Source of the DNA: Gemmatimonadota bacterium
GTDB lineage: Bacteria > Gemmatimonadota > Gemmatimonadetes > Gemmatimonadales > Gemmatimonadaceae
Length of the DNA stretch: 64,000 nt
Direction: 5' to 3'
Assembly: GCA_027307165.1 (NCBI GenBank)
Contig: DAHUXM010000034.1
Coordinates: 310,001 to 374,000 of the forward strand
Below the pieces are notes generated by a model that was given only the letters and a program-made list of their open reading frames with translations, did no database searches and had not been told where the DNA came from. Below are positions 1-64,000 of this stretch, in pieces. The translations under genes were made by a program, and so were the position numbers. Within the stretch, counting starts at the first letter, position 1; every line of letters begins with the position of its first letter.

Positions 1-1
1 T

Positions 2-808
2 CCACGGTCGCTGGCGCTGACGACTTACGGCGACCTGGATGTGAGTACACTCGACGAGCGACCGGCGGGCAGGTTGCCGATCACTACGGTGTCACGTGCG
101 GAATCGGCGCGCGGTCGCGTGTTCGCGTTTCTGAGGCACCAGATCGAGGCTGGCCGCCAGGCCTACATCGTCTATCCCGTGATCGAGGAGTCGGAGAAGA
201 CAGATCTGAAGGCGGCGACTGTCATGTTCGATCAACTGTCTGCGTCGGTGTTCGCGGATCGCCGAATGGCACTCCTTCACGGGCGTGTTCCATCCGACGA
301 GCGCGATCGCGTGATGCGCGCGTTTCGTGATGGCGAGATCGATATTCTCGTTGCGACTACAGTCATCGAAGTCGGCATCGACGTGCCCAACGCCACGGTG
401 ATGCTGATCGAGCATCCCGAGCGATTCGGTCTGTCGCAACTGCACCAGCTGCGCGGACGCGTCGGTCGCGGGGCGGAGGCTGCGTACTGCATCCTGCTCG
501 GCGACGTGGGAGAGGAGTCCGCCGAGCGTCTGGCCATCTTCACCGGGACCGACGACGGTTTCGAGATCGCGCGACAGGATCTCAGGTTGCGCGGGATGGG
601 CGATCTGTTCGGGCAGCGCCAGAGCGGCGAAGCGATGTTTCAGATCGCGGATCCACTCCGTGACGAGGCTCTGAACCTCATTGCGCGCGAAGAAGCGGAG
701 CGCGTGCTTGGCGCAGATCCGGAACTTGTCGCGCCGGAGAACGCCGGAATCAAGCGCGTATTGACGGCACGGTATTCAAGGGCGCTGGAGTTGTTCAGGG
801 TGGGGTGA
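2..808 (+). CDS. recG: ATP-dependent DNA helicase RecG, 3' portion
   Basis: This is the C-terminal part of the RecG helicase, which remodels stalled replication forks and branched DNA. The reading frame is open from base 2, so the true start lies before the window. The visible 268 residues begin in the conserved segment LALTTYGDLDVS, followed by the second RecA-like helicase lobe: the VYPVIEESE strand, the TTVIEVGIDVPNATVM motif V region, and the QLRGRVGRG motif VI with its arginine finger. The RecG wedge and N-terminal helicase lobe are missing only because of the window edge. The gene ends in TGA and is followed by a repeat block rather than another gene. Confidence 0.95.
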   Translation, partial: PRSLALTTYGDLDVSTLDERPAGRLPITTVSRAESARGRVFAFLRHQIEAGRQAYIVYPVIEESEKTDLKAATVMFDQLSASVFADRRMALLHGRVPSDERDRVMRAFRDGEIDILVATTVIEVGIDVPNATVMLIEHPERFGLSQLHQLRGRVGRGAEAAYCILLGDVGEESAERLAIFTGTDDGFEIARQDLRLRGMGDLFGQRQSGEAMFQIADPLRDEALNLIAREEAERVLGADPELVAPENAGIKRVLTARYSRALELFRVG

Positions 809-822
809 GCGCGACGCGCTCC

Positions 823-1204
823 ACGCCCGAATGGGTGGTCCTGCGTTCGCGACGATTGCTCCGATGCGCCCCGTTGGTGGTCCTGCGTAGGGCGCGGATA
901 TTTCCGCGCCTGGCCCTTTAACGCGCAATCGGAATTGAATACCAACCGGGTTTGTAAAATGTCGTCATCCCGCCGAAGGCTGGGATCACGACGTCAACGA
1001 ACCGGCCCCGTCGCATTACGAAGAATCGACGAACGCGGCGATGATCCAATTTCGATTGCACGTAAATGGGCCAGGCGCGGAAGAATCCGCGCCCTACGCA
1101 GGCGTACCGATTCGGCGCGTGGGAAGAATCGTCACGAACGCATGACCACCCATTCGGCGCTTACCGGAAATCGTCGCGAACGCACGACCAACCATCCGAC
1201 GCGC
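823..1204. repeat. Large imperfect inverted repeat with internal direct copies
   Basis: The 440 bases between recG and the next gene hold no convincing gene. The left arm (about 827-916) is nearly the reverse complement of the right arm (about 1067-1160); both carry the core GGGCCAGGCGCGGAA and a segment containing ATCGTCGCGAACGCA. A further direct copy of the second segment occurs at about 1166-1204. The block may be a non-autonomous mobile or REP-like element. No transposase gene is present. Confidence 0.75.
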
Positions 1205-1249
1205 GGATGTGCGCGGTGACGACCGATCCGCGAATACGCGCCGACCGCC

Positions 1250-1621
1250 CTATGGACGCGGGTTAGCCAGCCTTCTCTTGATGCGATCGAGCTCGGCGCT
1301 GACCTTCGCAAGTTGATCCTTGAGACTTGTGATCTCGGCGGCGCGCGCCTTCAACACTGAATCTGACACCGGCGGTGGTGGAGGAACGACCGCTGCCGCC
1401 GCAGCCGCACGCGCGGCACTCAGCTCACCTTCCAAGCGTACGGAGTCGGCGAGGCACTGGACCTTGAGCGCTGACAGTTGCTGCTGAAGCGCGACGTTCG
1501 TCGCCGAATCGGCCGCGGCACGTTTCGCAATGATGTCGGGATTGTGCACGATGCGATATCCGCACCCGGACGACGCGGCTGCGGCTGCAATGGCAAGTGC
1601 GTAAACGCGGACTTTCGTCAT
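1250..1621 (-). CDS. Small lipoprotein with coiled-coil tail
   Basis: A 123-residue protein of unknown function. The N-terminus is a signal peptide ending in a lipobox-like ASSGC (Cys about residue 19), so it is probably lipid-anchored. After this come an alanine-rich helix, a short polyproline stretch (about residues 78-83) and a C-terminal heptad-like segment (EITSLKDQLAKVSAELDRIK) that looks like a coiled coil. Its ATG overlaps the TGA of the upstream sensor kinase as ATGA, so the two are translationally coupled. A role as an envelope partner of that kinase is inference. Confidence 0.7.
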   Translation of the reverse strand: MTKVRVYALAIAAAAASSGCGYRIVHNPDIIAKRAAADSATNVALQQQLSALKVQCLADSVRLEGELSAARAAAAAAVVPPPPPVSDSVLKARAAEITSLKDQLAKVSAELDRIKRRLANPRP

Positions 1622-3120
1622 GAGGCGATCGTGTGGACCGGGAACTGCCCGCTCCTGCGAACGTCGGACGCTACCGGCATCGTTATCCGGAATGTCGCGC
1701 CCTGGCCCGCGATGCTGGTTGCTGAAATGCTTCCTCCGTGTGCTTCTACAATTTCCTTCGCGATAGCAAGACCCAATCCGGTGCCCTTTGCAGAAGCCTT
1801 TGCCTGATTGTCCGCCTGATAGAACTTCTGAAAGATACGCGGTAGCTGCTCGGGAGGAATTCCCGCCCCGGTGTCTCTGACCTCGATCACGACGTCGTCG
1901 TTCTGCGCCTCGGCTGACAGCTCCACTCTTCCACCCCTCGGCGTGAACTTGAACGCGTTGGAAAGAAGGTTTCCCACGACCTCGCTCATCCGGTCCTCGT
2001 CCCAGCGAACTTCCGTGGGCAGGCTTTCGGACCTGTCCACCTGGAAGTGAACGCTCCGCTGCATTGCCAGCACACTGAACGACGATTGCAGCGTGTCGAG
2101 GAACCGCCCGAGGTTCAGCTGGCGGCATTCCAGCGCGCCGCCGCCGGCCTCGAAGCGACTCACGTCGAGCAGTCTGCGGACCAGACGAGTGAGGTTGCGC
2201 GCCTGCGCGGCGATCGTCTCGCAGACCTCGCGCTGCTGATCCTGCAGCTTTCCATAGATGCCATCTTCGAGCAGCTCGACGTAGCCGAGTATGACGTTGA
2301 TGGGGGTCTTGAGCTCGTGCGATGCAACGGAGACGAACTCGGCCTTCAGCCGGTCGAGCTGCGCGAGACGGTTGGCCATCGCTTCGTAACTTTCCGACAA
2401 TCGCCCGAACTCATCCTGTCTGTTGGGCCGCACGCTGAGCTTTCGCGTGAAGTCTCCGCTCGCAACTGCGTGCATTCCCGTTTCGAGATCGAACACCGGT
2501 CGCGTGATCGATCTGATCAGCCAAAGACTGATGAGACCCGCCAGCAGAATTGCGATTATCATCGCGGTGATCGCCGCGCGCTCTGCTGCAGCGGTATCGT
2601 CGGTCGCCGCATTGACGCTATCGCGCGATCGTTCTCGCAACACCTGCTCGGAAGATCCTATCGTCTGCTCGATGATCGCGAATCGCGGACGCACCCACTG
2701 CGTCGAGATGACTTCCGCCGCGTCGTGCTTCGCCGCGCTCGAGCGCTCGTACTCCTCGTTCGCCAGCACACTCAGCGAATCGAGCGCGAGCCTGACGTTG
2801 ACCGATGCAGACTTGAGCGAGAAATTGTCCAGCGAGTCGGCGAGCGTTCGCATGGTCGAGATCTGGCGCATCATGCGGTCGTGCGTTTCCGGCGTCCCGA
2901 CGTAGACCAACGCGTCTTCCGCGCGACGAAGATCGTCGGTTCCCTGACGCAGACTGCCAATCAACAACGACGCAGCGAAAGCGCCGTTCCGCAGTTCAAG
3001 AGTTGTCTTGTGTACGCGCTCCAGAGAGCGCACGGCGACGACCAGCGGAAGCGCCAGTACAATCGCGATGCCGACCGTGCCAATGGCAAGTCGGCGTCGA
3101 AGCGTCAGCGCAGGCATCAT
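1618..3120 (-). CDS. HAMP-domain sensor histidine kinase
   Basis: A 500-residue membrane sensor kinase. One membrane helix lies at about residues 10-30, followed by a helical periplasmic sensor of about 150 residues, a second helix at about 186-206, and a HAMP linker. Next is the dimerisation domain with the phosphorylated histidine in SHELKTP (about 273). The ATPase domain has the N-box NLLSNAFKF, the G1 box DTGAGIP and the G2 box GTGLGLA. No response regulator is adjacent, so its partner is elsewhere. It is transcribed away from asnS; the two starts are 68 bases apart. The downstream lipoprotein overlaps its stop codon. Confidence 0.93.
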   Translation of the reverse strand: MMPALTLRRRLAIGTVGIAIVLALPLVVAVRSLERVHKTTLELRNGAFAASLLIGSLRQGTDDLRRAEDALVYVGTPETHDRMMRQISTMRTLADSLDNFSLKSASVNVRLALDSLSVLANEEYERSSAAKHDAAEVISTQWVRPRFAIIEQTIGSSEQVLRERSRDSVNAATDDTAAAERAAITAMIIAILLAGLISLWLIRSITRPVFDLETGMHAVASGDFTRKLSVRPNRQDEFGRLSESYEAMANRLAQLDRLKAEFVSVASHELKTPINVILGYVELLEDGIYGKLQDQQREVCETIAAQARNLTRLVRRLLDVSRFEAGGGALECRQLNLGRFLDTLQSSFSVLAMQRSVHFQVDRSESLPTEVRWDEDRMSEVVGNLLSNAFKFTPRGGRVELSAEAQNDDVVIEVRDTGAGIPPEQLPRIFQKFYQADNQAKASAKGTGLGLAIAKEIVEAHGGSISATSIAGQGATFRITMPVASDVRRSGQFPVHTIAS

Positions 3121-3188
3121 GCGTGGTTGCCTCGCTCCGGAAGGTTCGGTATTCTATTCGGCTGCCCACGACTCTCTCGAACGCCCAA

Positions 3189-4490
3189 ATGTCATCCCAG
3201 TATCAAACGATTTCCAGCCTGCCTCACCACATTGGCGAAACGGTGCGTGTACGCGGCTGGGTAGCTCACCTTCGATCCTCCGGGAAAGTTGCCTTCATCG
3301 TCCTGCGTGACGGAAGTGGCACCCTGCAATGCGTTGTTGTTCAGAAAGTAGTAGGCGACGCAGCCTGGGGAACCTTCCAGTCTCTGACCATCGAGACTTC
3401 GCTCGAGATCGACGGCGAAGTTCGTGCCGACGCGCGGGCACCGGGTGGCGTCGAGGTTGGGGTCACAAATATGACGGTCCTCGGGACGAGTCCGAGCGAT
3501 TACCCGATTCAGCCCAAGGAGCACGGCATCGATTTCCTGCTGGATCACAGGCACCTGTGGCTGCGCAGTCCGCGTCAGGTGGCGATCGGGCGGGTTCGCG
3601 CCGAGCTGGAGCAGGCACTGAACGACTTCTTTTACGAGCGCGAGTTCGTTCGCGTGGACACGCCCATTCTGACGAGCGCAATCGGCGAACGAAGCGGCTT
3701 GTTCGCGACGGAGTATTTCGACGAGGGCAATGCCTATCTCGCGCAGACCGGCCAGCTCTACGGCGAGGCCGCAGCCGCCGCGTTCGGGAAGATCTACACC
3801 TTCGGGCCGACGTTCCGCGCTGAGAAGTCCAAGACCCGGCGTCATCTTACCGAGTTCTGGATGCTCGAGCCGGAGATGGCGTTCTTCGACTCCGCGGACA
3901 GCATGCGCCTGCAGGAAGAGATGATCGAGTACGTGGTGCGCCGCACCATCGAGCGTTGCGTCAGCGAACTGGCGCTGATCGAGCGGGACGTCTCCAGGCT
4001 CGAATCGATCCGGGCGCCGTTTCCGCGCATCGACTATACCGATGCGGTTGCCACACTTCAGACAAAGGGCAGCGACGTGAAGTGGGGCGATGATCTGGGC
4101 GCGGAGGACGAGTCGCTGCTGGTTGCCGACTACGACCGGCCGATCTTCATCGTCAACTACCCCAAGGAAGCCAAGGCCTTCTACATGAAGGAGAACCCGG
4201 CAGACCCGCGCACTGTCCTGTGCAGCGACATGCTGGCGCCCGAGGGTTACGGCGAGATCATCGGCGGGTCGCAGCGCGAGGACGACTACGACCGCATGGT
4301 GCAGCGGATAAAGGACGAAGGGCTACCGATCGAGGCATACGACTGGTATCTCGACCTGCGCCGCTACGGGACGTTCGTGCACTCGGGATTCGGGCTGGGT
4401 CTTGAGCGATTGGTCGCCTGGGTGTGCGGCATTCCGCACATACGCGAGGCAATCGCGTTCCCGCGCACGATGTATCGGTTGCGGCCGTAG
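3189..4490 (+). CDS. asnS: Asparaginyl-tRNA synthetase
   Basis: A class II aminoacyl-tRNA synthetase charging tRNA-Asn, 433 residues, normal for the family. An N-terminal OB-fold anticodon-binding domain (VRVRGWVAHLR, then IVLRDGSGTLQ) is followed by the catalytic core with motif 2 (FGPTFRAEKSKTRRHLTEF) and motif 3 (GFGLGLERLVAWVCG). The signature AQTGQLYGE separates AsnS from aspartyl enzymes. The ATG at 3189 was chosen because it precedes the OB fold directly; the frame is open further upstream, but that part is antisense to the kinase gene. It converges on mazG across a short hairpin. Confidence 0.95.
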   Translation: MSSQYQTISSLPHHIGETVRVRGWVAHLRSSGKVAFIVLRDGSGTLQCVVVQKVVGDAAWGTFQSLTIETSLEIDGEVRADARAPGGVEVGVTNMTVLGTSPSDYPIQPKEHGIDFLLDHRHLWLRSPRQVAIGRVRAELEQALNDFFYEREFVRVDTPILTSAIGERSGLFATEYFDEGNAYLAQTGQLYGEAAAAAFGKIYTFGPTFRAEKSKTRRHLTEFWMLEPEMAFFDSADSMRLQEEMIEYVVRRTIERCVSELALIERDVSRLESIRAPFPRIDYTDAVATLQTKGSDVKWGDDLGAEDESLLVADYDRPIFIVNYPKEAKAFYMKENPADPRTVLCSDMLAPEGYGEIIGGSQREDDYDRMVQRIKDEGLPIEAYDWYLDLRRYGTFVHSGFGLGLERLVAWVCGIPHIREAIAFPRTMYRLRP

Positions 4491-4530
4491 GCGTCGTCGT
4501 ACGGCGGACGGAGTTCGATCGCATGCGAGG

Positions 4531-4554
4531 GGGGCAGGCACGGAGGCCTGCCCC
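4531..4554. terminator. GC-rich hairpin between convergent genes
   Basis: A perfect 9-base stem (GGGGCAGGC / GCCTGCCCC) with a 6-base loop lies between the convergent asnS and mazG genes. No U-tract follows, so it is either a weak bidirectional terminator or a member of the dispersed hairpin repeats ending in CCTACG that also appear near 890-920. Confidence 0.45.
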
Positions 4555-4569
4555 TACGACGTCCACGTA

Positions 4570-5346
4570 TTAACTGCTCTTTACCTCATCCCATAACGCA
4601 TCCAGCTCGGCCAGCGACGCCTGGCCGACCACGATACCGCGCTCGCGCGCGAGCCGCTCGACCTGCTCGAACCGGTGCTGGAACTTGACGTTCGCGCGGT
4701 CCAGGGCGAGCGATGCGTGGACGTGAGCCTTTCGGCACAGGTTGACGCAGGCAAACAGCAGGTCGCCGAGCTCTTCGGCGATGCGCTCGTGCGCTTCATC
4801 ATGGACAGGTGCTGCGCCGATTGGACGCTCGGGTAGCTCTTCCAGAAGCTCGCGGGCTTCTTCCAGCTCCTCGCTCACCTTGTCCGCTGCGCCGCGCCAA
4901 TCGGGCCAGTCGAAGCCAACGCCGGCGGCACGATCCTGCAATCGCTGCGCGCGATGAAGCGACGGCAACGCAACGGGCAGCCCATCCGCAAGCGACTCGC
5001 GACGTTTCGATTTCATCCGCTCCCACGGCTCCTTCGCGCCCTCACCGTAGAGATGTGGATGTCGTCCCTTCATCTTGGTTATCAGTGCGCTCGCAACGTC
5101 GCTGAACGTGAATGCGCCCCGCTCCTCCGCGAGCACGGAATGGAAGAGCACCTGCAGCAGGACGTCGCCAAGCTCCTCGCGCATGAGCGGGTCGTTCTCC
5201 GTCTGGATAGCCTCATCCAGCTCGTGCGCTTCCTCGATCAGATAGGGCCGAAGAGTCTCATGCGTCTGTGCAGCATCCCAGTCGCAGCGCTTGCGCAGAT
5301 CGCGCATCAGCTCCAGCGTGTCATCCAGTCCAACGTCACGTGACAT
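4570..5346 (-). CDS. mazG: Nucleoside triphosphate pyrophosphohydrolase MazG
   Basis: An all-alpha NTP pyrophosphatase of 258 residues that hydrolyses NTPs and dNTPs to monophosphates, clearing non-canonical nucleotides. It has the tandem MazG architecture: the first domain carries RPYLIEEAHELDEAI and EELGDVLLQVLFH, the second EELEEARELLEE and EELGDLLFACVNL, both with the EExxE...ExxD magnesium-binding pattern. The central GRHPHLYGEG loop is typical. The ATG at 5346 was chosen from domain length. It is divergent from alr, with only 14 bases between the two start codons. Confidence 0.94.
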   Translation of the reverse strand: MSRDVGLDDTLELMRDLRKRCDWDAAQTHETLRPYLIEEAHELDEAIQTENDPLMREELGDVLLQVLFHSVLAEERGAFTFSDVASALITKMKGRHPHLYGEGAKEPWERMKSKRRESLADGLPVALPSLHRAQRLQDRAAGVGFDWPDWRGAADKVSEELEEARELLEELPERPIGAAPVHDEAHERIAEELGDLLFACVNLCRKAHVHASLALDRANVKFQHRFEQVERLARERGIVVGQASLAELDALWDEVKSS

Positions 5347-5360
5347 TATCTTATAAGGCT

Positions 5361-6449
5361 GTGGAAGAAACCCTAATATACCCGCTGCCTGCGCGCGCCT
5401 GGCTCGACGTGAGCATCGCGGCATTGCGTGGGAATGCCGCCGAGCTGCAGCGTCGGACGGGGCTTCCGCTGATTCCGATGGTGAAGGCGAACGCGTACGG
5501 CGTCGGAGTCGCCGGAGCGGTTGGCGCGCTCGAATCACTGGCGCCGCTTGCGTACGGAGTCGCGACGGTCCGTGAAGGCGAACAGCTTCGCGAGCTCGGG
5601 ATTGTTCGGCCTGTCGTCGTGTTTACTCCGCTGCTCGCCGCGGAGCACGAGCGCGCAGCGACTGCGGATCTCACGCTCGCGCTCGGCGACCCTGATTCGA
5701 TCTCGGCCTGGGCACGCACGGGAAAACCGTACTACCTCGCAATCGATACGGGAATGAACCGCGCCGGCGCACCCTGGCGTGACCTAACGGACCTGCGCGA
5801 TGTCGTGCGCAAGTCCCCGCCGGTTGCCGCGTTCACGCACTTCCATTCTGCCGAATCGGACAGCCAGTCGTCACAGGAGCAGGTCGCCCGCTTTCTCGAC
5901 GCGATCGCGAAGCTTGGGGTCGAAATCCCGCTACTCCATGCGGATAACAGCGCCGCCGCGGCGCGCGGGGTGGGCGGCCGCGGGCGCTGGGGCGCCATAC
6001 GGCCAGGCGTCTTTCTCTACGGCGTGGGCAGGGGACTGGGCCTGGATGCCCGCCATGTCGTGAGTCTGCGCGCCCGCATTGTGGATATCCGGTGGATCGA
6101 GCCGGGCGACACGGTCAGCTACGGCGCGACGTACAGCGCAAAGCGCCGCGAGCGGATCGCAACGGCTTCTGTCGGGTATGGCGACGGCTACCCGCGCGCT
6201 GTGTCAGATCGCGCGACGGCAATGTTGCACGGAAGGCGGATCCCCCAACGCGGACTGGTAACCATGGACATGACGATGTTCGATGTGACGGACGTGCCAT
6301 GTGAGGTGGGCGACGTCATCACTCTGATCGGTGGTGACGGCGGGCCGGAGCTCACTGTCGAAGGGATCGCGGGACTGGCCGGAATGTCGCCGTATGAGCT
6401 TCTGACCGGGTTTGCCGAGCGGTTGGACCGCCGGTATCTGGAGGGCTGA
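5361..6449 (+). CDS. alr: Alanine racemase
   Basis: A PLP-dependent fold-type III enzyme making D-alanine for peptidoglycan. The PLP-binding lysine is in PMVKANAYGVG (about residue 38). The second catalytic base, a tyrosine, lies in the GDTVSYGATYSA region, and SVGYGDGYPR is characteristic. The length of 362 residues is normal. GTG at 5361 is the likely start; an in-frame GTG at 5340 would overlap the start of mazG. deoB follows after 7 bases, so alr, deoB and cdd probably share a transcript. Confidence 0.95.
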   Translation: MEETLIYPLPARAWLDVSIAALRGNAAELQRRTGLPLIPMVKANAYGVGVAGAVGALESLAPLAYGVATVREGEQLRELGIVRPVVVFTPLLAAEHERAATADLTLALGDPDSISAWARTGKPYYLAIDTGMNRAGAPWRDLTDLRDVVRKSPPVAAFTHFHSAESDSQSSQEQVARFLDAIAKLGVEIPLLHADNSAAAARGVGGRGRWGAIRPGVFLYGVGRGLGLDARHVVSLRARIVDIRWIEPGDTVSYGATYSAKRRERIATASVGYGDGYPRAVSDRATAMLHGRRIPQRGLVTMDMTMFDVTDVPCEVGDVITLIGGDGGPELTVEGIAGLAGMSPYELLTGFAERLDRRYLEG

Positions 6450-6456
6450 CGAGCCG

Positions 6457-7629
6457 ATGGCGCGACGCGCGGCGATAATCGTCCTCGACGGGGTGGGCAT
6501 CGGTGCGGCTCCGGATTCGGCGGCTTATGGTGATGCCGGAAGCGATACGCTTGGCCATGTGATCGAAGAGATGGCCTCGGAACGACTTGAGAATCTACAT
6601 GAAGCGGGCTTGGGTAACATCCGCCCACTAAACGGGTTATGGCCAGTCGCTCAACCTACCGCCGCGGTGGGCGTCATGTCTCCGAGAGCCGCCGGAAAGG
6701 ACAGCACCACCGGCCACTGGGAAATCGCCGGAGTCACGATCCGGGTGCCGTTCCCGACCTATCCTGCCGGATTTCCGGCGCCGCTGCTTGCAGAGTTCTC
6801 CAGCCGCACCGGACGGCGCGTGGTCGGGAACGTGGTGGGCAGTGGCACTGACGTAATCGCCAGATTCGGGGAGGAGCAGCTGCGCACTGGCGCGTGGATC
6901 GTGTACACCTCCGCCGATTCGGTCTTCCAGATCGCAGCGCACGAGGCAGTTGTTCCACTGGCCGAGTTGTACGCCGGATGCGAAGTCGCGCGAGCGCTGC
7001 TGGTGGAGCCCAACAATGTGTCGCGGGTCATCGCGCGGCCGTTCGTGGGCGAGCCAGGGGCCTTCAGCCGGACAGCCAACAGGCGGGATTTCTCGGTCCA
7101 GCCGCCGTCGGAGACGCTGCTCGATGCGCTTGCTGCCGCGGGGATCGAGCGAAGCGGGGTCGGCAAGGTCGACGACCTTTTCGCCGGTCGGTCGATCAAG
7201 TCCAGACACACGTCTGGAAACGCCGAAGGAATTCGTTTGATCCAGCAGTGGCTCGGAAGTACGGCCGATACCGGGTTTCTCTTCGCCAACCTTGTAGATT
7301 TCGACCAACTTTACGGCCACAGGAACAACGTACCGGGCTTTTTTGGAGCGCTGCGGGAATTCGACGCGGCGCTTCCGGCGCTCAGGCGTGCCCTTCGCGA
7401 GGAAGATCTGCTGTTTATCACCGCCGACCACGGCAACGACCCCACAACTGCTTCGACCGACCACGCGCGTGAGAACGTTCCTGTTCTCGTGTTCGGTTCC
7501 GCGGTTCGCACGGGCAATACGATCGGGCACCGCGCCACCTTTGCGGATCTCGGCGCGACTGTCGCGGAGTGGTTCGGGCTGGAATTCCGGGGCGCGGGAA
7601 CTTCGTTTCTGATGCAGGTGCTGCGTTGA
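6457..7629 (+). CDS. deoB: Phosphopentomutase
   Basis: DeoB interconverts (deoxy)ribose 1-phosphate and 5-phosphate in nucleoside salvage. It is an alkaline-phosphatase-superfamily metalloenzyme of 390 residues. Visible hallmarks are the N-terminal metal site IIVLDGVGIG, the phospho-threonine loop GKDSTTGHWE, the NLVDFDQLYGHR segment, and the C-terminal metal ligands in FITADHGNDP and TDHARE. It sits between alr and cdd, and its stop codon overlaps the TTG start of cdd, so the two salvage genes are coupled. Confidence 0.96.
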   Translation: MARRAAIIVLDGVGIGAAPDSAAYGDAGSDTLGHVIEEMASERLENLHEAGLGNIRPLNGLWPVAQPTAAVGVMSPRAAGKDSTTGHWEIAGVTIRVPFPTYPAGFPAPLLAEFSSRTGRRVVGNVVGSGTDVIARFGEEQLRTGAWIVYTSADSVFQIAAHEAVVPLAELYAGCEVARALLVEPNNVSRVIARPFVGEPGAFSRTANRRDFSVQPPSETLLDALAAAGIERSGVGKVDDLFAGRSIKSRHTSGNAEGIRLIQQWLGSTADTGFLFANLVDFDQLYGHRNNVPGFFGALREFDAALPALRRALREEDLLFITADHGNDPTTASTDHARENVPVLVFGSAVRTGNTIGHRATFADLGATVAEWFGLEFRGAGTSFLMQVLR

Positions 7630-8030
7630 GCACAAGGTCTCTCAGGAATGTCGCGGAGGACGCACGCCGGAACGCTTACGCCCCCTACTCGCATTTTCAC
7701 GTCGGCGCAGCTCTCCGGAGCAGCACTGGAAACGTGTATGGCGGGGCGAACGTCGAGAACGCCTCCTTTGGTGTCGGGATCTGCGCCGAGCGCTCGGCGC
7801 TTGTTGCGGCAGTCACCGCAGGCGAGCGCGATTTTGCTGAATTGGTGCTGGTGAGCGATGCCACGGAGCCGGCTGCGCCGTGTGGCGTGTGCCGGCAGGC
7901 GCTGTCGGAGTTTGCTCCGGCGCTACGTATAGTGAGCCACGGAATGAACGGGCAGACCGCCGAATGGTCGCTCGCGGATCTTCTTCCGCACCAGTTCAAG
8001 CTGGATGAACCGAACCGATTTACGGAGTGA
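7626..8030 (+). CDS. cdd: Cytidine deaminase
   Basis: This zinc enzyme deaminates cytidine and deoxycytidine to (deoxy)uridine. It is the short homotetrameric type, 134 residues. The substrate loop AYAPYSHFHVGAAL, the zinc and proton-shuttle motif in NVENASFGVGICAE (ligand Cys, general base Glu) and the second zinc motif PCGVC are all intact. The start is TTG at 7626, overlapping the deoB TGA as TTGA; no ATG exists before the conserved core. Salvaged pentose phosphate passes on to deoB. Confidence 0.95.
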   Translation: MSTRSLRNVAEDARRNAYAPYSHFHVGAALRSSTGNVYGGANVENASFGVGICAERSALVAAVTAGERDFAELVLVSDATEPAAPCGVCRQALSEFAPALRIVSHGMNGQTAEWSLADLLPHQFKLDEPNRFTE

Positions 8031-8032
8031 TA

Positions 8033-9319
8033 TTGAAGAGATGGAGTATTAGCCGCGTCGGTGCGGCAGTCGCCGTCGCGACCATGATCGCTCTCGTGGC
8101 GACCGCGTGTACGGAGAAACTGGACAGCTCGGCGGGTTGTCCGCTCACGTGTGTCGATCAGTCCGTGCAGATCACGACCGTGACACTCGATGCGGTCAAG
8201 ATCGACTCGACAGTGCTCGGCGGATTGGGCAAGGGAACCGAACCCGAGATGCTGCTCGCCAGCCGCGGCGATACGCTGGACACGCGCGTCATCATCCGGT
8301 TCGATACGCTGCCGTCGAGAACCGTCACGAGCGCGACCGATACCGGCGTTCCGATCAATTACGCGGACAGCGCGATTCTGCGGTTGTACGTGGATAGTGC
8401 TGCATTCAAGGTGGGTGTTCCGGTAACGGTTTCCGTGTACGATGTCGATGACACCTCGGCCGTGGATGACACTTCGGCTGCGGCAGTGGCTCCGCTCTTC
8501 ACGCCGGCGCGTCTCATCACATCGACGCAGTTCGCGCCCGGCACGCTCGTGGATTCGATACGAATACAGCTGCCGACGGCGTTCGTGCTCGCCAAGGCGC
8601 AGGCACGGGCACGATTGCGATTGGGACTGCAGGTTTCTGCGTCAAAGTCGGTGGAGTTCCGTGTTTTATCAGGCGAATCGGGATTCTCGTCGCGGCTCTC
8701 GATGCGCGTTTCGAAGGACACCAGCGTCCACCCGGTGGTGATGCCACCGTATTCGCTCACGCCGGTGAACAATGTCTCCATCGCACAGAGCGTCGCCGAC
8801 TTCACGATCGTGGTGAAGGGGACGCCACCGCCGCCCCCGGGAACTCTTACGGTTGGCGGACTGCCGGGTACGCGAGCGTATCTGTCGTTCAACATTCCTC
8901 CATCGATCTCGGACTCGTCGCTCGTGCTTGCCGCAACGCTCGTTCTCACGCAGCAGGCGAGTGCGTCTCCCGATCCCACAGACTCCATGGCGATACAGCC
9001 ATACCTCGTACTGGCCGGTCCGGGTGTCGTCGATCCGTCAAAGGCGGCGCAGATAGTGGCACCGGTCAGTGTGCTGGGATTGTCGCCACTCAGAACGCCT
9101 CCGGGCACGTCCGGCGTTCGTGAGGTTCAGATCGGGCCCGCATTCAAGTACTGGGCGGTGCAGACAGCGGCTCAGCTTCCGCGCGCCATAGTGCTGCAGA
9201 GCCTTCAGGAAGATTTCTCCGCACAACAGGCATTCTTCTATTCATCGTCGGCGGATCCGACGTTGAGGCCGAAGCTTCGCATCAGCTACACACCTCGTGC
9301 CCGGATTGGCGTTCCATGA
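8033..9319 (+). CDS. Secreted lipoprotein of unknown function
   Basis: An envelope protein of about 428 residues with a signal peptide ending in a lipobox-like VATAC. The mature part is Ser/Thr/Asp-rich with many short beta-strand patterns, including ILRLYVDSAAF and LRPKLRISYTP, suggesting Ig-like or jelly-roll beta domains. No enzymatic motif was seen. TTG at 8033 is preferred because GGAG at 8024-8027 lies 5 bases upstream; a GTG at 8027 overlapping the cdd stop is the alternative. Its TGA overlaps the ATG of the next gene, a predicted outer-membrane barrel, so the two are probably made together. Confidence 0.75.
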   Translation: MKRWSISRVGAAVAVATMIALVATACTEKLDSSAGCPLTCVDQSVQITTVTLDAVKIDSTVLGGLGKGTEPEMLLASRGDTLDTRVIIRFDTLPSRTVTSATDTGVPINYADSAILRLYVDSAAFKVGVPVTVSVYDVDDTSAVDDTSAAAVAPLFTPARLITSTQFAPGTLVDSIRIQLPTAFVLAKAQARARLRLGLQVSASKSVEFRVLSGESGFSSRLSMRVSKDTSVHPVVMPPYSLTPVNNVSIAQSVADFTIVVKGTPPPPPGTLTVGGLPGTRAYLSFNIPPSISDSSLVLAATLVLTQQASASPDPTDSMAIQPYLVLAGPGVVDPSKAAQIVAPVSVLGLSPLRTPPGTSGVREVQIGPAFKYWAVQTAAQLPRAIVLQSLQEDFSAQQAFFYSSSADPTLRPKLRISYTPRARIGVP

Positions 9320-10455
9320 GTAAGAGATTCTTGATTGCCGTGGTTGCCGCCACTGCTCTGACGGCCTCCACGCTCCATGGTCAGGGATCGCTCAGCTCTC
9401 AGGGCCTGGGCTACCCTCCGGGCGAGCTCAGCACGCGCGCGCTTGGCACCGCCGGCGCGCTCGGCGAGATAGATGCGCGGTCACCAATCAATCCTGCCGC
9501 GCTCGCCATTCGTACGGCGGCGCAGGTGTATGCGCAGTACGATCCCGAGTTCAGGACGATTACGACGAACGGACAGTCGTCGTCGACAACCCTGGCGCGG
9601 ATGCCAAACATCGGCGGTGTGCTTCCGTTGAACGGGCATTTGGTGCTCGGCATCTCCGCATCCACGTTCCTCGATCGCACGTGGGAAACGTCGCGTGTCC
9701 GGTCGCAGGTTTTTGGCAGCGACACCGTCGCATTCAACGAGACGCTGAAGAGCGAGGGTGCGATCACCGACGTGCGGCTCGCATTGGCGTACGCCGTCAA
9801 CGCGCGCCTGCGATTCGGAATCGGCGTGCACACGTTCCCGGGTTCGATGCGTCTCACCTCCAACGAAATATTCCCGGACACGACCAAGTTTCGGAACATC
9901 ACCCAGCTGAACCAGGTGAGTTTCTCGGGAAAGGCAGTATCAGTTGGAATGGAAGCGGCGCTCCTGCCGACGCTGAGCATCGCGCTCAGCGGACGCAAGG
10001 GCGGGACAGCAAAGATGTTCGCTAACGATTCACTGCTTACCACGGGCACGATACCAACGCGGTACTCGGGCTCGCTCGCGTTCACCGGGATTCCGGGAAC
10101 GATGGTCGCGGCCCGTGCATCGCACGAGACGTGGAGTCAGCTCGATGATCTGAGTTACGCCCACACGCGGGCTGTCGACGCGAATGACCTGAGCCTGGGC
10201 GTCGAGTCCAGCGGTCCGCGTCTCGGGGGCGGGTTCCCGCTCCTCATGCGGCTCGGGGTGCGTCGGAGAACGCTGCCATTCGCGGTTGGAACGTCGGCAA
10301 TCCAGGAGACGTCGTTCGGCGGTGGCATCGGGATCCCGATTGCATTCGACCATGTGACGCTGGACATGGCGCTGTTGCACGAGACACGCACTGGAGTCAC
10401 CGGCGTGAGCGAGCGTGGCTACAACCTCAGCTTCGGGCTGCAGGTGCATCCGTAA
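9316..10455 (+). CDS. Outer-membrane beta-barrel protein, FadL/OmpP1-like
   Basis: A 379-residue protein with a cleavable signal (cut near STLHGQ) and a barrel-like pattern of alternating strands ending in YNLSFGLQVHP, a typical barrel end. The early segment with SPINPAAL resembles the NPA-containing N-terminus of the FadL/PorV superfamily, whose members transport hydrophobic substrates or act as outer-membrane shuttles. That assignment is by motif and is tentative. It is coupled by ATGA to the upstream lipoprotein gene. Confidence 0.72.
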   Translation: MSKRFLIAVVAATALTASTLHGQGSLSSQGLGYPPGELSTRALGTAGALGEIDARSPINPAALAIRTAAQVYAQYDPEFRTITTNGQSSSTTLARMPNIGGVLPLNGHLVLGISASTFLDRTWETSRVRSQVFGSDTVAFNETLKSEGAITDVRLALAYAVNARLRFGIGVHTFPGSMRLTSNEIFPDTTKFRNITQLNQVSFSGKAVSVGMEAALLPTLSIALSGRKGGTAKMFANDSLLTTGTIPTRYSGSLAFTGIPGTMVAARASHETWSQLDDLSYAHTRAVDANDLSLGVESSGPRLGGGFPLLMRLGVRRRTLPFAVGTSAIQETSFGGGIGIPIAFDHVTLDMALLHETRTGVTGVSERGYNLSFGLQVHP

Positions 10456-10462
10456 ACGACGA

Positions 10463-11623
10463 ATGGATACCGAGCAGGAGCCGCCTCTCATTCTCGTCGC
10501 CGATGACGTACCGGCGAACGTGGAGCTTCTGTTCGACCAGTTGCAGACGCTTGGTTTCCGCACTGTGGCTGCGGTCGATGGGCCGAGTGCGATCGCTGCG
10601 TGTATCGAGTATCACCCCGATCTGTGCATACTGGACGTGGCGATGCCAGCGGGCGAGCTCGGTGTCGATCATCGGTCCACCGGGTTCGAAGTGTGTCGCC
10701 GCCTCAAGCGTGACCCGCGGACTGCTCGCATTCCCGTGATCTTCGTCACTGCGCTCAATGACACGACGGATCGTGTGAAGGGCATCGAGGCGGGCGGCGA
10801 CGACTTTCTAACCAAACCGCACAACCGCCTCGTGCTCGGCGCGCGCGTACGCAGCCTGCTCAAGCTCAAGGCCGCGACCGACGCACTGGAAGACAGCTAT
10901 CGCAAGTTGCGCGAGCTCGAGAAGGTGCGCGACGATCTCATGAAGATGATCGTTCACGACCTCAAGACTCCGCTGACATCGGTGCTGGCGACGCTCGAAA
11001 TGGTTGGTGACGGCGACTTCGGTGCCGTCTCACTCGAGCAGCGCAAGGCGCTGAGCGACGCCGAGACAAAGGCGGAAGAACTGCTCGGTCTGATCGGCGA
11101 TCTGCTCGAAGTCGCGAAGGTCGAGGAGACCGGGATCGTGCTCGAGCCTCAGGAAATCGCGCCCGGTGCATTCATAGCGGAGGTTCTCCACGAGTGGAAC
11201 GTACGCTTCACTCAGGAAGGCGCTTCCGTAGTAACGTCGATCTCCGAGGACGCAGCCACGTTCGAGGCCGACAAGCCGCTGCTCAAGCGCGTATTCTCCA
11301 ACATCCTTCAGAATGCGCTGACGCATTCGGGCCGTGCGATCGAGTTGCGAATCACCGCGCGCGGCGAGGCGGACGGGGTGCTGTTTGGAATCCAGGACAA
11401 CGGGCCAGGAATTCCGGAAGAGTTTCACGATCTGATATTCCAGAAATTCGGGCGCGTCAAGGCAGGGCATGTGCCACGAGTGCGCAGCTCGGGGCTCGGG
11501 CTCGCGTTCTGCAAGCTCGTCGTGGAAGCGCACGGCGGACGCATCTGGGTGCGCAGCGTCATGGGTGAGGGAAGTACGTTCTACGTGCAACTGCCGACAC
11601 ACCCGCCAAAGGAATCTCGTTAA
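10463..11623 (+). CDS. Receiver-first hybrid histidine kinase, soluble
   Basis: A 386-residue cytoplasmic signalling protein with a receiver domain before the kinase. The receiver (about 8-130) has the acidic pair ADD, the phosphoacceptor Asp58 in CILDVAMP, the Thr in FVTALND and the Lys in FLTKPH. The kinase follows with the H-box MIVHDLKTP (His about 160), an N-box NILQNALTH, a DNGPGIP G1 box and a GLGLAFCK G2 box. No transmembrane segment is predicted. Such proteins usually receive phosphate from another kinase and pass it on. It follows the outer-membrane gene by 7 bases and precedes miaB by 4. Confidence 0.9.
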   Translation: MDTEQEPPLILVADDVPANVELLFDQLQTLGFRTVAAVDGPSAIAACIEYHPDLCILDVAMPAGELGVDHRSTGFEVCRRLKRDPRTARIPVIFVTALNDTTDRVKGIEAGGDDFLTKPHNRLVLGARVRSLLKLKAATDALEDSYRKLRELEKVRDDLMKMIVHDLKTPLTSVLATLEMVGDGDFGAVSLEQRKALSDAETKAEELLGLIGDLLEVAKVEETGIVLEPQEIAPGAFIAEVLHEWNVRFTQEGASVVTSISEDAATFEADKPLLKRVFSNILQNALTHSGRAIELRITARGEADGVLFGIQDNGPGIPEEFHDLIFQKFGRVKAGHVPRVRSSGLGLAFCKLVVEAHGGRIWVRSVMGEGSTFYVQLPTHPPKESR

Positions 11624-11627
11624 GCGC

Positions 11628-12956
11628 ATGACCAGACCCACAGTTTACATCGAGACGTACGGCTGCCAGATGAACGTGAGCGATACCGAGCTCATGCTTG
11701 GCAAGCTCACGGCTTCCGGTTACGACGCGGTCGATGGCCCGGACGGTGCCGACGTGATTCTCATCAACACCTGCGCGATTCGCGATCACGCGGAACAGCG
11801 GGTGATTGGGCGTCTTGGCGAACTCAAGCGACACATGTCACCTACCGCAGTGATGGGAGTGACCGGGTGCATGGCTCAACGGCTTGGCCCGAAGCTGCTC
11901 GAACGCACGCCGCATGTGAGCATCGTGATCGGCCCTGACGGGTACCGTGCATTGCCGACTCTGATCGATAACGCGCGCCACGGACTCAGGACGACGGCGA
12001 CTGACTTCGACATGGAAGAGCATTACGAGGATTTCAAGCCGCGCCGGTTCGACAAGGTGAAGGCCTGGATCCCGGTGCAGCGCGGATGTGACTACCGGTG
12101 TACGTATTGCATAGTGCCATACACGCGCGGTCCGGAGCGCAGTCGCGCGCTTGCGGACGTCGTGCGCGAGACCGAAAGCGTCGTCGCGGACGGGATGTCG
12201 GAAGTCGTTCTGCTTGGCCAGACCGTGAATTCCTACACCGACGGCACGTACGACTTCGCCGATCTGCTTCGCGCCGTGGGGCGTGTCGATGGGATTCGTC
12301 GCCTTCGCTTCACGAGTCCGCACCCCAACGACTTCAGCGATCGCGTGATCGAGGCGATAGCGACCACGCCAGCGGTCTGTGAGCATGTGCATCTTCCAAT
12401 GCAATCCGGATCATCGCGCACGCTCAAACGGATGCTGCGGCGGTACACGCGAGAGTCGTATTTCGAATGCGCAGCACGGTTGCGCGCCGCGGTTCCAGGC
12501 CTGGCGCTGACTACCGACATAATCGTCGGGTTCCCGGGTGAGAGCGACGATGAGTTTGCGGAGACATTGAGCGCGGTTCGCGAGGTTGGCTTTGACGACG
12601 CCTACACGTTCAAGTTCTCGATGCGCGACGGGACTCCCGCCACGAGGCTGCCCGCCGAGATGGCGATCCCGGACGAAGTGGCGAGCGACAGGCTTGGCCA
12701 GTTGATCGCGGTAGTCCGCGAAGGGTCTCGCGCACGCAACATGGCGCGACTGGGCGAGCGCCGTGAGGTACTGGTCGAGAAGGAAGCGCGTCGCGGAGGT
12801 TTGTTGCAGGCACGGACGCGCGACTTCAAGACAGTCATCATTCCAGGCGGCGCCGAGATGATCGGCAAGTACGTGGACGTCGAGCTGACCGGGACTACCG
12901 GATCGACATTCACCGGGGTGGTAGTCCGTTCGCGCGAGCCGCTTCCGATGCGGTAA
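11628..12956 (+). CDS. miaB: tRNA-2-methylthio-N6-dimethylallyladenosine synthase MiaB
   Basis: A radical SAM methylthiotransferase that adds the 2-methylthio group to i6A37 of tRNAs reading UNN codons. It is 442 residues. The N-terminal UPF0004 domain holds the auxiliary cluster cysteines Cys13 (YGCQMN), Cys49 (NTCAIR) and Cys81 (GCMAQ). The radical SAM cluster is in GCDYRCTYCIVPYTRG (Cys154, 158, 161), and a TRAM domain ends the protein. The YGCQMN and VPYTRG signatures separate MiaB from RimO. ATG at 11628 puts the first motif at residue 11, as usual. Confidence 0.95.
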   Translation: MTRPTVYIETYGCQMNVSDTELMLGKLTASGYDAVDGPDGADVILINTCAIRDHAEQRVIGRLGELKRHMSPTAVMGVTGCMAQRLGPKLLERTPHVSIVIGPDGYRALPTLIDNARHGLRTTATDFDMEEHYEDFKPRRFDKVKAWIPVQRGCDYRCTYCIVPYTRGPERSRALADVVRETESVVADGMSEVVLLGQTVNSYTDGTYDFADLLRAVGRVDGIRRLRFTSPHPNDFSDRVIEAIATTPAVCEHVHLPMQSGSSRTLKRMLRRYTRESYFECAARLRAAVPGLALTTDIIVGFPGESDDEFAETLSAVREVGFDDAYTFKFSMRDGTPATRLPAEMAIPDEVASDRLGQLIAVVREGSRARNMARLGERREVLVEKEARRGGLLQARTRDFKTVIIPGGAEMIGKYVDVELTGTTGSTFTGVVVRSREPLPMR

Positions 12957-12971
12957 TTCGCGTCAACGTGC

Positions 12972-14210
12972 GTGGGCGTGGTAACGCGCGCACGTGATTC
13001 TGGCCGTACCATGTGCGATCTCAACGCCGAGTCGCATGTGCCGATGATAATGTGGGTGCTCGTATTCATGCTTGGCGGGCTGGCGGCTGGCTATTCACTT
13101 CCATGGCAAATCTCGCTCGGCGCTTGCGGTGCGCTCGCATGGCTGGCCGCGACTGATTTTGTGCCCTCCGCGTGCGTGCTGTACTTCGCAGCTTCGTGTG
13201 CCATCGCCGCATCCGGGCCCCGGCCGCATACCGGCCCCGGATTCGTCGTCAAGCCGGACTCGACGGAGCTCGGAGAGAAGCTGCGGCTGCGTGCGAGCCG
13301 CGCGATCGACTCTGCGTTCGCGCTCGATGCGCCCATCGCCAAGGCACTGCTCGTCGCGGATCAGAGCGAGATTCCGCGCGACGTCAAACGGGCATACGCT
13401 GATGCCGGAATCGTTCACATGCTCGCGATCTCCGGGCTGCACGTGTCGATCGTAGCGGCGTCACTCGTACTGCTGCTCGGGATCGCGCGAGTGCCGGGTC
13501 GAATCGGGTCGTTCATTACGGCCGCAACGATAATGGGCTACGTCTTCGTGCTGGGATTTCCCGCGCCTGCGTTGCGCTCGGCGGTGATGGTGTGCGTCGC
13601 GACGGCGTCGCATGCATGTCAGCGGCACTCGTCGCGGTGGAGTATTCTCGCGTTGGGCGGTATCGTTCCACTCGTGAAGCCGGAGAACGCGCTGGACGTC
13701 GGATATCAGCTCAGCATGGCAGGAATGGCGGCTGTAATAGCAGCCGGCGCCGTGGTGAAGCGTGGGCGGATCGCGCGGCTGCGCGGATGGCGTCGAGGAG
13801 TGGTGCAGTCGCTGGTCGTGTCCGGCGTGGCGACGCTCGTCACGGCGCCCCTCGTGGCATGCTGGTTCGGCCGTCTCAGCCTGATTGCTCCGCTCACCAA
13901 TCTCGCAGCGGACCCCGTTATCGCAGTCGCGCAGCCAGTTCTCTTTCTCGCGCTGGTGCTGGCCCCATGGCCGGCTGCGGCGCGCTTCGTCGCGCTCGCT
14001 GCTCATCCGTTGCTCGTCGCATTCGAGGCGATCGCGCGGTTCGCGGCCTCGCTGCCTTACGCCGCCGTGGCAGTTACCATGTCGCCACTTGGCGTTCTCT
14101 TGTCGATGATCGCCGCCGCCGGCGTGGTTGTGGCATGCACAAGTCGCTTTCCCGGGCGATCGATGGCAGTTGCGACTTGCGCGGCCTGTTTGACGGTGTG
14201 GCTGGCGTGA
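12972..14210 (+). CDS. ComEC/Rec2-type competence membrane protein lacking nuclease domain
   Basis: A polytopic membrane protein of about 412 residues matching the central ComEC channel, which imports single-stranded DNA during transformation. The Competence-domain start is clear: AKALLVADQSEIPRD, then AGIVHMLAISGLHVSI, then several membrane helices including GFPAPALRSAVM. Typical ComEC proteins are about 700-800 residues and end in a metallo-beta-lactamase nuclease domain; here the frame stops after the last helices. The start is uncertain (GTG 12972 or ATG 13011 among others). Its stop overlaps the next gene as GTGA. Confidence 0.82.
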   Translation: MGVVTRARDSGRTMCDLNAESHVPMIMWVLVFMLGGLAAGYSLPWQISLGACGALAWLAATDFVPSACVLYFAASCAIAASGPRPHTGPGFVVKPDSTELGEKLRLRASRAIDSAFALDAPIAKALLVADQSEIPRDVKRAYADAGIVHMLAISGLHVSIVAASLVLLLGIARVPGRIGSFITAATIMGYVFVLGFPAPALRSAVMVCVATASHACQRHSSRWSILALGGIVPLVKPENALDVGYQLSMAGMAAVIAAGAVVKRGRIARLRGWRRGVVQSLVVSGVATLVTAPLVACWFGRLSLIAPLTNLAADPVIAVAQPVLFLALVLAPWPAAARFVALAAHPLLVAFEAIARFAASLPYAAVAVTMSPLGVLLSMIAAAGVVVACTSRFPGRSMAVATCAACLTVWLA

Positions 14211-14614
14211 GTAGCGGCGTCCACGCAGCGCTGCATGCGATGCTTCGGGAAACTATCGGTATGCCGTTTGCGCTTCCGCAGGACGTCATCTCCGCATTTC
14301 CCGAATTGGCGTCGGTGTCGTGGCGGCGCGGGGGTCTTCCGCTGCGCGTCGGCGGGTGGTTTCTCGGCCGCAGCTCGGTCGCCGGAATCACCTTTGGCAG
14401 CACGGTCTTTCTGTCCCCAGCCAAGCCGCCCTCAGTCCGGCTTCTTCTCCACGAATTGGGTCACGTTCGCCAGTACCGGCGGGACAAAACATTTGCCATA
14501 CGTTACCTTTGGGAATCCGTGTGCCGTGGCTATTCGCGGAACCGTTTCGAAGTAGAGGCCGATCAGTTCGCCGAGGAGGTGTTATGGTCAAGCACACAGC
14601 GACGTCCGTCGTAA
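14207..14614 (+). CDS. Small putative zinc metallopeptidase (HExxH)
   Basis: A 135-residue protein with the zinc-binding motif LLLHELGHVRQY (about residues 83-94) and, about 30 residues later, FEVEADQFAEE, which could supply the third ligand as in gluzincin-like or DUF4157-like proteins. The segment before it (FGSTVFLSP) resembles the strand that precedes the zinc helix in that group. No signal peptide is seen. GTG at 14207 overlaps the stop of the ComEC-like gene, and its 3' end overlaps the start of fbp by 31 bases. Substrate unknown. Confidence 0.75.
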   Translation: MSSGVHAALHAMLRETIGMPFALPQDVISAFPELASVSWRRGGLPLRVGGWFLGRSSVAGITFGSTVFLSPAKPPSVRLLLHELGHVRQYRRDKTFAIRYLWESVCRGYSRNRFEVEADQFAEEVLWSSTQRRPS

Positions 14615-15612
14615 CAATCGAGCGCTACATAATCGAGGAGGAACACCTCTATCCCGATGCTACGGGTGAGTTGTCCGGATTGCTCTACGACATCGCGCTT
14701 GCGGCCAAGATGATCGCCAACAAAGTCCGCATGGCCGGCCTGGCGGACATAATCGGGGCCACGGAAAACCAGAATGTTCAGGGCGAGATTCAGCAGAAGC
14801 TGGACGTCCTCGCCAACGACATGATCATCAAGGCCCTGGATCACAGCGGACGCCTCTGCGCCATGGCGTCGGAGGAAGAGCCCGGCATCATCCAGATTCC
14901 GGACAACTTCCGGTGCGGCAAATACTGTCTCCTGTTCGATCCGCTGGACGGCTCCTCCAACATCGACGTCAACGTTCCGGTGGGGACCATATTCTCCGTT
15001 CTGCGCAAGATCACGCGCGGTGCCCGCGGGGAGATGGAGGACATGCTTCAGCCGGGTCGCCGGCAGGTGGCAGCTGGCTACGTGATTTACGGCTCCAGCA
15101 CGATGATGGTGTACACGACGGGCCAAGGTGTGCACGGCTTCACGCTGGATCCGCAGATCGGCGAATTTCTGTTGTCGCACCCGAACATCAGAATTCCGGA
15201 ACACGGCAGGTATCTCTCCGTCAACGATTCGTACGAACAGGTGTGGGACGAGGACGTGCGCGCGCTGATGCGGCGCTACCGCGGCCTCGACGGCATGCGT
15301 GACCCGATGAGTGTGAGATACGTGGGATCGCTCGTTGCCGATTTCCATCGCAACCTGCTGGGCGGCGGTCTGTTCGCGTATCCCGCCAACGAGAACAACC
15401 CGCGTGGCAAGCTGCGCCTGCTCTATGAAGCAAACCCGCTCGCCTTCATCGTCGAGCAGGCAGGTGGACTCGCCAGCAACGGATCGATTCGCATTCTCGA
15501 CGTCGAGCCGACAGAGCTGCATCAGCGCACTCCGCTGTTCATCGGCAGCAAGCAGGACGTGATGACGGCAGATCTGATGTTGTCGCGCCCCGTGCTCGCA
15601 GAGCAAGCGTAA
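14584..15612 (+). CDS. fbp: Fructose-1,6-bisphosphatase, class I
   Basis: This gluconeogenic enzyme converts fructose 1,6-bisphosphate to fructose 6-phosphate. It is 342 residues. The class I metal-site signature [16 protein letters not shown] is present, with the upstream acidic motif in MASEEE and the substrate-binding tyrosine and lysine region [20 protein letters not shown]. The start at 14584 has a near-perfect ribosome-binding site, GAGGAGGT at 14573-14580, located inside the preceding metallopeptidase-like gene. It lies upstream of the methylmalonyl-CoA mutase gene; both serve central carbon metabolism. Confidence 0.96.
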
Positions 15613-15628
15613 TTATCGAACCTGGCTG

Positions 15629-17257
<1,629 letters not shown>

Positions 17258-17329
17258 ACTCTCCTCGTAGCCGTTGAGGTAGCCCTCGCGGTCTCGTAAA
17301 TTGAACGACTGCACCAACCCCCTCCTCAA

Positions 17330-17746
17330 GTGCCTACGTACGAGTTCACGTGCCCCCAGGGGCATGATTTCGACAAATTCTTCCGGTCCATGGCATCCGC
17401 TCCCACGGTTGTACCGTGCCCGGTATGCGGCGAGCCAGCAGAGCGACAGATGTCGGCAGGTGCTGGACTCGTTTTCCATGGAACCGGGTTCTACATCACC
17501 GATTACGGCAAGGACGGCAAGAAGGACCAGAAGAGTGCCGGCCGCAGAACGTCCGAGTCCAGCAAGGAAACCACCCCCGCGTCTTCCTCCGGCGAAGGAA
17601 GCGCGTCCGGCGGGTTTTCGGCGTCAGGGAGCGACTCGGCCTCGTCCGGCTCCAGCGCCGCGGACGCCAAGCCAGGCGGCGAAGCCTCGCCCAAGGCGTC
17701 CGAAACGCCCGCCAAGCCGGTGACTCCGACAAAGGCATCGGAGTGA
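17330..17746 (+). CDS. FmdB-type zinc-ribbon protein
   Basis: A 138-residue protein starting with the FmdB/CxxC_CXXC_SSSS ribbon: PTYEFTCPQGHDFDKFF, then VVPCPVCGEP and FHGTGFYITDY. The first knuckle has Cys-x3-His in place of the usual second Cys (CPQGH), so zinc binding may use His. The C-terminal half (from about residue 62) is a low-complexity Lys/Ser/Gly/Ala tail, common in this family. Start GTG 17330. Its TGA overlaps the GTG of argS. The molecular role of the family is not settled; regulatory or RNA-related roles have been proposed. Confidence 0.85.
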   Translation: MPTYEFTCPQGHDFDKFFRSMASAPTVVPCPVCGEPAERQMSAGAGLVFHGTGFYITDYGKDGKKDQKSAGRRTSESSKETTPASSSGEGSASGGFSASGSDSASSGSSAADAKPGGEASPKASETPAKPVTPTKASE

Positions 17747-19359
17747 GTTTTTCTGATCGCATCCGCGCCGAGCTCAAACGAGCGGCGCTGAGCATCGGCG
17801 CGCCCGAAGACGTCGAGCCGCTGCTGGAGCGTCCGCGAGACCCAACTCTCGCCGATTGGGCAAGCAACATTGCGATGGTGCTTGCGCGTCCGCTCCGTCG
17901 CAAGCCAGCCGAGATCGCCGTTGCGATTCGCGACAATGTCAATCTCGCGAACGCCGGCGTCGACCGCATCGAGATTGCCGGACCGGGATTCCTGAATTTC
18001 CGGCTGGATCCCGTTGCTGTCGCGGCAACGGTTCGCGACATCGTCGCCGGCAACGAGAACTACGGTCGTGCATCCGACGGTGGCAATGCTCCGGTCGTAG
18101 TGGAGTTCGTCTCTGCAAATCCAACCGGCCCGCTGCACGTCGGTCACGGCCGTCAGGCTGCCCTCGGTGATGCCATCTCGTCGTTGCTGGAGTGGACCGG
18201 CTGGAACGTTTCGCGCGAATTCTATTACAACGATGCCGGCGTTCAGATCGACAATCTCGAGCTGAGTGTGCGTGCACACATCGACGCGAAGGGCGGGGAA
18301 GCGGTGATTCCAGCCGGCGGATACCACGGCGACTATGTGCGCGAGATCGCGTTGCGCTTCGATGGCGCAATGGACGAAGGCGTCCGGGAGTTCGCTGTCC
18401 GCATGCTGCGTGCAGAGCAGGATCTCGACATGCAGGCGTTCGGTGTGAAGTTCGACACGTATTATCTGGAGTCGAGTCTCTACACCCACGGCAAGGTACA
18501 GCAGGCCGTGGACCGCCTAATCGAGAATGGGCAGACGTACGAGAGCGACGGTGCCCTGTGGCTGCGCACGGTCGAATACGGTGACGACAAGGATCGCGTG
18601 ATGCGAAAGCGCGATGGAACATTCACGTACTTCGTGCCGGACGTCGCGTACCATCTCACAAAGTGGGAGCGTGGCTTCACGCGTGCGATCAATGTACAGG
18701 GCGCCGACCACCACGGTACTACGACGCGCGTGCGCGCCGGCTTGCGCGCCCTGGATCTGGGGATTCCGGAAGGTTATCCCGAGTACGTGCTGCATCAGCT
18801 CGTGACCGTGGTGAAGAATGGCGAGGAGGTCAAGATCTCCAAGCGCGCGGGAAGCTACGTGACAGTTCGCGACCTCATCGACTGGGTCGGGCGCGACGCT
18901 GTGCGCTTCTTCTTCCTGATGCGAAAGGGCGACAGCCCGCTGATCTTCGACGTCGATCTGGCGCGCAGGCAGTCGGATGAAAACCCCGTTTACTATCTGC
19001 AGATGGCGCACGCTCGAATGAGCGGGATCTTTCGCGTTGGTGAGATCGATGCGTCGCAGATGGATATCTCGTCGGTCGATCTAAGCGCGCTGACGGAGCC
19101 CGAAGAGCAGGCGCTCATCAAGCAGCTGATCGATTTTCCGGCCGAGGTCCGCGGCGCTGCCGCGGCCCTGGAACCGCACCGCATCACATCGTATGCGCTG
19201 GAGACCGCGCGACTCGCCCATCAGTGGTATCACAAGCATCACGTTCTTGGGGAGCCTGAGCCGATCATGTCCGCCCGTCTTGCGCTGGCGCGCGCAGCGC
19301 AGATCGTGATCCGCAACACTCTGCACCTCCTGGGCATCGCTGCCCCGGAGCGCATGTGA
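17743..19359 (+). CDS. argS: Arginyl-tRNA synthetase
   Basis: A class I aminoacyl-tRNA synthetase of 538 residues that charges tRNA-Arg. The N-terminal additional domain is followed by VVEFVSANPTGPLHVGHGRQ with the HIGH motif as HVGH, and later by KISKRAGS in place of KMSKS. The anticodon-binding all-helical domain (ARLAHQWYHKHHVL) ends with the family-typical LGIAAPERM. GTG 17743 overlaps the stop of the zinc-ribbon gene. A PfkB kinase and purM follow. Confidence 0.95.
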   Translation: MSFSDRIRAELKRAALSIGAPEDVEPLLERPRDPTLADWASNIAMVLARPLRRKPAEIAVAIRDNVNLANAGVDRIEIAGPGFLNFRLDPVAVAATVRDIVAGNENYGRASDGGNAPVVVEFVSANPTGPLHVGHGRQAALGDAISSLLEWTGWNVSREFYYNDAGVQIDNLELSVRAHIDAKGGEAVIPAGGYHGDYVREIALRFDGAMDEGVREFAVRMLRAEQDLDMQAFGVKFDTYYLESSLYTHGKVQQAVDRLIENGQTYESDGALWLRTVEYGDDKDRVMRKRDGTFTYFVPDVAYHLTKWERGFTRAINVQGADHHGTTTRVRAGLRALDLGIPEGYPEYVLHQLVTVVKNGEEVKISKRAGSYVTVRDLIDWVGRDAVRFFFLMRKGDSPLIFDVDLARRQSDENPVYYLQMAHARMSGIFRVGEIDASQMDISSVDLSALTEPEEQALIKQLIDFPAEVRGAAAALEPHRITSYALETARLAHQWYHKHHVLGEPEPIMSARLALARAAQIVIRNTLHLLGIAAPERM

Positions 19360-19411
19360 CCACTGACCAGATCGCAAGCGGTACGCTGTCAATAACTCTC
19401 ACACAACTCTG

Positions 19412-20329
19412 ATGTCCGTCCTCGTCGTTGGATCGGTCGCGCTGGATTCCGTCGAAACGCCGTTCGGCAAGGCCGATGACGTGCTCGGCGGCTCCGCAAC
19501 TTTCTTCTCCGCCGCCGCGAGTCATCTGACCAGCGTGCAGGTCGTCGGTGTCGTTGGCAACGATTATCCGATGGCGCGCCTGCGCGAGCTCGAGGAGCGC
19601 AATGTCGACCTGGGAGGAATAGAGCAGGTCGATGGTCGTTCGTTCCGGTGGCGCGGACGTTACCGTCACGACCTCAATTCTGCCGAGACGCTTGAGACGC
19701 ACCTGGGCGTGTTCTCGAATTTCGAGCCGAAAATTCCCCCGCGCTTTGCCAAGCCGGACTTCCTGTTTCTCGCGAACATCGACCCGCGACTGCAGCTTGC
19801 GGTGCTCAAGCAGGTCGAACGTCCGCGCCTCGTAGCGTCCGACACGATGAACTTCTGGATCGAGAGCCGGCGTCCCGAGTTGATCGAGCTGCTCGGACAC
19901 GTGGATCTCCTGACGTTGAACGACGCAGAAGCACGTCAGCTCACGGAGCAGAGCAACCTCGTGCAGGCTGCTCGGTGGATAATGGCGCACGGTCCCAAGC
20001 ACGTGATCATCAAGAAGGGCGAGCACGGCGCTTTTCTGTTTCGCGAGAACAATATCTTCTTCGCGCCGGCGTATCCGCTGGAGTCGGTGTTCGATCCCAC
20101 CGGTGCGGGCGACTCCTTCGCGGGTGGCTTCATCGGTTATCTCGCACGCACGGGCGATCTGAGCGACGCCAACATGCGGCGCGCGGTGATCTACGGGTCC
20201 GCGATGGGATCGTTTGCGGTTGAGAAGTTCTCGATCGAACGACTGATGACGGTTACGCGTGCGGAGCTGGACCAGCGCCTGCACGCTTTCAAGCAGTTGG
20301 TTGCGTTCGAGGAGGATGTGAGCGCGTGA
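19412..20329 (+). CDS. PfkB-family carbohydrate/nucleoside kinase
   Basis: A ribokinase-fold kinase of 305 residues. The glycine-rich N-terminus is VLVVGSVALD, the substrate-side GG motif is VLGGSATFF, and the C-terminal signature DPTGAGDSFAGGFIGYL carries the catalytic Asp and anion hole. An unusual EIxxRxR-like insertion is absent. The substrate cannot be read from sequence; adenosine, ribose or another sugar are possible. Its stop overlaps the purM GTG, so it is co-translated with a purine biosynthesis enzyme, which slightly favours a nucleoside or ribose substrate. Confidence 0.88.
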   Translation: MSVLVVGSVALDSVETPFGKADDVLGGSATFFSAAASHLTSVQVVGVVGNDYPMARLRELEERNVDLGGIEQVDGRSFRWRGRYRHDLNSAETLETHLGVFSNFEPKIPPRFAKPDFLFLANIDPRLQLAVLKQVERPRLVASDTMNFWIESRRPELIELLGHVDLLTLNDAEARQLTEQSNLVQAARWIMAHGPKHVIIKKGEHGAFLFRENNIFFAPAYPLESVFDPTGAGDSFAGGFIGYLARTGDLSDANMRRAVIYGSAMGSFAVEKFSIERLMTVTRAELDQRLHAFKQLVAFEEDVSA

Positions 20330-21384
20330 CGAGTGATCCGCGCGTCAATGCGAAGGATGCGGATGCGCCGCTCGACTACCGCGCAGCCGGAGTCGACATC
20401 GATGCCAGCGATGACGCCAAGCGCCGGATAAGGAAGCTCGTCGAATCGACGTACACCGCTGGTGTGCGTGGCGCGTTCGGAGCGTTCGGCGGGATGTTCC
20501 GCGTTCCCACGGATGTCACGAAGCCACTGCTCGTCGCATCCGCGGATGGTGTCGGCACCAAGACCAAAGTCGCGATCGAAGCCGGACGACACGACACTGT
20601 CGGACACGACCTCGTCAATCACTGCGTGAACGACATCCTCGTCCAGGGAGCAAAACCCCTCTTCTTTCTCGATTATGTAGCGTTCGGCAAGCTCGAGCCC
20701 GCGATCGTGGAAGCCGTGGTGTCGGGTGTTGCGGCCGGCTGCAATGAAAACGCCTGCGCGCTGCTCGGCGGCGAGACAGCGGAGATGCCGGGTATCTACA
20801 CGCCACCGGACTACGATCTCGCGGGTTTCATAGTCGGCTGCGTGAGCGAAGATTCAGTGCTCGGCCCCGACCGCGTTCGCGACGGCGACGCGCTCGTAGC
20901 ACTGGCAAGCACCGGCTTGCATACGAACGGATATTCGCTCGCGCGACGGATCGTTCAGGACCGGATGAAGCTTCGCGTCACGGATGCGTTTCCCGGGATG
21001 GACGTGACCGTCGCCGACGCGCTGCTTGCGGTGCACGCGTCGTATCTTGCGGCGGTTGGCCCGGCACTGGATCGGGTGCACGCAATGGCACACATAACAG
21101 GCGGCGGCATTCCCGGCAATCTGGACCGGGCGCTACCGCCCACGCTGGACGCCATCGTAAACCTCGCCAGCTGGGAAATACCGGTGCTGTTCCGCGAACT
21201 GGGACGTGCGGGAGATGTCGCGGTCAGCGACATGTTCCGATCGTTCAACATGGGTGTCGGGATGATCGTGGTCTGTGACGCCAGCGAGGTCGCGCCAGTC
21301 ATTCAACACGCAGCGCGCGCGGGGATTGCTGCATGGAGACTCGGCGAAGTTCGTCCGGGCTTCGGACGCGTCGTTCTCGAATAG
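20326..21384 (+). CDS. purM: Phosphoribosylformylglycinamidine cyclo-ligase (AIR synthetase)
   Basis: PurM closes the imidazole ring in the fifth step of purine synthesis, using ATP. It is 352 residues. Diagnostic segments are LDYRAAGVDIDA, the ATP-binding LLVASADGVGTKTK, HDLVNHCVNDILVQGAKPLFFLDY-type motif (seen as NDILVQGAKPLFFLDY), ALLGGETAEMPG and HITGGGIPGNLDR. The GTG at 20326 overlaps the TGA of the PfkB kinase. No other pur gene is next to it. Confidence 0.96.
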   Translation: MTSDPRVNAKDADAPLDYRAAGVDIDASDDAKRRIRKLVESTYTAGVRGAFGAFGGMFRVPTDVTKPLLVASADGVGTKTKVAIEAGRHDTVGHDLVNHCVNDILVQGAKPLFFLDYVAFGKLEPAIVEAVVSGVAAGCNENACALLGGETAEMPGIYTPPDYDLAGFIVGCVSEDSVLGPDRVRDGDALVALASTGLHTNGYSLARRIVQDRMKLRVTDAFPGMDVTVADALLAVHASYLAAVGPALDRVHAMAHITGGGIPGNLDRALPPTLDAIVNLASWEIPVLFRELGRAGDVAVSDMFRSFNMGVGMIVVCDASEVAPVIQHAARAGIAAWRLGEVRPGFGRVVLE

Positions 21385-21402
21385 TTCCCGTCAGGAGAGT
21401 CA

Positions 21403-22413
21403 ATGAAGCTCAAGTCGTCGAATATCGGGCCGCTCATCGCGGCATTGCTGCTCGTCCCATCTGCGCCGCTTGCCGCGCAGAGAACAGTGAACTCGCAGTG
21501 CTCTTCCATCGTAACCCAGGATGCGTGTCAGAAGGCGATCGACGTCTTCCAGTATCTCGCACCACAATTGGGTGTCATCATTTCCGGCGGTAACGCGACG
21601 CTCGGCGTCGGCGGCACACTCGGTGGTCTCGGCCACATCTACATCGGCGGCCGCGCGAACGTGGTCAATTCGAACATCCCGCGCGTCGACCAGGTCACAC
21701 CTGCGACGACCGGTGCTCGTTCGGATGAATATCCGACACAGTCGCAGATTGCAGGCATTCCACAGGCCGACGTCGCGATCGGACTGTTTCGTGGACTTCC
21801 TGTTGGCGTCACGAACGTGGGCGGAATCGACCTGCTCGGCAGCGTCAGCTATCTGCCTTCACTCGATGCGTCCGGCGTTCATATCAGTACACCGAACGGA
21901 GCCGTGAAATTCGGCGGCGGCGTGCGCGTTGGAATCGTTCAGGAAAGCATACTGTTCCCTGGGATCTCGGTCACGTATCTGCATCGCGGCCTTCCAACAG
22001 TCGACCTTGCAGCCAACGACGGTGGCGGCGACTCGCTCAATCTCAAGAACATCGATGTCAGCACCGATTCCTACAGGCTCGTCGCGAGCAAGAGTCTCCT
22101 CATGCTCGGCCTCGCAGCGGGCGTGGGGCAGGACCGCTACAGCTCGAGCGCAACCGGAAGCGGCTACGTTGCTGCACGCGGCGTCGCGGGCGTCGGAACA
22201 CCTGGCGAAGCGCTCGGCCCGATATCCATGAAGCAGAAGCTCACCCGCACGACGTACTTCCTGGATGCGACACTCAACTTCCCAATAATCAAGCTGATAG
22301 GCGAGATTGGCCGCACGAACTCGGTAGACGTTCCGACGTACAACTCCTTCGCAGGCGCTGCCCCCGGCTCGGCTCAGACCTACGGCGCACTTGGCGTTCG
22401 ATTCGGAATCTGA
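21403..22413 (+). CDS. Secreted outer-membrane-like protein of unknown function
   Basis: A 336-residue protein with a clear signal peptide cleaved near APLAAQ. The mature sequence is glycine-rich with repeating strand patterns and ends in YGALGVRFGI, a barrel-like C-terminus. The mature N-terminus contains two cysteines (QCSSIV and DACQ) that could form a disulfide. No enzyme motif was seen. ATG 21403 has AGGAG about 8 bases upstream. It is separated from ribD by only 4 bases and may share the riboflavin transcript without a metabolic link. Confidence 0.75.
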   Translation: MKLKSSNIGPLIAALLLVPSAPLAAQRTVNSQCSSIVTQDACQKAIDVFQYLAPQLGVIISGGNATLGVGGTLGGLGHIYIGGRANVVNSNIPRVDQVTPATTGARSDEYPTQSQIAGIPQADVAIGLFRGLPVGVTNVGGIDLLGSVSYLPSLDASGVHISTPNGAVKFGGGVRVGIVQESILFPGISVTYLHRGLPTVDLAANDGGGDSLNLKNIDVSTDSYRLVASKSLLMLGLAAGVGQDRYSSSATGSGYVAARGVAGVGTPGEALGPISMKQKLTRTTYFLDATLNFPIIKLIGEIGRTNSVDVPTYNSFAGAAPGSAQTYGALGVRFGI

Positions 22414-22417
22414 GCGC

Positions 22418-23437
22418 ATGGCCGATGCGCGCGACGAGCAGTTCATGCGTCGCGCGCTGGCGCTCGCGGAGCGTGGCTGGGGACAGACTGCGCCCAATCC
22501 GCTGGTCGGCGCAATCGTGGTGCGCGACGGCGAAATAGTCGGTGAGGGGTGGCACGAGCGGTACGGCGAAGCGCACGCCGAGATCAATGCGCTCGCGCGC
22601 GCTGGAAGTGCCGCACGGGGCGCGACGCTGTACGTCACGCTCGAGCCGTGCAATCACACAGGCAAGACGCCGCCGTGCTCGGATGCGGTGATTGCAGCGG
22701 GGCTTGCTCGCGTCGTCATAGCTGCGCGCGATCCCGGCGCCGACTCTGGCGGTGGGGCGGAGAAGCTGCGCGCGGCCGGCATCGACGTCGAGACCGGATT
22801 GCTGGAGCAGGAAGCGCGCGAGCTCAACGCGCCATTCTTTCACTCGTTCGTGTCGGATCGTCCGTGGGTGACGCTCAAGCTGGCGCTCTCGATCGACGGC
22901 GCGATTGCGGATTCCAAGCGCACCCGAGCCTGGCTCACGAACGAGGAATCGCGCGCCGAAGTCCACCGTATTCGCGCCAACGTGGACGCAATCGCCGTCG
23001 GGGCCACGACCTACGCCACGGACCATCCATCGTTGACGGTGCGTGGCCCGATCCAGCCGAGAGTGGCGCCCGTACGCGTGGTCTTCGATCCGGACGCCAG
23101 GTTATCGGCCGGTCGAACGTCCGTTCTAGAAGAAACGGACGCTGTTACATTCGTTCGCGTGGCCGATCTTGCGGCGTCGCTCCGAGCACTGCGGACACGC
23201 GGGATCCGCTCGCTGCTTGTAGAGGGCGGCGCGTCGCTCGCGTCGGCGCTGCTGGACGCGGAGCTGGTGGACAGGCTGGTTATCTTTCAGGCACCAATAG
23301 TATTGGGTGGAGGCGCGCTGGCGGCATTCTCTTCGACGTCGCCTCGCCGGGCGGAGAGCGTCCGCCGGATCCCGATACTGCGTCGCCAGGCCTTTGGCGA
23401 CGACCTGATGACTATTTATGCCCTGCACGCTGTTTGA
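22418..23437 (+). CDS. ribD: Bifunctional riboflavin deaminase/reductase RibD
   Basis: RibD catalyses the second and third steps of riboflavin synthesis: deamination of the pyrimidine ring, then NADPH reduction of the ribose. It is 339 residues. The deaminase domain has the zinc motifs HAEINAL and LEPCNHTGKTPPC. The reductase domain starts at WVTLKLALSIDG and has SLLVEGGASLASALL. ATG 22418 was chosen because it immediately precedes the conserved first helix (FMRRALALAERG). It opens the set ribD, ribE, ribBA, ribH. No FMN riboswitch was recognised upstream. Confidence 0.96.
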   Translation: MADARDEQFMRRALALAERGWGQTAPNPLVGAIVVRDGEIVGEGWHERYGEAHAEINALARAGSAARGATLYVTLEPCNHTGKTPPCSDAVIAAGLARVVIAARDPGADSGGGAEKLRAAGIDVETGLLEQEARELNAPFFHSFVSDRPWVTLKLALSIDGAIADSKRTRAWLTNEESRAEVHRIRANVDAIAVGATTYATDHPSLTVRGPIQPRVAPVRVVFDPDARLSAGRTSVLEETDAVTFVRVADLAASLRALRTRGIRSLLVEGGASLASALLDAELVDRLVIFQAPIVLGGGALAAFSSTSPRRAESVRRIPILRRQAFGDDLMTIYALHAV

Positions 23438-23440
23438 AGA

Positions 23441-24046
23441 ATGTTTACTGGACTGATTGACGAGGTCGGAACCATCGACCGCGTCGCCGATACGGACGCG
23501 GGTCGGGAGTTTCGGATTCGTGCTGGTTACGAAGCCCTTGTCTCTGGTGAGAGCATAGCGGTGAACGGAGCCTGCCTCACTGTGCGGGAGTCGGGCGATG
23601 GATGGTTCACCGTCGCGGCGATCGTCACCACGCTTGGCCGCACCGCGATCGACGGCTGGACTGTCGGCACACGCGTCAATCTCGAGCGCGCCATGCGGCT
23701 CGGCGACCGGCTCGGTGGCCACCTGGTTCAGGGACATGTGGACGAGGTCGGCGTCGTGCGCGAAGTACGGCGCGACGCCGATGCTCTCATAATCGACATC
23801 GACGTGTCGGCTGACATGTTCGCGTCGTTCGTTCCCGTCGGCTCCGTCGCGGTGGATGGCGTGAGCCTCACCGTCAATGCACTGCCGGCGGATCGCGTTC
23901 TTCAGATATCACTCATCGAATTCACGTTGCGCCACACCAATCTTGGCGATCTGCGCCGCGGTGCGCGCGTTCACATTGAAGCTGACATGATCGGGAAGTA
24001 CGTGCGGCGGCTGTTGACCCCATACACGGAGACGGTCGATGCCTGA
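23441..24046 (+). CDS. ribE: Riboflavin synthase alpha chain
   Basis: This enzyme dismutates two 6,7-dimethyl-8-ribityllumazine molecules to riboflavin. It is 201 residues made of two homologous lumazine-binding barrels. The N-terminal MFTGLIDEVG and the repeat signatures SIAVNGACLTV and SVAVDGVSLTV are intact, as is GGHLVQGHVDEVG. It begins 3 bases after ribD and overlaps ribBA by 8 bases. Confidence 0.97.
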   Translation: MFTGLIDEVGTIDRVADTDAGREFRIRAGYEALVSGESIAVNGACLTVRESGDGWFTVAAIVTTLGRTAIDGWTVGTRVNLERAMRLGDRLGGHLVQGHVDEVGVVREVRRDADALIIDIDVSADMFASFVPVGSVAVDGVSLTVNALPADRVLQISLIEFTLRHTNLGDLRRGARVHIEADMIGKYVRRLLTPYTETVDA

Positions 24047-25268
24047 GTCCGAATTGCCTGAACCCAGATTTGGAACCATCGAGCAGGCGCTGCGCGACAT
24101 CGCGGCGGGCAAGATGGTCATTGTAGCTGACGACGACGATCGCGAGAACGAAGGCGATCTGATCTGCGCCGCCGAACACATAACGGCTGAAGGCGTGAAC
24201 TTCATGATTCGGAAGGCGGGCGGACTCATCTGTCTCGCGTTGACTGGCGAGCGAGCCGATCATCTCGACCTTCCGCAGATGAGCGACTTCAATACCGAAG
24301 AGCAACGCACTGCGTTCACGGTCAGCATCGATGCCGCGCCTCGCTTCGGCGTCACGACCGGCATCAGCGCGCACGATCGCGCCGCGACGATCAGAGTCGC
24401 GGTGGATCCGAGCACGACGCGCGGCGATCTCAGACGTCCGGGGCACGTCTTTCCGCTGCGTGCACGCGAGGGTGGCGTGCTGCAACGCGTGGGCCACACC
24501 GAGGCGGCCATCGATCTTGCGCGGCTCTCCGGCATGCGTCCCGCTGGCGTCATCTGCGAGATACTCAACGAGGACGGAAGCGCGGCTCGACGACCGCAGC
24601 TGGAGCTCTTCGCGCGCAAGCACGGGCTCACCTTCGTCACCGTTGCGCAGCTCGTCGCGTACCGGTTGCGCACCGAGCGACTGGTGCATCGCATTGCGGA
24701 GGCACGCCTTCCGACCAATCACGGCGAGTGGCGCATCATCGGCTATCGCAACGACGTCGATCAACACGAGCACGTGGCGCTCGTACACGGACATGTACTG
24801 GGCGAGTCGGGCGTGCTCGTCAGAATGCACTCCAAGTGCCTCACGGGCGACGTGTTCCACTCGCAGCGCTGCGATTGCGGCTGGCAGCTCGACACGGCGA
24901 TGGAGATGATCCACGCGGAAGGGCGGGGTGTCATCGTATATCTCGACCAGGAAGGGCGCGGCATTGGTCTGCTGAACAAGCTAAAGGCCTACCAGCTGCA
25001 GGACGAGGGCAAGGACACCGTCGAGGCGAACGAGGCACTCGGCTTCGGTCCCGACCTGCGCAACTACGGAATCGGCGCGCAGATACTGCTCGATCTCGGC
25101 CTGCGCTCGATGCGCGTGATGACGAACAATCCGCGCAAGCTCGTCGGACTGGAGGGATATGGGCTCACGGTCGATGACCGTGTGCCGATAGTTCCACCGT
25201 CCACCAGCGAAAACGCGCACTATCTCAAGACAAAGCAGGCGAAGCTCGGGCATCTGCTCGCGTCGTAA
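24039..25268 (+). CDS. ribBA: Bifunctional DHBP synthase / GTP cyclohydrolase II
   Basis: A 409-residue fusion supplying both riboflavin precursors. The N-terminal RibB domain (about 1-208) converts ribulose 5-phosphate to DHBP and has the acidic loop [18 protein letters not shown]. The C-terminal RibA domain opens GTP and has the zinc cysteines in [16 protein letters not shown] and the catalytic segment [18 protein letters not shown]. Both active-site regions look complete, so both functions are expected. It overlaps ribE by 8 bases. Confidence 0.96.
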
Positions 25269-25312
25269 CTGCGACGTCCTGCAACTCCGTGCAACGCACC
25301 TAAACGAAATCA

Positions 25313-25792
25313 ATGGCAGAGTTCAACGGAACACCGCGCGGCTCGGGGCGACGTGTGGTAGTCGTCGCGAGTCGCTTCAACGAGACGATCACACGTCCGC
25401 TCGTCGACGGCGCCCTGGAGGCGCTGGTCGCGCACGAGGTGGCATTCGACGACATCGATGTGGTCTGGGTGCCCGGCGCGTGGGAGCTGCCGCTCGCAGC
25501 GCGGCGCGCGCTCGAGAGCGGACGCTACGATGCGCTCGTTGCGCTTGGCGCGGTCATCCGGGGCGATACCCCACACTTCGATTTCGTTGCGGGCGAGGCG
25601 TCTCGCGGCCTCGCGCTGGTGTGCATCGATGCCGGAATCCCGATCGGCTTCGGGCTGTTGACCTGCGACACCATGGATCAGGCGCTCGCGCGCGCTGGAG
25701 GCGTACACGGAAACAAGGGCTGGGATGCCGCCGTAGCGGCGCTCGAGACGACCGACGTCCTGGATCAGATCGAGCCAGCCGATGAGGGTTGA
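25313..25792 (+). CDS. ribH: 6,7-dimethyl-8-ribityllumazine synthase
   Basis: Lumazine synthase condenses the RibD product with DHBP and forms pentamers or icosahedral capsids. It is 159 residues. Family motifs are VVASRFNETIT, VWVPGAWELPLAA, the loop ALGAVIRGDTPHFDFVA with the catalytic His, and the GNKGWDAA end. A 44-base gap separates it from ribBA, and its 3' end overlaps nusB by 11 bases. The ribH-nusB pairing is common in bacteria. Confidence 0.96.
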   Translation: MAEFNGTPRGSGRRVVVVASRFNETITRPLVDGALEALVAHEVAFDDIDVVWVPGAWELPLAARRALESGRYDALVALGAVIRGDTPHFDFVAGEASRGLALVCIDAGIPIGFGLLTCDTMDQALARAGGVHGNKGWDAAVAALETTDVLDQIEPADEG

Positions 25793-26192
25793 GTCGCGCG
25801 CGCGCTCACGCGCGCTGCAGGCCCTGTATGCGTGGGACATGCGCGATGGCACCGCGCTGGATCGCGTTGCGCAGCAGGTGTGGGACGATCTCGTCGTATC
25901 GCAGGAAGAGCAACAATTTGCCGGATTCCTCGTTCGGATCCTGATGGCACGCGGCGAGGAGATCGACAGGTCGCTGAGTGCCGTAACGACGAACTGGCGG
26001 CTGAGCCGCATCGGCGCGATCGAGCGATCGGTGCTGCGACTCGCGATCGCAGAACTGTTGCAGGGCACCACGCCGCCGCGCGTCGTGATCAAGGAATCAG
26101 TCCGGCTTGCAGAACGTTACGGGAGCGAGCAGAGCGCGCGCTTCGTGAACGGAGTGCTCGACGCGTACGCGCGCCAGCAGGGTATGCTCTGA
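25782..26192 (+). CDS. nusB: Transcription antitermination factor NusB
   Basis: NusB binds boxA RNA with NusE (S10) in rRNA antitermination complexes. The 136-residue all-helical protein shows the N-terminal ARSRALQALYAWDM helix, the central NWRLSRIGAIERSVLRLAIAEL segment, and the C-terminal VVIKESVRLAERYGSEQSARFVNGVLD signature in consecutive helices. ATG 25782 lies inside ribH. Confidence 0.94.
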   Translation: MRVESRARSRALQALYAWDMRDGTALDRVAQQVWDDLVVSQEEQQFAGFLVRILMARGEEIDRSLSAVTTNWRLSRIGAIERSVLRLAIAELLQGTTPPRVVIKESVRLAERYGSEQSARFVNGVLDAYARQQGML

Positions 26193-26195
26193 CCG

Positions 26196-27299
26196 TTGCG
26201 CATCCTCGTCATCAACTGGCAGGATCGTGAGAACCCGCATGCTGGTGGCGCGGAGCTGCATCTGCACGAAGTATTCGGCCGCATAGTAGACAAGGGTCAC
26301 GAAGTCGATCTGTTGTGCAGCGGCTTCGCCGGCGCTGCGACCGACGTCATCCTGGACGGAATTCACGTGCATCGCGTCGGCTCGCGTTTTTCCTTCCCGC
26401 TGCACGCCCACAGTGCATACCAGTCGCTGGTCGCGAAACACGACTACGACATCGTCGTCGAAGATCTGAACAAGATTCCGCTCTATACGCCGCGATGGAA
26501 GCCGCGCAAGCTCGTCGTTATCACGCACCATCTGTTCGGCACGACTGCGTTCCGGGAGGAGTCGCTGCCGGTTGCAGCGGCGACGTGGCTCGCCGAACGC
26601 CCGCTTGGCGTCGGCTACCGTGGCGTTGCATTTCAGGCAGTCAGCCAGAGCACTCGCGACGACCTGGTAATTCGCGGCATTCCCGCAGACCAAATCGAGG
26701 TCATATACAACGGGGTCGATGTAGAGGCCTTGACGCCCGATCCGAACGTACGTTCGGAAACCCCATTGTTCTCTTATCTGGGCAGGTTGAAGCGCTACAA
26801 GCGGGTCGATCTCGTTGTGAGAGCCTTCGCCTTGCTCGATGCGCGCGAAGCTCGCCTGGAGATTGCAGGCAAGGGTGATGATCGTGACCGACTGGAATCA
26901 CTCGTGACAAAACTCAATATCGAGGACCGGGTTCGATTCCTGGGGTATATCACGGAAGTGGGAAAGCGGGATCTGTTGCGACGTTCATGGGCGACCGTTC
27001 TTGCCTCTCCCAAAGAGGGCTGGGGGATCAGTAACTTGGAGTCAGCAGCGTGCGGTACACCGGTGATCGCCGCGGACTCGCCTGGCATCAGGGAGTCGGT
27101 GGTTGATGGCGATACCGGTTTTCTTGTCCCGGGTTCGGATGTGGCTGCATATGCGGCTGCCATGAGAGGGTTGCTTGATTCACCAGAGCTCGTCACGACC
27201 TTAGGAGCCAACGCGCGCCGTTTCGCCGAAACCTTCACGTGGGAACGCGCAGCGGCAGAGACGTTGGCACATCTCCAACATGTAGCCAGGGGAGCGTAG
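26196..27299 (+). CDS. Glycosyltransferase, GT4 family
   Basis: A GT-B fold transferase of 367 residues. The N-terminal acceptor domain begins MRILVINWQDRENPHAGGAE, a segment common in GT4 enzymes acting on surface glycans or glycolipids. The C-terminal nucleotide-sugar domain has FSYLGRLKRYKRVDLVVRA and the retaining-GT motif SPKEGWGISNLESAACGTPVIA with its Glu-x7-Glu pattern. Start TTG 26196 follows nusB by 3 bases. Sugar donor and acceptor cannot be read from sequence. It is remote from the polysaccharide locus at 54-64 kb. Confidence 0.88.
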   Translation: MRILVINWQDRENPHAGGAELHLHEVFGRIVDKGHEVDLLCSGFAGAATDVILDGIHVHRVGSRFSFPLHAHSAYQSLVAKHDYDIVVEDLNKIPLYTPRWKPRKLVVITHHLFGTTAFREESLPVAAATWLAERPLGVGYRGVAFQAVSQSTRDDLVIRGIPADQIEVIYNGVDVEALTPDPNVRSETPLFSYLGRLKRYKRVDLVVRAFALLDAREARLEIAGKGDDRDRLESLVTKLNIEDRVRFLGYITEVGKRDLLRRSWATVLASPKEGWGISNLESAACGTPVIAADSPGIRESVVDGDTGFLVPGSDVAAYAAAMRGLLDSPELVTTLGANARRFAETFTWERAAAETLAHLQHVARGA

Positions 27300-27300
27300 C

Positions 27301-27615
27301 ATGGATATCCAATTCCACGGACATCAGGCCGAGATCACGGATGGGCTTCGCATGAAAGCGGAGGAGGGAGTTCAGAAGTTGATGGAGCATCTCGGCAGAC
27401 CAGTCGACGCAGACGTCTGGGTGAGCGAGGACGGCGTCAAGAAGACCGTGGAACTGGTGCTGCGTGCACCGCATTTCGACAATCTTGTCGCGAAGGGTGA
27501 AGGGAAGTATCACGAGCCGGCGTTGACCAACGCGATCGCCAAGCTGGACGCGCAGATTCGCCGTCTCAAGACTGCGAAGAAGAAGCAGGTTCACGAGGCC
27601 GAGCTGCGCGCGTGA
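27301..27615 (+). CDS. hpf: Ribosome hibernation promoting factor, short form
   Basis: A 104-residue HPF/RaiA/YfiA-type protein that binds the 30S subunit and silences ribosomes in stationary phase or starvation. It has the beta-alpha-beta-beta-beta-alpha layout: MDIQFHGHQAEIT, a long helix with KAEEGVQKLMEHL, VELVLRAPHF, and the second helix LTNAIAKLDAQIRRLK with a basic tail. The long-form dimerisation domain is absent. It heads the HPr kinase/PTS string and overlaps hprK as GTGA, linking a starvation factor to carbon sensing. Confidence 0.9.
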   Translation: MDIQFHGHQAEITDGLRMKAEEGVQKLMEHLGRPVDADVWVSEDGVKKTVELVLRAPHFDNLVAKGEGKYHEPALTNAIAKLDAQIRRLKTAKKKQVHEAELRA

Positions 27616-28583
27616 CGCGCCATCCCACTGTCGGCGAGCTGTTTGAACGGCTCGCCGACCCGCTGCAACTCGATGATCTGGGCGGCGGCGTGGGACTCCA
27701 GCGCCATCTACCGGGACCGGAAATTTCCAGTCCCGGCCTGGCGCTGTCGGGTTACGTCGGACGCTTCGTATCGGATCGGCTTCAGGTGCTCGGCGAGACG
27801 GAGGTGAGTTATCTCAACTCACTCGATGCCGCGCGGCGCGAGGAGATCATCAAGCTCTTCTTCTCCTTTCACCTTCCGGCCGTATTCATCACGAAGGGCC
27901 AGGAGCCGCCTGACGGATTGCGTGAGCGGGCGCGTGACGCCGAAACGGCGCTGATTCGGACGGCGCTATCGACGGCCGAATTCTACAGCGGCGTGAAACC
28001 GGCGCTGGAAGAATTATTTGCTCCGACAACCACACTGCATGGCTCGCTCGCTGACGTTTACGGAGTGGGCCTCTTCTTTACCGGCGCGAGCGGTATCGGA
28101 AAATCGGAGTGCGTGCTGGATCTCGTCGAGCGGGGCCATCGGCTGGTTGCCGACGATATGGTCATCGTATCCCGGCGCGGCCACGACCTGCTCATCGGCC
28201 GCGCGCACGAGATGGCGGCGCACCACATGGAAATTCGGGGCGTCGGACTCATCAACATTCCGTCCATCTTCGGCATTCGCTCGGTGCGGCAGCAGAAGCG
28301 GATTGAAGTTGTGGTGCATCTGGAGACCTGGGACCGCAACGCGCCGGTGGAACGCACCGGCCTCGACGCCTCCACGGCGAGCATCCTGGGGGTCGAGATT
28401 CCCAAGATCACCATACCGCTGAATCCCGGAAAGAACATCACGGTCATAGCGGAGGTGATTGCAATGAACCATCTTCTGCACTACTCCGGAATAAATCCGG
28501 CGGAACAGTTCAACGAGCGCCTGATTCAACGGATGCAGAAGGCATCAGCGATCCGGCGCTACCTGCAGGAGGATGTCGAGTAG
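27612..28583 (+). CDS. hprK: HPr kinase/phosphorylase
   Basis: HprK phosphorylates or dephosphorylates HPr on a regulatory serine in response to ATP, glycolytic intermediates and phosphate. It is 323 residues. The C-terminal catalytic domain has the P-loop GASGIGKS (158-165), the following RGHRLVADD with catalytic His/Asp, and the HprK signature MEIRGVGLINIPSIFG. The N-terminal domain with FHLPAVFITKG matches the hexamer-forming domain. GTG 27612 overlaps the hpf stop. A matching HPr with Ser46 is encoded 2.4 kb downstream. Confidence 0.95.
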   Translation: MTRHPTVGELFERLADPLQLDDLGGGVGLQRHLPGPEISSPGLALSGYVGRFVSDRLQVLGETEVSYLNSLDAARREEIIKLFFSFHLPAVFITKGQEPPDGLRERARDAETALIRTALSTAEFYSGVKPALEELFAPTTTLHGSLADVYGVGLFFTGASGIGKSECVLDLVERGHRLVADDMVIVSRRGHDLLIGRAHEMAAHHMEIRGVGLINIPSIFGIRSVRQQKRIEVVVHLETWDRNAPVERTGLDASTASILGVEIPKITIPLNPGKNITVIAEVIAMNHLLHYSGINPAEQFNERLIQRMQKASAIRRYLQEDVE

Positions 28584-28976
28584 ATGGATCCTGACGTCGC
28601 GCCGCGCGCGATTGTCGCCGGACACGGCGCACTTCCAGGCGGTCTGGTTTCCGCCGTCGAACAGATAACCGGACGCGGCAATGCTCTCATTCCCTTCTCC
28701 AACGTCGGGTTGGGGCGCGCGGAGATCGAGAGCGGGCTGCGCGATCTGCTGGCGTTGCACGGCGTGAACGTGGTGTTTACCGACCTGCCCGGCGGCAGCG
28801 CGACGTTTGCTGCGCGCCGCGTGCAGCATGATACGCCGGGCCTCATCGTCGTAACCGGCGTCAGCCTTGCCGCGCTGATGGACTTCGTCTTCTGTGACGC
28901 GGAGATGCCCGCCGGTGAATCGACTGCACGTGCAGTCGAGAAGGGGCGCGCAGCCATCGCCTCCGTCGCGATCTGA
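28584..28976 (+). CDS. PTS EIIA component, mannose family
   Basis: A 130-residue PTS-IIA (EIIA-Man fold) protein that accepts phosphate from HPr on a histidine. The expected active-site His is residue 14 in IVAGHGALPGG. It starts directly after the hprK stop codon and ends directly before EIIB. As it is separate from EIIB, phosphate must pass through a protein-protein contact, unlike the fused ManX of enteric bacteria. Confidence 0.9.
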   Translation: MDPDVAPRAIVAGHGALPGGLVSAVEQITGRGNALIPFSNVGLGRAEIESGLRDLLALHGVNVVFTDLPGGSATFAARRVQHDTPGLIVVTGVSLAALMDFVFCDAEMPAGESTARAVEKGRAAIASVAI

Positions 28977-29468
28977 ATGCCGATAGCGCTCTACCGAATC
29001 GACGACCGATTGATACACGGACAGGTCGTCGTTGGCTGGGGGCAGCCACTGGATCTCGGCTTCATCCTTCTGGTCGACGATGCGGTCGCAGAATCCGACT
29101 GGGAGCAGGAGCTCTACCGCCTCGGTGTTCCGCCGAGCATGGACGTGTATTTCGCGTCGACGAGCGAAGCGGCGCGCGAGATCGCGAAATACGCGTCAGA
29201 TCGGCGCACAGGAATGGTGCTCACGGGAACTGTGGAAGCGATGTTGCAGCTTGCGCGCACGGCGGTGCTGCCGATCAAAGCGGTGAACGTTGGCGGCATT
29301 CATCACCGTGAGGATCGCACGCAGAAGATGCGCTACGTGTTCCTCACGAAAGGCGAAGAGCAGGATCTGCGCAGCATGGCCGAGCTGGGCGTGGTCGTCA
29401 CTGCGCAGGACGTTCCGTCCGCGCCCAGTCACTCGCTGGAAGAGTTGCTACTCGGATGCATGACGTGA
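28977..29468 (+). CDS. PTS EIIB component, mannose/sorbose family
   Basis: A 163-residue cytoplasmic EIIB that passes phosphate from EIIA to the incoming sugar. The active-site histidine is in the canonical RIDDRLIHGQV (His15). The conserved NVGGIHHREDRTQ segment is typical of the sorbose/mannose family. It overlaps EIIC by 13 bases. The transported sugar cannot be decided by sequence inspection; mannose, glucose, fructose, sorbose and amino sugars are all known for this family. Confidence 0.94.
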   Translation: MPIALYRIDDRLIHGQVVVGWGQPLDLGFILLVDDAVAESDWEQELYRLGVPPSMDVYFASTSEAAREIAKYASDRRTGMVLTGTVEAMLQLARTAVLPIKAVNVGGIHHREDRTQKMRYVFLTKGEEQDLRSMAELGVVVTAQDVPSAPSHSLEELLLGCMT

Positions 29469-30160
29469 CAGTCGAATCCATCCTCTTCAGCATAGTGCCG
29501 GTATCGCTGCTGGGAGCTGTGACCGGGTTGGACATGGTGAGCTTTCCGCAGATGATGTTGTCGCGCCCTCTCGTATCAGCCACGCTTGGCGGCGCGTTCG
29601 TCGGGCGGCCGGCGGCCGGACTCCTGATCGGTGCGGTGCTCGAGCTGATCGCGCTCGAGACCCTCCCATTCGGCGCATCGCGTTACGCGGAGTGGGGAAC
29701 TGCCGGTGTCGTGGGTGGAGTGGTGATGGCGGGCCAGCCGGCAGGCGCGGCGGGCGCGCTTCCCGTCGCGATGTTCACGGCGCTCGCGACCGCGGTCTTC
29801 AGCAGCCGAAGCATGGTGTGGGTCCGTACCTGGAATGCCCATCAGGCGCGCCGGCTGCGTACGGCGATCGATGCCGGCTCGCCAGCGGCCGTTGACAATC
29901 TGCAATTGCGCGGCCTCACGATGGATCTGGTGCGCGGCTTCGTCGTGACGTTCGTCGCGCTCATCGTGCTGTTTCCGCTGTCGGAAGAGATCGTCGCGAT
30001 CTGGGGCGTCGATGCGATTCATTCCCGCGCTGTCGTGACAGCGCTCGCGGCCACCGTGGCCGCCGGCGCGATCTGGACGCTCACGCACCGCGCGGCGCGA
30101 GCGGGTTGGCTCTTCGTGCTCGGGCTTGGTGCCGGCACCGCACTGTTGCTGCTGCAATGA
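29456..30160 (+). CDS. PTS EIIC component, mannose/sorbose family
   Basis: A 234-residue membrane subunit forming the sugar channel with EIID. Early segments ARE typical of the family: GLDMVSFPQMMLSRPLVSATLGG and the AGLLIGAVLELIALETLPFGAS stretch. Several hydrophobic helices run to the C-terminus. It is slightly shorter than enteric ManY. Start ATG 29456; its stop overlaps the EIID start as ATGA, consistent with stoichiometric production of the IIC-IID pair. Confidence 0.92.
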   Translation: MHDVTVESILFSIVPVSLLGAVTGLDMVSFPQMMLSRPLVSATLGGAFVGRPAAGLLIGAVLELIALETLPFGASRYAEWGTAGVVGGVVMAGQPAGAAGALPVAMFTALATAVFSSRSMVWVRTWNAHQARRLRTAIDAGSPAAVDNLQLRGLTMDLVRGFVVTFVALIVLFPLSEEIVAIWGVDAIHSRAVVTALAATVAAGAIWTLTHRAARAGWLFVLGLGAGTALLLLQ

Positions 30161-30942
30161 CGGCACCACAGCTGCACAAATGGGCGCGTCGCGATCCCGG
30201 GACTCCGGCGCCGGTCGGGAAGGCGGCCATCGCCGCGGCGTTCATCCGGCTGTTCGCAGTGCAGGGGTCGTGGAACTACGAGACGATGCTCGGCAACGGG
30301 ATCGCGTTCAGCATGAAACCGTTGCTCAAGGATCTGCCCGAAGATCGATACCACTCCGCGATGGCCCGCCAGGCGCGCTACTTCAACGCGCATCCGTACC
30401 TCGCAGGCGTGGCCGTGGGATCGCTGGCGCGGGCGGAGCTGGATGGCGAAAACCCCGCCCGCATCGAGCGATTCCGAACCGCTCTCTGCGGTCCCCTTGG
30501 CAGCGTCGGCGACCAGCTCGTCTGGGCCGGCTGGCTCCCGCTGTGCTCGCTCATTGCTCTGACAACGTTCGCGCTCGGAGCGGGCCCGCTGGCGGTGGTG
30601 TGTATCTTTCTTGGCGTCTACAATGTTGGCCATGTCGCGCTGAGGGCGTGGGGGCTTCGGGTCGGGCTCAGAAGCGGAATGCGTGTTGCGCCCGCGCTTG
30701 CCAATCCGGTTTTCAGAGAGTGGCCCGCCGCGCTGGCACGAATTTCGGCGGTGCTTGCGGGACTGATCCTGCCACTCGCACTGCAGCGCATCATTGGACC
30801 CGGACGCGTTCTAGCCGGTGGTGTTGCAGTCGTCGCGGTGATCGGCGCCGTCATTCTTGCTCGTTTCGGCGCGCGTGCAACGGGTTGGCGCGCCGCGCTC
30901 GGAGTGCTGGCGATCTTTGTCCTCTACTCGGTGGCACGTTGA
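30157..30942 (+). CDS. PTS EIID component, mannose/sorbose family
   Basis: The second membrane subunit of the transporter, 261 residues. Family hallmarks are FIRLFAVQGSWNYETMLGNG near the N-terminus, ARQARYFNAHPYLAGVAVG, and the cytoplasmic loop FRTALCGPLGSVGDQLVWAG. Hydrophobic helices follow. ATG 30157 overlaps the EIIC stop, and its own stop overlaps the HPr start, so transporter and phosphocarrier are coupled. Confidence 0.93.
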   Translation: MTAPQLHKWARRDPGTPAPVGKAAIAAAFIRLFAVQGSWNYETMLGNGIAFSMKPLLKDLPEDRYHSAMARQARYFNAHPYLAGVAVGSLARAELDGENPARIERFRTALCGPLGSVGDQLVWAGWLPLCSLIALTTFALGAGPLAVVCIFLGVYNVGHVALRAWGLRVGLRSGMRVAPALANPVFREWPAALARISAVLAGLILPLALQRIIGPGRVLAGGVAVVAVIGAVILARFGARATGWRAALGVLAIFVLYSVAR

Positions 30943-31208
30943 TGGCGGAGCGAACGGTTACGATCGTGAACAAGAACGGAGTCCACGCGCGACCTGCCGC
31001 CGAGATCGTCAAGACGGCCGGGAAGTTCGCCAGCAATGTTACAATCGTACGCGACGATCTCGAGGTGAACGGCAAGAGCATCATGGGAGTGATGATGCTG
31101 GCCGCAGAGTGCGGTTCCGAGATAATTCTGCGCGCCACGGGACCGGATGCGGATGCCGCGATCGATGCGCTGGCGGAACTCGTGGCGACAAAGTTCGGGG
31201 AACGGTAG
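30942..31208 (+). CDS. ptsH: Phosphocarrier protein HPr
   Basis: An 88-residue HPr that carries phosphate from enzyme I to EIIA. The catalytic His15 is in NKNGVHARPAA, and the regulatory Ser46 is in NGKSIMGVMML, the site recognised by HPr kinase, which is encoded upstream. Both phosphorylation sites are therefore intact. ATG 30942 overlaps the EIID TGA, and enzyme I begins directly after its stop. Confidence 0.96.
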   Translation: MAERTVTIVNKNGVHARPAAEIVKTAGKFASNVTIVRDDLEVNGKSIMGVMMLAAECGSEIILRATGPDADAAIDALAELVATKFGER

Positions 31209-33011
31209 GTGCCTCGCGCAATCGTCGGTCTGCCGGCCTCTCCAGGGATCGTCGTAGGACCGGTACATCTTCTCCGCTGGGAAGTACCACAGGTGCGGCA
31301 GCGCATCATCGCGGACGAGCAGGTCGGTCCCGAAATCGCTCGATTCGAAGACGTGGTCGCGCGGGCGCGGACGCGTCTTGGCCAGATCCGGGACCGCGTC
31401 AGCGCTCACGCGGGCGAGGAGGAGGCTGCCATCTTCGATGTGCAGCTGGCGATGCTCGACGACGTCGAACTGCTGGACAACGTGCGCGCTCTGATTCATC
31501 AGAATCTCGGAGCGGAGAAGGCATTCGACCTCGTCATGGCGGACTGGCGGCAGAGCTTTGCGCGACACACCCATCAGATGCTGCGCGAGCGCGTCGCCGA
31601 CCTCACCGACGTGCACATCCGCGTGTTGTCGATGCTGCTCGGTCTTGCGGATCGCGATCCGGTGGATCTCCCGAAGGGCTCCAATGCGATACTAGTCACG
31701 CACGACCTGACCCCCAGCCTCACCGTGCAACTGGATCGCGACGCGATAGCCGCGATCGCGACCGACGCCGGTACGCGAACCTCGCACGTTGCAATTCTCG
31801 CGCGGTCTCTGGGTCTCCCCGCGGTTGTTGGCCTGCGCGATGCCACAACCCAGTTGCATCCCGGAGATCGCGTAATTCTCGACGGCTCGCTGGGCGTCGT
31901 TGTTCCGAATCCAACCGAAGCTCAGATTGCGGCGTACGCGGAGCGTGCGGTGAGGGATGCATCGGATGACGCGGCGATGCGCGCGATCGCGAGCGCGGAA
32001 CCGGTCACTCTGGATGGAGTGCGAATCATACTGCGCGCGAACGTCGACCTGCCGGACGAGGCGGCCGCCGCTGCCGGGAGTGGTGCGGAAGGTGTGGGTC
32101 TGATGCGCACCGAATTCCTCGCCGTCGGTCGCGCAACGATGCCGGACGAGGAAGAGCAGTTCCGCGCGTATCAGGGCGTCGTGTGCGCATTCGGAAACCA
32201 TCCCGTCGTCATTCGTACATTCGATGTGGGCGGTGACAAGCTGCCGATTCGTGGATATGCGAGCGAGGCGAATCCATTCCTTGGCTGGCGCGCGATTCGT
32301 GTCTGTCTGGACGAGCCGGAGCTGTTCAAGACTCAGCTGCGTGCGCTATTGCGAGCAGCGATGTTCGGCGACGTGCGCATCATGCTGCCGTTGATCGTCA
32401 CGCTGGATGAAGTGCGCGCCGCGCGGCGGCTGCTCAGGGAAGCATCCGATGAGCTCACCGCGCGCGGTGTGGAGCATCGCAGCGACGTACCGCTGGGCGT
32501 GATGGTGGAGACTCCGGCCGCGGCGATCGGCGCTGACATCCTGGCACCCGAAGTCGCGTTCTTCAGCATCGGTACGAACGATCTCGTTCAGTACACGCTC
32601 GCCGTCGATCGCGGCAACGTGAATCTGGCCGCGCGCTTCACGCCGCTGCACCCCTCGGTGCTGAGGCTGATCCGGCGTACGGTGCAGGCCGGCACTGCCG
32701 CGGGACTGGAAGTGGCTGTCTGCGGCGAAATGGCATCGCAGCCTCTGATGGCCTTTGCGCTCATCGGGCTGGGGGTTCGCCAGTTGAGCGTGGGCGCACA
32801 GTCGGTCGCGCTCGTCAAACGGGTCATCCGCGGGATAAGCGTGGACGTGGCCCGGGCGGCGGCTGACTCGGCGATGCTCGCCGGTACCGCCGAGGAAGTG
32901 GAGCAGGTACTCCGCGGCGCGGTTCGGTCCGCCTTTGGGGATGCCCCGTTTCTGCGGTACGGATTGCCCGTCAAGGGTGATCTGGATATGTTTGGAGACG
33001 CCGGCGCTTGA
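31209..33011 (+). CDS. ptsI: Phosphoenolpyruvate-protein phosphotransferase (PTS enzyme I)
   Basis: Enzyme I takes phosphate from PEP and passes it to HPr. It is 600 residues. The HPr-binding helical domain is followed by the swivelling domain with active-site His193 in DAGTRTSHVAILARSLGLPA. The C-terminal PEP-binding barrel has EGVGLMRTEFL, the LPLIVTLDEVRAARRLL stretch, and the FFSIGTNDLVQYTLAVDRGN signature; the catalytic Cys lies in VAVCGEMAS. GTG 31209. It is the last PTS gene before metK. Confidence 0.96.
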   Translation: MPRAIVGLPASPGIVVGPVHLLRWEVPQVRQRIIADEQVGPEIARFEDVVARARTRLGQIRDRVSAHAGEEEAAIFDVQLAMLDDVELLDNVRALIHQNLGAEKAFDLVMADWRQSFARHTHQMLRERVADLTDVHIRVLSMLLGLADRDPVDLPKGSNAILVTHDLTPSLTVQLDRDAIAAIATDAGTRTSHVAILARSLGLPAVVGLRDATTQLHPGDRVILDGSLGVVVPNPTEAQIAAYAERAVRDASDDAAMRAIASAEPVTLDGVRIILRANVDLPDEAAAAAGSGAEGVGLMRTEFLAVGRATMPDEEEQFRAYQGVVCAFGNHPVVIRTFDVGGDKLPIRGYASEANPFLGWRAIRVCLDEPELFKTQLRALLRAAMFGDVRIMLPLIVTLDEVRAARRLLREASDELTARGVEHRSDVPLGVMVETPAAAIGADILAPEVAFFSIGTNDLVQYTLAVDRGNVNLAARFTPLHPSVLRLIRRTVQAGTAAGLEVAVCGEMASQPLMAFALIGLGVRQLSVGAQSVALVKRVIRGISVDVARAAADSAMLAGTAEEVEQVLRGAVRSAFGDAPFLRYGLPVKGDLDMFGDAGA

Positions 33012-33105
33012 TCCATCCGTTCATCCGGCTTGACGGAAATAGTCGGCCTTCCCGCCCATCGGGCTGGTAGCAGGTCATCCCCGTCTCGCCCCTATCAATG
33101 ATATT

Positions 33106-34275
33106 GTGTCCGAACGCCATCTTTTCACGTCCGAATCCGTCACCGAAGGCCACCCCGACAAGATCGCCGATCAGATTTCCGACGCGATCCTGGATGCGAT
33201 CCTCACCGATGATGCCACCGCGCGCGTAGCGTGCGAGACACTTGTGACGACTGGTCTTGCGGTTGTCGCGGGCGAGATCACGACCGACACGTACGTGCCA
33301 GTGCCGGACATCGTCCGCGAGACCATCGCGCGCATCGGCTACACTGACGCGACGTTCGGCTTCGACTGCAATACGTGCGCGGTCATGAGCACGATCGACC
33401 GTCAGTCGCCGGATATCGCGCAGGGTGTCGATACGGGTGGCGCTGGCGATCAGGGAATGATGTTCGGCTACGCCAGCGACGAAACGCCGGAGTTGATGCC
33501 GCTTCCCATCCAGCTCGCGCACCGCATCACGCACGCGCTTGCGGACTACCGTCGCGCTGGCGGAAAGAAGTGGCTGCGTCCGGATGGCAAGGCGCAGGTA
33601 ACGGTCGTGTACGAAGATCACATCCCCGTGGCAGTCGACACGGTGGTCGTGTCGACGCAGCACAGCGACGACATATCGACGCGTCGCCTGCGCCAGGCGA
33701 TCATGTCGGAGGTGATCGAGCCGAACATCCCTAAGGAGATGCGCGGGCGCGGCATCAAGTATCACATCAATCCAACAGGTCGCTTCGTGATCGGCGGCCC
33801 GCAGGGCGACGCCGGTCTCACGGGACGCAAGATCATCGTGGATACCTACGGCGGAATGGGCCGGCACGGCGGCGGTGCGTTCTCGGGCAAGGATCCGTCC
33901 AAGGTCGATCGGTCAGCGTGCTACGCTGCCCGCTGGGTTGCAAAGAACGTCGTCGCCGCAAAGCTGGCGCGGCGGTGCGAGGTGCAGCTTGCGTACGCGA
34001 TCGGCGTTGCGCGGCCGGTGTCGGTGGCGATCGACACGTTCGGGACGGGCACTGTGCCTGATTCCGCGATCACTCGCGCAGTGAGCGAGGTTTTCGACCT
34101 CACACCGCGTGGGATCATCACTGCGCTGGATCTGCGCAAGCCGATCTACACCCCGACGGCATCGTACGGTCACTTTGGCCGGACGCCCGAAAAGATCGGA
34201 CGCGGACGGAACGCTGCCACGTTGTTCACGTGGGAGCGTACGGATCGCGCGGCGGCGTTGAAGAAGGCAGTCTAG
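33106..34275 (+). CDS. metK: S-adenosylmethionine synthetase
   Basis: MetK makes SAM from methionine and ATP. It is 389 residues. The ATP-binding [20 protein letters not shown], the hexapeptide GAGDQG within [17 protein letters not shown], and the P-loop-like [17 protein letters not shown] are all present. The GTG start at 33106 puts the first motif at residue 7. The 94 bases separating it from ptsI show no SAM riboswitch that could be recognised by eye. SAM demand in this window includes miaB and the methyltransferase at 60 kb. Confidence 0.97.
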
Positions 34276-34338
34276 GGAAAGCCGGGTCATGAGGCGGCGA
34301 GCCCGGCGAGCCATTCAGGGACGCCGGGCTCGTGAAGA

Positions 34339-34446
34339 CTCGTCATTCCCGCGAAAGCGGGAATCCATCTGCTGCCGACCCGCATGGTGCCGCGATCAGG
34401 TCCAAGAATCGATAACATGGATTCCCGCTTTCGCGGGAATGACGAG
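34339..34446. repeat. Nested palindromic repeat with perfect 30-base inverted arms
   Basis: Two perfect 30-base inverted arms (34339-34368 and 34417-34446) flank about 48 bases. Each arm itself contains the hairpin ATTCCCGCGAAAGCGGGAAT. This core sequence is a widely dispersed REP-like hairpin in many bacterial genomes. Its place after metK suggests it could also act in transcript ending or mRNA stability. No gene was recognised between metK and 34526. Confidence 0.85.
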
Positions 34447-34525
34447 CTGGGTCCAGAATTCGCAGGGGTGACAATTGCACGGCGAGGACGACGCGGCGCC
34501 GGTTCCCGGCCATTATCTTCCAGCC

Positions 34526-35044
34526 ATGGCACTGCTCGAAGTCGAGGTGATGCGCCTCGGGCTGGATCGTACTTCCAATGCATACGTCGTGATCCTCCGG
34601 GAGAAGGGCGGCGAGCGGCTGTTGCCGATCTGGATAGGCCAGCCTGAAGCGGAGTCGATCGTGATCGAGATGCATCAGATGCATCGCGAGCGGCCGCTCA
34701 CACACGATCTGTGCAAGAACATCATCACGCAGCTGGGTGCGACTCTGATGCGCGTGAGCGTGACACGCATAGTCGCGCGCACTTACCACGCCGAGCTGCA
34801 ACTTGCCAGTCGCGATGGAAGCGTCGTGGTGGACGCGCGGCCGTCCGATGGTATCGCGCTCGCCCTGCGATTCAACGCGCCGATTTTCGTGAGTGACGAT
34901 CTGCTCACCACGGCAGTGCTGGATGAATCGGAGACGATTGCGGAGCTCCAGGTCGATCCGGAATTCAGGCCTATGTCGCCGGAGCAGCTCAAGGCATATC
35001 TCGAAAACCTCAGGCCGGAAGATTTTGGCAAGTTCCGGCTCTAG
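34526..35044 (+). CDS. Bifunctional nuclease (BFN/DUF151) family protein
   Basis: A 172-residue protein of the DUF151 family, a member of which was described as a bifunctional DNase/RNase. Visible features are the N-terminal ALLEVEVMRLGLDRTSNAYVVILRE strand pair, LPIWIGQPEAESI, and the strongly conserved VDARPSDGIALALRF. ATG 34526 gives a full-length domain with no excess; upstream TTG starts are possible. Whether this protein has nuclease activity cannot be judged from sequence. The following gene starts inside its 3' end. Confidence 0.88.
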   Translation: MALLEVEVMRLGLDRTSNAYVVILREKGGERLLPIWIGQPEAESIVIEMHQMHRERPLTHDLCKNIITQLGATLMRVSVTRIVARTYHAELQLASRDGSVVVDARPSDGIALALRFNAPIFVSDDLLTTAVLDESETIAELQVDPEFRPMSPEQLKAYLENLRPEDFGKFRL

Positions 35045-35990
35045 GATCCTCAGCGCGCTTTTCGCGCTAACGTTTGCGGCAGTGTGCGGCGCTCAGGAAA
35101 GCTCGAGCGTTTCTGGCCGCGTCGTCAAGCCGGGCGGTGATTCCGTCGTTGCGGTGGGCGGCGCGTGGGTCACGCTGCATCGCGTCGGCACCGATCACGC
35201 CGGCCCGGTGGATTCCACGCACACCAACGGATCGGGTCATTACTCGTTCAGGTACAAGCGCACCGGCGCCACGGATGCGATCTACTTTGTATCCTCGTCG
35301 CACGACGGTGTCGCGTATTTTTCGCACCCGCTGAATGCAGGCGACGAAAGCGGGGACGACGCGGAGATAGTCGTGTTCGACACGACTTCGCACCGCGTGC
35401 CGATGACGATCCGTGGGCGCCACCTCATAGTGAGTCGCGCAGCACCCGATGGTTTGCGTACCGTCACCGAAGTGTTCGAGCTCTCCAACGATACGTCGGT
35501 AACGCGTGTGGCGCCGAACGAGTCGGACGCAGGCGCAGTATGGTCGTCGGGACTTCCGTCTGGGGCAGGTACGCCGGTGGTGGCGGACGGCGACATTCCA
35601 GCAGCGGCGGTACGCTTCGCAAATTCGCGCGCTCTCGTGTACGCGCCGTTTGCACCCGGCATGAAGCAGCTGGCATTTCACTACGATCTGCCGGCGGATG
35701 CATTCCCGCTCAAGATTCCGTTCGAGCAGAGTGCAGTCGTGTTCGAGGTTCTCGTCGAGGATTCGACGGGTGTCGCGACCGGTGCGCGACTGGCCGCAGT
35801 CGCTCCAGTCGCGATCGAGGGTCATGTATTCCGGCGATATCTCGCGTCGGACGTTCCGGCAAATTCGGTCGCGGTCGTGAACGTTCCCGAGGTGAAACAG
35901 CCACCGGCGCTCCTGTTCGTTGCCGGACTGACGCTCCTGATCGGAGGCGCAATGACGGTGACGCTTGCGCGCGCGCTCAGGCGCAGGTAG
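35025..35990 (+). CDS. Secreted membrane-anchored protein with transthyretin-like domain
   Basis: About 321 residues, unknown function. A signal peptide (RILSALFALTFAAVCGAQ) precedes a domain whose opening SVSGRVVKPGG...VTLHRVG and later NGSGHYSFRYKR resemble carboxypeptidase-regulatory/transthyretin-like folds. A C-terminal membrane helix (ALLFVAGLTLLIGGAMTVTLA) is followed by a basic tail, so the bulk should face the periplasm. No ATG or GTG precedes the signal peptide in frame; TTG 35025, inside the nuclease-like gene, is the best start. It is followed by the cobalamin riboswitch. Confidence 0.72.
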   Translation: MASSGSRILSALFALTFAAVCGAQESSSVSGRVVKPGGDSVVAVGGAWVTLHRVGTDHAGPVDSTHTNGSGHYSFRYKRTGATDAIYFVSSSHDGVAYFSHPLNAGDESGDDAEIVVFDTTSHRVPMTIRGRHLIVSRAAPDGLRTVTEVFELSNDTSVTRVAPNESDAGAVWSSGLPSGAGTPVVADGDIPAAAVRFANSRALVYAPFAPGMKQLAFHYDLPADAFPLKIPFEQSAVVFEVLVEDSTGVATGARLAAVAPVAIEGHVFRRYLASDVPANSVAVVNVPEVKQPPALLFVAGLTLLIGGAMTVTLARALRRR

Positions 35991-36010
35991 CTTCACCACA
36001 TAATTGATTT

Positions 36011-36158
36011 TCGCGGTCGGGGGACACGGAAGCCGGTGAAATGCCGGCGCGGCCCCGCCACTGTAACGGGCAGTAAGCGTATCTGAGGTCCCACTGGCTG
36101 AGCTGGCCGGGAAGGGAGATGCGACGGCCCGGAGCCAGGAGACGACCTTCGTCCGCGC
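36011..36158 (+). ncRNA. Cobalamin (B12) riboswitch
   Basis: The adenosylcobalamin/cobalamin aptamer is recognisable by its conserved blocks in order: GCCGGTGAAATGCCGG (P3 region), CCGCCACTGTAACGGG at 36055-36070, the CCACTGG block, CCGGGAAGGG, and the B12 box AGCCAGGAGAC at 36133-36143. It precedes btuF-btuC-btuD-btuB, as expected for repression of B12 uptake when cobalamin is plentiful. End points are approximate. Confidence 0.95.
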
Positions 36159-36231
36159 CACATCTTACAGACCCTCGGGGGAGGGCTGGTGGCGTTGTAC
36201 GTCGTCGCCTGTCGATCTCGTACATACGTTG

Positions 36232-36262
36232 CGGGCTTCCTTCGAAAAAGGATGCCCGTTTT
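36232..36262 (+). terminator. Candidate riboswitch-controlled intrinsic terminator
   Basis: Downstream of the B12 box, an 11-base stem with one mismatch (CGGGCTTCCTT / AAGGATGCCCG) is followed by TTTT. This fits the expression platform of a cobalamin riboswitch that stops transcription when ligand is bound. The T-tract is short, so the strength is uncertain. The stem contains the ATG at 36252, one possible btuF start. Confidence 0.6.
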
Positions 36263-36296
36263 GCGTTTCAGGACCGTCAGTCTCGGCGCGACAGTG

Positions 36297-37229
36297 ATGT
36301 CATCGTACAGATCCGCAATCCGGATCTCCGCATGCGCCGCGCTCGCGATTCTCTCCGCCTCCTGCACGCGAGACTCGACACGCAACGCTGCCGCGTCACG
36401 CAATCCGGCGAGCGGCGTCGCGCCGGCCGTTCGCGATGACTTCGGACGTTCGGTTTCGTTCGCAACGCATCCCCGCCGCGTCGTCTCACTCAATCCGACG
36501 ACGACGGAGACGATCTTTGCAATTGGCGCGGGATCGCTGCTCATAGGCAGGTCACACTGGGACGAATGGCCGGACTCGGCCAGGACTATCCCCGACATGG
36601 GAAATGGAATCGGGCCCAACGTCGAGAAGATAGTTGCCGCACATCCCGACCTCGTGCTGCTGTACGCAAGCGAGGACAACCGCGCGGCCGCCGAGCGACT
36701 GGAAAGCGCGGGCATACGCACGATATCTCTCCGAATCGATCGGATCGCCGACTTCGATCGGTCTGTGAGACTGCTGGGGCGAGTCCTCGGCGATAGCGCG
36801 CGCGCAGCCGTCGTCGTGGACACTGTGTCGGCGTCGCTTCGGCGAGTGGCAGCTGCGACGCGTGCGCTGCCTCAACCTACCGTCGTGTGGCCGATGATAG
36901 ACACGTCGCCGATGGTGGTCGGCGGTGGAAGCTTCATGAACGAGCTGCTGAGCATCGCCGGTGCGCACAACGTGTACGCATATCTGCCGCAACCGTCGCC
37001 AATCGTCTCGATCGAGGACGTGATAGCGAAGAATCCGGATTTTGTGGTTCGCGGCGGCGAAGGCGGAAGCGACGCGCCACTCGGCGGCGTCTGGCAGGCC
37101 GTTCCGGCGATCGCGCAGGGACATGTGATCCGGATTCCGCTCACCATGATCCTCAGGCCGTCCGTGCAGATGGGATCTGCTGCGACGGTGCTCGCGCGCG
37201 CACTGCATCCGGGGATCGTTCTGCCATGA
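36297..37229 (+). CDS. btuF: Vitamin B12 ABC transporter, substrate-binding protein
   Basis: A periplasmic helical-backbone binding protein of about 310 residues. A signal peptide ends in a lipobox-like LSASC, so it is probably a lipoprotein. The two-lobed TroA-like fold shows at RRVVSLNPTTTETIFAIGAG, HWDEWPDSARTIPDMG, and the inter-lobe helix. ATG 36297 was chosen because it lies beyond the predicted terminator and leaves a normal signal peptide; ATG 36252 is the alternative. The stop overlaps btuC as ATGA. Riboswitch control and the genes around it support B12 rather than iron as ligand. Confidence 0.88.
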   Translation: MSSYRSAIRISACAALAILSASCTRDSTRNAAASRNPASGVAPAVRDDFGRSVSFATHPRRVVSLNPTTTETIFAIGAGSLLIGRSHWDEWPDSARTIPDMGNGIGPNVEKIVAAHPDLVLLYASEDNRAAAERLESAGIRTISLRIDRIADFDRSVRLLGRVLGDSARAAVVVDTVSASLRRVAAATRALPQPTVVWPMIDTSPMVVGGGSFMNELLSIAGAHNVYAYLPQPSPIVSIEDVIAKNPDFVVRGGEGGSDAPLGGVWQAVPAIAQGHVIRIPLTMILRPSVQMGSAATVLARALHPGIVLP

Positions 37230-38212
37230 TCGTCCATCGCGCGTGGCACTGGTGGATTGGCACGCTCGTGTTCGGCGCGGTGTGCGTGCTCGGCGTCGCG
37301 CTCGGTACCGTATCGCTTTCGCCAATGCAGGTGCTCGCGGCGCTCACCAGTCATGCGCCAGCGGCGGTGCACTCCATCGTCGTGACGCTCAGGTTGCCAC
37401 GCGTCGTGCTCGCAGCGCTTGTTGGAGTCGCGCTCGGCACCAGCGGCACGACGCTGCAGGCGACGCTGCGCAATCCGCTCGCTGAGCCGTATCTGCTCGG
37501 TGTGTCGGGCGGTGCGGCGGTCGGTGCAGTGGCCGCGATGATGCTGGGCGTATCGTCGGCGCTGTGGCCGCTGCTCGCGTTCGTCGGTGCCGGCGTTGCC
37601 GTGCTGCTCGCCATCGGTGTTGCGCGCGGGGCGGGACGATCGGGTCACACTGACGTTCGTGTATTGCTGATGGCTGGCGTGGTCGTTGGGGCATTCGCCA
37701 ATGCGTTGATCATGATTCTGCTCGCGAACGTTTCGCCGAATACGATTCGTGGCGCGTTGTGGTGGATGATGGGCTCCGTCGCGGACGCAACATGGTACAC
37801 GGTCGCATGGCTCGGATTGTATGTGGCGGCTGGTGTGGCCTATCTCGTTGCGTACGCACCCGAAATCGACGTGCTTACGCTCGGTGAGGACTCAGCCGCG
37901 GGGCTTGGCGTGGACGTGCACCGCGCCACGCGACGCGCGTTTCTGGCGAGCGCGCTATTGGCCGCGGCAACCGTTGCGGCGGCCGGCCTGATCGGATTCG
38001 TGGGACTCGTCGTACCGCACATGGCACGCGCATTCGGCCTGTCGCGACAGCGCGCCATGCTCGCCGGTTGCGCTATAATCGGCGCGACACTCGTCGTCGC
38101 CTCCGACCTGCTGGCGCGCGTGGTGATTCCGCCGTCGGAGCTTCCGCTTGGCGCCGTGACGGCAGTTCTCGGCGTTCCGTTCTTTCTGATTCAGCTCAGG
38201 AGGATGCGGTGA
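37226..38212 (+). CDS. btuC: Vitamin B12 ABC transporter, permease
   Basis: A FecCD-family permease of 328 residues with about ten membrane helices. Family motifs are RLPRVVLAALVGVALGTSGTTLQ near the N-terminus, LRNPLAEPYLLGVSGGAA, and GFVGLVVPHMARAF before the coupling region. A BtuC dimer would form the pore receiving cobalamin from BtuF. It overlaps both neighbours by four bases. Confidence 0.93.
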   Translation: MIVHRAWHWWIGTLVFGAVCVLGVALGTVSLSPMQVLAALTSHAPAAVHSIVVTLRLPRVVLAALVGVALGTSGTTLQATLRNPLAEPYLLGVSGGAAVGAVAAMMLGVSSALWPLLAFVGAGVAVLLAIGVARGAGRSGHTDVRVLLMAGVVVGAFANALIMILLANVSPNTIRGALWWMMGSVADATWYTVAWLGLYVAAGVAYLVAYAPEIDVLTLGEDSAAGLGVDVHRATRRAFLASALLAAATVAAAGLIGFVGLVVPHMARAFGLSRQRAMLAGCAIIGATLVVASDLLARVVIPPSELPLGAVTAVLGVPFFLIQLRRMR

Positions 38213-38991
38213 TCGCGTATGAGGACGTCACCATCGCGTACGCTGCAAGCGCGAGCCCCGTTGTGACGGGCGTATCACTGCGTGCGGAACGTGGCGCGGT
38301 CACGGCCATCGTCGGTCCCAACGGTAGCGGGAAGAGTACTCTAGTCCGGGCACTGCTCGGTCGTGTTCCGCTCGTGTCCGGCCGTATCACGATCGATGGG
38401 ACAGACGTGGCGGAGATCCCCCGTCGCGATCTTGCGCGACTATGCGCCGTCGTGACTCAGCGCGAGGACACCACGTTCGCGCGAAACGTCGCCGAATACA
38501 TCGCGCTCGGCCGCTATCCCCACACCGGTGCGTGGGGATCAGCGGCGGCCGGCGATTCCGGCGCGGTGTCAGCTGCAGCCCGACGCGCCGGCGTGGAGTC
38601 GTTGCTGGGAAGAGTCACAGACGAACTGTCTGGTGGCGAGTGGCAGAGAGTGCGGGTCGCTCGCGCGCTTGCGCAGGGCGGCGATGCGCTCGTTCTGGAC
38701 GAGCCGACGTCGTTTCTCGATGTCGGCCACGAGATGCAGATCTTTCAGTTGGCGTCGTCTCTCGCGGAATCCGGCACCGCCGTGCTCCTCGTGAGCCATC
38801 AATTGAATCTCGTCGCGCGCTTCGCGACATCGATGATTCTGTTGCACCACGGCGCCGTGGTAGCGACAGGAGCGCCGGACGCCGTGATGCGCGGTGAGCT
38901 GCTGGAGCGTGTGTACGACTGGCCGCTGGTCGTCACTCGCGATCCGGCAGTCAACGCTCCTATGCTTGTCCCGTTACGCCGATCAACATGA
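38209..38991 (+). CDS. btuD: Vitamin B12 ABC transporter, ATP-binding protein
   Basis: A 260-residue ATPase of the FepC/BtuD class. The Walker A motif is VGPNGSGKST (about 36-45), the Q-loop is VVTQRED, the signature is ELSGGEWQR, the Walker B is ALVLDEPTSFLD, and the switch histidine is in LVSHQLN. GTG 38209 overlaps the permease stop as GTGA. It powers import by the btuF-btuC system. Confidence 0.94.
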   Translation: MIAYEDVTIAYAASASPVVTGVSLRAERGAVTAIVGPNGSGKSTLVRALLGRVPLVSGRITIDGTDVAEIPRRDLARLCAVVTQREDTTFARNVAEYIALGRYPHTGAWGSAAAGDSGAVSAAARRAGVESLLGRVTDELSGGEWQRVRVARALAQGGDALVLDEPTSFLDVGHEMQIFQLASSLAESGTAVLLVSHQLNLVARFATSMILLHHGAVVATGAPDAVMRGELLERVYDWPLVVTRDPAVNAPMLVPLRRST

Positions 38992-39010
38992 CAACACACA
39001 TATAAATACA

Positions 39011-40999
39011 ATGAACAAGTTTACAGTGTCGTTACTTGCGCTGCTGCCCGCATCGGCGCTGGCGCAGCGCGCGGACACAACCGCCACGCTGGAGCCCGTT
39101 ATCGTGACTGCCACGAAGCTCCCGACGCCATCGTCGGCACTCAGCCAGCCAGTTACCGTGCTCAACGGCGACGAGCTGCGCGCGCGCGGCGTGGTCACCG
39201 TCGCCGAGGCGTTGCGTGAGGCGCCGGGCGCGACAATGGTCCAGAGCGGATCCTATGGTGGCGTAACGTCGCTCTTTCTTCGTGGAGGAGAGAGCAGGTA
39301 TACCAAGGTTCTCATCGACGGCACACCGATCAATTTGGTGGGGGGAACTCAATTCTTCGAGAATCTGTCGACGGACAACGTCGACCGCATCGAGATCGTT
39401 TACGGCCCGTCGAGTGCGCTGTACGGCGCCGACGCAGTGAGCGGGGTGATTCAGATATTCACCAGGCGTGGTGCGGGGCCCGCAACGCTCGACGCCGACG
39501 CGCGTGCCGGCACATACGGCTCGCACGATGAATCCGTATCGCTCCGGGGTGGCGTGCCTGCCGCAGGATACTCCATCGGTGGCGGGTGGCATACCACTGA
39601 TGGAGTATACGCATTCAACAACGCGTATCGGAACGGCGATCTCAATGGCTCGCTGCAGCTCCGTCCCGACGAAAAGTCGGAAATATCGCTGACCACGCGA
39701 TACACGGGGTCCGTATACCACTTCCCGACGGATTTCACGGGTGCAGCAACCGATACGAACTCGTACACCAGGGAGCACAGGCTCGTAGCTGGTTTCGACG
39801 CATCGCGCCGAGTTGCACCGAGCGTGCGGTTGCGTCTCATCGGCGGCGACAACGAGGTTCACGGATTGTCCGAGGATACCAAGGCGTCGGGTGTGCCGGC
39901 GGCTCCGTTCTCGAAGACATCCTCACCATCCGCCGGCTATCGCCGGTTCGCGGAAGCCCGTGTCGAAGCGGCGCTGGGCAGCCTTGGCACCGCGACGGTC
40001 GGCGCACAGTATCAGGTCGAGGGGCAGCAATCGCGGTTGGTGACAATCAACTACGCAACCGTTCCCGCCGCCGGAACCAGCGTCGTGACACCCGGTTCCA
40101 ACGACCATCGGATCACGCGCGGGTACTACATCGCACTCCAGGGAGATCCGCTGTCGCTCTTCTCCTACGATCTGAGCGCGCGGCACGACGACCATTCGGA
40201 TTTTCACGGCGTCAACACCTATCATGCTGGCGCGACCCTGGCGCTGTGGACCGGCGCCCGCCTCCGCGCCGCGTACGGCACCGGCTTCAACGCACCCTCG
40301 TTCGACGAGACGCAGGGATCGGCGTTCAACATCGGAAACCCCTTGTTGCAGCCGGAGCAATCCCACTCGCTCGACGTAGGACTGGTGCAGACGTTGCTCG
40401 GTGGCCGACTGCGTGCGAGCGTCGGCGCGTTCGATCAGCGATTCAGCAATCAGATTCAATACGTATCCGGAACGTTCGGCGGTCCGCCGGACTTCGTACA
40501 GCTCACGCCGTCGTACTACAGCAACCTGACGCAGGCGCGATCGAAGGGCTATGAGGGTGAGGTGGACGCCACGTTACCGTTCGGTTTCACCGGCTCGGCG
40601 AGTTACACGCAGACCATCGCGCAGGTCTTCGCCGTTCCGCCCGGTTATGCAGGCTCGCAGATGCCGGGCGATGCGCTTCTGCGTCGGCCCAGTCATTCCG
40701 GGACCGCGTCGCTTTTCTATGCGCGCTCGGCCGAATGGAGTGTAGGGGCGTCGGCCAACTACGTCGGCAAGCGTCCCGACATGGACTTCTCGCAGTTTCC
40801 GTCACCGACCGTGACTCTTGCGTCATACGTGAAGCTGGGCCTGTCCGGCAGCATGCGCGTCTTTCAAACCGACGTGACGACTGTGTCGTTGACGGGGCGC
40901 GTCGACAACCTTCTGAATCGGCGCTACCAGGACGTATTCAACTTCCCTGCGCCGGGTCGCGCGATCCTGATCGGCGCGAAGCTGTCCGCCACGCGGTGA
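39011..40999 (+). CDS. btuB: TonB-dependent outer-membrane receptor, BtuB-like
   Basis: A 662-residue outer-membrane receptor. A signal peptide cleaved after ASALAQ is followed by a TonB-box-like EPVIVTATK, the plug domain (GVVTVAEALREAPG, SLFLRGGESRYTKVLIDG, DRIEIVYGPSSALYGADAVSGVIQI) and a beta barrel ending at GRAILIGAKLSATR. Position after btuFCD and a cobalamin riboswitch identifies cobalamin or a corrinoid as the likely substrate. The 19-base gap to btuD suggests a single transcript. Confidence 0.92.
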   Translation: MNKFTVSLLALLPASALAQRADTTATLEPVIVTATKLPTPSSALSQPVTVLNGDELRARGVVTVAEALREAPGATMVQSGSYGGVTSLFLRGGESRYTKVLIDGTPINLVGGTQFFENLSTDNVDRIEIVYGPSSALYGADAVSGVIQIFTRRGAGPATLDADARAGTYGSHDESVSLRGGVPAAGYSIGGGWHTTDGVYAFNNAYRNGDLNGSLQLRPDEKSEISLTTRYTGSVYHFPTDFTGAATDTNSYTREHRLVAGFDASRRVAPSVRLRLIGGDNEVHGLSEDTKASGVPAAPFSKTSSPSAGYRRFAEARVEAALGSLGTATVGAQYQVEGQQSRLVTINYATVPAAGTSVVTPGSNDHRITRGYYIALQGDPLSLFSYDLSARHDDHSDFHGVNTYHAGATLALWTGARLRAAYGTGFNAPSFDETQGSAFNIGNPLLQPEQSHSLDVGLVQTLLGGRLRASVGAFDQRFSNQIQYVSGTFGGPPDFVQLTPSYYSNLTQARSKGYEGEVDATLPFGFTGSASYTQTIAQVFAVPPGYAGSQMPGDALLRRPSHSGTASLFYARSAEWSVGASANYVGKRPDMDFSQFPSPTVTLASYVKLGLSGSMRVFQTDVTTVSLTGRVDNLLNRRYQDVFNFPAPGRAILIGAKLSATR

Positions 41000-41062
41000 T
41001 TCGCGGGATGACTACAGGTTGACGCGGCGAGGCGGCGAGCGGCGCAGGATTAGATTTCGACG

Positions 41063-41842
41063 ATGCCGCTCGTCGTCACGCAGGCGATAGTTCTTCACGC
41101 TTTCGACTATCTGGAAACATCGCGCGTGTTGCGACTGATCACGCGCGAGGCAGGCGTGCAGTCGGTGCTTGCAAAGGGTGCGCGGCGCACTCGGGGGCGG
41201 GTCGGCACCGGCGTCGACCTGTTCGCCGAGGGTGAGGCGCAGATCTACATCAAGCCGACGCGCGATCTTCACACACTGGGTGCGTTCGACGTGACGTCGT
41301 CGCGTGCAGGACTCGCACTGGAGATGTCGCGCTTCACAGCCGCGTCGGCGCTCGCCGAGCTGGCGCTTCGTGTTGCTGGAGACGAAGCGAATGCGGCCAT
41401 GTTCAACGATCTGTCGGCGACGCTGGACGCGCTCGCGGCTGCGTCCGGCGATGCCGTGTTGGAGCGGGCGCTCGCTGGTGCTTGGCAGATGATCGCCGAC
41501 GCCGGCTTCACTCCATCGCTGGATGTGTGCGCGAGCTGCCACGCTGAGCTATCGCGCGACGCGACGGTGACATTCTCGCATCCAGCCGGCGGCGCACTGT
41601 GCGACGATTGTGCGCGACTCGCCGCCGTGGTGCGCAAGCTTCCGGCTTCGGCGCGCGACACTCTGCGGCGGTGGCAGGCCGGGGAGGTCGTTACGGGGCT
41701 CGGTGCGGCGGAAGGGAGGGCGCACCAGCGTCTGCTGCGCGAGTTCGTTCGCGAGCACGTCGTCTCCGACGACAGGCCGCTACGCGCGTTTGCTGCATGG
41801 GAGAGCGACTTTGGCGCGCAGCCTTCCGCGCTGCGGGGATAA
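41063..41842 (+). CDS. recO: DNA repair protein RecO
   Basis: RecO loads RecA on SSB-coated gaps together with RecR. It is 259 residues. The N-terminal OB fold is evident (VTQAIVLHAFDYLETSRVLRLIT, GVQSVLAKGARR). A helical domain follows, then a zinc finger from VCASCHAEL and ALCDDCARL. The ATG 41063 matches the usual N-terminus. A 428-base gene-free stretch follows. Confidence 0.93.
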   Translation: MPLVVTQAIVLHAFDYLETSRVLRLITREAGVQSVLAKGARRTRGRVGTGVDLFAEGEAQIYIKPTRDLHTLGAFDVTSSRAGLALEMSRFTAASALAELALRVAGDEANAAMFNDLSATLDALAAASGDAVLERALAGAWQMIADAGFTPSLDVCASCHAELSRDATVTFSHPAGGALCDDCARLAAVVRKLPASARDTLRRWQAGEVVTGLGAAEGRAHQRLLREFVREHVVSDDRPLRAFAAWESDFGAQPSALRG

Positions 41843-42271
41843 TCCCGGCGGCCGCCAGCGGATAGCGGCGTGCGCCAAAGTCTGAATTTCGTGGCGTGAC
41901 ACGTGCATCATATCTGTGTGGCATCGAGTCGGGCAGCCGTCTCGTTGAAACCCCGGGTGGTCGGAGAGCGTCTGAATAGCGGGCCGTTTGCCAGCTGGCT
42001 TGCGAGGGTTGGCCGGTCGGCGTACGGGATCGGAACATCGGACCGTCCGAGGGTGTTTGGTAGATTCTGTTGACAGCTTCGAAGCTTGTCGCGTCGCAGT
42101 TTCCGGGCAGGGCCAGTGGTCCGGTGCATGGAAATCATTACGTTCGGTCGAAACGGCTCTGGCGCTCCGGATTATTGGGCAGTATCTTCGCGCTTGAGTA
42201 GGATGTATGAGGTCGAACAATCGTTCAGGAGCCAGTTCAAGGACACTTTCTAGTCAGCCTGGAGTTAAGAA
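41843..42271. other. Gene-free stretch of about 430 bases upstream of a secreted-protein gene
   Basis: No reading frame here looks protein-coding. The region holds a TTGACA at 42070-42075 without a convincing partner -10 box, a 12-base palindrome, and a ribosome-binding site GGAG at 42261-42264 for the next gene. It is noticeably less GC-biased than its neighbours. It is probably the leader and regulatory region of the secreted protein that follows. Confidence 0.5.
42075..42086. promoter_or_regulatory. Perfect 12-base palindrome, possible operator
   Basis: AGCTTCGAAGCT is a perfect dyad starting within a TTGACA hexamer about 190 bases before the secreted-protein gene. A repressor site is possible, but there is no independent support. 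Confidence 0.25.
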
Positions 42272-42733
42272 ATGGAGTTGCGTTGGGCAGCACTCATCGG
42301 GGTGCTTGCATTCAGCGCGCTCGCGCCGCGATCGGCGGCCGGCCAGGCGAACTTGCCCGGGACCGGACGGGATCGCGGGTCTGGATCGGAGTTGGGGCAG
42401 AATAGTCCCAATCCTTTCGTTTCAGAGACGCGGATGCCTTTCACGGTGGGAGATTATCCCACGTGTTCGGACCCGAGTCGCGTTTACCGGGTCACCTTGC
42501 GGGTGTACAACATTTTGTCGCAGGTCGTGGCAGTACCCGTTTTGCAAGGTGGAACCGGGAGCGTCGCTGGTGGGGCGCCATTGGAGAACGTGGAGTTGTC
42601 GTGCGGACAGTACACAGGGTACTGGGACGCGAAAAACTCCCGGACAGGGCAGGATGCGCCACCCGGCATCTATCTCTATCGATTGGAGATAGACGGAAGG
42701 CCGGTGACCAAGAAAATGATTCATGGGAGATAG
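42272..42733 (+). CDS. Single-domain secreted protein resembling T9SS-tail/FlgD-like modules
   Basis: A 153-residue protein consisting of a signal peptide (cleaved near RSAAGQ) and one domain. That domain has the features of the C-terminal modules used for type IX secretion sorting or FlgD-like Ig folds: NSPNPFVSETRMPFTV, VTLRVYNILSQVV, GYWDAKNSRTG, and PPGIYLYRLEIDGRPVTKKM. Normally this module ends a long secreted protein; here nothing precedes it. A ribosome-binding site (GGAG, 7-base spacing) supports ATG 42272. The gene stands alone and ends at a strong terminator. Confidence 0.78.
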   Translation: MELRWAALIGVLAFSALAPRSAAGQANLPGTGRDRGSGSELGQNSPNPFVSETRMPFTVGDYPTCSDPSRVYRVTLRVYNILSQVVAVPVLQGGTGSVAGGAPLENVELSCGQYTGYWDAKNSRTGQDAPPGIYLYRLEIDGRPVTKKMIHGR

Positions 42734-42771
42734 GGGCACGCGAATGATTACATTCGGCGGCCCCTATTTTT
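42730..42771 (+). terminator. Strong two-part intrinsic terminator
   Basis: An outer stem ATAGGGGC/GCCCCTAT encloses an inner perfect stem CGAATG/CATTCG with an ATTA loop, followed by TTTTT. It ends the secreted-protein transcript. The stop codon of the convergent gene lies in the right arm. Confidence 0.85.
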
Positions 42772-43138
42772 CATGCGGCATCAGTGCGACGTACGTAAAC
42801 CGGGAAGTAGCTATGCCGGTTTCCATCGCCTTCTCATCTTCGAATATGACGGCGATCGCGCGGTCGGCGTAGCGCCTGCGCTCGCGCTTGCCGTGCTGTC
42901 TCAGCAGCGGCCGCGCGGCATCGGTGATCTGGTGCGCGGTGGCGATACGGTCCGAGAGCGGCGCGTCGGTCATTCCGGTGCCGCGAAGCAGTATCTCCAG
43001 TCGGCCGCGCTCCTTGCGTACCGCTGGCGGCCGCTCGAGTTGAAAGATCGACTGGAGCTGTCTGGACAGAGCGGTGAACGGCGCGAACACGGCCACGACA
43101 CGGTCGATCACCCCGTTGGCTGATGCTTCACGCCGCAC
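42764..43138 (-). CDS. Hypothetical protein, about 124 residues
   Basis: Not recognised. The start GTG 43138 is supported by a ribosome-binding site (GGGGAAG about 5 bases upstream), located just after the stop of the preceding leftward gene. The protein is basic and mixed alpha/beta, with RGRLEILLRGTGMTD, IATAHQITDAARPLL and a C-terminal AIAVIFEDEKAMETG. No signal peptide or membrane helix is evident. Codon use looks like that of neighbouring genes. It is coupled to the 43152-43511 gene. Confidence 0.55.
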   Translation of the reverse strand: MRREASANGVIDRVVAVFAPFTALSRQLQSIFQLERPPAVRKERGRLEILLRGTGMTDAPLSDRIATAHQITDAARPLLRQHGKRERRRYADRAIAVIFEDEKAMETGIATSRFTYVALMPHEK

Positions 43139-43151
43139 CGCTGCTTCCCCG

Positions 43152-43511
43152 TTACTTCGCAACTTCGCGCGGGCCGGACGGTTCGACGCGATAGACGCGG
43201 CCATCTGGCAGTCGGGCGATGCTGCCCATCGTCGCAATGTCACCGGCCCAGTCCAGCGCGACGCCAGCGTGGATGCGCGCGAGCGCCATGGCTGCGCCCA
43301 GATAGTGAGCCCGTCCGATCTCCTGATCGTTACATAGCGCACGCCACTGCGGCACCGCGGCTCCGCCGCCACCCGTTTCCATGTCCAGAAGATACAGAGC
43401 GAACGGCGGATCGCGAGAGCGCGTCAGAGCACTTCCACCCTGTATGCGTTCCCGCAGGCGCGCCCGCCGGAATGCGCTTCGCCTCCTCGTTGAATCTTTT
43501 GACTGGCGCAA
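43152..43511 (-). CDS. Hypothetical protein, up to 119 residues
   Basis: Not recognised. The C-terminal 85 residues look like a compact domain (FALYLLDMETGGGG, GRAHYLGAAMALARIHAG, IARLPDGRVYRVEPSG). The N-terminal part is arginine-rich and may not be translated; the TTG start at 43511 is only the frame's longest option. It precedes another unknown gene by 13 bases on the same strand and diverges from a third unknown gene. Confidence 0.5.
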   Translation of the reverse strand: MRQSKDSTRRRSAFRRARLRERIQGGSALTRSRDPPFALYLLDMETGGGGAAVPQWRALCNDQEIGRAHYLGAAMALARIHAGVALDWAGDIATMGSIARLPDGRVYRVEPSGPREVAK

Positions 43512-43537
43512 AATTCAACTTGGTGCAACCATGTGGC

Positions 43538-43831
43538 ATGGCCAGCGAAAGCCCGGAAGTGATTGCCCTGGTCGCGACGCTCCGCAGGCACCTGGAGCAC
43601 GACGCCACGCGAGACGAGGTTGCCTCCGCTGTGAAGGAGGCGTGCATTGCCATGCACGCCACCGGCATGCCCCCGCAAACGATGCTGGTTACGCTCAAGG
43701 CAGCCGTTCAGACCGCCGCATTCGAGGCGCGCACGCCGGTGAGTCGCGATGCGATCCGGGCCGTGACGTCGGACCTGACACCGTGGATGATCGACGTGTG
43801 CTTCCGCCCTCGAGACCGAGCGCGACCCTAG
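43538..43831 (+). CDS. Hypothetical small helical protein, 97 residues
   Basis: Not recognised. The sequence is amphipathic helical throughout (VIALVATLRRHLEHDA, EVASAVKEACIAMHATGM, MLVTLKAAVQTAAFEART), with a WMIDVCFRPRDR tail, and no export signal. ATG 43538 is the simplest start, but no good ribosome-binding site was seen. It lies 26 bases from the divergent unknown gene and 171 bases before clpB. The pattern of regular helices suggests a small cytoplasmic or DNA-associated protein, but this is a guess. Confidence 0.5.
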   Translation: MASESPEVIALVATLRRHLEHDATRDEVASAVKEACIAMHATGMPPQTMLVTLKAAVQTAAFEARTPVSRDAIRAVTSDLTPWMIDVCFRPRDRARP

Positions 43832-44002
43832 CGCTGAATCATCGGAAGCAGTCGTCCCGTCCAGGGGTCGGCACTCACGCGAAAGCCCGCCACGCGGGAT
43901 CTTGCGGCGGTCCCGAGGCGGCAGGCAGGGGTGACGGGGTGCGAACGACGCTCTGCCGTTTCGGCAGAAATCCGAGGCATCGCGATTGCACATTATTCGG
44001 GC

Positions 44003-47060
<3,058 letters not shown>

Positions 47061-47088
47061 ACGTCGCGGGACGTGCATGTGAAGAAAA

Positions 47089-47126
47089 CAACAAAGGGAG
47101 CCGCGGGTGAGCGGCTCCCTTTGTTG
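47089..47126 (-). terminator. Perfect intrinsic terminator of the PEP-CTERM gene
   Basis: A perfect 16-base stem (CAACAAAGGGAGCCGC and its complement) with a 6-base loop is followed on the minus strand by TTTTCTTC. It lies 28 bases past the PEP-CTERM stop codon and may also stop clpB-tadA transcripts from the other side. Confidence 0.9.
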
Positions 47127-47153
47127 CTAACGATCAATCGAAGCGCCGGAGAT

Positions 47154-47777
47154 TCAGATCTTACGCTTGCGACGGATCATTGGAACCAGACCGACGAGAC
47201 CGGTGCCGAGGAGAGCCATCGAGCTTGGCTCGGGGGTCGAAGTGAAGCTCACGTTGATGGCGTCCGTCTGTCCATCGCCGGTGGTGCTCAACGAGAGCGT
47301 GTTGGCGCCGGCAGTTGGATCGAGGGTGAAGACGCGTGGCGTCGGCTGGCTGAAGTCACCGGGCGCGGGATCGGGAGTCACGGTCGTCGTGACGCCGTTG
47401 AACGTGAAGCTGTGGAAGAAGTTGTCGGTCCACACGGTCATCTGCAGCGGTGAAGTCGAACCGCTGGTGAAGTCGCCGGTCCAGGTATAGCTGTAGCGCT
47501 GCACGTTGTCGCCCGTGCCGCCTGGGAGGCTGGCGGACGAGTTGGTGCTGACCCAGAAGGACGTCGGCGACGTGTTCGGCCAAGCGCCTGGAGGCGAGAC
47601 GACTTCTACGGCCTGGCCGCTGCCAGTGGTCGGGCCGGCCCAGCTGACGCTCCAGTTGGGATCCGAAGCACCGGGTGCGATACCGGCACCGGTGTTCGAC
47701 TGCGCGAAGAGCGGGGATGCCGCGAGGAAACAGCCGAGCGCTAGAGATGTGCTGCGGATGATACGGGACGTACGCAT
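47154..47777 (-). CDS. PEP-CTERM sorting-domain protein
   Basis: A 207-residue exported protein. The N-terminal signal ends near PLFAQS. The body is rich in Thr, Ser, Gly and aromatic residues and predicted to be all beta. The C-terminus is a textbook PEP-CTERM tail: STPEPSSMALLGTGLVGLVPM followed by RRKRK. In known systems an exosortase (EpsH) cuts at this tail and the protein goes to the cell surface or matrix. GGAG lies 7 bases before ATG 47777. No exosortase gene is in this window. Matrix or surface function is inferred. Confidence 0.9.
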   Translation of the reverse strand: MRTSRIIRSTSLALGCFLAASPLFAQSNTGAGIAPGASDPNWSVSWAGPTTGSGQAVEVVSPPGAWPNTSPTSFWVSTNSSASLPGGTGDNVQRYSYTWTGDFTSGSTSPLQMTVWTDNFFHSFTFNGVTTTVTPDPAPGDFSQPTPRVFTLDPTAGANTLSLSTTGDGQTDAINVSFTSTPEPSSMALLGTGLVGLVPMIRRKRKI

Positions 47778-48152
47778 TAACGTTCTCCGGGTTTTAAAAA
47801 GCGTCGAAAGAGGCGTGGGGCTCGGTGAAGCGTGCCGACAGTTGGCAACTCGCGTACCGATCGCGGGCCGGTGCTGGGCGGCGTCACCAGGTGAGTGATT
47901 CAAGGCCTTTGGTGTCAACGAGTTACCGTGTGAGGCGCCGGCGTTCTCTGTGCGTTTCCGGGTCAGAACCGTCGAACGTCCCGCCAGATGTCCCCGGACA
48001 CTTTGCAGGACTTCCCCGACAACCTGTTGCGCCGAGTCAACGGATACTGGCCGTCCGTACATGTGGATAAGTGGGGAGGGGCTTCGTTGACTGGCCTGCG
48101 CCGGCTGGCTATGTTGCTAGGCTGTGGAATCGGCGGCTCACCACCCCGATCT
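47778..48152. other. Gene-free stretch between the PEP-CTERM gene and the tRNA genes
   Basis: No plausible coding frame was found. The left half should contain the leftward promoter of the PEP-CTERM gene, though none was clear; the right end holds the rightward tRNA promoter described separately. Confidence 0.5.
48087..48115 (+). promoter_or_regulatory. Sigma-70-type promoter for tRNA-Ser
   Basis: TTGACT at 48087-48092 and TATGTT at 48110-48115 are separated by exactly 17 bases, ending 37 bases before the first tRNA. This fits a housekeeping promoter driving the tRNA gene. Confidence 0.65.
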
Positions 48153-48239
48153 GGACAGGTGGCAGAGCGGTTGAATGCACCGGTCTCGAAAACCGGCATA
48201 CCTGCAAGGGTATCGAGAGTTCGAATCTCTCCCTGTCCG
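48153..48239 (+). tRNA. tRNA-Ser (anticodon CGA)
   Basis: An 87-base class II tRNA. The acceptor stem GGACAGG/CCTGTCC, anticodon stem CCGGT/ACCGG with loop CTCGAAA (anticodon CGA at 48187-48189), long variable arm and T-arm with GTTCGAAT are all formed. It reads UCG codons. CCA is not encoded; the discriminator G is followed by a run of T. Confidence 0.96.
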
Positions 48240-48247
48240 TTTTTTCG

Positions 48248-48285
48248 AGCCGCCCTCACGCACCGGGACGGCGGCTTCGTTTTTT
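48248..48285 (+). terminator. Intrinsic terminator after the first tRNA-Ser
   Basis: A 7-base stem AGCCGCC/GGCGGCT is followed within a few bases by six T residues at 48280-48285. It separates the two tRNA genes into distinct transcripts or partly attenuates read-through. Confidence 0.65.
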
Positions 48286-48321
48286 GTGCGAGTGCTGTTG
48301 GCGTATCGATAAGAAGTTGTT

Positions 48322-48408
48322 GGACAGGTGGCCGAGCGGTTGAAGGCGCACGCCTGGAAAGCGTGTATACGTGAAAGCGTATCGAGGGTTCGAATCCCTC
48401 TCTGTCCG
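48322..48408 (+). tRNA. tRNA-Ser (anticodon GGA)
   Basis: An 87-base class II tRNA, clearly related to the CGA gene upstream. The acceptor stem is GGACAG/CTGTCC plus a G-T pair, the anticodon stem CACGC/GCGTG encloses CTGGAAA (anticodon GGA at 48356-48358), and a long variable arm is present. It reads UCC and UCU. CCA is not encoded. Confidence 0.96.
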
Positions 48409-48421
48409 TGATTCCCTCCGT

Positions 48422-48450
48422 CCCGTCCGCAGTGTCATGCTACGGACGGG
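48422..48450 (+). terminator. Hairpin after the second tRNA-Ser
   Basis: An 8-base perfect stem CCCGTCCG/CGGACGGG with a 13-base loop is followed by ATTTCGTT. It is a plausible intrinsic terminator with a weak T-tract. Confidence 0.55.
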
Positions 48451-48661
48451 ATTTCGTTCGTCTGCCAGCGGTGTTTTCCGATTCGCGGGCAGCGGCTTGC
48501 GACCTGCGATGCAGCCTCGCACATTTGCGGCGAAGGCTGGTGCCGAAACAGTCGTCGTCGCGCGCGCCCTGTCATCAGGCAGCAACGTGTTGCGACCCCA
48601 GCTGCCTTGGGTTGCCAACCGCGACACCAGCTCTGTCCAATTCATCACGAGGCAATAATAG

Positions 48662-50080
48662 ATGCGCCGACTTCTCGCTGTCGCCACTCTGGCCGGAATC
48701 GCTGCCACCACGCTAGCCGCGCAGGATCCCGGTCAGACCGTCCGTCCGTTCGATCAGAAGAAGGGCGGAAGTGCGAGCATGCACATGATCGGACACGTTG
48801 TCACGCATCCTGGCGCGTGGAAGCTGGCCGACGTCGAGATGGAGCAGGATCCGTCGCGCCCCTACGTGTACGTGTCCGGCTTCACCAACTTCGACATGCA
48901 GGTCTACGACGTGCGCAATCCATCGCAGCCGAAGAAGGTCTACGACTGGACCATCGAGAATCCCGAGCTGCACCGCGGCATCGGCGCGATGGACGGGAAA
49001 TACTTCAAGATCGGAAACAAGTACTACTACGCACAGTCCTATCAGTTCATGCAGGGCAGCCCGGACAAGGACCTCGGTGCGGTCATATTCGACGTGACGG
49101 GGCTGCCGGACGCGTCGAAGGTGAAAGTCGTCGCGCGCATTCGTTATCCTCAATCCCCTGGCGGATTCCACAACACGTTCGCGTACAAGCACTCCGATGG
49201 ACGCGTGCTGTATTTCGCGACCGTCAACGATCCGTACGCGCTCGTGTATGATCTGGACAAGGTCGTGAGCGGAGCCGACTCGAGCACGTGGCTGGTTGGC
49301 AAGGTTCCGAATCCGACTCCGTTCAAGCAGATCGGCACTGGTGGCTATCACGATTTCTACGTCGGCTACGATCCCACCACTCATCAGGACAAGTTCTACG
49401 GCGCAGGCCTCGGCGGCTATTCGACGTGGGACGTGACGCATCCGGAAGCACCGAAGCAGATCTTCACGATTACGGGACTCGGACTGGACATCGCGCACAC
49501 CTTCACCCCGTCGCCCGACGGACATTACGCGGTAACGGAAACCGAATATCAGTACACGCCGCTCAAGATCTGGGATCTTTCCGAAGGACAGTCCGGCAAG
49601 ACGAAGAATCTCGATCTACCCATCAGCGGATGGACGGCGGACTGGCGTGATCTGTCCCACAATCACGAGGTTCGATGGCCGTACGTATTCGTCTCCGCAT
49701 ACGAAGACGGCATGCAGGTGTTCGATCTCAAGGATCCGAAGAACCCAAAGACTGATGGCTATTACTTCACGTGCGGATGCGTGCACGAGCATGGCTTTGG
49801 CGGCACGCCGGACAACGGCTGGGAGAGCACTGTAAGTGTGGAGCAGGGTGCGTTCGGTGTCGACGTCCGAAACTATGACGGGTTGATCGCGCTCTCCGAC
49901 ATGCGTACCGGTCTCTGGCTGTTCCGCATGGATGGATTCAAGGGCTGGAACGGTCACGATTTCGGCATGCCGAACATCTCGAGCGTGCAGGACTACGATC
50001 ACGGCCCGGAAGGCGCGCCGGCGCGAGCGGCGTCATCTGCTTCGGCGGTCAGCACGCACCAGACGCACGGGAATCAGTGA
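48662..50080 (+). CDS. Secreted LVIVD-repeat beta-propeller protein
   Basis: A 472-residue periplasmic or surface protein with a signal peptide cleaved near TTLAAQ. Repeats of the LVIVD type are visible: YVYVSGFTNFDMQVYDVRNPSQPKKV, then similar blades at TWDVTHPEAPKQI, WPYVFVSAYEDGMQVFDLKDPKNPKT and LIALSDMRTGLWLFRMD. A GCVHEHGF segment and a histidine-rich C-terminus (THQTHGNQ) could bind metal. Function is unknown for the family. The stop overlaps the next gene as GTGA, tying it to a multicopper oxidase. Confidence 0.83.
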   Translation: MRRLLAVATLAGIAATTLAAQDPGQTVRPFDQKKGGSASMHMIGHVVTHPGAWKLADVEMEQDPSRPYVYVSGFTNFDMQVYDVRNPSQPKKVYDWTIENPELHRGIGAMDGKYFKIGNKYYYAQSYQFMQGSPDKDLGAVIFDVTGLPDASKVKVVARIRYPQSPGGFHNTFAYKHSDGRVLYFATVNDPYALVYDLDKVVSGADSSTWLVGKVPNPTPFKQIGTGGYHDFYVGYDPTTHQDKFYGAGLGGYSTWDVTHPEAPKQIFTITGLGLDIAHTFTPSPDGHYAVTETEYQYTPLKIWDLSEGQSGKTKNLDLPISGWTADWRDLSHNHEVRWPYVFVSAYEDGMQVFDLKDPKNPKTDGYYFTCGCVHEHGFGGTPDNGWESTVSVEQGAFGVDVRNYDGLIALSDMRTGLWLFRMDGFKGWNGHDFGMPNISSVQDYDHGPEGAPARAASSASAVSTHQTHGNQ

Positions 50081-50574
50081 TTCTTGAGAAGGTGGGGCTG
50101 TCTATCGGCAGACGGTTGTCTGTCGCAGTCGTAGTGACGATGCTTGCGGGGCCCACGGGGCCGTTCGATATCCCGCTGTTCGCCACACCGTCCGTGCCCG
50201 CCGCGCGCGGTGTGGCACGACTGGTGTATGCGTCGTCGCCATTCGGAGTCGCAGTCACGGCGGACGGCCGCGCGCGTTACGACGTTCAGGTTACGGCGTC
50301 GGGACTGCCGGCGCCAGAGAAACTCGGCGCGTTCAACAGCTACGTCGCGTGGGAGGTCACGCCCGATCTCGACAAGTGGGTTCGGCTTGGCACTGTCATG
50401 AATGGAAAGAGCACCGTCGGTCAGGCCGAGTTGAACAAATTCCTGTTCGTGGTTACGGCTGAGGCAGATTCCACCGCGTCCAAACACGCGGGCCCGACCG
50501 TGCTCCACGGTACGTCGCCGAGCGGATGGCTGCAATCGTTTCTGACGCATCCGTTGTTTCGCGGGGTGTACTAG
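50077..50574 (+). CDS. Exported protein of unknown function linked to the multicopper oxidase
   Basis: A 165-residue protein with an N-terminal membrane or signal segment (SVAVVVTMLAGPTGPF). The mature region reads as one beta-sandwich-like domain: RYDVQVTASGLPAPEKLG, YVAWEVTPDLDKWVRLGTV, and ELNKFLFVVTAEAD. No cysteine pair or obvious ligand motif was seen. It overlaps the propeller gene and lies one base before the multicopper oxidase gene, so all three are probably translated together. A chaperone or docking role for the oxidase is speculative. Confidence 0.72.
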   Translation: MILEKVGLSIGRRLSVAVVVTMLAGPTGPFDIPLFATPSVPAARGVARLVYASSPFGVAVTADGRARYDVQVTASGLPAPEKLGAFNSYVAWEVTPDLDKWVRLGTVMNGKSTVGQAELNKFLFVVTAEADSTASKHAGPTVLHGTSPSGWLQSFLTHPLFRGVY

Positions 50575-50575
50575 A

Positions 50576-52381
50576 GTGCGGATCCCGATCGCGTTGGCGG
50601 CGCTGCTGTGCGCGGCGCTGACCGCCGCGGGGGCGCAGAAGCCCGTCGCCCCCGTGCCGAAGCCCGTCCCTCCATCCGGCATTACCGGCATGAAGGGGAT
50701 GCCAGGAATGCAGGCCGACACTGGCAAGCCCGCGCCGGTTGCGAAGGTGCCGGCCGACACCAATCCGATGGATGGGATGCAGATGTCCGGCATGGGGCAC
50801 GGTGGAATGTCGATGCCGATCCCGATGCCGCCGGGAATGCCGATGATGCCGGGACTGGTCGGGCTCGTTCCGAGCGTTTCATCGTTTCTGCCGGGCGCGG
50901 GTGTGGATCCGATGAGCCTTCCCGCGGTCAAGGCTTCCAGCGTCGCGAGACTCAAGGATGGCGACACGCTGGATCTCACTGCGATGCTGGTGCGGCGCAC
51001 GGTTCGTGGTCATGCGTTCGTGATGTACGGCTTCAACGGAGAAGTCCCGGGCCCCCTGATTCGCGTTCCGCAGAACGCCACGATAACGGTGCGGTTCCAC
51101 AACAGGATCGACCTGCCCAGTACCGTCCACTGGCACGGATTGCGGCTGGACAACAAGTACGACGGTGTGCCGGACATAACGCAGGCCGAGGTAGCGCCCG
51201 GCGGAAGCTTCGTGTACAAGGTGCATTTTCCAGATGCCGGAGTTTACTGGTATCATCCGCACGTGCGCGAGGACATCGAGCAGCCGATGGGGCTGTTCGG
51301 CAACATGCTGGTGGATTCGCCGGATCGTAACTACTACTCGCCTGTGAATCAGGAGCAGGCGTTGATGTTCGACGACCTGCTCGTGCACGCAGACTCGTTG
51401 ATTCCGTTCGGCCGGGAATCGCCGGATTTCGCGTTGATGGGACGCGTCGGAAACGTCTTGCTCGTCAATGGCGAAACGCATTACGCGCTGAATGCGCACG
51501 CCGGTGACGTGGTGCGCTTCTATCTCACGAACGTTGCGAACTCCCGCACGTACAACATCTCCTTCGGCGGGGCGCAGATGAAGGTCGTCGCTTCGGATCA
51601 GAGCCGCTTCGAGCATGAGGCGTGGGTGCCGAGCGTGGTGCTTGCGCCTGCGGAGCGATACGTGGTGGAAGTGCGATTCGATCATCCCGGTAGTTACGCG
51701 CTGGTGAACGCGGTACAGGCAATCAACCACTACAAGGGTGAGTTCGAGCCGGAGGTGGATACGCTCGGTACCGTAACCGTGTCGGGTTCCGCAGCGGCGC
51801 CCGACTTCAGCCGCCAGTTCGCGACGCTCAGGTCGAATGCAGCGGTGTCGCGCGACATAGCCCCGTACAGAAAGTATTTCAACAAGCCGCCCGACAAGAA
51901 GCTTACGCTCACGATGCAGAGTACAGCGCTGCCACTTGCCACGGTTCAGTTCATGAGCATCGACACTGCGTACTTCGCGCCGGTCGAATGGGTGGATGGA
52001 ATGCCCGACATGAACTGGCTCTCGACGGCGAAGGAGGTGCGCTGGATTCTGCGCGACGATGCGACGGGGAAGGAAAACATGGACATCGACTGGCACGTGC
52101 GGCAGGGGTCGGTGGTCAAGCTGAGGATATTCAACGACCCCAAGTCATTCCATCCGATGCAGCATCCCATACATCTTCACGGGCAGCGTATGCTGGTCGT
52201 GTCGCGCGACGGCGTGCCGAACACGAATCTCGTGTGGAAGGACACGGCTCTCATACCGGTTGGCTCGACTGTCGATCTGCTCATCGACGCGTCGAACCCG
52301 GGTGCGTGGCTCTTGCACTGTCACATAGCCGAGCACATGGGGGCGGGGATGATGGCCGTCATGCATGTGGATCCGCGCTGA
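50576..52381 (+). CDS. Multicopper oxidase with methionine-rich N-terminus
   Basis: A 601-residue secreted oxidase of the laccase/CopA class. Copper ligands are intact: HWHGLRLD, the YWYHPHVREDIEQPMGLFG segment, HPMQHPIHLHGQ and HCHIAEHMGAGMM, which supplies the type 1 site and axial Met. After the signal peptide, residues 39-91 contain 13 methionines with GMxGM-like spacing, a pattern known in copper-handling proteins. The likely job is oxidation of Cu(I) or phenolic/metal substrates in the periplasm. GTG 50576. A palindromic terminator follows. Confidence 0.93.
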   Translation: MRIPIALAALLCAALTAAGAQKPVAPVPKPVPPSGITGMKGMPGMQADTGKPAPVAKVPADTNPMDGMQMSGMGHGGMSMPIPMPPGMPMMPGLVGLVPSVSSFLPGAGVDPMSLPAVKASSVARLKDGDTLDLTAMLVRRTVRGHAFVMYGFNGEVPGPLIRVPQNATITVRFHNRIDLPSTVHWHGLRLDNKYDGVPDITQAEVAPGGSFVYKVHFPDAGVYWYHPHVREDIEQPMGLFGNMLVDSPDRNYYSPVNQEQALMFDDLLVHADSLIPFGRESPDFALMGRVGNVLLVNGETHYALNAHAGDVVRFYLTNVANSRTYNISFGGAQMKVVASDQSRFEHEAWVPSVVLAPAERYVVEVRFDHPGSYALVNAVQAINHYKGEFEPEVDTLGTVTVSGSAAAPDFSRQFATLRSNAAVSRDIAPYRKYFNKPPDKKLTLTMQSTALPLATVQFMSIDTAYFAPVEWVDGMPDMNWLSTAKEVRWILRDDATGKENMDIDWHVRQGSVVKLRIFNDPKSFHPMQHPIHLHGQRMLVVSRDGVPNTNLVWKDTALIPVGSTVDLLIDASNPGAWLLHCHIAEHMGAGMMAVMHVDPR

Positions 52382-52415
52382 GGCGGACATGCCGGGCGTG
52401 CGCCTGAATGGGAAA

Positions 52416-52456
52416 GTGAGGGCGTGATTCCGGTGATGACGGAATCACGCCCTCAC
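52416..52456. terminator. Perfect 17-base hairpin between convergent genes
   Basis: GTGAGGGCGTGATTCCG and its exact complement flank a 7-base loop. It lies between the multicopper oxidase and the leftward DsrE-like gene, so it can stop both transcripts, although T-tracts are weak. Confidence 0.8.
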
Positions 52457-52469
52457 ACTTCGTACGAGC

Positions 52470-53141
52470 TCACCCCGCGTAGCAGTAGGTGCAGCGGTTC
52501 TCCTGTGCGCGATTGACCGCCAGCACGCCAGCGGGCACTACGACCACGCCAGGAATGAGATTGGCGGTCCATTCGTCTTTCGCATTCTCCGGCGGTAATC
52601 CAGCTGCCGTCGCGGCCATGCCGCTCAATACGGTAATCGCCAGATTGCAGACCGTGACGACTGCGCCGCGTGCAAGCAGCTCCTGGACACCGGCGCCGGC
52701 CATTGGCATGTCGCCGGCCTTCGCGTTCGAGAAGATGTTGCGTGTTGCTGGCGCGTGCGTGCTCTTGTCGTCGATCTTGAGCATCTCGCCGATCTTGTAC
52801 CTGGACCACATCGCATCATTCAGCGCGAGTGGTGCGGCCATGTGACGCAGTCCCACCACGGCCGTTACGTCGGATTGCCTGAGCCCGTACGCCTTCATGT
52901 TCATGTCGATGAAGTTCGACGCGAAGATCAGCGCCCATCCGTCGTTCGGGTTGACAGCGTCGAACACCTGCCGGTGTTTGCCTGTGAGCCGCTTGAGCCA
53001 TGCCTCGTCTTCCGGGCCTCCGGTCAGTATCGGCTCGGCGCCGGCTCGCAGCCCGACTGCAGATACCGCAATCGCAGCTGCGCCGACGCCCACGTTACGC
53101 ATGAACTCGCGCCTTGGTGTTACCCTCTCCGTGCCGCCCAT
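52470..53141 (-). CDS. Tat-exported DsrE/DsrF-like protein
   Basis: A 223-residue protein. The N-terminus has a twin-arginine motif PRREFMRNV followed by a hydrophobic stretch, so it should be exported folded, often with a bound cofactor. The core (WALIFASNFIDMN, VVGLRHMAAPLALND, GAVVTVCNLAITVLS, VVVVPAGVLAVNRAQE) resembles DsrE/DsrF-like sulfur-relay folds, and the C-terminus ends CTYCYAG, a possible redox or metal pair. AAGGAGG lies 5 bases before ATG 53141. It is convergent with the copper oxidase set. Function unproven. Confidence 0.75.
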   Translation of the reverse strand: MGGTERVTPRREFMRNVGVGAAAIAVSAVGLRAGAEPILTGGPEDEAWLKRLTGKHRQVFDAVNPNDGWALIFASNFIDMNMKAYGLRQSDVTAVVGLRHMAAPLALNDAMWSRYKIGEMLKIDDKSTHAPATRNIFSNAKAGDMPMAGAGVQELLARGAVVTVCNLAITVLSGMAATAAGLPPENAKDEWTANLIPGVVVVPAGVLAVNRAQENRCTYCYAG

Positions 53142-53294
53142 TGGTGCCTCCTTGGGGTTCGAAGACTGTACCACTCCCGTTGGGATATTCTGCCGCCGGC
53201 CTCGCACATTCACGCAGCGATGAATTGGCTCGGGCGTAAATGCAGTGGGTGGGGAGTGCGCGGCGGAACCAAAATAGCGGACGCTAAATAAAGG

Positions 53295-54671
<1,377 letters not shown>

Positions 54672-54728
54672 CGGGCAGACTCGGGGGCCTGCCCTTGCAA
54701 CTGCGGTCAGATACGGGTTCTGTGCGTC

Positions 54729-56654
54729 CTACGACGCGTTGTTCGCGCGGAAGTCGCCAGTACGGCGCAGCTGGATGACGTCGCGCGCCGTGTAGTCGCT
54801 GCCCGTTGCCTCGCGCTGAAAGTCTGGCACGAGCGCTACAAGCATCTCTCGGAGCTCCTCTTCCTCCGACGTGTCGGTCGCCGCCACCAGCCGATCGATA
54901 CGACGCATGAGACCGTCGGGAATTCCGGCCTTCTTGGCGCGTAGCAGCTTGGGATGGTTCGTTGGAACCGCGTGCTCCTCGTGAAAGAACATCTCCTCGT
55001 AGAGCTTCTCGCCCGGCCTGATGCCAGTGAAGTGAACGTCGATGTCCTTGCCGGGCTCAAAGCCGCAGAGCCTGATGAGATCGGTAGCCAGGTCGACGAT
55101 CCTGACCGGCTCGCCCATGTCCAGCACGAAGACCTCGCCGCCAAGCCCGAGCGTGCCAGCCTGCAGGACCAGCTGTACCGACTCCGGGATCGTCATGAAG
55201 TAGCGGCGCATCTCGGGGTGGGTGACCGTTACGGGCCCGCCAGCACGTATCTGACGGAAGAACGTCGGCACGACGCTCCCTCGGCTTCCCAGCACGTTTC
55301 CGAAGCGCACAGAGACGAAATTGCGCCCGTGCGCCACAGCTGCGTGCTGCACCACACGCTCCGCCAATCTTTTCGTTGCGCCCATGACACTTGTCGGGCG
55401 AACCGCCTTGTCGGTCGAGATGAGGACGAAGTGCTCGACCCCCGCGTCGATCGCGGCGTTCACGACGTTGGTGGTGCCGTGGATGTTGTTGGTGATCGCC
55501 TCGACGACATTCTCTTCCATGAGCGGCACGTGCTTGTGGGCGGCCGCGTGGAAGACTGCATATGGGCGACAGTCGTCGAAGATCGCGTGCATGCGCTGAG
55601 CGTCGCGGATGTCCGCGATCACGGGCACGACAGGCACGCCGGGGTGCGACGTGCGGAGCTCCGCCTGGATGTCGAAGATCGAGTTCTCGCCGTGGCCAAG
55701 TATGACCAGCATCGCGGGCTCGAGCTGAGCCAGCTGCCGGCAGAGCTCGCTGCCGATCGATCCGCCGGCGCCGGTGACCAGAACAGTGCGACCCTTGCCA
55801 AGGTTCCGGACAGCGGCGAGGTCGGTCTGAACCGGCTCCCGGCGGAGGAGGTCCTCGATCTGGACGTCGCGCAGGGAAGATGGCGATGCGCGACCAGACA
55901 GAACGTCCGAAAGCGGCGGGAGAGTGCGTGTCTTGAGACCCGCGTCGGAGGCCGCCTGGACTACGCGGCGGGTGAGGGAGCCTGGGGCAGAGGGAATAGC
56001 GATTACGAGGGCACCGGCATCGCGCTCGTGAGCGACCTTGCCAATGTCCGCTATCGTACCGAGGACCGGGATATCATTCAGGCGATGGTTCGCCTTGCGT
56101 TCATCGTCGTCGACGAAGGCGACGGGGTAGAGCCCCATCTTCGGGTTTGTCAGCAGCTCCTTGGCGATCATCTGGCCGGCGGCGCCGGCGCCGACGATGA
56201 TAGCGCGCACATCGTCATTCCTGCGTCGCTGCTGGCCGTGCCAGGTACGGATGCGAAAGAAGAGGCGCGGCGTGATGATGAAGGCGCCGGTGAGGAGACT
56301 GTCGATCGCGAGGATCGGAAGGGGGACGCTGTGAGAGCCGAGCTTGAGAAACGGGATGACAAGCTCGCCGACGACGGCGGCGCAGAGGGTGGCGATAACG
56401 AGACCGCCGATGATGCGCTCGAGCTCGGCGACGCTGGCGTAGCTCCAGATACGGCGGTAGAGGCCGGTGGCGGCGAAGACCAGCAGCTTTACGGGTATTG
56501 CAAGAAGTGCGAAGACCAAGACCACCTTGTAGCTATCGAGCCCGACGCCGAGCGACCCCATGCAGAGCGCATAAGCCAGGGCCGCAGCCAGGACGAGCCC
56601 GACGGCGTCAATGCTGATCAGGTAGCGATTTCGGACTAAAGGGTAATGGCGCAT
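54729..56654 (-). CDS. WbpM/CapD-type UDP-GlcNAc 4,6-dehydratase, membrane-bound
   Basis: A 641-residue enzyme of the FlaA1/WbpM large subfamily that makes UDP-4-keto-6-deoxy sugars for surface glycans. Four N-terminal membrane helices (about 12-130) precede a first Rossmann domain (AIIVGAGAAGQMIA) and the catalytic SDR domain (VLVTGAGGSIGSELC). The triad region LISTDKAVRPTSVMGATKRLAE has Met in place of the usual SDR Tyr (SMK), which is normal for WbpM-type enzymes. It is the last gene of the leftward polysaccharide operon. Confidence 0.93.
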   Translation of the reverse strand: MRHYPLVRNRYLISIDAVGLVLAAALAYALCMGSLGVGLDSYKVVLVFALLAIPVKLLVFAATGLYRRIWSYASVAELERIIGGLVIATLCAAVVGELVIPFLKLGSHSVPLPILAIDSLLTGAFIITPRLFFRIRTWHGQQRRRNDDVRAIIVGAGAAGQMIAKELLTNPKMGLYPVAFVDDDERKANHRLNDIPVLGTIADIGKVAHERDAGALVIAIPSAPGSLTRRVVQAASDAGLKTRTLPPLSDVLSGRASPSSLRDVQIEDLLRREPVQTDLAAVRNLGKGRTVLVTGAGGSIGSELCRQLAQLEPAMLVILGHGENSIFDIQAELRTSHPGVPVVPVIADIRDAQRMHAIFDDCRPYAVFHAAAHKHVPLMEENVVEAITNNIHGTTNVVNAAIDAGVEHFVLISTDKAVRPTSVMGATKRLAERVVQHAAVAHGRNFVSVRFGNVLGSRGSVVPTFFRQIRAGGPVTVTHPEMRRYFMTIPESVQLVLQAGTLGLGGEVFVLDMGEPVRIVDLATDLIRLCGFEPGKDIDVHFTGIRPGEKLYEEMFFHEEHAVPTNHPKLLRAKKAGIPDGLMRRIDRLVAATDTSEEEELREMLVALVPDFQREATGSDYTARDVIQLRRTGDFRANNAS

Positions 56655-56740
56655 CAGGTCTCGGGTCTGTTCAACGAGCGAATTCGACGGCGGTTCGGCC
56701 GACTCAGGCGAAAACTATCAGGTTCGGGCCGACAAAGACG

Positions 56741-57850
56741 TTAAGCCGAACCACTGCCATTCGATGTGACCTCTCCGTCGTCGGTTCGCGTCACAACCCA
56801 CATGCCGAGGCGATGTTCGACGGCCAGGTACGCCGCGCATGTCGCCAGAACGGCCAACGACAGTGCGGTCAACGTAAGCATGGGTCGCACGAACACGACG
56901 ATGGCGAGCGCTGTAAGCAACAGGTTGAGCAGGGTCACTCGAATCACGACTTGCGAGTGACTCAGGCCCGATTGAACCAGCCGCTGGTACGCGTGAAGTC
57001 TGTGCGCAGTGTGCCAGGAATCGCCGTGAGCGACCCGACGGATGAGCGTTACCGTAGCGTCGCCTGCGAAGGCTAAAAGGAGGATAAGCCAGACGTACCA
57101 AGGCACGCCGCCGGCCCGCTCCGATATCACTGCCAGCGTCCCGAAAAGGAATCCGAGAAAGCCGCTTCCGACATCTCCCATGAAGATGCGTGCTGGGGTC
57201 CAGTTCCATGCTAGAAACCCCGCGGCCGCGCCGGCGACAGTCGTGAGGAGAAGGGCCAACCCGTAGGATCCTGCCAGCATTAACAGTACGGCACCGGCGA
57301 GCCCCACGGCGACCGCTTCTGCGGATGCCAGGCCGTCGATTCCATCCATGAAATTGTAGAAGTTGGTTGCCCAGACAATCGCGATGACCGCTAGCACGCT
57401 TCCGAGGGGCCCCGCGTGGACGGCGTGCTCGCCCCATGTGAGGCTCGGTATCCCGCCAATCCAAGCGACGGTCCATACAGCGGCCACAGAGTGTACAAAG
57501 GCGCGAGCGCCAGCTCCAATGCTGTGGCGGTCGTCCAGCCAGCCTACTGTCGCGATCATGAAACCGCCGCCAACAACGGCTGTAGTTATCGGTCCGGCCA
57601 GAACTCCGGTGACGCCGAGGAGCAATGTGAAAACAAGTACCACGACGGCGATTGCGGCTCCTCCGCCGCGCGGAGTCGGAGTGTTGTGCAAGCTGCGTTC
57701 GTTCGGAATGTCGAGTATCGACTTCCTCACCGCATGAGCAAGGATGTAACGTGTTGCAATCCAGGTTGCGCACATCGCAGCTGTTCCGATTGCGACATCT
57801 CCGACAATAGCAATGGTACCAATGGCGGATCTCATTGCGAACGAAACCAT
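56741..57850 (-). CDS. WecA/WbpL-like glycosyl-1-phosphate transferase
   Basis: An integral membrane enzyme of 369 residues in the MraY/WecA superfamily, which transfers a sugar 1-phosphate onto undecaprenyl phosphate and so starts glycan assembly. About eleven helices are predicted. Catalytic motifs are RGGGAAIA, GWLDDRHSIGAGAR (DDxxx), NFYNFMDGIDGLAS, and FMGDVGSGFLGF, with a HAYQRLVQ loop. It overlaps the epimerase gene by 19 bases. Donor specificity is probably an N-acetylated 6-deoxyhexose, judged from the surrounding genes only. Confidence 0.92.
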   Translation of the reverse strand: MVSFAMRSAIGTIAIVGDVAIGTAAMCATWIATRYILAHAVRKSILDIPNERSLHNTPTPRGGGAAIAVVVLVFTLLLGVTGVLAGPITTAVVGGGFMIATVGWLDDRHSIGAGARAFVHSVAAVWTVAWIGGIPSLTWGEHAVHAGPLGSVLAVIAIVWATNFYNFMDGIDGLASAEAVAVGLAGAVLLMLAGSYGLALLLTTVAGAAAGFLAWNWTPARIFMGDVGSGFLGFLFGTLAVISERAGGVPWYVWLILLLAFAGDATVTLIRRVAHGDSWHTAHRLHAYQRLVQSGLSHSQVVIRVTLLNLLLTALAIVVFVRPMLTLTALSLAVLATCAAYLAVEHRLGMWVVTRTDDGEVTSNGSGSA

Positions 57851-58803
57851 CGGGCAGTTTCGGCCAGGCCACTCTCACGCGTGAACGGCGGGGTATAGGC
57901 GAACGCGTTCCCGAATTCCTGTTCGTCAACTTCCAGGGATCCCCCGAGGCGGTTGATGATCGCGCCGAGGCGAGTAGATCCCGGTGATGCATATTGGTGC
58001 CGGCTTACAAATCGACGGAGCAGCTCAGTTGGCAGGCGCAGAGTATGGCCTTGCGTCCCGAGCGCATCGCCGATATCACGCACCAGGGAGGCCGTCGAAG
58101 TCGCAGGCCCATCGGCGAGGAAGAACGGACCACCCTGCAGCAAACGGCCTGATGCCGACGCCACTTCGAGGACGCGAGTTATCGCTGCCGTTGCGTTGCC
58201 CACAAACAGGATGCTTCGAGAATTATTCGTTCCCACCGGGATGGGCCATCCGTGGTCAATGAGATCGAAAAGCCTTAGCATGTTCCCACGCATGCCGGGG
58301 CCATAGACAAGGGGGAACCGCAAAATGCACGTCGATACGGCGCCGCTGTGCTCTCGCACGAGGGATTCAGCTTCGAGCTTGCTGATGCCGTAAGGATCCA
58401 CCGGGCGGGGAATGGTAGCACCGTTCCACGCGCCGTCGGACATCTCGCCAACCGCCTTTACCGAGCTCGCGAGTACGAAGTATAAGACACCTGACAGACT
58501 GGCGGCGTCCAATACCTCACGCGTACCGTCAACATTCACACGACGGTATTCGGCGAGGGGATTGCCAGCGCGATCCTTCATCACGTGCGCGCGCCCAGCG
58601 AGATGAACGACAGCTTCCACACCTTTCGTCGCAGCAGCGGCGATTGCGCGATCGGTGATGTCGCCGGTAATGATCTCCGTCGCATCAACGCCAGCGCTGT
58701 CTGATTTGTGTACGAGGGCGCGGACAACGTGGCCTGCACCGCTCAAATCCTGGCAGAGGCGGCGCCCAACAAAACCAGCTGCCCCCGTAACGAGAACCTT
58801 CAC
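57832..58803 (-). CDS. NAD-dependent sugar epimerase/dehydratase, WbpV-like
   Basis: A 323-residue short-chain dehydrogenase. The nucleotide-binding GAAGFVGRRL opens the protein; the catalytic pair is in VDPYGISKLEAE (Tyr-x3-Lys) with the Ser in LASSVKAVGE. The layout is that of WbpV/GalE-like 4-reductases or epimerases that act on the 4-keto product of WbpM in QuiNAc/FucNAc synthesis. It sits between a glycosyltransferase and a WecA-like transferase, overlapping both. Confidence 0.87.
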   Translation of the reverse strand: MKVLVTGAAGFVGRRLCQDLSGAGHVVRALVHKSDSAGVDATEIITGDITDRAIAAAATKGVEAVVHLAGRAHVMKDRAGNPLAEYRRVNVDGTREVLDAASLSGVLYFVLASSVKAVGEMSDGAWNGATIPRPVDPYGISKLEAESLVREHSGAVSTCILRFPLVYGPGMRGNMLRLFDLIDHGWPIPVGTNNSRSILFVGNATAAITRVLEVASASGRLLQGGPFFLADGPATSTASLVRDIGDALGTQGHTLRLPTELLRRFVSRHQYASPGSTRLGAIINRLGGSLEVDEQEFGNAFAYTPPFTRESGLAETARWFRSQ

Positions 58804-60038
58804 AATCCTGCACCGCTGTTGATTCCAAACGCACGATCTATCGCGTTTGCAACGGTGTTGACCAGTGCGGCCGGGTGGAAGCGCGTATTCATGATCAAGC
58901 GCCCTCGAGCACCCATCTCATCGAGATCGTCGTAGCGGCTCGCCGCAATCCTACTAAGTATGGTCACGGCCCAATCGACGTCTCCATGCTGTACGTTCCA
59001 CCCGTTGCCGCACTCGTCGATAATCGCGGAGACGTGGGACGGTGAAGGGCCGAAGTACAGGATCGGTCGTGCAACAGCCATCGCGCCATACACCTTGCAC
59101 GGATGTATGACGCCTGCCATCTGAGCGCCGAGCGACACGACGTGCACGTCGGCGGCGCTCAGAGATGCGGCAAGGTCTGACTTAGGTTGGTACGGCAAGG
59201 ACAGGCTATTACGCAGATCGCCGCGGCTTATGAGCTCTTCGATCTCGTGTTTTGCGTTGCCGCCTCCAACGAACACGAATTTGAGATGCGAAACATCCCG
59301 CAGCGCCTCGGCGGCCGCCAGAAGCGTCGTCAGCGGATTGGATTGCGTATGGTTACCACTGTACATGACTACGATGCAGTCGGTCAACCCGTATCGCGCA
59401 CGGAATGCATTTTCCGCGCGCGGGATGGCGCGGAGTTGTTCATCGGGGGACCACGGAGGAATTACGACCAACCTGTCGGCCTCGGCACCATGGGCTGCGA
59501 GTCGAGCGGCCATAAGCTGGTCAAGCGCCACCACAACAGCCGCGCGCTGAAGTGTAAATCGATTCACTGCCCGCATCATGCGTGTAAGCAGGCTGCTCGG
59601 CCTTAGCTTGCCGAGCGCGACTAACTGGTCCGGGTTGAGGTCCATTGCCCAAAAAGCGGTCGGCACTCCTCGCAGCTTGGCAATGACAGTTGCGATCGCA
59701 CCGATGAAGGGCGGGGACGTGCTGTAAACGATTCCCTCGAGATTCTGCATACGCGCGACGGCCACGGTTGACTGCGCCATGAACGACGCAATAGCCATCG
59801 CGCGATGGAATAGCGTCGCCTTGCCGAAGGATGTCTGGGCCAGTCGATGTATCTGGACCCCATCAGGTGTCGTCTCGTTGCGCGCGAACCGAATGCTGGC
59901 GTCGTCGTAACCCCTGTCGGAGGTTATCACCACGACTCGGTGCCCTGTCTTCGCGAGTACGCCTGCAAGGTCAGCCATATGCTGGCCGACAGCGGCGGGG
60001 TCCGGCGGAAAGGCGTGGGTGAGCAGCACGATCGTCAT
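58800..60038 (-). CDS. Glycosyltransferase, WbuB-like GT4
   Basis: A GT-B fold enzyme of about 412 residues. The N-terminal segment VLLTHAFPPDPAAVGQHMADLAGVLA and the linker VYSTSPPFIGAIATVIAKLRGVPTAFWAMDLNPDQ are typical of WbuB-type aminosugar transferases. The donor domain has VVMYSGNHTQSNPLTTLL and AGVIHPCKVYGAMAVARPILY. ATG 60038 is preferred; GTG 60047 is also open. It probably adds the second sugar of the repeat unit. Confidence 0.87.
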   Translation of the reverse strand: MTIVLLTHAFPPDPAAVGQHMADLAGVLAKTGHRVVVITSDRGYDDASIRFARNETTPDGVQIHRLAQTSFGKATLFHRAMAIASFMAQSTVAVARMQNLEGIVYSTSPPFIGAIATVIAKLRGVPTAFWAMDLNPDQLVALGKLRPSSLLTRMMRAVNRFTLQRAAVVVALDQLMAARLAAHGAEADRLVVIPPWSPDEQLRAIPRAENAFRARYGLTDCIVVMYSGNHTQSNPLTTLLAAAEALRDVSHLKFVFVGGGNAKHEIEELISRGDLRNSLSLPYQPKSDLAASLSAADVHVVSLGAQMAGVIHPCKVYGAMAVARPILYFGPSPSHVSAIIDECGNGWNVQHGDVDWAVTILSRIAASRYDDLDEMGARGRLIMNTRFHPAALVNTVANAIDRAFGINSGAGL

Positions 60039-60056
60039 CTGACACACGTCTGCCAG

Positions 60057-60782
60057 CTATCGGCGTTCATCGGACCCATCGCCAGCGATTGCGTGAATGC
60101 GGTCGAGGATGGCAACTGGAAAGCAAAATCGCTTCAGTGTGCCGCGATCCAGCATTCCATTGAGCTGAACGACGCGACGGGCCCAGCGGTCGGTTCGAAA
60201 GACTTCCAGGAAATTTGGATTATAATAGATGACACGAATCTGGCCCCGGCTGGGCAATGCCGCGATGCGACTCTCGAATTCGACGACCTTCTCCTCCGTG
60301 AACGGATTGTATAAATAGAAGAACGTGCCATCAGCGGGAATGTTAACGATCGCATCGCCGGCGATAATTTCTACGTTCGGAAAGCGGCGGAATTGACGGG
60401 CCGTGCGTGCGGCGATGTCGGGATCTATCTCGAGCCCTACAATTCGGCGGCCGTAGTTCCTGTGTAGCCAGTATATGACCACGCGGCCCTTGCCGCAGCC
60501 AACGTCGACTAGAACATCGTCCGTGCGCGGCTTTGCCACTGCGAAGATCAAGTTGAGAATCGCGTAGCTGGTATGATGGACAGCCTGGGCACCCAACCGA
60601 CTGAACCGGGACGGCAGGTCTCCACCGAGCAACCGCCGCGCGTACCTGACATCGAGGGCGACCGTGTAGGCTGCGGTGGCAGGGTGCACTCGAATTCGGT
60701 CCAGATAATAGCCTGCAAGGTAGCGGAAATTACCTGACCTAACCAGACTTACGAAGTTGCGTATACGTAGACGTAGTTGCAT
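60057..60782 (-). CDS. Class I SAM-dependent methyltransferase
   Basis: A 241-residue protein. The SAM-binding motif I is VLVDVGCGKGRVVIY, followed by VGLEIDPDIAARTARQF (acidic ribose ligand) and VEIIAGDAIVNIP, then FFYLYNPFTEE. The N-terminal 85 residues are basic and helical. Its place as first gene of the leftward polysaccharide operon suggests it methylates a sugar or glycan end, but substrate is unknown. The start ATG 60782 is tentative; the frame is open further upstream but antisense to the divergent gene. Confidence 0.82.
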   Translation of the reverse strand: MQLRLRIRNFVSLVRSGNFRYLAGYYLDRIRVHPATAAYTVALDVRYARRLLGGDLPSRFSRLGAQAVHHTSYAILNLIFAVAKPRTDDVLVDVGCGKGRVVIYWLHRNYGRRIVGLEIDPDIAARTARQFRRFPNVEIIAGDAIVNIPADGTFFYLYNPFTEEKVVEFESRIAALPSRGQIRVIYYNPNFLEVFRTDRWARRVVQLNGMLDRGTLKRFCFPVAILDRIHAIAGDGSDERR

Positions 60783-60848
60783 GCTCGCACAGAGACGATG
60801 GGCCGCTCGTCGGTATGCAGGCCGAACTCGCGGCGCTAACTTTGATCG

Positions 60849-62060
60849 GTGAAACGACGACCCAAGACCCGCTCTTCCGACGACCGCCAGACGGTCCGCG
60901 TTGGCGCCGCCAGCCTTTTGATACCTGCAGAATTCGACGGGCGCTTGGTGAGCGCTTCTGACTGCCCAGCCAACTGTTCTGAATTCGTTGCGCGTAGTCC
61001 GGAGAGCACAATATACCATTCGCCCCCTTATATCGGCTTCGCGCGGCGCGAAAATGGCGCTGCCGACATGCTCGTGGTTCGCTCCCAGGGAACCCCCGTC
61101 TTCGGCATCCCCATTCATCCAGATTCACGCGGAGGATGGATATCGACTGGATATAGTGGTGCGCTGTTTCCGGACAGCACTCGTGAGTCAGTCTTACGGG
61201 CTTCGGTAACCGCATTCCAGCAGTTGCTCAACGTGAATCGTATGCTTGGATTTCGAATAGAGCAGAGCGTGCAAGCATCGGCATATGCGACACCAGGGCG
61301 GACAACGCTTCTCGCCCAACTGCTTTGGGACGACCGAAATCAGCAACGCCCTGCATACGCACGTATCCTGCCGGTTTGTACAGACCTCGTGAATCCGGGG
61401 GTGGGCGTGCCGGTGGTGGATGGCGCCTCACTCGACAACAAGCTGTTGGCGCAGTACGACGGTGACATCCGCAATCAAATACGTCAGGCGCTGCGCCGCG
61501 GACTGAGCGTGCGGGCATGGATTCTGGACAATAGCGCGACGGACGCCGAGACCGTGGATGCATATCGCCGCTACATGCCGGTGCAGGTGGAGTCTTACGC
61601 CAGGACGGGGATGACGGCCCACACCCTCGATTACTGGGTCGGTCTGAGCCAGGCGGTGCAGCGCGGCGGCGGCACCGACGTTGTGGTGCTTGTCACCGAT
61701 GAATCCGGCCGGGACGTCGCTGGCGTGACATGCCATGCGTTCCGTGGTCGAGCGATTTACTGGAGCGGCGCCAGCACTGCCTCGGGCAAGTCAGCGCGAG
61801 CAAACCCTCTTGCGCTGCATACAGCGATAACCGTCTGCGCGTCAATCGGTGTTACCACATTTGAACTGGGGCGGTTCGATTCGAGCGAGCGATCCGAAAA
61901 GGAGCGCGCGATCACGCACTATAAAGCGCAGTTTCGCGGACAACTTCTGCCGGTGCTCAATTTCGTGCGTCCGCCGCAGACAGCGCGCGCTGAGTGGGGT
62001 GCCCTTGCGCGAAGCATCCGTTCCGGCCTGGGGCGCATTGGAGCGGCTTCGCGACCGTAG
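60849..62060 (+). CDS. FemAB/GNAT-like acyltransferase of the polysaccharide locus
   Basis: A protein of about 403 residues with the FemAB-like (Acetyltransf_6) layout of two GNAT folds. Characteristic parts are YHSPPYIGFARRE near the N-terminus, ILPVCTDLV, the NQIRQALRRGLSVR helix, and the C-terminal TFELGRFDSSERSEKERAITHYKAQFRG cluster split over two segments. Similar proteins occur in exopolysaccharide/exosortase loci, where they are thought to modify sugars or peptides. Start GTG 60849. It diverges from the methyltransferase and is followed by gmd. Confidence 0.78.
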   Translation: MKRRPKTRSSDDRQTVRVGAASLLIPAEFDGRLVSASDCPANCSEFVARSPESTIYHSPPYIGFARRENGAADMLVVRSQGTPVFGIPIHPDSRGGWISTGYSGALFPDSTRESVLRASVTAFQQLLNVNRMLGFRIEQSVQASAYATPGRTTLLAQLLWDDRNQQRPAYARILPVCTDLVNPGVGVPVVDGASLDNKLLAQYDGDIRNQIRQALRRGLSVRAWILDNSATDAETVDAYRRYMPVQVESYARTGMTAHTLDYWVGLSQAVQRGGGTDVVVLVTDESGRDVAGVTCHAFRGRAIYWSGASTASGKSARANPLALHTAITVCASIGVTTFELGRFDSSERSEKERAITHYKAQFRGQLLPVLNFVRPPQTARAEWGALARSIRSGLGRIGAASRP

Positions 62061-62108
62061 TGGCGAGCCCCCATTGGTAACGCGATTCCGTGATATATTG
62101 GACTCCTA

Positions 62109-63200
62109 ATGAAAACGGCACTAATCACTGGCGTTACCGGGCAGGACGGCGCGTATCTCGCCAGACTCCTGCTTGCGAAGGGATACACCGTCCACGGCGT
62201 CAAGCGGCGCTCGTCGCTGTTCAATACTCAACGAGTCGACGGTATTTACGCCGACCCCCACGACGTCCGCTCCAGGTTTCACCTTCACTATGGCGATCTT
62301 ACCGACGCGACCAATCTGATTCGCATCGTTCAGGAGACACAGCCGGACGAGATCTACAACCTCGCCGCGCAGAGTCATGTGCAGGTATCATTCGACACGC
62401 CCGAGTACACGGCGAATTCGGACGCAGTGGGTACGTTACGCCTGCTGGAAGCAATACGGATCTTGGGGATGGTGAATCGTGTTCGATTTTACCAAGCTTC
62501 TACATCGGAACTGTATGGTAAGGTTCAAGCAATCCCGCAGGACGAAAATACCCCGTTCTATCCGCGTTCCCCCTACGGCGTGGCAAAACTCTACGCATAT
62601 TGGATTACGGTGAACTACCGTGAGGCATACGGCATCCATGCGTCCAATGGGATTCTCTTCAACCACGAGTCGCCGGTTCGCGGCGAGACATTCGTTACGC
62701 GCAAGATTACGATGGCTGCCGCTCGGATATACGAGGGGTTGCAGGACAGACTCTATCTAGGCAACCTCAGCGCGCAGCGCGACTGGGGTTTCGCCGGTGA
62801 TTACGTCGAAGGCATGTGGCGCATCGTACAAAATGAGGCCGCCGACGATTATGTACTTGCTACGGGCGAAACTCATACGGTTCGGGAGTTCTGTGAATGT
62901 GCGTTTCGGCGTTTGGGAATTTCCTTGGAATTTAGAGGATCGGGCGAAAACGAAGTGGGGGTGGACGCGTCGACCGGAAGAGAAATAATCGCGGTTGACC
63001 GACGCTATTTTCGCCCGACCGAAGTGGACCTGTTAATCGGGGACGCGACGAAGGCCGAGCGCAGGCTGGATTGGAAGCCGAAAGTCGGATTTCGTCAGCT
63101 CGTTGAAATGATGGTGGACGCTGATCACGCTGCGTTGAAGGCGGGCACGCCGTTCACACTGGATCCGTCTCTTGAAGTGCTAGCAAGCATTGTGGCGTAG
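62109..63200 (+). CDS. gmd: GDP-mannose 4,6-dehydratase
   Basis: Gmd makes GDP-4-keto-6-deoxymannose, the precursor of GDP-L-fucose and GDP-rhamnose-type sugars. It is 363 residues. The NADP-binding [29 protein letters not shown], the catalytic [10 protein letters not shown] (Tyr-x3-Lys) and the [17 protein letters not shown] segment are all diagnostic. The next gene, fcl, begins 2 bases after its stop. Confidence 0.97.
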
Positions 63201-63202
63201 AA

Positions 63203-64000
63203 ATGCCTAGCCAGCGGATCTTCGTTGCTGGGCACAGGGGACTGGTCGGCTCGGCAATCGTTCGGGCATTGGGCAGAGCCGGTGCCGGTGACCTCATCTT
63301 ACGTCGACGAGATCAGCTGGATCTGCGTGATCAGCGCCGCGTTCACGAGTTTTTCGCAAGCGAGAAGCCCGACTGCGTTTTTTTGGCCGCCGCCAAGGTC
63401 GGCGGGATTCTCGCCAACGATACGTTCAGGTGGGACTTCCTTTACGAGAACCTCCTGATCGAGGCCAATGTCCTCGGCGCAGCGCTCGAGCATGGTGTCG
63501 AGCGCGTCGTGTTCCTCGGCAGTTCCTGCATCTACCCCAAGCTGGCAGCGCAGCCGATTCGTGAGTCGGAATTGCTGACTGGCTCTCTCGAGCCGACAAA
63601 CGAGCCCTACGCGATTGCGAAAATTGCCGGCGTGGAGCTCGTGGACGCCGCAAATCGTCAACATGGCCGACGATGGGTATCGCTGATGCCCACCAACCTG
63701 TACGGGCCAGGCGACAATTTCGACCTCCAGAGCAGCCACGTGTTGCCGGCCATGATTCGGAAGTTTCACGAGGCCAAGATGCTTGCGGCGGAGGGGAACA
63801 TTACCACGGTGAGGCTGTGGGGTAGCGGCAACGCCATGCGGGAGTTCCTGCACGTAGACGACCTGGCTTCGGCCGCGTTGCATATGTTGTCCAGCGATGC
63901 GACTGGCCTGTTCAACGTCGGGTCGGGGTCCGATCTGACGATTCGAAAGCTTGCTGAGTTGGTGGCGTCTGTGATTGGATACCATGGCCCCGTAAGCTGG
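63203..64000 (+). CDS. fcl: GDP-L-fucose synthase, 5' portion
   Basis: This NADPH-dependent 3,5-epimerase/4-reductase finishes GDP-L-fucose synthesis. The frame is open to the window edge, giving 266 residues of an expected 310-330. The cofactor motif GHRGLVGSAIVRAL, the LAAAKVGGI segment, FLGSSCIYPK, the catalytic EPYAIAKIAG (Tyr-x3-Lys) and LMPTNLYGPGDNFD identify it. ATG 63203 lies 2 bases after the gmd stop, so the two are coupled. Confidence 0.96.
   Translation, partial: MPSQRIFVAGHRGLVGSAIVRALGRAGAGDLILRRRDQLDLRDQRRVHEFFASEKPDCVFLAAAKVGGILANDTFRWDFLYENLLIEANVLGAALEHGVERVVFLGSSCIYPKLAAQPIRESELLTGSLEPTNEPYAIAKIAGVELVDAANRQHGRRWVSLMPTNLYGPGDNFDLQSSHVLPAMIRKFHEAKMLAAEGNITTVRLWGSGNAMREFLHVDDLASAALHMLSSDATGLFNVGSGSDLTIRKLAELVASVIGYHGPVSW

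Follow-up and report, generated by a model that had tools for sequence, protein, structure and literature searches.

Eight genes follow one another head to tail at positions 27301–33011 of the window (the whole analyzed stretch, 64,000 nucleotides of a Gemmatimonadota genome), namely, hpf, hprK, EIIA, EIIB, EIIC, EIID, ptsH, and ptsI, and raise the question whether the phosphotransferase system (PTS), the HPr kinase, and the ribosome hibernation factor that they encode work together. The answer that we consider quite probable is that Gemmatimonadota have one PEP:sugar phosphotransferase system, complete and vertically inherited, and that the string encodes it, with HprK braking its relay and hpf not required.

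Layout of the gene string

In a profile search, all eight string genes score above the Pfam gathering cut-offs (Table 1). The junctions, as read from the DNA, are 4-bp overlaps for hpf/hprK and EIIC/EIID (ATGA in the latter case), a 13-bp overlap, the largest in the string, for EIIB/EIIC, a 1-bp overlap for EIID/ptsH (TGATG), and 0 bp for hprK/EIIA, EIIA/EIIB, and ptsH/ptsI. EIID starts at the ATG within the ATGA overlap, not at the TTG at 30106. The original prediction described the genes as contiguous, overlapping or nearly abutting, which these junctions bear out, and also as fused, which is wrong: all genes are separate.

Table 1. Features of the string and its neighbors, with positions in the window.
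Feature	Positions	Strand	Matches and remarks
ribD, ribE, ribBA, ribH, nusB, upstream part of the codirectional string	22421..26192	+	ORFs; RibD by Pfam
GT4-family glycosyltransferase, 1 bp upstream of hpf	26196..27299	+	PF00534/PF13439; conserved neighbor
hpf, short-type ribosome hibernation factor, 104 aa	27301..27615	+	PF02482 E 6e-12; optional member of the string
hprK, HPr(Ser) kinase/phosphorylase, 323 aa, GTG start	27612..28583	+	TIGR00679, PF02603+PF07475
EIIA, mannose family, 130 aa, phospho-acceptor His14	28584..28976	+	PF03610 E 1e-5
EIIB, mannose/sorbose family, 163 aa, phospho-acceptor His14	28977..29468	+	PF03830 E 2e-36
EIIC, membrane subunit, 234 aa	29456..30160	+	PF03609 E 3e-13
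EIID, membrane subunit, 261 aa	30157..30942	+	PF03613 E 6e-28
ptsH (HPr), 88 aa, His15 and Ser46	30942..31208	+	PF00381 E 2e-32
ptsI (enzyme I, EI), 600 aa, His193	31209..33011	+	TIGR01417 519 bits; PF05524+PF00391+PF02896
metK, downstream neighbor, 94 bp gap	33106..34275	+	ORF

Position 27301 is not the edge of the string, which continues upstream into GT4-nusB-ribH-ribBA-ribE-ribD and downstream to metK; the order of the longer Gemmatimonadota block is ribD-E-BA-H-nusB-GT4-(hpf)-hprK-EIIABCD-ptsH-ptsI-metK. The string genes are presumably co-transcribed; a promoter and terminator scan for operon boundaries gave counts at chance level and nothing above it. Control of the rib–PTS string by an FMN riboswitch was rejected, none being found in the riboswitch search. 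The sole riboswitch found is of the cobalamin type, at 36003.

Conservation and staged loss across the phylum

Of 297 genomes of the phylum, 247 (83%) carry EIID, each in a single copy, as does the genome under study. In an initial set of 16 other loci with EIID, the order from hprK to EI is the same throughout, and the comparison of synteny across the phylum, suggested along with the original prediction, found hprK to ptsI unbroken in 61 out of 61 named loci with room, so the string is not a chance arrangement. EI is followed by metK in 61 out of 63 loci, the upstream rib–nusB order is conserved in nearly all relatives, and the position of GT4 is conserved as well. The string is real and ancient. 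Some absences of EIID are not to be taken at face value: in G119, biological loss was rejected, as the contig breaks off within the string, directly ahead of ptsH, and the absences in G002, G192, and G253 are suspect, these being fragmented assemblies, two of which keep ptsN, while most of their relatives have the string.

Reduced forms are found at the same locus. Loci L041–L043 retain hprK-EIIA-HPr-EI, EIIB/C/D having been lost together in this lineage; L044 retains hprK-HPr-EI, L159 only HPr-EI, and in L155–L157 no PTS genes are left. One genome apparently lacks HprK and keeps HPr and EI; its HPr still has Ser46, which says little either way. It is possible, in our tentative estimate, that one unmoved locus shows every step from the full system through the loss of EIIBCD, then EIIA, then HprK, to nothing, and that the remaining HprK–HPr–EIIA-Ntr core represents CcpA-free HprK signaling by braking of the phosphate relay alone.

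Probable transporter, proposed phosphate relay, and the place of hpf

As originally predicted, HPr keeps His15 and Ser46, and EI keeps His193; Ser46 is present in 21 out of 21 aligned loci, across which the catalytic residues of the string proteins are conserved. HprK has both domains of a bifunctional HPr kinase/phosphorylase, an equivalog score of 337 bits (TIGR00679, cut-off 240), the Walker A motif GASGIGKS with an intact lysine, and the MEIRGVG signature. The components of a mannose-family PTS permease are all present: EIIA-man and sorbose-type EIIB with their phospho-acceptor histidines (His14 in all EIIAs aligned, and the histidine of the HGQVV.GWG motif in all EIIBs aligned), EIIC (EII-Sor), and EIID (EIID-AGA). 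EIIA, EIIB, EIIC, and EIID all fall below the NCBIfam subfamily cut-offs (TIGR00824, TIGR00854, TIGR00822, and TIGR00828, respectively; EIIC has 38 of 340 bits, EIID 83 of 293, and EIIA is also a weak match), which serve to name annotated subfamilies and do not delimit the family; as these cut-offs are missed, EIIABCD is a divergent branch. Plasmid-borne relatives of EIID are ordinary AgaD/ManZ types, with about 33% identity or less.

Both membrane subunits are under strong purifying selection, with omega (dN/dS) of 0.04–0.07 for EIIC against its closest relatives and 0.03–0.07 for EIID; values against L056 and L070, where dS is near-saturated, were left out, and the hprK row against L066, whose contig starts inside the string, was ignored as a mis-hit. 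In the structural models (pLDDT 84 for EIIC and 80 for EIID), the only PDB matches with significant E-values are Man-PTS EIIC and EIID chains, respectively; the C-terminal third of EIID has low model confidence and lies outside the profile match. Given this selection and the Man-PTS folds of the models, EIIABCD is likely a working sugar transporter. The DEFQ motif of Escherichia coli ManY is not kept in EIIC, the aligned stretch being FPQM, so that substrate handling may differ.

From family knowledge and the intact residues, we infer a relay in which phosphate would pass from PEP to EI His193, HPr His15, EIIA His14, EIIB His14, and then to the sugar, which EIIC and EIID together would move across the inner membrane. 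HprK would phosphorylate and dephosphorylate HPr Ser46 and thus throttle the phosphate flow, both to the EIIABCD transporter and to the second HPr client found, a separate EIIA-Ntr. The genome has one match each for HPr and EI, and one EIIA-Ntr (motif GIAIPHCRS), unlinked to the string; in some families ptsN lies 6–10 kb from it. EIIA-Ntr is present in 26 out of 26 genomes with EI, and eight out of eight genomes of PTS-less lineages have no standalone gene for it, the distribution expected if HPr feeds EIIA-Ntr. CcpA, which the original prediction suggested looking for, is ruled out as the partner of Ser-P-HPr, since no LacI-family protein (PF00356) is found in the genome; such matches exist in nine out of 14 control genomes. 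A search for RapZ as a partner likewise found none in the genome. As there is no CcpA, Ser-P-HPr most likely brakes the relay itself, and does not act via transcriptional control of the Firmicute type. The earlier impression that transport and HprK signaling both look functional is supported to this extent: a complete PTS capable of transport, together with HprK, is the best reading of the active-site residues, selection, and fold.

Alternatively, the PTS could be mainly a regulatory sensor, in which EIIC/EIID bind sugar and set the phosphorylation of EIIA, HPr, and EIIA-Ntr, bulk uptake being minor. It would agree with the presence of HprK and EIIA-Ntr, the divergent EIIC motif, the only EII complex found in the genome (a profile search revealed no second sugar EII with a PF02378-type EIIC), and the lineage that keeps hprK-EIIA-HPr-EI without EIIB/C/D. 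However, in the alignment EIIB and its histidine are invariant wherever EIIC/EIID occur, the joint loss of EIIB/C/D is that expected of a transporter module, and the fold belongs to the elevator-transporter class; we consider a mainly sensory role rather unlikely.

The original prediction also coupled the ribosome-silencing factor to the PTS in a unified response to carbon starvation. The hpf product is of the short type, as PF02482 covers residues 3–92 only, that is, S30AE without the C-terminal domain of long HPF, and it scores 38.9 bits against TIGR00741, just short of the cut-off of 40.9 bits. A single starvation unit of hpf, HprK, and the PTS, linking sugar supply to ribosome hibernation, could be suggested by the 4-bp hpf/hprK overlap, by the position of hpf directly before hprK in 48 out of 48 loci having hpf and enough room, and by the same adjacency in Geobacter (PMC2725144), but 22 out of 61 strings lack hpf and show no gap in its place, and almost all of the genomes concerned lack it elsewhere too (S30AE has no match in 20 of the 21 searched, and one below the cut-off in the remaining one), and PTS-less lineages retain hpf at the same locus. 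Such a unit is very improbable, and hpf as an obligate partner is rejected: hpf owes its place at the locus to ancestral gene order, possibly with co-transcription, and is not a required part. The finding also calls for caution in inferring function from the hpf–hprK adjacency.

Finally, that EIIC/EIID are degenerate, non-functional remnants, as their weak scores against curated subfamily models might suggest, can practically be dismissed, being contradicted by the omega values and fold matches, the retention of EIID in most of the phylum, and its invariant Q/W, HPY, GD, and N positions.

Relation to known systems and meaning

In Proteobacteria, the ancestral rpoN cluster comprises ptsK (hprK), IIA-Man, ptsH/ptsO, ptsI, and ptsN, Desulfovibrio vulgaris has a putative full mannose-class PTS in such a cluster, and regulatory PTSs without a transporter have been proposed to be what remains of a full mannose-class system (Comas et al., 2008; PMC2405797). 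The Gemmatimonadota string shares with this cluster the linkage of hprK to mannose-family EIIA, HPr, and EI, and the regulatory remnant left by later loss of EIIB/C/D, and with D. vulgaris a putative full mannose-class transporter, likened here by its published description. In contrast, it is flanked by rib-nusB-GT4 and metK rather than by rpoN, neither rpoN nor rapZ is among the conserved neighbors, RapZ is absent from the genome studied, and ptsN is not part of the string. In Geobacter sulfurreducens, the rpoN cluster contains rpoN-yfiA(hpf)-hprK (PMC2725144); an hpf-type gene adjoins hprK in both cases, whereas here there is no adjoining rpoN, and a full EII follows hprK. The contrast drawn originally with hprK-bearing diderms lacking an EII transporter is right (PMC2405797), but the string is less unusual than claimed, given hpf-hprK in Geobacter (PMC2725144) and the D. 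vulgaris cluster (PMC2405797): such a string has already been proposed for other bacteria, and here it is conserved phylum-wide and divergent in sequence.

The subunit families and the EIIC/EIID fold class are those of E. coli ManXYZ and the Firmicute Man-PTS (PDB: 6k1h, 7dyr, 7vlx, 8hfs), at about 20–30% identity; here, however, EIIA and EIIB are separate genes, the system is linked to hprK, ptsH, and ptsI, and some EIIC motifs are changed. The HprK signature and HPr Ser46 are shared with Firmicute HprK/HPr-Ser46/CcpA catabolite repression, the difference being the genome without a LacI/CcpA-family protein. As in PTS-Ntr (EI-Ntr/NPr/EIIA-Ntr), there is an EIIA-Ntr that HPr could feed, whereas EI has no N-terminal GAF domain (PEP-utilisers_N begins at residue 7), and HPr would also serve a sugar EII.

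Gemmatimonadota are soil and water bacteria. To our knowledge, there is no agreed role for HprK among diderms that lack CcpA. The phylum considered here has a single HPr, a single EI, and a single sugar EII, with one EIIA-Ntr in the genome studied, and all of these except EIIA-Ntr lie in one operon-like string; in natural lineages the transporter was lost and HprK kept, and in one genome HprK was seemingly lost and HPr and EI kept. Such simple PTS content, together with the natural losses, provides an unusually simple background for testing the role of HprK. In addition, a second phylum now lends evidence to the idea of Comas et al. (PMC2405797) that regulatory PTSs lacking a transporter are what is left of a full mannose-class system.

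The PTS string and its surroundings

All eight genes of the string pass the Pfam gathering cut-offs, and from hpf to ptsI the successive junctions overlap by 4, 0, 0, 13, 4, 1, and 0 bp, confirming the predicted contiguity, with eight separate genes in place of the supposed fusion. In NCBIfam, HprK scores at or above the equivalog cut-off, EI and HPr at or above the family cut-offs, and EIIA–D well under the cut-offs of the annotated subfamilies. Across 21 loci, the histidines that accept phosphate in HPr, EI, EIIA, and EIIB are conserved, as are HPr Ser46 and the Walker A and signature motifs of HprK, in agreement with the original prediction that HPr keeps His15 and Ser46, and EI, His193. 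EIIC and EIID are under strong purifying selection (dN/dS 0.03–0.07 against loci L045, L066, and L067), and their AlphaFold2 models (pLDDT 84 and 80, respectively, with low confidence in the C-terminal third of EIID) yield significant E-values in the PDB only with Man-PTS EIIC and EIID chains. The region corresponding to the DEFQ motif in EIIC of E. coli (ManY) is not kept in EIIC of the window.

Features of the window and of related loci (G000, source genome; G156, a further genome; L, compared loci)
Feature	Location	Strand	Remark
hpf, hprK, EIIA, EIIB, EIIC, EIID, ptsH, ptsI	window 27301-33011	+	
Cobalamin riboswitch	window 36003-36165	+	81.6 bits
tRNA-Ser genes CGA and GGA	window 48152-48409	+	tandem, 80 bp between
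Standalone EIIA-Ntr (ptsN)	L065:5471-5923 (G000:C12)	-	GIAIPHCRS
Second S30AE protein	L064:3775-4548 (G000:C27, about 20774-21547)		PF00571 and PF02482
L051	G156:C1:781000-797000		EI apparently frame-shifted

Upstream, the codirectional run ribD-ribE-ribBA-ribH-nusB-GT4 (GT4 being a glycosyltransferase gene) ends 1 bp before hpf, and metK starts 94 bp past ptsI. Since nearly all of ~17.4–42.7 kb lies on the plus strand, and promoter and terminator scans gave counts at chance level, the limits of the transcription unit cannot be read off the sequence. The riboswitch is followed directly by the gene of a Peripla_BP_2 protein and by an ORF resembling a permease, which probably form an operon for B12 uptake (BtuF/BtuC).

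EIID is present as a single copy per genome in 247 out of 297 genomes of the phylum, and is 82–89% identical to that of the window in the closest named relatives. Among 80 named loci surveyed for gene order, all 61 with enough flanking DNA carry the complete hprK-EIIA-EIIB-EIIC-EIID-HPr-EI order, nearly always preceded by nusB-GT4 and followed by metK. The same arrangement is kept in the 16 other EIID-bearing loci examined, from further genomes, with the exception of EI in L051, whose ORF scores far under its relatives and has lost the RTEF and CGE motifs; its remaining string genes are intact.

Optional hpf and staged loss of PTS genes

The gene hpf is missing from 22 out of 61 strings, the GT4–hprK distance being 289–475 bp with hpf and −4 to 153 bp without it (one outlier per side, due to a mis-called end). 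The opposite is seen in genera g66 and g70, where genomes lacking hprK, EI, and EIID retain hpf at the same site, adjoining nusB or GT4 and, in g66, also metK. Therefore, hpf and the PTS are gained and lost independently of each other, which counts against the proposed built-in, unified response to carbon starvation.

Many Gemmatimonadota appear to lack any S30AE-family hibernation factor (L068, L071, L074, and 19 further loci): 20 out of 21 searched genomes with hpf-less strings, several of them draft MAGs, gave no S30AE match, and the remaining one, a sub-cut-off match. The second S30AE ORF of the source genome opens with a single CBS domain, with an odd-looking stretch between it and the S30AE domain; this may be a genuine CBS–S30AE protein, or the reading frame may run from a damaged CBS gene on into one that resembles hpf.

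The PTS genes form a loss series: hpf-hprK-EIIA-HPr-EI without EIIB/C/D in genus g61 (L041–L043), additional absence of EIIA in genome G016 (L044), hpf-HPr-EI only in G065 (L159), where HPr Ser46 is kept although no HprK was found, and hpf alone in g66 (L155–L157). In the EI and HprK tree, g61 forms one clade (100%) beside EIID-bearing genomes of family f5 (joining nodes, 68–70% support), as expected for in-place loss of EIIB/C/D. Absence in G119 was rejected as real loss, as the contig ends inside the string, and absence in three further fragmented genomes is suspect.

Partners and proposed phosphate relay

The genome encodes one HPr, one EI, and one standalone EIIA-Ntr, and no RapZ or PF02378-type EIIC was found in it; nor did the suggested search for CcpA, the Firmicute partner of Ser-P-HPr, find any LacI/CcpA there. 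EIIA-Ntr has a full-length match in 26 out of 26 EI-bearing genomes tested; a standalone one occurs in none of eight genomes from lineages without EI, which have weak matches, mostly within proteins of >700 residues, or none. Unlinked in the source genome, ptsN lies 6–10 kb downstream of the string, convergently, in about 15 genomes of other families. This co-occurrence and position fit, while not proving, HPr feeding both EIIA-Man and EIIA-Ntr.

By family knowledge, applied to the parts, residues, conservation, and partners observed here, phosphate would pass from PEP via EI, HPr, EIIA, and EIIB to a sugar entering through EIIC/EIID; HprK would act on HPr Ser46, and Ser-P-HPr would reduce phosphate flow to both EIIA-Man and EIIA-Ntr, its likely role given the lack of CcpA.

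In Proteobacteria, both an hprK-linked mannose-class PTS (PMC2405797) and hpf–hprK adjacency (PMC2725144) are on record. The staged loss parallels that proposed for the ancestral proteobacterial rpoN cluster, thought to have carried a full mannose-class PTS, one being retained by D. vulgaris, with EIIB/C/D lost in most lineages (Comas et al., 2008; PMC2405797). A search of open-licence papers gave none that describes the Gemmatimonadota string; added here are a string fixed phylum-wide among different neighbouring genes, an EII branch that is divergent, and a staged-loss series.
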